Shown one piece after another: positions 1 to 34,771 of a stretch of 34,771 nucleotides of DNA (position 1 is the stretch's first letter; the number at the start of each line of letters is the position of its first letter). The DNA is from an uncultured Candidatus Saccharibacteria bacterium (lineage in GTDB: Bacteria > Patescibacteriota > Saccharimonadia > Saccharimonadales > Saccharimonadaceae). The stretch lies in contig CAMYWN010000005.1 of the NCBI GenBank assembly GCA_947302765.1, forward strand, positions 1 to 34,771, read 5' to 3'. Both the position numbers and the translations under genes were made by a program. A model generated the notes under the pieces. It saw only the letters and a program-made list of their open reading frames with translations, was not told the DNA's origin and did no database searches.

Positions 1-74
1 GCATTTTTAGCGAAGAAGACCGCTACAGGAAGCAAATCCTCCGCGATGCTAGTAAGAGATACATAAACACCTAA
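1..74 (+). CDS. 3' end of a CDS truncated by the window (…IFSEEDRYRKQILRDASKRYINT*)
   Basis: Open frame from position 3 to TAA at 72-74; no identity assigned. Confidence 0.5.
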   Translation, partial: IFSEEDRYRKQILRDASKRYINT

Positions 75-79
75 GGTTA

Positions 80-553
80 TTAATAGGCATTGTCGAAAAT
101 TTTAGTTGCGATTGTCGCTAGCGCGTCAAAATCGCTAATCTTATCTTTCATCGGGATGTGAATAAAAATCATCTTAGTTTTCAGGTTATTATCGTTTATG
201 TATTTTAGCCCACAGTAGTACAAATGATTGCACAAGTATTTTCCGGCATCCTCAGAAATTCTCACGTCAAAATTGCTGCTTAACACTTTTGCTAAAAGGT
301 TATAATCATAACTAGTTTTATAGTTTTGTTCCCCTCGCCCTACGGTCTCAATTTTGATGGTGTCCTTTGGTAAAGGAGCTTGTCCAAAAGAAATCACTAA
401 ATCAAAATCGTTGCTTTCTAGCTCTCGCTCTAGGCGCCGCGCACTACGCGCAAAATCGTTCCTAAGGCATAGCTTATGTTTGTAATTAATTCTATCGAGC
501 AGTAGCTTGGAAGAGTTATTCTCTCCGTCAAATGCCGTAAATAATACTTTCAT
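80..553 (-). CDS. Pyroglutamyl-peptidase I-like (C15 family) cysteine peptidase
   Basis: AGKYLCNHLYYCGL (Cys motif) and FIHIP (His motif) resemble Pcp; TATAAT-like box 7 nt upstream of the ATG. Confidence 0.7.
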   Translation of the reverse strand: MKVLFTAFDGENNSSKLLLDRINYKHKLCLRNDFARSARRLERELESNDFDLVISFGQAPLPKDTIKIETVGRGEQNYKTSYDYNLLAKVLSSNFDVRISEDAGKYLCNHLYYCGLKYINDNNLKTKMIFIHIPMKDKISDFDALATIATKIFDNAY

Positions 554-577
554 TCTAGTTATTATAACAGTCTTTTA

Positions 578-733
578 GACTATGATGTTACCCGCTATAA
601 AATAGTACAACATGAAACTGCAGCCCATGGTATAAAACCATATCAACTGATCGAAATACCTAGTATGCATCCAGGGTTCAAGAATGGCGACCCCATTAGT
701 AAGATTGCGCGTAAGCATCGTCTAATTGACTAG
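578..733 (+). pseudogene. C-terminal remnant of an unidentified protein (DYDVTRYKIVQHETAAHGIKPYQLIEIPSMHPGFKNGDPISKIARKHRLID*)
   Basis: 51-codon open frame with protein-like composition, no upstream start codon, converges on and slightly overlaps the Fic gene. Confidence 0.45.
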
Positions 734-1288
734 CTTATGCACATCGTATTCGTCTTGCTCCTCGTACTCATATGACGACTGTATACCTTTCATATAGACT
801 TCGCGGTTGTTAATGTCTGTGGTCAAAGCCCCACGGAGCAACGTCTTGATTTCGAGATCATTGATCGGGGAGCGTTCCATAGCGGAAAGATATGCCTCTT
901 TTTCAACCTTAGACCAATCTATGCATTTCCCTAGTCTCTTTTTTAGAATTTGATCTAGCCAGATTCTGGTTGCACGACCATTGCCTTCGCGAAATGGGTG
1001 CGCCACGTTCATCTCGACATATTTTTTAATAATCTCGTCAAAGGTATTTTCTGGTAGACTATCAATCGTCTTTAAAGTGTCGTTTAAATACATCGCGGGA
1101 GCAAAACGGAAATTACCCCTAGCTAGATCTACGTCACGAATTTTGCCAGCATAATCGAACACGTCTTGAAAAAGAAAATGATGGATTTGCTTTAGACCAT
1201 TGGTTGCTCCCACTTCAAACTCATCAATCTTATTGCTATCGTAGAGTTCGACGGCGCGCTTTTTGCTCTGGAGTTCTTCGTTCTTCAT
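722..1288 (-). CDS. fic: Fic/DOC family adenylyltransferase, class III-like (NmFic-type layout)
   Basis: HPFREGNGRATR matches HxFx(D/E)GNGRxxR; C-terminal GIQSSYEYEE aligns by eye to the class III inhibitory helix; ATG (MKNEE) preferred over the TTG in the track. Confidence 0.9.
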   Translation of the reverse strand: MKNEELQSKKRAVELYDSNKIDEFEVGATNGLKQIHHFLFQDVFDYAGKIRDVDLARGNFRFAPAMYLNDTLKTIDSLPENTFDEIIKKYVEMNVAHPFREGNGRATRIWLDQILKKRLGKCIDWSKVEKEAYLSAMERSPINDLEIKTLLRGALTTDINNREVYMKGIQSSYEYEEQDEYDVHKLVN

Positions 1289-1313
1289 ATATAACAATTA
1301 TATCAAAAAATGG

Positions 1314-1319
1314 TATAAT
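1314..1319 (+). promoter_or_regulatory. -10 box TATAAT of queA, 6 nt before the ATG (leaderless layout)
   Basis: TATAAT-ATACCA-ATG. Confidence 0.7.
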
Positions 1320-1325
1320 ATACCA

Positions 1326-3910
<2,585 letters not shown>

Positions 3911-3977
3911 TGAAAAACTTTTTGAGGTTATTAACAAGCTTTGATCTTATAACGGGGATTGTTCGCTGCTTTAAGAG

Positions 3978-4406
3978 TTATTTTGTGTCGCTATAAATTT
4001 CGATCGTATTACCATCCGGATCGTAAACATTGAAAAAGTAGTAGGGCGCAGTAAAATTAACAAACATTATTTCCGATACTCTACCAATACGGAGTTTCTT
4101 GATTCTGTCATGCTCTTCTGTAAGATTGGGTGTAAAAAAATTTAAGACAATCGAGTTATTTCGCCCGATTTCTTTATCGGATAAAAAGTTGTTCTTGTAA
4201 TTTTCGTCGAGTCGGTCTTCGGTGTCACCCGAATCAATAAGGGATTCGTCGAACTTGCGATTATATATAGAAAGCTTGTTCCCGAGCTCGAACTCAACCC
4301 AGCGGTTTTTCGTGTAAACAGTCCCTTTTTTCTGAGTCAGTTTTTCGTAAAACTCAAAAACCTCATCAAATTTATTTGTTTCAATGTAAGTGCTACAAAA
4401 CTCCAT
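3978..4406 (-). CDS. Glyoxalase/VOC-superfamily protein
   Basis: Size and C-terminal FNVYDPDGNTIEIY; GGGAGG Shine-Dalgarno. Confidence 0.7.
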   Translation of the reverse strand: MEFCSTYIETNKFDEVFEFYEKLTQKKGTVYTKNRWVEFELGNKLSIYNRKFDESLIDSGDTEDRLDENYKNNFLSDKEIGRNNSIVLNFFTPNLTEEHDRIKKLRIGRVSEIMFVNFTAPYYFFNVYDPDGNTIEIYSDTK

Positions 4407-4415
4407 TTACCCTCC

Positions 4416-5867
4416 CTAATGTAAGTACTGCCATACGGGCCCATCGGAAGTGTCTTTAACGGTGAACCCGTGAGTCGCCAGCTCATCGCGGATTTCGTCT
4501 GCGCGCGCATAATTCTTTGCAGCGCGTGCCGTTTCACGCTCTGAAACAAGCGCCTGCAGTTCTTCCGAAATAATCGGCGAATCTGCAATCAGGCGCAGTC
4601 CGAATAGCTCATCAATCTTTCCCCAGTCGTCTAGTGATAACTCGGAATTATCGATTAACGCAAACGCTTCCGCCGAGTTCAGGTTGTTATTAATGGCGTC
4701 AAGAACTTGTGTAAGCACCATAGAATTTCCGCCGTCATCTCTTGCGGAAGCGAATATCCGGCTACCCTTTTCTGAAGGGCCTAAGACTCGGGCGAGCGCC
4801 CCGGAGCGGCCCGAAGAAAAGGGTGCCGAATGTTCGCTCTCTGAGGAAAGTTGATATAGCAAAGCAATTCTATTGCGCCAATTGAGCCTGCGGTTTCTAG
4901 CTGCCTCTAGCGACTCGAAAGTGAAGTTCCTTGTCCCCTGATAATGCCCGGATAGCACCCACATTTTATAGTCCATCGGCGAGAACCCTCGCTCAGACAA
5001 ATCGTCTAATGAATAAGTATTCCCAAGCGATTTAGAGATCTTTTCTCCGTCTATGGTGATAAAAGCACAGTGCACCCAATACTTAGCGAGTTCACGGCCG
5101 GTCATAGCGTGCATTTCGGCAATCTCATTGGTGTGATGTACTGGAATATGATCTACTCCCCCAGTATGGATATCAATTGGCTCACTTAGTTCTTTATGAA
5201 TAATGGTGGCGCACTCCAGATGCCATCCTGGGTAGCCTGGCCGGTTAAGGTAATCCCATCGCATCTCATGCTTTTCTCCAGGCTTAATGAACTTCCAGAC
5301 TGCGAAATCGGAAGCATTGCGCTTTTCATCAGAAAATTCAATCCTAGCCCCAGCCTTTAGACCCGACAAATCTAATCTTGCGAAATCGCCATATTCGGGG
5401 AACTTCGAAGTGTCATAATAAACTCCATCAGCCGTTTCATAAGTAAAGCCATTTGCGGTCATAGCATTAACCGCCTCGATGTCCTCCGCAATATAATCCG
5501 TCGCTCTCGCCCAAACGTCGGGCTCTTGCAACTCCAACGCCGTATAATCTTTCTTGAATAAATCAATATAGTGCTCCGCTACTTCAAAAACAGTCTTACC
5601 TTCCCTCTTGGCGCCTTTTTCCATTTTATCTTCACCTTCATCCGCATCGGAAACTAAGTGCCCGACATCGGTAAAATTCATCACACGTTTTACCTTATAG
5701 TCGCTTATCTTAAGCGCTCGGATTAGTAGATCCCAGTAAATATAGGAGGTCAAGTTCCCAATATGTGCTCTAGCATAAACAGTTGGCCCACAAGTATAGA
5801 TTTTTACGACGCCTGAGAGTGGCTTAAAAGTTTCAAGTTTTCTTGTTGCAGTATTATATAATTTCAC
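4416..5867 (-). CDS. cysS: Cysteinyl-tRNA synthetase with a hairpin in-frame insertion; GTG start (VKLYNTATRK)
   Basis: YTCGPTVYARAHIGN, GWHLECATI, GGVDHIPVHHTNEIAE, KISKSLGN. Confidence 0.95.
   Translation of the reverse strand: MKLYNTATRKLETFKPLSGVVKIYTCGPTVYARAHIGNLTSYIYWDLLIRALKISDYKVKRVMNFTDVGHLVSDADEGEDKMEKGAKREGKTVFEVAEHYIDLFKKDYTALELQEPDVWARATDYIAEDIEAVNAMTANGFTYETADGVYYDTSKFPEYGDFARLDLSGLKAGARIEFSDEKRNASDFAVWKFIKPGEKHEMRWDYLNRPGYPGWHLECATIIHKELSEPIDIHTGGVDHIPVHHTNEIAEMHAMTGRELAKYWVHCAFITIDGEKISKSLGNTYSLDDLSERGFSPMDYKMWVLSGHYQGTRNFTFESLEAARNRRLNWRNRIALLYQLSSESEHSAPFSSGRSGALARVLGPSEKGSRIFASARDDGGNSMVLTQVLDAINNNLNSAEAFALIDNSELSLDDWGKIDELFGLRLIADSPIISEELQALVSERETARAAKNYARADEIRDELATHGFTVKDTSDGPVWQYLH
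4750..4837 (-). repeat. Palindromic in-frame insertion within cysS (88 bp, different family)
   Basis: Imperfect terminal IR GCGAATATCCGGCTACCCTTTTCT / revcomp GCGAACATTCGGCACCCTTTTCT around a GC-rich core; encodes about EHSAPFSSGRSGALARVLGPSEKGSRIFAS. Confidence 0.85.
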
Positions 5868-6591
5868 TAATTGTTTCCTCCAGTATAGTTGCAATTTTAG
5901 TATATTTATCCTTGGTAACGCCGTGATGTCCAATTGTGGGGATAGCCTTAAGGTTTTTGTTTTTCTTAATGATACTTGGTATATTATGTGAAGCAATTAT
6001 CCTGTCTTCGGTACCAAAGATTAAAGTGGTGGGGACCTTTATCTCAGCCAAGGTCTGGTAGTTGTCGCGACAGAGTACGATATTCTCCATGGAATTATTG
6101 AAGGCCTTTTCTTTTAAAATCTCAGGATTTTTAGCCCCGAGGACTTTTTTGAACATATCGATTCCCGCCCAAAAAGCTGGATTGTCAAAATCCTTCGGCG
6201 AGTAGATTGGAGGCGAAACCAGAATGAGCTTCTGGATGCTATCATGGTAAGTTTTGGCATATCTCGTGACAATGAAAGTTCCAAGCGAATGCCCGATTAA
6301 TACTATTGGGGTGTCGGTACCTAGTTCAATAATTGCATTATGAAGTGCCTCGATTTGCTCGTCGTAGTTATATTTAAGAGAATCATCTTTCAAAGATTTG
6401 CCCGATCCAAGCAAATCAAACGTCACGAAGCGTACTCCATTGAGGCTTTTCTTAGCCTTAAAATATTCCAAAGCATCATCATACGAAGAGGAGTTGGAAG
6501 CGATCCCATGAATCATCACTACGGTCAAAACTGGCGAATCGGTATTAGAGCGATCATTGGTTTTTTCTAAAGTCAATTCATTCTTTTTCAT
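5854..6591 (-). CDS. Alpha/beta-fold hydrolase
   Basis: VVMIHGIASNSSSYD, GHSLGT nucleophile elbow, FGTEDRI, IGHHG. Confidence 0.85.
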   Translation of the reverse strand: MKKNELTLEKTNDRSNTDSPVLTVVMIHGIASNSSSYDDALEYFKAKKSLNGVRFVTFDLLGSGKSLKDDSLKYNYDEQIEALHNAIIELGTDTPIVLIGHSLGTFIVTRYAKTYHDSIQKLILVSPPIYSPKDFDNPAFWAGIDMFKKVLGAKNPEILKEKAFNNSMENIVLCRDNYQTLAEIKVPTTLIFGTEDRIIASHNIPSIIKKNKNLKAIPTIGHHGVTKDKYTKIATILEETISEII

Positions 6592-7561
6592 TTAAAATCT
6601 CCGGGATTATTTTTATTAATTCTTTAATTGTTTCGTCATATGAAATATCGTAAGTGCGAAAACCTGCCGCATACGGATGGCCTCCTCCGCCGAAGTACCC
6701 AGCGATTTTATCAGCAACTGGCGCATCACTCGCGCAGCGGATTTTACCTGTAAGTTTGCCATCTGGATAGGTCTTTATTGCGATCGCTACTTCTACCCCC
6801 TCTACGAGCCTCATTTCTTCCAAAATCAATACGTTAGGATTGTACTCATCGGAGTACTCGCGGATGTCATCCCAGGGGATATGTACAGTGGATAATTTAC
6901 CGTCAAGATAGTATTCAATTCTCTTAATTAGGTCAGCCTTATAATCTAGAATTCTCGGCGATTTTTTCATGAATTCGCGCCTTCTATCCTCCAAACTAGA
7001 AATATCGGCCCCTAGTCTAGTCAGCTCCGCCGCAATCTCAAAGGTTTCTGCTGTTACCGTGGCACTAGTAAGCCCCAGTGTGTCAGACAATATTCCCTGG
7101 AAAATCACCTCGGCTGTTTCCTTAGAAATATCCAATTCTGGCGTTCTTGCAATACGGTATATAATCTCGGCACATGCAGGACGGACTTCGATAATGCTTT
7201 CATGCGGAAAGTCTAGATTATCCGGAGTTTCATGGTGATCGATTACCAGCACCGGCGCCGAATAGAGACGGTTTTTGATTGCGGCGTCATCTAATAACTT
7301 AGACAACAACACCTCCGCAGCCGTATCTACAACGATGTATCCATCCGCCTTATAATCAAATTCATTTGTTACCCTGGACCAATCAGTAAAATAATGTAAG
7401 TACTTCGGAATATCCACTGGACAGTAGAGAGATATTTCCTTATCGCTCAAAAGATAATCAAGCGCAATGGCGCTAGCAAGAGAATCCCCATCTGGGTTCT
7501 CTGCTTGGATCACACAGATTCGTTCTTTTCCTTGGATAAATTTACTAAAAACATCATACAT
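6578..7561 (-). CDS. DHH/DHHA1 phosphoesterase (NrnA/RecJ-like)
   Basis: NPDGDSLAS, VIDHHETPDN, GGGGHPYAAGF. Confidence 0.88.
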   Translation of the reverse strand: MYDVFSKFIQGKERICVIQAENPDGDSLASAIALDYLLSDKEISLYCPVDIPKYLHYFTDWSRVTNEFDYKADGYIVVDTAAEVLLSKLLDDAAIKNRLYSAPVLVIDHHETPDNLDFPHESIIEVRPACAEIIYRIARTPELDISKETAEVIFQGILSDTLGLTSATVTAETFEIAAELTRLGADISSLEDRRREFMKKSPRILDYKADLIKRIEYYLDGKLSTVHIPWDDIREYSDEYNPNVLILEEMRLVEGVEVAIAIKTYPDGKLTGKIRCASDAPVADKIAGYFGGGGHPYAAGFRTYDISYDETIKELIKIIPEILNEKE

Positions 7562-7603
7562 ATCTGAATTATATCATAATATAACGTGTGATATAATAGA
7601 GGT

Positions 7604-8035
7604 ATGAGCATTTTCCGCGCGGACAAAAAATTCAAAAGATTTGAGGATGTCACTCCGGCCTTGCTAAAAAAAGAAAAGGTCAAACTTTTGTTATGCGACC
7701 TCGACAATACCCTACGGCTTCATTCCGAGAAAGAACCGGCCGATGAACTAGCAGATTGGGTAGAGGAATGTCGTAAGGCTGGTGTCAAAATCGTGATTAT
7801 TTCGAACAATGGTCGCAAAAAGATGATGCAGAAGTTTTGCGAGCCGATTGGTGTAGATTGTGTCTGGTGGGCCAAGAAGCCACTCAGCACTAAGCTTACC
7901 GAAGCGATGGGGCAGTATAAGTTTAAACCGGAAGAAACTGTCATGTTAGGCGATAAATGGTCGACAGATGTCTTGGCAGCTAAATTCGCTAAAATTCGTG
8001 CTTGGAAAGTTGATCACAGAAGAGATATCGTATGA
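7604..8035 (+). CDS. HAD-superfamily phosphatase, YqeG-like
   Basis: LLCDLDNTLRLH, IISNNG, MLGDKWSTDVLAA; TATAAT-N6-ATG; ATGA overlap with the next gene. Confidence 0.85.
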   Translation: MSIFRADKKFKRFEDVTPALLKKEKVKLLLCDLDNTLRLHSEKEPADELADWVEECRKAGVKIVIISNNGRKKMMQKFCEPIGVDCVWWAKKPLSTKLTEAMGQYKFKPEETVMLGDKWSTDVLAAKFAKIRAWKVDHRRDIV

Positions 8036-8685
8036 CGAGTGAAAACAATCCAGCCAAAAACGCTTCCAAAAGCGACGTCGTCGCTCAGAAACCCAACACT
8101 AACAAAGCCAAAACAAAGTCTACTCCATCTGCACCCAAGAAGGCGATTACTGGCCCGACTTACTTGACCATTCTGCGGATGATTCTCTCGGTGGCCTTTA
8201 TGTTCTTCGTACTCTTTCCTGATATGTGGGCCAAGGTGGTGGCCCTTGTCGTATTCGTGGTTGCCTCCATCACGGATAAAATCGATGGCAACTGGGCACG
8301 AAGCCAGGGGCTAATTACAGATCTAGGAGCCTTTCTGGACCCACTAGCCGACAAAATGTTAGTTGATCTAGCTTTTCTCGCGATGGTCCAAATTAATGTC
8401 GTTCCCATCTGGGTCTTTGCGCTTATCCTAGTACGCGATCTGGCGATTGACGGCATGCGGATGATGATCGCAAGAAACGGTGTTACCGTGTCGGCATCCT
8501 ATTTGGGCAAACTCAAGACAACATTCCAGATGACGGCGTTAATCATCCTTCAAGTTAGTTTAATATTCCAAGTTGAGCTATTCGGTATCTTAGGCTACAT
8601 CGCTCTATACCTCGCCCTCATTCTCACCCTAGTATCGGGCGCAGATTACATGATTAAAGGTTGGCCGAAGATAACTAGTTCCTAA
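8032..8685 (+). CDS. pgsA: CDP-diacylglycerol--glycerol-3-phosphate 3-phosphatidyltransferase
   Basis: CDP-alcohol phosphatidyltransferase motif DKIDGNWARSQGLITDLGAFLDPLAD. Confidence 0.9.
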   Translation: MTSENNPAKNASKSDVVAQKPNTNKAKTKSTPSAPKKAITGPTYLTILRMILSVAFMFFVLFPDMWAKVVALVVFVVASITDKIDGNWARSQGLITDLGAFLDPLADKMLVDLAFLAMVQINVVPIWVFALILVRDLAIDGMRMMIARNGVTVSASYLGKLKTTFQMTALIILQVSLIFQVELFGILGYIALYLALILTLVSGADYMIKGWPKITSS

Positions 8686-8813
8686 TGCTTAATACCCAAC
8701 ACTTATCACTTAATTTCTCATGCTTAATGCGCGCTATTGCTAAGACGGACCACTAGAATTGCGATCAAGCACAGACTGCCAATGAGACAACCTCTAGCTT
8801 ATAGCCCCAACTA

Positions 8814-9500
8814 TTATATCGATGAAATAATGATTAACAGTACCGTACAGGCAAAAGCTGTAGAGTCGATCCGATCCAGAAAACCACCATGTCCTTCTGA
8901 ACCGCCCACGACGGTTTCAAGTTTTTCGAAGAACGGCTTTTTGATTAATATTTCATTAGAATCTTTGACGCCAAATTTCCGTTTTAGTAGGCTTTCGAAT
9001 AGATCACCCACTAGGGCTAGTGGTCCCGAGAGTAAATAGATCCAGTCAGAAGCGGGAGCACCATTTAGCCAAATCAGAAGCGCCACCATTATTAGTGAAG
9101 CACTAAGCCCCAGAATAGTTCCCTCCCAGGTTTTATTTTTAGAGACATACGGAAAAGGCCGTGATTTTTTAAAGATTTTGCCGCCAAACATTTTTCCGAA
9201 TAAATACGCAAAAATATCATATCCAGGCACTCCCAGTACAATATACCAAAAGTGTGATACATTGACTTGCGAAACAAATATTACGCTATAAGCCAAAAAT
9301 GCAATTTCGATAATCGCTAGCAAGAATAAAGTAAAAGACTTTTTCTTTCGAAAAAAGGATATTAACTCTACGGCCGATATTAAAGCGAATAGCCCATAAA
9401 GAATCCGGAACGGAATGCTATCAAAAGTATAAAGTGAAATAATCGCAACCGCAAATAAAGCAAACCCGACAGATACTCGCACTCGGAAGTTTTTGTCCAT
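8814..9500 (-). CDS. cdsA: Phosphatidate cytidylyltransferase (start corrected to MDKNFRV)
   Basis: SLLKRKFGVKDS…GHGGFLDRIDS; track start MCYNSF contains the TATAAT box. Confidence 0.88.
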   Translation of the reverse strand: MDKNFRVRVSVGFALFAVAIISLYTFDSIPFRILYGLFALISAVELISFFRKKKSFTLFLLAIIEIAFLAYSVIFVSQVNVSHFWYIVLGVPGYDIFAYLFGKMFGGKIFKKSRPFPYVSKNKTWEGTILGLSASLIMVALLIWLNGAPASDWIYLLSGPLALVGDLFESLLKRKFGVKDSNEILIKKPFFEKLETVVGGSEGHGGFLDRIDSTAFACTVLLIIISSI

Positions 9501-9588
9501 AAACGAATTATAGCACACTTTTTTGTAGCGGGCCTACTAAAGCTATTAATACCACGATAGTAGCCATTAAAGGTGGTATAATTATCTC

Positions 9589-11322
9589 ATGCCTTTAGAA
9601 TATATATATAACAAGATTAAAAATACTATGAAAAAAATCGATATGAAGCTTGAGCGCGCCAAGTATTCGTATATAGATAAAATGCCCAAGAATATCGAAT
9701 ACTTTGAGGGGGGTCTGTACGACGCCATTTATGAATCCTCTTGTAAATGGCCTCATAATGTCGCTATTGAGTACTTTGAGACACAGGTAACGTATCGAGA
9801 AATGATTAAACGTATCAATAAAGTTGCCGCAGCATTAAAAGCAATTGGCGCTGAAAAAGGTGAGCGTATCACGGTCTGTATGCCGAATACTCCAGAATCT
9901 GTCTATGCGATATACGCGATTAATGAAATTGGCGCAGTAGCTAATATGGTTCACCCATTGTCGTCTGAAAACGAAATTGAGGATTACCTCAACCAAGCCG
10001 AATCGCGAATAATGTTCTGTATTGATGTCTCTTATCCAAAGGTGGAAGCAATTTTGAAAAATACGAGTGTCGAACAAGTCATTGTAGTTTCTCCTACTCG
10101 TTCGATGAGCTTAATCGTACGCGTTATTTATAAACTCACCAAAGGTCGTAAAAATCACATCAAAAAAAGCCAACAAATTACCACCTGGGACAAATTCCTA
10201 TCAAAGGCCAGCAAATATATCGGCAATCCGCACGCTAGAGTAAACGCTGAAGACGACGCCATGATTATGTATTCAGGTGGCACTACCGGCCAGCCTAAAG
10301 GGATTGTGCTTTCAAATCTTAACTTTAACGCCCAAGCACTCGGCGCTAAATACCTAGTCCCAGAACTCTTTAAGCCAGAGTTTTCCTTTATGGCTTTTTT
10401 ACCGAATTTCCACGCTTTCGGGTTTGGCTGTTGTATTCACATGCCGCTATATTCTGGAGCACGCACATTCCTTATCCCGCAGTTTAACCCCAAGAAGCTA
10501 AAACAATACATCACAAAGTACAAAGTTAGTATCTTGGTAGGTGTTCCAACGGTTTTTGATTATCTAACAAAAGTTAAATTCAAAAAAGACGCGTTAAAAA
10601 CTGTTAAATTCGCCGTATCTGGTGGAGATATGATTAGTATGGCCACCAAAGAAAAGATCAATGAATTCCTCGAAGCTCATGGTTCAAAGGCGGTAATGGA
10701 GAATGGCTATGGTTTGACCGAAGCCTCCGGCGGCTTTATCTTCTCGCCGCGCAGTATCGCGAACGACCCTGATGCGGTAGGTTATCCTTTGCCAGATAAT
10801 GAAGTTCTTATTCTGGACATCAAGACCCAAAAGCCAGTTCCAGCTGGCGAGGATGGTGAAATCGTTGTCCGCGGGATGTGCGTGATGAAGCGGTACTTAG
10901 GTAAACCCAAAGAGACCGAGGAGGCGTTTATTAAGGTAGGAAATAAAAAATTCCTACGTACCGGCGATATTGGTTATATAGATAAGGAAGGAGTCGTTCA
11001 TTTTCGCTCTCGCCTTAAAAGGATGATCATCTCGAATGGTTATAACATCTATCCGGCTAATATCGAAAGTGTCACGCAGAAATGCCAACTTGTGGCGAGC
11101 TGTGCTGCAGTCGGCCGCGAGGATAAACTACGTGGCGAAAAAGTCGTAGTGTTTATTGTTGCTAAAGAAAGCGCTTCTGAGCGTCAAATCAAGAAAGAAC
11201 TGAGCTCAATCTATAAGAAAAACTTAGCTAAGTACGAAATCCCACGCGAAATCCGTTTTATCGATGCGCTTCCTCAGACCAAACTTGCCAAAGTCGATTT
11301 CAAAGCTCTAGAAAAACTCTAA
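9589..11322 (+). CDS. AMP-dependent acyl-CoA synthetase/ligase
   Basis: MYSGGTTGQPKGIVLS, YGLTEASG, FLRTGDIGYID; TATAAT-N6-ATG. Confidence 0.9.
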   Translation: MPLEYIYNKIKNTMKKIDMKLERAKYSYIDKMPKNIEYFEGGLYDAIYESSCKWPHNVAIEYFETQVTYREMIKRINKVAAALKAIGAEKGERITVCMPNTPESVYAIYAINEIGAVANMVHPLSSENEIEDYLNQAESRIMFCIDVSYPKVEAILKNTSVEQVIVVSPTRSMSLIVRVIYKLTKGRKNHIKKSQQITTWDKFLSKASKYIGNPHARVNAEDDAMIMYSGGTTGQPKGIVLSNLNFNAQALGAKYLVPELFKPEFSFMAFLPNFHAFGFGCCIHMPLYSGARTFLIPQFNPKKLKQYITKYKVSILVGVPTVFDYLTKVKFKKDALKTVKFAVSGGDMISMATKEKINEFLEAHGSKAVMENGYGLTEASGGFIFSPRSIANDPDAVGYPLPDNEVLILDIKTQKPVPAGEDGEIVVRGMCVMKRYLGKPKETEEAFIKVGNKKFLRTGDIGYIDKEGVVHFRSRLKRMIISNGYNIYPANIESVTQKCQLVASCAAVGREDKLRGEKVVVFIVAKESASERQIKKELSSIYKKNLAKYEIPREIRFIDALPQTKLAKVDFKALEKL

Positions 11323-11329
11323 GATATTA

Positions 11330-11947
11330 TTAAACGCTTGTGCGGTTTTCCAGAGCGGCACTAAGAGTAATCTGATCAGCGTAAGACAAATCAACCCCAA
11401 GCGGCAAACCTCTAGCCAGCCTTGTTATCTTAAGCTCCGAATACTTTTCATGGATAACTTTTTCAAGCAAAAGTGCTGTCGATTCGCCTTCTACTGAAGG
11501 ATTAGTTGCAATGATGATCTCTTTGACATTGTCTTTATCGATTCGATCAATCAACTCGTTAATATGGAGTTGTTCAGGAGTAATCCCGTCAATAGGTGAG
11601 AGTGCCCCACCTAGCACATGGTAGGTCCCCTTGTATTGGTTGGTCTGTTCTATCGCATAGATATCCAACGGCTCCTCAACTACCAAGACGGTAGTCTTGT
11701 CTCTGTCCGAATACAAGCTCGAAACTTCCTCGTTTGCATCAATCAATGCAAAGGTAACTGGACAGGACTTTACTCCGCTATGAAGTTTTGCGAGCGACTC
11801 AGCGATAGTGTCCGAAATCTTGGGATTTGAGCGGAATAAATAATACGCGTATCTTTCTGCTGTGCGAGGACCGACTCCAGGCAATAGCGCTAATGCGTCT
11901 ATCAAATCATTTAGTGCTTTTGGAAGCATTTCACATTCCGAAACCAA
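11330..11947 (-). CDS. recR: Recombination protein RecR with degenerate zinc finger
   Basis: ALLPGVGPRTAERYAYYL, EEPLDIYAIEQT, HVLGGALSPIDGI, IIATNPSVEGESTA, RLARGLPLGVDLSYAD. Confidence 0.93.
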   Translation of the reverse strand: MVSECEMLPKALNDLIDALALLPGVGPRTAERYAYYLFRSNPKISDTIAESLAKLHSGVKSCPVTFALIDANEEVSSLYSDRDKTTVLVVEEPLDIYAIEQTNQYKGTYHVLGGALSPIDGITPEQLHINELIDRIDKDNVKEIIIATNPSVEGESTALLLEKVIHEKYSELKITRLARGLPLGVDLSYADQITLSAALENRTSV

Positions 11948-12233
11948 GATTACCGAGGCCGCCCATCAAAGGCTTCATTTTGTCAGCGGCGATCTCTTGC
12001 GCTTTAGCGAAGCCGTCTCGCATGCAGTTCTCAATCCATCTCTCAAGCTCATGAATGTCGTCTAGATCGATTTTTTCCGGATCAATCTTAACCTTCTTGA
12101 CTTTGAGCTCGCCATTGATCTGCACTACAACGGCACCGTCGCCGGCTTCGACTTCAACAATCTCGTTTTTGAGTTCCTTTTGAGCTTTGCGTAATTGATT
12201 CAGTAGTTTTACTTGGTCCATTTTTTGACCCAT
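11931..12233 (-). CDS. ybaB: YbaB/EbfC nucleoid-associated protein
   Basis: Size, LLNQLRKAQKELKNE…KMKPLMGGLGNLGFGM; overlaps recR. Confidence 0.88.
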   Translation of the reverse strand: MGQKMDQVKLLNQLRKAQKELKNEIVEVEAGDGAVVVQINGELKVKKVKIDPEKIDLDDIHELERWIENCMRDGFAKAQEIAADKMKPLMGGLGNLGFGM

Positions 12234-12234
12234 A

Positions 12235-13677
12235 TCATTCTCCTTCTTTAACGGTATATAAATATATTATATCAGAGTTATCTTTTTTCGGCGAGGTGAT
12301 AATGCGCGAAAGAGTATAATTACCCAATGGTTGCTCGGCGCCAAGAACGGCTAACCGTTCGGTCTCTAATACTTCCGGCGTAGATTCCACTACCCTTAAG
12401 TCTGTACTGTGTTCTAATATCTTATAGAACTGATAATTCTCTTTTACTACAAGTGTTTGATTGTCTAGATTGTGTTTTATGACATCGATCGTGTCGCTAA
12501 ATTCATTCGCAACGTTAGGATTGTATCTATAACCATAGATGTAGTGAATTAGTTGAGGAATAATCATAAATCCAAATAACAAGGTCAATGGAAAAAGCGC
12601 AGAAATTCTTGCGTATGGATTCTCGGGAAACAAGCCGTACCATTTAAGTAAAATATATTTCAGACCATGTGCTACTAAGATAGAAATAGGAAGAATCATG
12701 AAAATCACGGCGTACGAATTGAAGCCGGTAATGATGAGGCCAAACACGATAAGAATCGAAGCAATTGAATTTCTTGAAGCAAAGAATCCCTTCGTCGTTG
12801 AAAACAGCCCGATAAAGGCCAGAGAAAGAATAGGTAAACTAATAAGTGGCGAAAGAAACACGCTTTCGCTATTGCCGTGCCAAGAAAACAGCATTGATAG
12901 CCCACTAGAAACATTGCTTACGAAACTACCAATTTGAAAATCATTGGCAAAAAGTAACTCCATGATAGTGGCTGGGCGGTGTGCGATATTCAAACCAAGA
13001 AGTGCGAACCCGCCGATAATTAGAAGTATTACTGCCACCAAGGGTAACTTGGGTAGGTTCTTCAGAATAAATCTGAGGTGCGGTTGGAATAAGACAAAAA
13101 ACACGCAAAAAACGGCGAAATAAATCATATATGGCGTAAAAATGGATAATAGCATTGCAATAGAAAAAGCAAAGCAATACAAAGGTTTAGGACGATTCTC
13201 GCCCTGGATTTTTGAACCCAACCACAATAGAAATGTCGGCCAAAAAACTAGCATTATGAGAGGCGTACCAGAACCGGCTAAGAATAGAAAAGGGGTAGAT
13301 AGGACAATCAAACAAGAAGTAAGCAAAGAAACGTTAGATTTGAACCAGCGATTAAGTAATAGTATTAATAAAACGCCCAGTAACAACCCTACAAGTATGC
13401 TTGGTAGCTTAATGCTATAACTAGATAGGCCAAAAACACTAATCGAAAGCTTCTGTAGAATCCTATATGGTAAGTCGATCAAGTCGCCCTCCATCACCCC
13501 GGCCTTCCCAAGATAGAATGAATTAGTGGCTGCATCTATCTCGGAGGAGGACAAGTCTTTCTGTGCGAACAACGGCAAAGTAAAAAGTAGTGTTGTAAAA
13601 AAAACACCAAGAATAACATATCCGATTATAAATCGGTATTTATATAAGAAAAGATTAGAAATAATGAGCTTTTTCAC
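12235..13677 (-). CDS. GT39-like multi-pass membrane glycosyltransferase (start corrected to GTG, VKKLIISN)
   Basis: SSSEIDAATNSFYLGKAG near the N-terminus and multiple TM segments; the track's MCYNND start overlaps TATAAT. Confidence 0.65.
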   Translation of the reverse strand: MKKLIISNLFLYKYRFIIGYVILGVFFTTLLFTLPLFAQKDLSSSEIDAATNSFYLGKAGVMEGDLIDLPYRILQKLSISVFGLSSYSIKLPSILVGLLLGVLLILLLNRWFKSNVSLLTSCLIVLSTPFLFLAGSGTPLIMLVFWPTFLLWLGSKIQGENRPKPLYCFAFSIAMLLSIFTPYMIYFAVFCVFFVLFQPHLRFILKNLPKLPLVAVILLIIGGFALLGLNIAHRPATIMELLFANDFQIGSFVSNVSSGLSMLFSWHGNSESVFLSPLISLPILSLAFIGLFSTTKGFFASRNSIASILIVFGLIITGFNSYAVIFMILPISILVAHGLKYILLKWYGLFPENPYARISALFPLTLLFGFMIIPQLIHYIYGYRYNPNVANEFSDTIDVIKHNLDNQTLVVKENYQFYKILEHSTDLRVVESTPEVLETERLAVLGAEQPLGNYTLSRIITSPKKDNSDIIYLYTVKEGE

Positions 13678-13726
13678 ATCATTATTATAACACATATAAT
13701 AAGCATGTGCGGATTTATCTGAGAAG

Positions 13727-15094
13727 TTATTCTCTAGTTGTGTCTAAGGTCATGAACCTGAGTAGCTCCGGATGGAAGTACAACTCGATCTTGCCAACTG
13801 CACCATGTCTATGTTTTGCTATTAATAGCTCAGTAATATGGGTATCCTCGTAGCCTTCCTGGTTTTGCTTGTAATAATCTGGGCGGTGCAAAAACATCAC
13901 GAGGTCGGCGTCCTGCTCGATTGAGCCGGAATCGCGTAAATCCGACAATACCGGCCTCGGATCGTCCCTGCCCGTCACGTTACGAGAAAGCTGGGCTAGT
14001 GCTATTACAGGGATTGATAGCTCTCGAGCAAGAATCTTTAACCCACGAGATACTTCAGAGACTTCTTGGACGCGATTTCCGGCGTATTTATTTGAACCAG
14101 AGATTAATTGTAAATAGTCGACGATGACAATGCCGATATCATGATCGTGCATTGCGCGTCTTGCTTTGTTCCGAAGCTCCATAATCGTCATCGAGCTAGT
14201 AGAATCGATATAGATCGGTAGCTCATCCATATCAGCAAGAGCGTCACCGATCTTTTGGAATTCTTCGTCAGATAAATTTCCTGTCCGCATTTTCCAGTTA
14301 TCTACGCCAGAAACATCAGAAATCATTCTGTCGACAATTTCCCTGTCCGCCATCTCCATTGAGAAAAATAGCACGCCTTTTTTATTGATATTAGCAATAT
14401 TGTAAGCTAAGTTTTGCGCGAAGGTAGTTTTACCCATTGCAGGACGGGCGCCGATAATCACCAAGTCGCCTTTCTGGAATCCAGCTGTCTTTTTGTCTAA
14501 ATCGCGGAATCCAGTCTTTAGGCCACGTAGGGCTCCTTTGTTTTTATGAAGTTCCTCGAGCCGATCAAAAGCATCCACGAGCAAGTCTGCCATAGCTACA
14601 TAATCACTCTTGACTATTTTGTCGGAGACCTCAAATAATTCTCTCTCAGCGTTACCGATTAGTTCAGTAGTATTGACGTCCTCTTCGTATGCACTTTCGG
14701 CAATTTGGGTACCAGCCGAGATTAGCCGGCGACGCACGGAATTCCGTTCGATTATTTCGGCGTACGCCTTGGCGTGGGATGCTACTGGAACAAAATTTGA
14801 GAGTTCGGCCAGGTAGGAGGCTTTGCCGATGTCGTTTAACTTCTTTTGGGTTTTTAATTCGGAGGTTAAGGTTAGTAAATCTACTGGCTTATGGTGATCG
14901 TAAAGGTCCAGCATTGCCTGAAAAATGATCTTATGCCGTTCGTCGTAAAAATCCCGCGGGCGTACGATTGTCAGTACTTCGGGAAGAACGTCGTTATTGA
15001 TAATAATAGCCCCAAGCAGCGACTGTTCTGCCACCAAATCCTGCGGCATAATCCGTCCAGATGTATTCTTAGAATGGGTTGTTTCCTGCATCAC
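13727..15094 (-). CDS. dnaB: Replicative DNA helicase
   Basis: GARPAMGKTTFAQNLA, LFFSMEM, IVIVDYLQLI, SDLRDSGSIEQDADLVMFLHR. Confidence 0.96.
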   Translation of the reverse strand: MMQETTHSKNTSGRIMPQDLVAEQSLLGAIIINNDVLPEVLTIVRPRDFYDERHKIIFQAMLDLYDHHKPVDLLTLTSELKTQKKLNDIGKASYLAELSNFVPVASHAKAYAEIIERNSVRRRLISAGTQIAESAYEEDVNTTELIGNAERELFEVSDKIVKSDYVAMADLLVDAFDRLEELHKNKGALRGLKTGFRDLDKKTAGFQKGDLVIIGARPAMGKTTFAQNLAYNIANINKKGVLFFSMEMADREIVDRMISDVSGVDNWKMRTGNLSDEEFQKIGDALADMDELPIYIDSTSSMTIMELRNKARRAMHDHDIGIVIVDYLQLISGSNKYAGNRVQEVSEVSRGLKILARELSIPVIALAQLSRNVTGRDDPRPVLSDLRDSGSIEQDADLVMFLHRPDYYKQNQEGYEDTHITELLIAKHRHGAVGKIELYFHPELLRFMTLDTTRE

Positions 15095-16628
15095 TAATTA
15101 CCTCCCCGCCCATTATATCGGACAGCTGTGTTAATGTTTGATCTTGCGCCTGGTTTTCAGGACGCTGATCTTCGCTCGCAATAACTATGTCGCAATTAGG
15201 CCCCAATGCTTCGGTCAGAACTCTTAGATTGTTTTCCCTGGTAAGAATGTTTTTAATAATCCGCCTCATCGGGTAAATTGTGAGTTTATTTTCAAAAAAA
15301 ACGTATTTTGTCTTAGCGAGCTGGGTGTAAATTGAGTCACTTAAGTGCTTGACTTTTTCAAGGTATGAGACCCAGTCAAAGTTTTCGGTCGTAGGGTTTT
15401 GATACTTAGCTTTGCTACTCGTCTCGACCGTAGAGGACGGATTGATGGTATCGCCGGTTTTTGGCATATTGATATTGGGGCTACTCGTAGTTTTTTCTGC
15501 GACGCCTTCAACACTACTACTTTTCGATGGAGCATCTTCAGTTTTATTGTTTTTTCTAATTGAGGCAGAGACCGCAGCGGCTCTAATTGGAGTAGAGACC
15601 GCAGCGGCTCTAATTGGAGTAGAGACCGCAGCGGCTCTAATTGGAGTAGAGACCGCAGCAACTCGTTGCGCTGCTGGCTCGGAGATAGTGTGATTTGTCG
15701 CCACACCAGTCGGCTGTAGAGCTACAAGCAATCTAGCCTCGGCATACGGGGCCTTAACGTCTAGAAGACGAGGCAGCAAGGTCATAAACTCCGTTTTTGG
15801 ATTGGCTAAAATTGTAGAGATGAGTTCAGCTGTAACCGTCTCTGCTTTGATTCCTCCAAGCAATAATTCGTTAAAGAGATTATTCATCGATACGGCATCG
15901 TTGTTAAGGTAAGAGTCCAAGAGCGAAGCGATAATCTCCTCGTCTGGGAGCCCCAGCGCACTAATAATCATTTCTTTTGTGATAGTTTTGTCAGATATTG
16001 CGCTGATTTGATCAAGCAAAGAAAGCGAATCACGAAACGACCCACCGCCTTTTTTTACAACAACACCGAGCGCGTCATCGTCAATATCTATTTTTTCTTG
16101 CCTTGCGACGTTTTTTAGGTAAGAAAACATAGTTTTTTGATCGGCCAATTTAAAACTATAAGATTGCGCTCTAGACGTAATCGTTACAGGGACTTTATGA
16201 GCGTCAGTTGTTGCCATAATAAAGATAACATGGGCCGGCGGCTCTTCAAGTATCTTAAGAAGCGCATTAAAGGCTTCTTTGGTTAGCATATGGACTTCAT
16301 CGATAATATAGATCTTGTACTTGCCGTTAGTTGGAGCAATCATAGCCTTATCGCGCAGCTCCCGGATGTTATCGATGCCACGATTAGACGCACCATCGAT
16401 TTCAATAATATCAACGTAGTTATCCTCTAGTTGATAATCAAAGCCATTAACCGCATGAGCTAAAATTCTAGCGACACTCGTTTTGCCACAACCTCTTGGC
16501 CCAATCAGTAGATAAGCATGATTAATCTTTCCATTCTTTAACGCATTAATTAATGGCTTTGTCACCTGTTCCTGTCCAACAACGTCCTCCAATTTGATAG
16601 GACGATACCTCCTATATAGACTCTTCAT
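15069..16628 (-). CDS. dnaX: DNA polymerase III gamma/tau subunit lacking the Cys4 zinc module
   Basis: LLIGPRGCGKTSVARILAHA, IYIIDEVHMLTKEAFNALLKILEEPP; TATAAT-N6-ATG. Confidence 0.95.
   Translation of the reverse strand: MKSLYRRYRPIKLEDVVGQEQVTKPLINALKNGKINHAYLLIGPRGCGKTSVARILAHAVNGFDYQLEDNYVDIIEIDGASNRGIDNIRELRDKAMIAPTNGKYKIYIIDEVHMLTKEAFNALLKILEEPPAHVIFIMATTDAHKVPVTITSRAQSYSFKLADQKTMFSYLKNVARQEKIDIDDDALGVVVKKGGGSFRDSLSLLDQISAISDKTITKEMIISALGLPDEEIIASLLDSYLNNDAVSMNNLFNELLLGGIKAETVTAELISTILANPKTEFMTLLPRLLDVKAPYAEARLLVALQPTGVATNHTISEPAAQRVAAVSTPIRAAAVSTPIRAAAVSTPIRAAAVSASIRKNNKTEDAPSKSSSVEGVAEKTTSSPNINMPKTGDTINPSSTVETSSKAKYQNPTTENFDWVSYLEKVKHLSDSIYTQLAKTKYVFFENKLTIYPMRRIIKNILTRENNLRVLTEALGPNCDIVIASEDQRPENQAQDQTLTQLSDIMGGEVISDAGNNPF
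15559..15666 (-). repeat. 27-bp tandem repeat, ~4 copies, encoding RAAAVSTPI-type 9-aa repeats in the DnaX linker
   Basis: ATTGGAGTAGAGACCGCAGCGGCTCTA repeated in tandem with near-identical copies. Confidence 0.95.
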
Positions 16629-16706
16629 ACTTCAATTATAACACGAATTTCAAACCAGTATCGACGGTAACCAGAAACCAACAATTGGTTGCGTCAGTGA
16701 TTAAGA

Positions 16707-17228
16707 CTATAAAGCGGCTTCAACGGCAGCCCAGGTCGCATCATCATTATTGGCAGGAATTACTACAGACACCTGTGAACCATCGCGTAGATGGAAGTAA
16801 GTAACTGACGCATAAAGTATCTGATATTCTTTTCCAGCTACCTCAACAAAATATTTGTCATCATGATGTGTTAAAGTCCCGATGACCGTCCTACGTTCAA
16901 CTGGGCCAATCTGCTTATAGAGGAATTTACCATCTTCTGTAATCGTCAGCTTCATAATATCACCTTCAACCAGCTTAGACTTCGAAGCATAGTTTGCCGG
17001 TACAGGATAATTCTTGCCATCGGGGCCAATCATGATTTGCCCATCGAAGATACCCTCAATAATCTTCCCTTCTGGGCCAGTTACAATAGTCTCTCTTGGT
17101 GCTGAGATCGTTTCTCCGTCACCCAAAATCGAAACCAAGAGCTCCTTTGCAGCGGAAACATTAGTCTCAGCCTCGCTCAGGAGACTTCTTAAACGTTTTA
17201 TTTGTTTTTCTGGTATTTCAGACATCAC
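16707..17228 (-). CDS. Conserved-looking hypothetical protein
   Basis: Long ORF with well-structured composition; no family recognised. Confidence 0.6.
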   Translation of the reverse strand: MMSEIPEKQIKRLRSLLSEAETNVSAAKELLVSILGDGETISAPRETIVTGPEGKIIEGIFDGQIMIGPDGKNYPVPANYASKSKLVEGDIMKLTITEDGKFLYKQIGPVERRTVIGTLTHHDDKYFVEVAGKEYQILYASVTYFHLRDGSQVSVVIPANNDDATWAAVEAAL

Positions 17229-17378
17229 CTCGCATTCCTGTCTAAATATAGTATTATTATTATATTATACCGTAAAGGCCACAAAGTCAAGAATTAATTC
17301 TCAAAGTTTTCCACCAGCATAACAGTAGTGACTTTAAAAACGTTGTAAAAATTACATAAAAGACATAAGTGGATTAAA

Positions 17379-18434
17379 CTATTCGGCGTGCCATACGCCA
17401 GTATGCTTTTTGCCGTCAATCAAAATAGTTGGGATACCCTTTGCGTTTAATTGGTTTTCGATGATATATTTATTTTGGTTCATTTCCTGAGTAATACTAT
17501 CAAGCTTAACGCTATTCTCGATCTCCCCAACCTCCTCGTCGCTCAAACCATACTCCTTCAGCCACGATTTGAGCTTATTTGCCGCTTCCTCAGCACTGTA
17601 ATCTTCATTGAATCGACTTTGATAAGGAATCTGGTCCGCGTTTACTTTGGTGAAAATATTGTCTAGCAAATACAGTGCAGCATCGGACTCTACTAGTCGA
17701 GTGGCTAACATATACCTTACGACAATCTCGGAGTTTTTAAATCTATAGCTTCCATCGGGGTTCTGGATTGCGAATGGCACTAATCTTACGTTGTAATTGT
17801 CGAAGAAGCCAGCTTCTTTTTGATTGCGATAGGATGCCATGCAGGCCGAACATCCAGGATCAAAAATATCAACGACAGTCGAAAGCCCATCGGTTGGCCG
17901 ACCACCCATTTCGATGTAGCTAAAGTCGTAATCACCGGCATTATAGGTCTTAAACTTATCAGGTATCGCTTCGAAGATTTCGCCCCACTCAGTAAACCAG
18001 CGCCCGGTCGCTTCAAAGATATTGGCGGGTTCAGCTTCGTCAATCGAACAACCAATCTCGGGGTTCAAAGAACACTCTGATGGTTTTGTCACGTTGCACG
18101 AACCAAGTACCCATAGCGCAAGCAACGATTTCACCGCAGTCAAAATTGCCCAAGTAGTCACAGCGACTATAATGACGGAAACGACCTCGATCAAAATAGA
18201 GAGCGGTTTGACCATTTTTGGGTGCTTTATGATGATTTTAGATAATAGACTGTTTTTTACGTCGTCTTTAAATCCAGTTTCACACTTCTGCAAGCGAACC
18301 TTTTTCCATAAGCAGCCCCAAGCCTTTTTTAAGGCCTTAAGATAAGCCTTCCCGATTTTTGGTTTAAAAATTGATATCCCGGCCACAAAGACCCCGATAA
18401 CAGCAAGAATAATAAAAGCAGCAATACACACCAT
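17379..18434 (-). CDS. Membrane-anchored thioredoxin-fold (DsbA/vitamin K epoxide reductase-associated type) protein
   Basis: N-terminal TM segments; DIFDPGCSACMASYRNQ (CxxC) and GIPTILIDGKKHTGVW. Confidence 0.6.
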   Translation of the reverse strand: MVCIAAFIILAVIGVFVAGISIFKPKIGKAYLKALKKAWGCLWKKVRLQKCETGFKDDVKNSLLSKIIIKHPKMVKPLSILIEVVSVIIVAVTTWAILTAVKSLLALWVLGSCNVTKPSECSLNPEIGCSIDEAEPANIFEATGRWFTEWGEIFEAIPDKFKTYNAGDYDFSYIEMGGRPTDGLSTVVDIFDPGCSACMASYRNQKEAGFFDNYNVRLVPFAIQNPDGSYRFKNSEIVVRYMLATRLVESDAALYLLDNIFTKVNADQIPYQSRFNEDYSAEEAANKLKSWLKEYGLSDEEVGEIENSVKLDSITQEMNQNKYIIENQLNAKGIPTILIDGKKHTGVWHAE

Positions 18435-18547
18435 AACTTAACCTATCTTAGCACAAGACGTTTGGAAAATAAAGCAAATTAAATCCCAAAATTAAGATTG
18501 TTTACTAAAATACAGTATAACTAAGCATTAAGAAAGAGAGAATTGGC

Positions 18548-19708
18548 TTAAATTACCTTCCTCATGACCCGCTTAACCTTTTCGATGTCCGAACTTCGGT
18601 TGTGAAGTCCAAGCGAAAAACGGACAAGTGGTGGCAATCCTAAGACGTGGTCAAGATAATAGTGTACACAGAAATAGCCAGTCCTAGACATAATATTCTC
18701 TCGAGACAAAGCCGCACCAAGCAGATGGGAGTCTAGTCCGTCAACATAAAATGAAATCGTGTAATTTGGCTCCGTATTCAAAAGATGAACTTTGTCAGAA
18801 TCAGCCAAGAAATCATACAGATCCTCGTAGTTTTGCCGAAAAGCGCTCCAGTTTGCCTTGGGAACCTTCATTATCCATTTTAGCGCGGCGCCAAGCCCAA
18901 TTATTTCGCCCCACGCCTGTAGGCCAGATTCAAACCTGGTATAACGATGTTCCTTGTTCTCGGAAGAAAGCGCGTAAGAAGTTTCCGATACGTCATCAAC
19001 CATGCCGCCACCCAAGAATAAAGGCCGAAGATGTTTATCTAAGTCATCTCGCCAGACAATAACGCCGAGCGAAGGTGCGTATAGCTTGTGAGCGGAAAAA
19101 CAAATTGCGTCTGGCTCTACGCCGTGCAAGATGTCGACTGAGTGAGCCATGGCCTGCGCTGCATCTATAATAACAATCCCGTCAGATTTATGCACTTTCT
19201 TAATCAGCTCTTTAATATTTAACAACCTCCTGCCGTCGATATTCGATGCGCAATTAACCACAACGACGGCTTTAGTGAAATCGTACTGGTCGATATTAAT
19301 TGAACCATCATCGTGTCGTTTCATCACTTCACGGGGCAGCCCAGTTCTCTGAGAAAAAGCCATTGACGCCAAAAACGGCGAATTGTGCTCAATCTCGCTC
19401 GTCATAATTTTACTGAAATGCTCCGGGTTGATTTGGGATAGTATTAAATTGATGCCGTAAGTCGTGTTAAGGGTAAAAGACACCGTGTACTTCTTTGCTC
19501 TAAGTCCAAGATACTTTAAGACTAATTCCCTAGTCTCTTCAACTTTTTCGTCGGTGACCACACCCCATTTGTATTTGACGCGTTCGCCACAAGAATTATG
19601 CTCCTCGTAGTATTTATTTATGGCATCAATCACCGGACGCGGTCTTAAACTTTGACACGCCGTATCTAAATATACCTCACCCTCACCTAAATAATCAAAA
19701 TCTTTCAT
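18548..19708 (-). CDS. Class V aminotransferase / SufS-like cysteine desulfurase (start MKDFDYLGEGEVYLDTA)
   Basis: YLDTACQSLRP, IDAAQAMAHSVDI, CFSAHKLYAPSLGV, RTGYFC. Confidence 0.85.
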   Translation of the reverse strand: MKDFDYLGEGEVYLDTACQSLRPRPVIDAINKYYEEHNSCGERVKYKWGVVTDEKVEETRELVLKYLGLRAKKYTVSFTLNTTYGINLILSQINPEHFSKIMTSEIEHNSPFLASMAFSQRTGLPREVMKRHDDGSINIDQYDFTKAVVVVNCASNIDGRRLLNIKELIKKVHKSDGIVIIDAAQAMAHSVDILHGVEPDAICFSAHKLYAPSLGVIVWRDDLDKHLRPLFLGGGMVDDVSETSYALSSENKEHRYTRFESGLQAWGEIIGLGAALKWIMKVPKANWSAFRQNYEDLYDFLADSDKVHLLNTEPNYTISFYVDGLDSHLLGAALSRENIMSRTGYFCVHYYLDHVLGLPPLVRFSLGLHNRSSDIEKVKRVMRKVI

Positions 19709-19814
19709 AATAACGATTTTACCACAAAAAATAGAACCTAGCTTTAATAAGCGAAACCGCATATAAAACCAGGCTCTATTTATAAATAGTGTACAATTAG
19801 CTAACTTTGATTAT

Positions 19815-20198
19815 TTAGGCAAGCTCTACGGTAGCACCAGCTTCTTCGAGTGCTTTCTTCATAGCTTCAGCGTCGTCTTTGGCGACCTTTTCCTTAACAG
19901 TAGCAGGAGCGCCATCTACGATAGCCTTAGCCTCGCCGAGACCAAGTCCGGTAGCTTCTTTTACAGCCTTGATGACTGCAATCTTCTGAGAGCCAGCGTC
20001 CTTCAAAACGACGTCGTACTCAGACTTGCCTTCGTCAGCAGCAGCTTCGCCACCAGCGGCAGGTCCAGCAGCTACAGCTACAGCCGCAGCGGCAGGCTCG
20101 ATGCCGTATTCGTCCTTCAGGACGTTCTTTAATTCGTTTACTTCGAGAACAGTTAATTTAACTAGTTCTTCGGCTAATTTCTTAATATCAGTAGCCAT
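19815..20198 (-). CDS. rplL: 50S ribosomal protein L7/L12
   Basis: [10 protein letters not shown] hinge, [50 protein letters not shown]. Confidence 0.97.
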
Positions 20199-20316
20199 AT
20201 GAATTCTCCTTCGGAGTGGGGGCATATTTCTTCCCTAACCTCTCCTTTGATTATGATTTCGAAAACAGGCGCATGTCCTGATTTTCAAAATCGATTAATA
20301 ATTAATTAAAAAGTTG

Positions 20317-20838
20317 CTAATTTGCGTGTGCCTCAAGTCCAGACAGAATACCGGGTAACCCGCCAGAAAGGCCGGAAATCGAATCCGTAACCGGCGAAAG
20401 TAGTTGAGCCACCACTTGAGCGATGAGCTCGTTCTTGCTCGGCATAGCGGCAAGAGCTTTCACCTCGTCTTCTGAAAGAGCGTTACCTGCATCACCAAAA
20501 CCTCCAGCGAGGTTAAGAGCAGCGTGCTTCTTTGCAAATTCCGCTAGAACTTTCGCAGGTGCAATTTCGTCGTCATCAGAGATAGCGTAAAGCAACTGAC
20601 CAGTTAGGCCGGTAGTATCGGTATCTTTGTAGACGGCGATTTGTCCCATCGCTACGCGCACCAAGCGGTTCTTCACCACCTTGATTTTGACATTGGCTTC
20701 GCGAGCCGCTTTTCTCAACTCTTGGAGCTCAGCCACGGTCAGGCCTTGGTATTTGGCGTAAACTGTTGATTTTGCATTTGTCAAAAGTTCGGTCAAATCA
20801 GCAACCAATGTGTTCTTTTTATCCTTACTAATTGCCAT
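20317..20838 (-). CDS. rplJ: 50S ribosomal protein L10 (start MAISKDKK)
   Basis: AKYQGLTVAELQELRKAAREANVKIKVVKNRLVRVA; SD AAGGA. Confidence 0.95.
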   Translation of the reverse strand: MAISKDKKNTLVADLTELLTNAKSTVYAKYQGLTVAELQELRKAAREANVKIKVVKNRLVRVAMGQIAVYKDTDTTGLTGQLLYAISDDDEIAPAKVLAEFAKKHAALNLAGGFGDAGNALSEDEVKALAAMPSKNELIAQVVAQLLSPVTDSISGLSGGLPGILSGLEAHAN

Positions 20839-20954
20839 AAAAAGTTCCTTGGTTATTAAAATATTTTGTTGCGATTGTAGAATCAATGTGTACAGGGTAC
20901 GAGATTTTACAAAATCACAAATAAAGTTAGCTAATTGTTAAATAGCGTCACCAA

Positions 20955-21022
20955 ATAAATTTCTAAGAATTTCCTCGGCGACCTAATTAAGGATTACTCC
21001 CGTCGCTGTCTTTGGTAACTAC
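20955..21022 (-). promoter_or_regulatory. Ribosomal protein L10 leader (cis-regulatory RNA)
   Basis: ACCAAAGACAGCGACGGGAG…TTAAT…GGTCGCCGAGGAAA resembles the L10-leader kink-turn/stem consensus; TATAAT just upstream; precedes rplJ. Confidence 0.75.
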
Positions 21023-21094
21023 TCTAATTATATCACGAATCGCCCAAAAACACAATAGCACGACCTCGTTTTACGCTTACTCCTGGAGACTAAT

Positions 21095-21640
21095 CTACAT
21101 TATGTGCTTTGTAGTCGAGAACTGGAACAGAGCTCCTATCAGAGCAAAGACTCCAATAGCTGGGAAATAGTATATTTCCTTGCTAATTTGTGGGAACAGC
21201 ACTAATAACGCGATAGTTAGTGCATAAGCCCCGGCAAGTGCTGTCGCTATAATTGTGGCTGGCTTCATCAGTGTTACGGCGGCTCCCGCGGCGATGACGC
21301 CGATAACGCCGGCGATTGCTAAGGTAGCAATATCGGTGCCGAAATAATTTATGGCCAGCACCATCACGAGGACAAAACAAATTCCCCCTACACACAGCTT
21401 CTCGATCGAAAATCCCATCAGCGCCAGTAATAGCCCGCCACAAATTGGTATGAGATTTTGCCAAAGAGGCTGTCCGGCAATTTGTGGCACCAAATTATTA
21501 ATAGTTGGCATTAAAAACGTAGTTAGATTAAACCCAAGCAAGAACCAAATCAAGAAAAAAGCTACCTTCTTAACTCGATAGCCAAAAAACAGTAGTGCTA
21601 ACCCGATGGCAATCATTAAAATTAGCTCATATGTTTCCAT
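21095..21640 (-). CDS. Multi-pass membrane protein (DUF4203/TMEM198-like layout)
   Basis: Repeated hydrophobic helices; no specific motif. Confidence 0.55.
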   Translation of the reverse strand: METYELILMIAIGLALLFFGYRVKKVAFFLIWFLLGFNLTTFLMPTINNLVPQIAGQPLWQNLIPICGGLLLALMGFSIEKLCVGGICFVLVMVLAINYFGTDIATLAIAGVIGVIAAGAAVTLMKPATIIATALAGAYALTIALLVLFPQISKEIYYFPAIGVFALIGALFQFSTTKHIM

Positions 21641-21699
21641 ATGAGCTAATTGTATCAGTCTTAGAACCGCTTGTAAACATTTTGTAATTAGATACTCGT

Positions 21700-21746
21700 G
21701 GGCGGGTGACGCCGCCGGGGGAAGTATGCGGCGACAGGACCCGCCC
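21700..21746. repeat. Palindromic element family A, short form (47 bp)
   Basis: GGGCGGGTGAC…CAGGACCCGCCC ends of family A with a different inner hairpin GCCGC…GCGGC. Confidence 0.88.
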
Positions 21747-21772
21747 AGAAAATAACTAATTTAGCTAGCCAT

Positions 21773-21858
21773 GGGCGGGTGACGGGTCTGGAGGGGTCCC
21801 CAAAAGATTTTGCATCAGCAAAATTTTTGGGGAGGAGAAGACCCGGCAGGACCCGCCC
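21773..21858. repeat. Palindromic element family A, copy 3 (86 bp, just downstream of rplA)
   Basis: Nearly identical to copy 1 except the loop tetranucleotide (ATCA vs GAGA). Confidence 0.95.
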
Positions 21859-21868
21859 AAGGTAAGAA

Positions 21869-22816
21869 TTAATTATAGTTGTTTTCAAGCTGAATCGAAG
21901 GTCCCATTGTAGTAGTTACAAAAACCGATTTCACATAAGAACCCTTTAGTGAAGCTGGTTTTTGGGCTTTAAGGCTATTAAAGAACGCTTCGGCGTTTTC
22001 TACGAGCTTATCGGTCCCAAATGATACCTTGCCAACACCAATGTGTACAATCGCTTGCTTATCTACGCGATACTCCACTTTGCCGGCCTTGGCTTCTTTT
22101 ACAGCTTTTTCAACATCCATAGTTACTGTACCAGCCTTTGGATTTGGCATTAAGCCCTTTGGCCCAAGTAGTCTGGCGAATTTACCAAGCTTTGGCATAT
22201 ATTGTGGTGTAGAGATTAGGATATCAAAATCAATAGTTCCCTTTTCGAACTGCTTTAAGAACTCCTCATCTTCGGCGACATCGGCACCTGCGGCTTTGGC
22301 GGCTTTGCAAACATCAAGTGGAGCAAAGACGGCAACGCGTACAGTCTTACCATTTCCGTTTGGTAAAACTAGGGTAGTACGAATGTTTTGGTCAGCTTGA
22401 CGCGGGTCTACGCCGAGTCTAGCATGAATTTCGACGCTAGCATCAAATTTGGCTGGGTTTGTCTTGATGGCGAGCTCAATAGCTTCCTTGAGACTATAGT
22501 TCTTGGTCTTATCCACCAGTTTTGCTGACTCCTGGTATTTCTTGCCGCGCCTTTCGATGAGAGGGCGGGTAACCGGTGTTGCGCCCTTTGGTTTGTCGGT
22601 CATTTCTTCGGCTTTGCGCTCGAGTTTGCGAGCTTGGCGCTCTTCCTCAGCCTTAACTTCTTCGATGTGTTTTTTAGACTTTTTGCCAGACTTGGCGAAG
22701 GTTTCCGCTTCTCCTGATTTAGTTTCCGCTTCTTCTGGTTTAGTGTCTGTAGTAACCTCGGCTGTCTCGGCGACAACGTCAGTATTTTCTAAGTTTTTAG
22801 CCTCTTCTTCGGCCAT
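21869..22816 (-). CDS. rplA: 50S ribosomal protein L1 with a ~90-aa charged N-terminal extension
   Basis: NYSLKEAIELAIKTNPAKFDASVEIHARLGVDPRQADQNIRTTLVLPNGNGK; SD GAAAGGA. Confidence 0.95.
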   Translation of the reverse strand: MAEEEAKNLENTDVVAETAEVTTDTKPEEAETKSGEAETFAKSGKKSKKHIEEVKAEEERQARKLERKAEEMTDKPKGATPVTRPLIERRGKKYQESAKLVDKTKNYSLKEAIELAIKTNPAKFDASVEIHARLGVDPRQADQNIRTTLVLPNGNGKTVRVAVFAPLDVCKAAKAAGADVAEDEEFLKQFEKGTIDFDILISTPQYMPKLGKFARLLGPKGLMPNPKAGTVTMDVEKAVKEAKAGKVEYRVDKQAIVHIGVGKVSFGTDKLVENAEAFFNSLKAQKPASLKGSYVKSVFVTTTMGPSIQLENNYN

Positions 22817-22944
22817 AAATAATCCTTTCTGTGGTGTAACGGAATAAATTCCTCCCACGGTTAATATCTCTATATATTATATCAAATTTTTAACAAAAAA
22901 TCAACCAAGCGCACGGTCTTGGCTGACTTTAGTGGTACAAAGGT

Positions 22945-23373
22945 CTAGTCGGTAACTTCTACACCCATCGAGCGAGCGGTACCAGCTACAATCTTGATTG
23001 CGCCTTCGATGTCTACCGCATTAAGCTGCTCCATCTTCTTTTCGGCAATCTCCTGAAGTTGGGCCTTCGTAATCTTGCCAACCTTTTCGGTGTTTGGCTT
23101 TCCGGAACCTTTATCGATTTTAATTGCCTCACGAATCAAGTCGTCGACTGGCTGACCAAGCGACTTCCAGTCGAAAGTTCTGTCTTCAAACACGCGAATA
23201 TGAACTATTACATTTTTCCCCATCAAATCTTTTGTTGCCTCGTTAAACGGATTGATAAAATCCATCATATTAAGACCCCACTGACCAAGTGTAGAACCAA
23301 CTGGCGGCCCAGCTGTTGCACGTCCTGCCGGAATGCGCAATTTCAAATTACCGATAACTTTTTTTTCTGCCAT
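22945..23373 (-). CDS. rplK: 50S ribosomal protein L11
   Basis: LRIPAGRATAGPPVGSTLGQWGLNMMDFINPFNEAT. Confidence 0.97.
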   Translation of the reverse strand: MAEKKVIGNLKLRIPAGRATAGPPVGSTLGQWGLNMMDFINPFNEATKDLMGKNVIVHIRVFEDRTFDWKSLGQPVDDLIREAIKIDKGSGKPNTEKVGKITKAQLQEIAEKKMEQLNAVDIEGAIKIVAGTARSMGVEVTD

Positions 23374-23515
23374 CGTAAAATCCTCATTTAATTATTATAT
23401 TAGAAGCATTTGCGTAACAACCTAATTATACCAAAAAAATTGGGTTTTGTAAATAAGGTGTAAAATCTGTTTATAAGCAAGCATCGTGACAATTTAAGCG
23501 AAGGTTGCGCTTAGT

Positions 23516-24373
23516 TCATACAAACGGCTTTTTCGAGTATTCAGAATCTTCGGAAGGCGTAGAGTTGGTCTCATTTCTGACTTCATGTATCGTCTCGGTA
23601 CCACCAATTTCACTCTTGAGCTTATGAGCTACTTGGGTATAGTGAAGTAGAGAGCTGTAAAAAGACTCCTTTCTTATTGGTAATGCCCCAGCGAGATCCT
23701 TGGTAAACAGTACAAGGCTGGCATCGTAACCTTTTTCACCTAAAAGTTCGGATAATTTTTTGAAACTGTTTCCTTCCGCTTCGCGAGTATTCTTGCAGAA
23801 CTCTTCAAAGGCTTTGCGACTCTCCTCTTTCGTAGGATCTGTTGCATAGTTATATAGTAGGATAGATAATTCTTTTCCGGTAGCTGCATTGTTTAACACT
23901 TGCCTAGTAGTTTCATCGGAATACGATTCTGGATCTATTGTGGTAATTATTTTCTTAATAGAATTCTGCAAAGTCCCATCTAACCCTTCAATTTTCTCAA
24001 ATCTCCTCTCTTTTGTTAGGAAAGTATCGTTTAGATTACTAACAGAAGGTAATCCGTCGACGGCTTTTCCGTCGAATGTAGCATGGAGGATTAGATTAAT
24101 ATAGTCTTGCGTAAGATTATTATAATAATCACGAATGCTATTAGCAGAATCCGAAAAGTCTTTAAGTTGTTGTTCGCTATAGTTTGCCGAATTCTCGCCT
24201 AACCTATTCAGATAATTATACGATATCTCGAAAACACCATGAGATGCGTTGGAGCATCTGTCCTGGGCCTCTCTTAGCTCTTCTGTAGTAGTTTTCTCCT
24301 TTTCCCCCATTATGCCTCGCCATTCCTCGGGGATTTCGTTTTTATCCGATAGATTTGGTTGTTCCTCATTCAT
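23516..24373 (-). CDS. Hypothetical soluble protein interposed between nusG and rplK
   Basis: 285-aa ORF, GAGGT SD, co-directional with the ribosomal cluster; no family recognised. Confidence 0.7.
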   Translation of the reverse strand: MNEEQPNLSDKNEIPEEWRGIMGEKEKTTTEELREAQDRCSNASHGVFEISYNYLNRLGENSANYSEQQLKDFSDSANSIRDYYNNLTQDYINLILHATFDGKAVDGLPSVSNLNDTFLTKERRFEKIEGLDGTLQNSIKKIITTIDPESYSDETTRQVLNNAATGKELSILLYNYATDPTKEESRKAFEEFCKNTREAEGNSFKKLSELLGEKGYDASLVLFTKDLAGALPIRKESFYSSLLHYTQVAHKLKSEIGGTETIHEVRNETNSTPSEDSEYSKKPFV

Positions 24374-24398
24374 TTTATTACCTCACTTTTTTAAAAAA

Positions 24399-24947
24399 CT
24401 AGTTAATCTGTTTTACTTGCAGAGCATCTAGCTCGACTGGGGTTTCGCGTCCAAACATCGAAACCATCACCTTAAGCTTACCTTTGGCGGCGTCAATTTC
24501 AGAAATCGCTCCGTCAAAGCCTTTGAACGGTCCGTCGGTAATCGAAACAACCTCGCCAATCTCGTATTTTACTGAAAACTTTGGATCTTCCACGCCCATA
24601 CGTTTCTTAATCTTGGCAATTTCTTTCTCGGAAACTGGTGTTGGTTGAGTTCCGTTGCCGATAAAACCAGTCACACCTGGAGTATTTCGGATGATATACC
24701 ACGTCTCATCGGATAATTTCATGTCGACAAGTACGTATCCTTGCAATATTTTGCGGTCAACAATCTTGCGCTTACCGTTTTTGATCTCAATTTGTTTCTC
24801 TTTTGGTACAATCGCCTCAAAAATCTTATCAGCCATTTCAACCGTACTGGTACGCTGATTGATCGAATCGGCCACCTTATCTTCGTAACCAGAGTAGGTA
24901 GAGATTGCATACCACGCTCTAGTACTATCATATCTGTTAACTGCCAT
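24399..24947 (-). CDS. nusG: Transcription antitermination factor NusG
   Basis: RAWYAISTYSGYEDKVADSI, GYVLVDMKLSDETWYIIRNTPGVTGFIG, GPFKGFDGAISEID. Confidence 0.96.
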   Translation of the reverse strand: MAVNRYDSTRAWYAISTYSGYEDKVADSINQRTSTVEMADKIFEAIVPKEKQIEIKNGKRKIVDRKILQGYVLVDMKLSDETWYIIRNTPGVTGFIGNGTQPTPVSEKEIAKIKKRMGVEDPKFSVKYEIGEVVSITDGPFKGFDGAISEIDAAKGKLKVMVSMFGRETPVELDALQVKQIN

Positions 24948-24950
24948 ATA

Positions 24951-25346
24951 TTAACCCTTTCCTAAAATTAAATTAAATAGCCATGTTAAGAATATATCGA
25001 GTAAAGATATCAAAGCGACAAATAGTATTGTGTAAATTAATACAGCAAGTACCATCTTCCAGGTCGCCTTACGATTTGGCCAGCGCACTTGTCTAATTTC
25101 GCGCCACGAATCACGTAGGTAGGTGAAAAAAGCCACGAACGGGCGGAATAGAATGAAGACTTTCTTGCCCTGCTTATGGTTGGTAGATTTGTTGAGCTCT
25201 TTCTCGGCTCTTTTTGCGGCTAAACGTTTGGCTTTTGCGGTTTTTTTATCACTTACGACTACCTTTTTTCGGGTAATCTCCGGCTCATCGGAATCTTCTT
25301 TTTTGGAAGAAGTATCACTTGCCTTGATTCTTGTTATTTTCGCCAT
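24951..25346 (-). CDS. secE: SecE preprotein translocase subunit with basic N-terminal extension
   Basis: LRDSWREIRQVRWPNRKATWKMVLAVLIYTILFVALISLLDIFLTWLFNLIL; adjacent to nusG. Confidence 0.92.
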   Translation of the reverse strand: MAKITRIKASDTSSKKEDSDEPEITRKKVVVSDKKTAKAKRLAAKRAEKELNKSTNHKQGKKVFILFRPFVAFFTYLRDSWREIRQVRWPNRKATWKMVLAVLIYTILFVALISLLDIFLTWLFNLILGKG

Positions 25347-25399
25347 CTTACTCCTTTTATGTATCAAAAAAGTCTGATACCAGACTTGTCAATAGTATA

Positions 25400-27148
25400 C
25401 TACTTCGAGAATAAATAGTCAATATAGTCACTAAGCATTCTGGTACCAGATATAACGGGCAGAAACGTTGTAAGCTGTCTGCGAACCGAATCTTCGAGGT
25501 CAAAGTCATTATCCCAAATACTGATAGCCTCCTCTATTCTCTGATAGAGCGCCTCTACCTCGGCGGCTTCATCGCTACCGGACACATTCAGATAAGCGTT
25601 AATCGAGCCATCCGCTACCCCCCCATCATGGGTGGATATCAATAAATTGAGGTTTGCAACATCCTTCATCCACGAAGTTCCGCAGGCTTCAAGTCCAACA
25701 ATAGGCAAATTGATTGCAACATTGCTTCCACAAGAAAGTCCGTACGCTAGCTTTTCGTCGTAATTTGGTAGATAATGAACATGCGACTTCAGGAACGCAT
25801 CGTTATCGATAGTTTTTAGTAAATATTTAAGAAGCCCATACATCCTTGTGTCGCCTAGATGTACTCGGCCAGTCAGAATATAGTGTGCATCGCGTTTCTT
25901 CAGAATCGCCTTTAGTCTCTCGACGTCACGAAATGGTAGATCTGGTCGTTTATAATCCACGAAGCGACGTTTAAAGTCGAAAATAAAATCATCGGGCTGA
26001 AACTGTAAAATATTCCCATATTGATCGGGATAATCTTTTAGGATGCCATTTAACACCTCGCGCCCCTCAATCTTAAAGTCTCTAATGTCATCAGAAGTCA
26101 GAAACTCTAATTTTTGCCTAAAGTCTTCACTTAGTACCAAGTCTGGGCTAAACTCGCCCGAGTTTTGGTAAAACTCCAATATAGACGGCAATGTCCAGGT
26201 AGACAAATCTATGCCATTAGTGATAGCTTTGAACTTGACTTTATTGCCGGCTAAATCATGGTAATTAGCGACCCTGGCATGGAACTTAGATACGCCACTA
26301 CGAAGCTCAGCAATCTCGATTGTAACCGTAGATAGTTTTATTTTGCCATGTTCAAAGCTGTTTCTTAGCCACTTTTTGACGGCTAAGGATTTAAGATTAG
26401 GCATGACGTATCTTTCGAACTGTTCTATGCTAAATTCTGCTTCAGCAGCTTGTACTAAAGTGTGATTGGTATATAAAGTGTGCTTTCTCGTATAGACTAC
26501 AGCTTCATAAAAATCCATGCCGTTTGAGACAAGTTCATCGAGCCTGGCCAGGGCGGCAAAGAAAGTAGCCACTTCGTTTAGCTGTATGATAGCAGGCTTT
26601 AGTCCGGCCAACTTTAACGCGGCATATCCCCCAAAGCCGAGCGCGACTTCTTGATATAGACGATGATCTGAACCGCTCATATCGGCGTATAACTCACCGA
26701 TGTTTGGTTCTGTAACTGCCAGTATCCTTGTGTGTTTAAACTTCTTTTCGATTACTTCAAGCGGGCAAAGGCAATCATTGCAACGGATGTTCACGGTATC
26801 AATCAAACGAAAGCCGAAATCGTGATAGTCAACTTTATGCTTTTCGTCCACTATTTCGCCATCTTTCATAAATTGAGTGTATTCTGACGGATAGAAGATA
26901 GTTAAAAGTGTGAAAGGAACCTCCATTTGTTCGGCAATACGTCTAGTGTCGGCCGCGAGCACTCCTAGCCCACCACCGCCACGAATCCCGTTGGTCTGGT
27001 CGTATAATTCTATCGTCCAGTAAGTGTAGGGACGTTCTTCTGAAATCGCTTTTGTGAGTTTTTTGCGTTCTACTGCGTCATAGAAGATGTCTACGTCTTC
27101 GATATTTTCAAGAGGATGATAATAATACAATTCTTCTTCATCGTTCAT
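25400..27148 (-). CDS. Divergent alpha-glucan (glycogen) phosphorylase, GT35-like
   Basis: GGGGLGVLAADTRRIAEQ, DYKRPDLPFRDVERLKAI, GTSWMKDVANLNLLISTHDGG at the PLP-lysine position. Confidence 0.75.
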   Translation of the reverse strand: MNDEEELYYYHPLENIEDVDIFYDAVERKKLTKAISEERPYTYWTIELYDQTNGIRGGGGLGVLAADTRRIAEQMEVPFTLLTIFYPSEYTQFMKDGEIVDEKHKVDYHDFGFRLIDTVNIRCNDCLCPLEVIEKKFKHTRILAVTEPNIGELYADMSGSDHRLYQEVALGFGGYAALKLAGLKPAIIQLNEVATFFAALARLDELVSNGMDFYEAVVYTRKHTLYTNHTLVQAAEAEFSIEQFERYVMPNLKSLAVKKWLRNSFEHGKIKLSTVTIEIAELRSGVSKFHARVANYHDLAGNKVKFKAITNGIDLSTWTLPSILEFYQNSGEFSPDLVLSEDFRQKLEFLTSDDIRDFKIEGREVLNGILKDYPDQYGNILQFQPDDFIFDFKRRFVDYKRPDLPFRDVERLKAILKKRDAHYILTGRVHLGDTRMYGLLKYLLKTIDNDAFLKSHVHYLPNYDEKLAYGLSCGSNVAINLPIVGLEACGTSWMKDVANLNLLISTHDGGVADGSINAYLNVSGSDEAAEVEALYQRIEEAISIWDNDFDLEDSVRRQLTTFLPVISGTRMLSDYIDYLFSK

Positions 27149-27225
27149 GCTTATGATTATAACATAAGAAGTTTGGAATAAACGGAAAGTTCTAATACTT
27201 TAAGGAAGATGAGACTAATTTGGTT

Positions 27226-28188
27226 TTAGTACCAGTATTTTTTTGGCAACTTGTCCGCAATTCTCTCTAGAAAATCATAATCAAAGCCCACGAGTCGTTC
27301 TGGGTTTTCGGATTTAAAATATTTTTTTCGGATATACTTTGCAGTCATCACGTCCCCACCCCTCAGACGGTATCTTTTATAAAAGTTTAACCCACGCTTA
27401 TAGTCCTTTGGTGGTTCAATGGCAAGTGGTAAGAAATCACAATTCATCTCTGGGTCCGAGAATAGTTTTACAGCGAGCATCGACATGGTAGGGATGATAT
27501 CACTCTCTTTGTTATATTCCTCCTCGGTTTTGAATACAGTTGCCTGTCTTGTAGCGGAGGGCGCCACAAAGACGACACCACCGTTCTTAACAATATCGTG
27601 GGACGATTTTGTATACAAATCTCGGAACTCTCTTTTAATGCGCTTGCCTTCTTGCTCAAGAAGACTTCCTTCCTTTAGATCCATTTTTTTCCAAGTTGCC
27701 GGTGTAATGGTTGGAGTAATAATAAACCCAAGTCTCGCAATTCTATCATAGTTTGGAGCCAGAGCTTCATACCAAGGCAAGTTTACCGGAAATATCGTAA
27801 GCTTTTCCGGCATTAGGTCAACCTTCATAGACATAATACGACCGATTTCTCCCAGTGATGGATGATTAAAGCCTACCACGAGCCCGTGCGTAGAATCCTT
27901 AGGAATATTGCTATACGAGCCAGGAGCAAGCCTAGACAGTGTCTTTACTAATTTCTTCTGTGCGGCTTGGTTATGTTTTTCTTTATTGTGTTTTGGTCCA
28001 GTCGTTAAAAAGAAATAATTAACGGCTGCATTGCAAGCTTTTCCCACTGGTACCATTTCTTTACGCAAATTCTCTGCCCCAAGCGTAGCGAGTAGCGAAT
28101 AGTCATCATATTTAATCTTTTCGATTATTTCTTCCGCCGAAAGAGTTTTTAGCTCACTCTTAGTAAAAGATTTCTTTTTCTTACTCAT
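27226..28188 (-). CDS. Putative PlsC-like acyltransferase (divergent)
   Basis: GFNHPSLGEIGR and VVFVAPSATRQ resemble divergent NHx4D/FPEGTRS motifs; TATAAT-N6-ATG. Confidence 0.4.
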   Translation of the reverse strand: MSKKKKSFTKSELKTLSAEEIIEKIKYDDYSLLATLGAENLRKEMVPVGKACNAAVNYFFLTTGPKHNKEKHNQAAQKKLVKTLSRLAPGSYSNIPKDSTHGLVVGFNHPSLGEIGRIMSMKVDLMPEKLTIFPVNLPWYEALAPNYDRIARLGFIITPTITPATWKKMDLKEGSLLEQEGKRIKREFRDLYTKSSHDIVKNGGVVFVAPSATRQATVFKTEEEYNKESDIIPTMSMLAVKLFSDPEMNCDFLPLAIEPPKDYKRGLNFYKRYRLRGGDVMTAKYIRKKYFKSENPERLVGFDYDFLERIADKLPKKYWY

Positions 28189-28213
28189 GTTTGTATTATA
28201 TCATAATGCATCA

Positions 28214-28241
28214 CGAAAAAGGCCGCGCTAGAAGCGCAGCC
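28214..28241 (-). terminator. Intrinsic terminator of the uracil permease gene
   Basis: Minus strand GGCTGCGCTTCTAGCGCGGCCTTTTTCG. Confidence 0.8.
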
Positions 28242-28264
28242 TAAGTCCAAAGGAGTCGATGGAA

Positions 28265-29620
28265 TTATCGAATTGCAATTCCGTTATCATCATCTGCGGT
28301 CGGATTTTCGCCAAATTCATAGTCGGCTCCAGGTAGAACAGCATTTGTTACGATGCCGACTATTGCAGCCAACGCAATGCCAGTGAAAGTAATACTGATA
28401 TCGCCGACAGAGAAAGTTACTCCATTTCTCATGCCGAGACCACATGCCAAGATGATGGCGACAATAATTAGGTTCCTCTGTTTTTTGAGGTCGGTGAGGT
28501 TTTCTACGAGATTCCTGACCCCAATTGCTGAAATCATTCCGTATAGAATAAACGATACGCCGCCGATGACTGCGGCGGGTACCGCTGCGATGATGGCACT
28601 GATTTTAGGGATAAATGCCAAAAAGATGGCATACGTTGCTGCAATTCGGATGACTATTGGGTCGTAGACCTTTGTCATCTCAAGCACTCCCGTATTCTCT
28701 CCATAAGTAGTATTGGATGGTCCACCGATAAATAGAGCCAACAAAGAAGCAAGAAAATCGCCAATCAGAGTCCGATGTAGCCCCGGATCTTTTATGTAAT
28801 TTTGTCCCGTAGTGGCGCTTATTGCAACTATGTCACCAACGTGCTCTACCACAGTTGCGATACAGATAGGTGACATAATTAGAATTGCCTCGAGATTGAA
28901 TTTCGGGAAGATAAATGGCGGAAGACCAAACCAATGTGCGCTTGCTATTTTATTAAAGTCAAGCGCCCAGCTTCCGCTAGCTCCGAGACGGCTAGCGACT
29001 ACGACAATTCCGTACGGAATAGCCACCCCCATCAGAATCGGCACGATTTTGAAGATGCCTCGCCCCCATATACTAAATCCAACAATTATAAAGATTGCGA
29101 GTAGTGCGAGTGGCCAATTTGTAGCCGCATTATCGATCGCCGACGGTAGCAATGTGAGGCCTATGCACATAATAATAGGTCCAGTCACCACTGGCGGTAG
29201 GAACCGTAGCACTTTCTTTGTCCCCAGCATCTTGATAGCAAAAGCCAAGGTTAGATAGCAAATTACTACTCCGACCAACGCTCCACCATTGGCGTAGGCT
29301 AGCCTTTCATTCAATTCCATTGCCGCGAAGGTGGGACTTGCATTAATTAGCGCATATCCCCCAAGGAAAGCAAAGGACGAACCAAGAAAGGCTGGCACGC
29401 TCATCCCGGTGACCAAATGGAATAGCCATGTACCCAAGCCAACCGAAAGTATGGTTGTCTGGATGGGTAGCCCCACGATGAGGGGCACCAATACCGTTGC
29501 TCCGAAAAATGAAAACATGTGCTGCAGTCCCAGGAGCAACATCTTGGGGATTCCGAGTTCGCGAGCGTCATAAATTCCTCGTTCTGGTGAGTTTGTTACA
29601 TTTACATCTCTGGATTCCAT
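28265..29620 (-). CDS. uraA: Uracil/xanthine permease (NCS2 family)
   Basis: LLLGLQHMFSFFGATVLVPLIVGLP, FLGSSFAF, GGPSNTTYGENTGV; SD AAAGGAGG. Confidence 0.92.
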   Translation of the reverse strand: MESRDVNVTNSPERGIYDARELGIPKMLLLGLQHMFSFFGATVLVPLIVGLPIQTTILSVGLGTWLFHLVTGMSVPAFLGSSFAFLGGYALINASPTFAAMELNERLAYANGGALVGVVICYLTLAFAIKMLGTKKVLRFLPPVVTGPIIMCIGLTLLPSAIDNAATNWPLALLAIFIIVGFSIWGRGIFKIVPILMGVAIPYGIVVVASRLGASGSWALDFNKIASAHWFGLPPFIFPKFNLEAILIMSPICIATVVEHVGDIVAISATTGQNYIKDPGLHRTLIGDFLASLLALFIGGPSNTTYGENTGVLEMTKVYDPIVIRIAATYAIFLAFIPKISAIIAAVPAAVIGGVSFILYGMISAIGVRNLVENLTDLKKQRNLIIVAIILACGLGMRNGVTFSVGDISITFTGIALAAIVGIVTNAVLPGADYEFGENPTADDDNGIAIR

Positions 29621-29812
29621 ATTTTCCTCCTTTATAAATTTTAAGGTCCATGAGTTGACGAGTTACAAATCAAATTGCGACAATTATAGCACAACACAGG
29701 GAGTATCAAAAGCATAAACGAAGTTCTAATTAGTATAATGGAGGTGTGACGGAAAAGGGACTACTTTGGCTCGGCACCTAAACCCGCTAACGGCACCGCT
29801 AACGTCAAGGTC

Positions 29813-29849
29813 TTGACAACCGGGCCAGTCTGTGATATACTGGTATAAT
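29813..29849 (+). promoter_or_regulatory. Strong sigma70-type promoter(s)
   Basis: TTGACA, 17-nt spacer, TATACT, plus a perfect TATAAT at 29844-29849. Confidence 0.75.
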
Positions 29850-29855
29850 CCCGTT

Positions 29856-30008
29856 TGGCACGATACTATTAAATATGTATCCTTTTTCCGTAAAGTCATC
29901 CATGTAAACAATTGTGCAATCATAAATTGGTGCAACTAAGTTGGCTGACGCTGGAAATAATACTACTTGATAGTCTCATCTGGTGCCAAAAGAACATTGG
30001 CATTTTTT
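29856..30008 (+). ncRNA. Candidate structured leader / small RNA ending in a terminator-like hairpin
   Basis: Downstream of the promoter; nested stems ACTACT/AGTAGT, TCTCA/TGAGA, TGCCAA-aagaaca-TTGGCA followed by TTTTTT. Confidence 0.4.
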
Positions 30009-30109
30009 GAGAAGTAGTCAAACGCATGGAACTGTAGTTTTTTATTTATGGCTAGCATCACTAGATGAGAGAATGATGAGCTAGACCACGGCGAAAAAGG
30101 AGGATAAAA

Positions 30110-30364
30110 ATGAGCCCATTTTACGCAAGACGAAGTACAGGAAGGGTCAATACATGCGATCCTAATACGAGAGTAAGAGAGATGCGCCAGTCGCCTTCTG
30201 GTACAGATGTTCCCCACAAGCCTCTCTATTGGCCTGTAGCAGGTCCATGGGGTTCAAATGGTGAAGACCCATATGCAGAGGCAAAATTGTCATCAAGACA
30301 AGAAGGCCCAGGAATGGAGGACCCATCCAAGCCTCTTTATGAGTCGGGGATCAGATGGGCTTAA
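30110..30364 (+). CDS. Small orphan protein (84 aa) with repeated DxPxKPLY motif
   Basis: AAAGGAGGATAAAAATG start context; internal TDVPHKPLYWP / MEDPSKPLYESG repeat; followed by a strong hairpin. Confidence 0.6.
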   Translation: MSPFYARRSTGRVNTCDPNTRVREMRQSPSGTDVPHKPLYWPVAGPWGSNGEDPYAEAKLSSRQEGPGMEDPSKPLYESGIRWA

Positions 30365-30403
30365 AGAGTCTTGATGTAGGCATTATCTCAACCAACACTT
30401 CTC

Positions 30404-30436
30404 ATGCCCCCAAATTTCACTTGGGGGCATTTTGTT
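30404..30436 (+). terminator. Intrinsic terminator after the 84-aa ORF
   Basis: ATGCCCCCAA-atttcac-TTGGGGGCAT then TTTGTT. Confidence 0.75.
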
Positions 30437-30454
30437 ATGAGGATGAGGGATGTG

Positions 30455-30608
30455 GTTATAGATAGTTTTTTAGAGAAGTAATTTCTTACTCGGCCTCAAT
30501 GAGTTCCTTCTCATCCTTGATGCCAAGTTCGTTTTATAGAACAGGGCTATCTGGGTAGCAGTAATAATCATCTCGTTCGTATTCGTATGATAGTGGAGAA
30601 GACGCCAT
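30455..30608 (-). pseudogene. N-terminal remnant of a Fic-domain toxin, interrupted by in-frame TAA codons
   Basis: MASSPLSYEYERDDYYCYPDSPVL*NELGIKDEKELIEAE*EITSLK resembles the YCYPxSxVLKNKLGI…LxxAEREITxxR N-terminus of Fic proteins; starts at a TAATG overlap with the antitoxin stop. Confidence 0.8.
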
Positions 30609-30778
30609 TAAGCGGTAGTCTTCCTGTATTTAGCAAAGGCTTTAGAAATAGCATCATCAAAGCGAGTTTTACCGGACAAACAGCTCATGATAGTCTTTTT
30701 TTCGCGCATAGAAAGCTTCATCCCCTCAAGTCTGAGGTTAGAGTCTACAAAACTTAGAGTTTCTTCGTTTTTGCTCAT
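30608..30778 (-). CDS. VbhA-like Fic antitoxin (start MSKNEETLSF)
   Basis: VDSNLRLEGMKLSMREKKTIMSCLSGKTRFDDAISKAFAKYRK matches the antitoxin VbhA pattern; TATAAT-N6-ATG. Confidence 0.75.
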   Translation of the reverse strand: MSKNEETLSFVDSNLRLEGMKLSMREKKTIMSCLSGKTRFDDAISKAFAKYRKTTA

Positions 30779-30837
30779 ACTACTATTATAGCATATATTT
30801 GCCCCATCGTAAGATGCGGGCAATGGTGAGTTGTTTT

Positions 30838-31227
30838 TTAGGCGGCCGATACATTATCGATAGTTATCTTATCGTGCCTTTCTGACGCGGTCACAATTTT
30901 CCCTTTGTACTTAATGGGGTCGTAATAACCCGCAAAGAGGCCTAAATTGGACCACCCAGAGAGGAAAAACAATGGTCCGTCTTCCCCTCCTTCCTTAATT
31001 CCGGAGTTGGGGTCTCGTTCCTAAAACACTATCGATATTGGACTAGTAGTTTTGAGCATACACGGGAGTTCAGAGCCGTCCTTTAATGTAAATGTTGTCG
31101 GGACGAAATCTCTGTCGTTTTCAAAGAAGAAACCGTAATTCGGTCCATCCGCAATCAGCTGAAGAAACCCTAGACTGTCTTTGATCCCCTTAAAAAACTT
31201 TGGCTGGGGATGAGGGATAGATAATCC
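30838..31227 (-). pseudogene. Truncated protein remnant with internal TAG
   Basis: KFFKGIKDSLGFLQLIADGPNYGFFFENDRDFVPTTFTLKDGSELPCMLKTTSPISIVF*ERDPNSGIKEGGEDGPLFFLSGWSNLGLFAGYYDPIKYKGKIVTASERHDKITIDNVSAA*; TAG at 31021-31023, no start codon. Confidence 0.6.
31201..31218 (-). repeat. Exact 18-bp copy of the tRNA-Gln 3' end (TGGCTGGGGATGAGGGAT)
   Basis: Identical to 31393-31410. Confidence 0.95.
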
Positions 31228-31259
31228 CTATATCCCCTGCGAGCCAGATAATCATGCCA

Positions 31260-31385
31260 CGAAGAAACTAGGGACTACGTCCCTACGGCCTACTCAGAAT
31301 ATAAAAAATACTAGAGCAAGCTCTAGATTTTTCATATTCTTCGTATCCCTTGGAAAGCTTCGCTTTCCTAGTTTCTCCTTCGAAG
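31260..31385. repeat. Cloverleaf-like multi-hairpin element immediately 3' of tRNA-Gln
   Basis: Outer stem CGAAGaAACTAGG/CCTAGTTT…CTTCG; branches AGGGACtacGTCCCT, AGAATATaAAAAAT…CTAGAGCaaGCTCTAG…ATTTTTcATATTCT, GGAAAGCttcGCTTTCC. Confidence 0.8.
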
Positions 31386-31392
31386 ATTCTCA

Positions 31393-31467
31393 TGGCTGGG
31401 GATGAGGGATTCGAACCCCCGAATGGTGGGACCAGAACCCACTGCCTTACCACTTGGCGAATCCCCA
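31393..31467 (-). tRNA. tRNA-Gln (anticodon CTG), CCA encoded
   Basis: TGGGGATTCGCCAAGTGGTAAGGCAGTGGGTTCTGGTCCCACCATTCGGGGGTTCGAATCCCTCATCCCCAGCCA folds as a cloverleaf; loop TTCTGGT. Confidence 0.95.
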
Positions 31468-31518
31468 ACGCTCGCCACCGGAGAATATATTCGGTGCAAA
31501 CATGATTATATCACAAGT

Positions 31519-34500
31519 TTATTCGCTTCGCAACGCTTCCACCGGATCTTTCTTCGACGCTGCCCTTGCCGGAATCAAACCACCAATCAAAGTCAAAACA
31601 ATCGACAGTCCGATTAGAAACAGTGCCATTTTTGGATCAAGCGCCGCCGATAGCGGAATGTCACCCGTAAAGTGATGCAACACTAGATTTATCGGTGGGA
31701 TAAGTAAATATGAAACCCCTACACCAAACAACCCCGATAACAACCCGATAATAAACGTTTCCGCATTAAAGATTGAAGAAATATTATGCTTCGATGCTCC
31801 GATTGCCCGCAAAATGCCGATTTCCTTCGTCCGCTCATACACTGAGATATACGTAATAACGCCAATCATAATTGATGAAACGACTAGCGAAATCGATACG
31901 AAAGCAATCAGTACATAGGACACTGCGTCTACGATTGTTTTGACCGAAGACATCAATACGCCAGTCGTATCGGTGTATTCAATTACCTTGTCGTCCTTCC
32001 CTGCTAAACGCATCGCCTCGTTGTAGTTATCGAGAAATTCGATAAATCGCGTTTTCCCATCAAAACTCGTAAAATAAAATGACAACTGGGTTGGATCCTC
32101 CAAATTCTGGTAGCCTAGTGTGGAAAGATTAGTAGCTAAAGTCGTCCGTTTTTTACTAAACATAGCACTGACTACGCGCGATAGCTCTTCTTCAGAAAAG
32201 TTCAGACGAAACGCACCTAAGATTGCATTCTGGTCGACGTGAAAAGCATTAGCGAAACTCGAAGTAAGATAAGCCGTCAACCCTCCGACTTTAGTTAGAA
32301 TTTCTTTTTTCATCGTGACTTCGGTAATCGCGACTGCGAAAGAATCAATCGCTTGCCTAACTGGCTCTGCTTTGAGGTATTGTTCGCTCACTCCGTCATA
32401 GATCAACTCAACAATCGGGATAGGCATTGTCTCGGTGTCAAAAGGAATACTTTGCGATTCCATCGCTGCCTTAAAACCTTCCAAATATGCGGAGAGAAAA
32501 CCCTTGAGTAAACCGCTGTAGGTTGAAGCAAAAGTGTCGGCCGGAATAAAGTACTGCGACTCTAAATCGGTAAAATTTTTATCAGCCAGAAACTCTTCGA
32601 CTTTGCTATCAATTTCGCGAGCCATAAAGGTACCGTTTCCATCAAGACCTGCAAGCGAAGCTCGTAACTCGTCCTTTAGCTGATTAAATCTCTCGGTCAA
32701 CTTTTCTCTTACAGGCGAAATATCCGCCGTGATGTCGTTTGAAATCGAATTCACGTATTCGCTCGTTTTAGATGAAATAGCGTTTTGGTCGATATTGACA
32801 CCAAATGCTCGTTTTAGTGCAGCCTCATCTACAGAAACTAAATCCGAGAACTCAAAATTAAAAGCATTTTCTTCTTCACCAAATTTCTTACCCGAAAAGA
32901 TATCGACTTCGGGCTCCGCTAACTGCTTTTTTACAATCTCGGTTTGGCCAGCGCTATCAATAATATGGGTGATTAATGATGGTAAATATGCTACGCCACT
33001 CCCGGCTGAGAGCATCTCGGAATTCATAACAGCAACGCCGACAATCTTGAGCTTTTCAGCGGTGTCGTAGAGCTCCCTCATATAATCTTTGTCGCCTGAC
33101 ATATCCTCATAAACATCATACTTTGCGTTATATCGATAAGTTTGGGTAGCCGGTAGCAGTCTTAAGTCTACATTCATTAAGTCGTCATAAGTTAGCTCGA
33201 GCGGCTTATTGTTTATTGAGACTTTTTCGCCACTCATAATCTTAGATACAATTTCGTTCAGCTCTTGTGAGTTATGAAAGCCTAGCGAATAAGTCAAAAG
33301 CTCCGATATCTGCCCTTTATTACTTAGCACTACCATCATCTCGTTATACTCCTGAGGATAGCGCCCCGCGAGTAGTTCCGTATCATGTTCCAGATTCTCC
33401 GGTTCAAACTGTCTAAACACCGACGTCATCGTCGAATAATTCCGAAGTAGCGACGTCTCGCCAATTAGTGAAGTAAACATATTGCTCGGGTTCATTTTTG
33501 CAATCGCACCCGTTGCATCCTCAGTATATATTACTGGATCAACGTTATACTCTCTTTCCATCAGCCGAATATCGTCACGAATCCCCTGGCCGTGCAATTC
33601 TAAATACTCTTCGAAACTCGGCAAATCGTTATTCGACACCGTCCCAAGCGTTGTTGTTAGAATCTGGTTTTCGTGTAATTTGCCATCATCGGCACCACCA
33701 CTCGATTCTCCGCTCAGACTCAGTAGGATCCCAGAAATATCCGCTGTCTCTTTTTGCAAAGCGAGGGGATAAGAACCAAGCGTATCTTGCTCAATCTTAT
33801 CGATATAATTCTGGAATCCAGTCGATACGGCGCTAATCAATGCGATACCGATGATACCTATCGAACCGGCAATAGCTATCAGTAAAGTGCGCGCTTTTTT
33901 TGTCAAAAGATTCTTTAAAGAAAGCGAAAAAGCTGTTAGGAATGACATCTTAGTCTTTTTGCTTTTTTTCTCGGCTTCGATTAAATCCAAATCAGTTTTT
34001 ACTTTGCCGTCGTAGGGATGAGAATCGGAAGTGATGGTGCCGTCCTTCAATGTAATGATTCTAGTGGCGTATTTATCAGCCAGCTCAGGGTTATGAGTAA
34101 CCATAATTACCAACTTGTTATTAGCTACTTGTTTTAGTAGGTCCATGATCTGGATCGAAGTCTCAGAGTCTAAAGCGCCAGTAGGCTCATCGGCTAGTAG
34201 AATATCTGGATCATTTACAAGCGCACGAGCGATTGCGACCCTTTGCATTTGCCCACCAGATAATTGTGATGGTAATTTTTCAATGTGTTCCTCTAGACCA
34301 ACTTCCTTCAAGGCCTTTTTGGCACGCCGAACCGCTTCCCTGCTTGATATTCCGGACAACGTTAAAGCCAACTTGACGTTATTTAATACCGTCTGATGTG
34401 GAATTAAATTATAGCTTTGAAAGACAAAACCAATCCGATGATTTCGGTAAGCGTCCCAATCCTTATCCTTATAATTCTTTGTAGATGTTTCATTGATTTT

Positions 34501-34686
34501 CAAATCTCCACCAGAATAATCATCCAGACCACCAATGATGTTCAGAAGTGTAGTCTTGCCCGAACCAGATGGCCCCAAAATAGCCACGAATTCTGATGTA
34601 CGAAAATTTGTCTTGATACTATGCAGCACAATTTTCTTTGAATCGCCAAAACTATACGACTTCGAAACCCCACGAATCTCTAACAT
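31519..34686 (-). CDS. MacB/LolCDE-like ABC transporter, fused ATPase and FtsX-type permease
   Basis: LGPSGSGKTTLLNIIGGLD (Walker A), LSGGQMQRVAIARAL, LLADEPTGALD; C-terminal FtsX-like TM region. Confidence 0.93.
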   Translation of the reverse strand: MLEIRGVSKSYSFGDSKKIVLHSIKTNFRTSEFVAILGPSGSGKTTLLNIIGGLDDYSGGDLKINETSTKNYKDKDWDAYRNHRIGFVFQSYNLIPHQTVLNNVKLALTLSGISSREAVRRAKKALKEVGLEEHIEKLPSQLSGGQMQRVAIARALVNDPDILLADEPTGALDSETSIQIMDLLKQVANNKLVIMVTHNPELADKYATRIITLKDGTITSDSHPYDGKVKTDLDLIEAEKKSKKTKMSFLTAFSLSLKNLLTKKARTLLIAIAGSIGIIGIALISAVSTGFQNYIDKIEQDTLGSYPLALQKETADISGILLSLSGESSGGADDGKLHENQILTTTLGTVSNNDLPSFEEYLELHGQGIRDDIRLMEREYNVDPVIYTEDATGAIAKMNPSNMFTSLIGETSLLRNYSTMTSVFRQFEPENLEHDTELLAGRYPQEYNEMMVVLSNKGQISELLTYSLGFHNSQELNEIVSKIMSGEKVSINNKPLELTYDDLMNVDLRLLPATQTYRYNAKYDVYEDMSGDKDYMRELYDTAEKLKIVGVAVMNSEMLSAGSGVAYLPSLITHIIDSAGQTEIVKKQLAEPEVDIFSGKKFGEEENAFNFEFSDLVSVDEAALKRAFGVNIDQNAISSKTSEYVNSISNDITADISPVREKLTERFNQLKDELRASLAGLDGNGTFMAREIDSKVEEFLADKNFTDLESQYFIPADTFASTYSGLLKGFLSAYLEGFKAAMESQSIPFDTETMPIPIVELIYDGVSEQYLKAEPVRQAIDSFAVAITEVTMKKEILTKVGGLTAYLTSSFANAFHVDQNAILGAFRLNFSEEELSRVVSAMFSKKRTTLATNLSTLGYQNLEDPTQLSFYFTSFDGKTRFIEFLDNYNEAMRLAGKDDKVIEYTDTTGVLMSSVKTIVDAVSYVLIAFVSISLVVSSIMIGVITYISVYERTKEIGILRAIGASKHNISSIFNAETFIIGLLSGLFGVGVSYLLIPPINLVLHHFTGDIPLSAALDPKMALFLIGLSIVLTLIGGLIPARAASKKDPVEALRSE

Positions 34687-34771
34687 ATTAATATATATAT
34701 TATCATAATTCGGAGCAATGCGACAAATTCGCCCAAAAAGGATTTCGAATTTAGTTTCATTTAAGGTTGTG

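Follow-up and report, generated by a model that had tools for sequence, protein, structure and literature searches.

The cysS palindrome and its surroundings

The window, by which we mean the whole 34,771-nucleotide stretch of Saccharibacteria DNA analysed here, carries on its minus strand a cysS gene that encodes cysteinyl-tRNA synthetase and contains a palindromic insert. The features of this gene, together with those of two neighbouring palindrome families, are as follows:

4416–5870, minus strand: host gene cysS, cysteinyl-tRNA synthetase (Pfam; AlphaFold2)
4749–4838, minus strand: entire palindrome of 90 bp (30 codons), in frame in cysS (fold and arm analysis; orthologues without it)
4809–4838, minus strand: 5′ arm in the cysS sense, copy-specific (arm analysis)
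4782–4808, minus strand: conserved apical core CGCTCCGGGGCGCTCGCCCGAGTCTTA (exact family pattern match; 135 distinct core copies)
4749–4781, minus strand: 3′ arm, almost complementary to its 5′ counterpart (arm analysis)
2058–2277, plus strand: second palindromic family (F type), in frame in queA (conserved module at four places in the genome)
2565–2650, plus strand: D1 (third family), one copy at the beginning of tgt (nine copies in the genome)
3255–3340, plus strand: D1 copy in frame within tgt (D1 family search)
21773–21858, plus strand: intergenic D1 copy (D1 family search)

The original prediction had reported an 88-bp palindrome at 4750–4837, and the structure proved to be real, with a maximal extent one base longer on each side (4749–4838; 90 bp, near-perfect). 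Its arms had been said to differ mostly by G·U-compatible mismatches, which applies to a single G·U pair, the other imperfections being one C·A mismatch and one 1-nt bulge. Folding of the RNA of the cysS-sense (minus) strand yielded –52.6 kcal/mol, as compared to –29.9 ± 3.5 for shuffled sequences (z = –6.5; 0/200 shuffles).

That the insertion lies in frame was borne out by the encoded protein, which is intact and matches both the Pfam tRNA-synt_1e family (CysRS catalytic domain; E = 5e-79) and CysS_C, with the palindrome located in the linker preceding the C-terminal domains. In the AlphaFold2 model, which is mostly confident elsewhere, insert residues ~346–381 have a pLDDT below 50 (as do residues 73–79 and 172–178), and the insert, with peptide sequence SEHSAPFSSGRSGALARVLGPSEKGSRIFA, is predicted to form a disordered loop joining two helices. 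Comparison with the CysS orthologues of relatives, as had been proposed, revealed that those of other genomes of the genus lack the palindrome and have a short variable linker after the conserved ...WRNRIA..YQ. At this same point, a comparable but different insert is present in the CysS of genome G005, and a further copy of the element at locus L158. The arms of the cysS copy did not match any host sequence that could be compared.

The surroundings had been described as holding three unrelated hairpin families. Three families, including those in tgt and queA, are indeed present, but "unrelated" is too strong, because some cysS-type copies share a terminal module with the tgt-type element. Specifically, the base module GGGTCCTGNC...GNCACCC occurs near the base of at least 15 of the 88 cysS-type-core copies of the genus and also bounds the D1 element, while the queA-type element follows the same plan of conserved modules spaced by variable complementary stems. 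A shorter palindrome (window 21700–21746), which has the same base module (GGGCGGGTGAC...GACAGGACCCGCCC) and a different interior, directly precedes the D1 copy that starts at 21773, and elsewhere in the genome D1-type modules form a tandem or nested array (L288; G000:C73). The window further contains, at 15555–15662, 27-bp tandem repeats within dnaX (tau/gamma subunit) that encode AAAVSTPIR repeats in a linker.

A dispersed family with a conserved tip

A genome-wide search confirmed that the cysS palindrome belongs to a dispersed repeat family, with three copies in this genome (in cysS, in frame in a UvrD/PcrA-type helicase gene [L003], and at a site near the 16S rRNA [L002]). Within the genus, which comprises gut Saccharibacteria, 48 of 147 genomes gave matches, far above chance. 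The L002 copy (L002:46-180; G000:C60) precedes the 16S rRNA 5′ end by ~25 nt and probably lies inside the rRNA leader transcript. A special tie to tRNA-related genes did not hold up, since copies were also found in the genes for UvrD, DNA polymerase I, LigA and MurB, and in intergenic regions.

With a strict core pattern, at least 112 stretches were retrieved from the GTDB species set, Saccharibacteria predominating. Among the matches listed, Kaiserbacteria, Paceibacterota, Parcubacteria, Peregrinibacteria and four Bifidobacteriaceae contigs were represented in addition, and Rickettsia was not. When the phylum was sampled evenly, the core pattern was matched in 4 of 287 genomes, belonging to two genera, and a reversed control pattern in none. 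The Bifidobacteriaceae loci (L133, L136, L153 and L187) carry the exact core, accompanied in L133, L136 and L187 by long arms. Because Actinobacteria are known hosts of Saccharibacteria, transfer of the core between Bifidobacteriaceae and Saccharibacteria is possible.

Alignment of the copies brought out the main point absent from the original prediction: what is conserved is the apical tip alone, each copy having arms of its own. Copies agree in the 27-nt apical core (CGCTCNNGGSCGCTHGSCCRAGTCTTA) at an identity of 0.92, and the consensus common to 135 distinct copies reads CGCTCNNGGSCGCTHGSCCRAG(T)CTTA. Within it, 80 copies have the inner stem GGGC/GCCC and 55 have GGCC/GGCC, which constitutes a compensatory change, and the stem is mispaired in none of the 135, even though the search pattern permitted mispairs. 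More than 12 nt away from the core, by contrast, the left arms of different copies are only 0.41 identical, which is also the complementarity obtained after swapping arm partners between copies, whereas arms of the same copy are complementary at 0.71; in 126 of 156 copies arm complementarity exceeds the 95th percentile of such swaps. Some young-looking copies (L105, L124, L167) have perfect or near-perfect arms of 25–45 bp that are unique to their site, and two copies within one genome (L067 and L069 of G069) have near-identical inner elements with differing outer arms of 6–9 bp. Many copies, among them L065, L085, L115 and L116, have one unpaired purine in the 5′ arm, ~13–16 nt from the core, and this is possibly a conserved recognition feature.

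This architecture bears on the known classes of small dispersed palindromes, which the family resembles in size and dispersal. It might be of the REP/RAYT type, mobilised by a Y1 (TnpA_REP) transposase, of which this genome indeed encodes one full-length domain (L299; G000:C66:3430-3786), or it might be a MITE of the classical sort, with conserved inverted repeats at its ends and a duplicated target site. However, Y1_Tnp (PF01797) was found in just 4 of 100 genomes of the genus, as opposed to about a third for the element. Moreover, the element ends are not conserved (the base module being shared by a subset, at least 15 of 88 copies), and direct repeats at the edges (4 of 155, with about 2 expected) show no excess. 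Since REP/RAYT elements and MITEs thus differ from the present family in Y1 distribution, in ends and target duplication, and in that sites here are mostly genic, we regard an origin of this kind as most improbable.

A link to reverse transcriptases was also considered and rejected, as RVT_1 occurs in 61 of 100 genomes of the genus, among them 21 of the 35 element-bearing ones, amounting to no association. Searches for a viral carrier yielded no match in the phage collection and 0 matches in viral contigs.

Copies within genes and their translation

Defining a spanning ORF as one that extends at least 20 codons beyond both element ends, we found 60 of the 88 genus copies to lie within such an ORF, 34 of them antisense and 26 sense, with several frames being read. 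The core frame that begins with a TAA stop is not used by any exact 27-nt core in a gene. The remaining 28 copies were compared with a limited collected set of homologues, against which the same homologue appeared on both sides of one copy only (L046, at the N-terminal end of miaA), and there both sides lie on the same strand, so that no frame-breaking insertion was detected among the 88 copies. Host genes include those for TGT, QueA, TrmD, TsaD, MiaA, IleRS, LigA, DNA polymerase I and MurB, most names having been assigned from conserved sequence in the translations, without database search. Empty orthologous sites were found for CysS, TrmD (20 orthologues), TsaD, IleRS, QueA and ArgRS pairs.

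Because the copies in genes were seen only in frame and free of stops, translation most likely runs through the whole mRNA without a break. The use of both orientations and several frames likewise argues for read-through by the ribosome, and suggests that the amino-acid sequence itself is unimportant. In light of the modelled CysS, the insert peptide is most likely tolerated as a floppy surface loop. The family shows the behaviour of protein-coding palindromic elements of the RPE/WPE kind, being a dispersed palindrome of ~100 bp in several unrelated genes, in frame, stop-free and missing from orthologues.

It is surprising that a stem of about –50 kcal/mol should be carried by essential mRNAs, and, if it is neither removed nor unfolded, this counts against a translated insert. 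The hairpin might instead be spliced from the message or bypassed by the ribosome and hence remain untranslated. Programmed bypassing has an example in Magnusiomyces mitochondria, and known bypass elements are comparable in size to the cysS-type palindrome, which, like the presence of such a stable hairpin within essential genes, would favour this explanation. An open frame would then be dispensable, however, yet all 60 in-gene copies are stop-free, no clear frame-breaker was found, and even a decayed copy in trmD (L238) is still in frame. Removal or bypass of the hairpin therefore seems very unlikely to us.

Alternatively, the element could be a functional structured RNA, such as a processing site or a terminator-like or regulatory hairpin, that is selected at the RNA level and uses the core as a putative binding site. 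The compensatory inner stem and paired outer stems would fit such a role, as would the presence of the core in Bifidobacterium and several Patescibacteria, partly outside long ORFs. Nevertheless, no Rfam match covered the element at gathering score, a relaxed search returned only sub-threshold hits of microRNA or sRNA type at hairpins, and the element is missing from the orthologous genes of most relatives. As the mixture of antisense and sense copies within genes is moreover hardly compatible with an mRNA element, we consider an RNA function unlikely.

The TrmD loop and the origin of the arms

A natural experiment is offered by one loop of TrmD, between AR.FA and HYIILCPHYEG, which we followed in all 174 available genomes of the genus (TrmD being present in 158). 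The loop is empty in 20 short orthologues, and in most of the best 30 of 158 hits it is filled by palindromes of at least four core families; because the ranking of these 30 followed their similarity to a query that itself carried an insert, the filled share is not an estimate of frequency. Filled and empty states are scattered over a poorly resolved TrmD tree, from which insertions cannot be counted. At least three further palindrome families (E, F and G) were observed among the TrmD inserts L239–L265, an apical CCCGTCGCCACGGG being common to E and F, and the insert of L112 is flanked by a 7-bp direct repeat.

When scored with 9-nt words, the 3′ arm was found to carry an inverted copy (at least 8/9 nt) of the host codons preceding the insertion in 10 of 30 filled TrmD genes, where 0.07 were expected, and in L247 as many as 21 nt of host sequence are mirrored in the arm. 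The case for host-templated arms draws in the main on TrmD as a gene and on E as a core family, and not on the cysS copy. In addition, the core is inverted between L255 and L257, supported sisters on the TrmD tree (identity 0.87 when inverted versus 0.63 as is), and between L247 and L242 (0.91 versus 0.61). Finally, L236, L237 and L238 share one insert, of which L238 keeps the arms and the frame while its core has decayed.

The reading that we favour, with a probability of roughly 0.7, is that the palindrome in cysS represents a copy of a dispersed element of non-protein-coding origin, whose arms are repaired and extended by template switching and which is kept if it can be translated. Such an element would insert selfishly into many genes and gaps and be retained only when translatable, the apical core being the part recognised by a putative mobility machinery. 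Switching of the DNA polymerase between the arms as templates (quasipalindrome correction) would keep these complementary and, after insertion, may also lengthen them into the flanking gene and flip the core. Insertions would then decay in place to ordinary linker codons, as may be under way in the TrmD of L238. In yeast, template switching homogenises inverted-repeat arms and inverts spacers in coding genes (PMC8604942), and it has been proposed to create and maintain RNA hairpins (PMC8794818). What is seen in TrmD, with arms made alike and lengthened and the middle inverted, resembles these systems, which differ in being a mutational process rather than an element and leave the spread of the core unexplained (PMC8604942, PMC8794818).

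The inverted repeat might also be made by the insertion itself, in that the core, alone or with the inner stem, would move as a single-stranded hairpin and prime snap-back synthesis on its target, so that the arms of each copy would be a new inverted duplicate of its insertion site. This course would account for the site-unique arms of L105, L124 and L167, for the differing outer arms around the near-identical interiors of L067 and L069, and for the mirrored host codons in TrmD. On the other hand, several orthologous gene pairs match only a few arm bases to the host, the inherited TrmD insert of L236 and L237 has arms without clear extension into host codons, and later template switching, a known process, accounts for the same facts. 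As our sample comprises one genome per species, arm duplication at insertion and later template switching look alike in it; the former is possible, although we lean against it. More doubtful, and put forward tentatively, is the notion of a minimal mobile element that has the ~27-nt tip as its sole hereditary part, copies its stems from the target strand on insertion, is common to Saccharibacteria, other Patescibacteria and Bifidobacterium, and seeds new protein loops.

Relation to known coding palindromes

Saccharibacteria are host-dependent and have small genomes. The closest parallels by description are the Rickettsia palindromic elements (RPE), dispersed palindromes of ~100 bp that interrupt conserved protein genes in frame, lie also in gaps and within or next to RNA genes (Ogata et al. 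2000/2002), and are described as having 12-bp terminal inverted repeats as a family trait (PMC2229807). Palindrome size, in-frame sites, gaps, the vicinity of RNA genes and small-genome, host-dependent bacteria are shared with the present family (PMC2229807). In contrast to the terminal inverted repeats described there, only an apical core is conserved here, with site-specific arms that partly mirror host codons (TrmD); the phylum differs as well, and the likeness drawn here is one of description. WPE-like inserts in addA, addB and priA of Wolbachia are in-frame palindromes, mostly without premature stops (PMC4224334), and resemble ours in lying in informational genes of, in this case, a different organism, the comparison being one of behaviour. 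Long inverted repeats within coding genes are likewise known from Nematomorpha mitochondria, where, by the summary of that work, each of the two arms codes for conserved protein regions and a mobile core is not mentioned (PMC6649704), whereas here the palindromes are extra sequence in variable loops.

By analogy of behaviour, the element thus appears to belong with the protein-coding palindromes of Rickettsia and Wolbachia, standing apart in its conserved tip and in arms that are not conserved and would partly be host-templated. In a literature search whose coverage left out most subscription journals, nothing published on comparable elements in Patescibacteria was found.

Until now, protein-coding palindromes have been an oddity confined to Rickettsia, Wolbachia and a small number of other cases. 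In the present phylum, whose genomes are reduced, essential translation genes are invaded by several palindrome families, at loops that are used repeatedly (TrmD, CysS, QueA, TGT, IleRS). Because empty, full, inverted and decayed states are found within one genus, both spread without an obvious transposase and insertion followed by template switching as a source of protein loops become testable.
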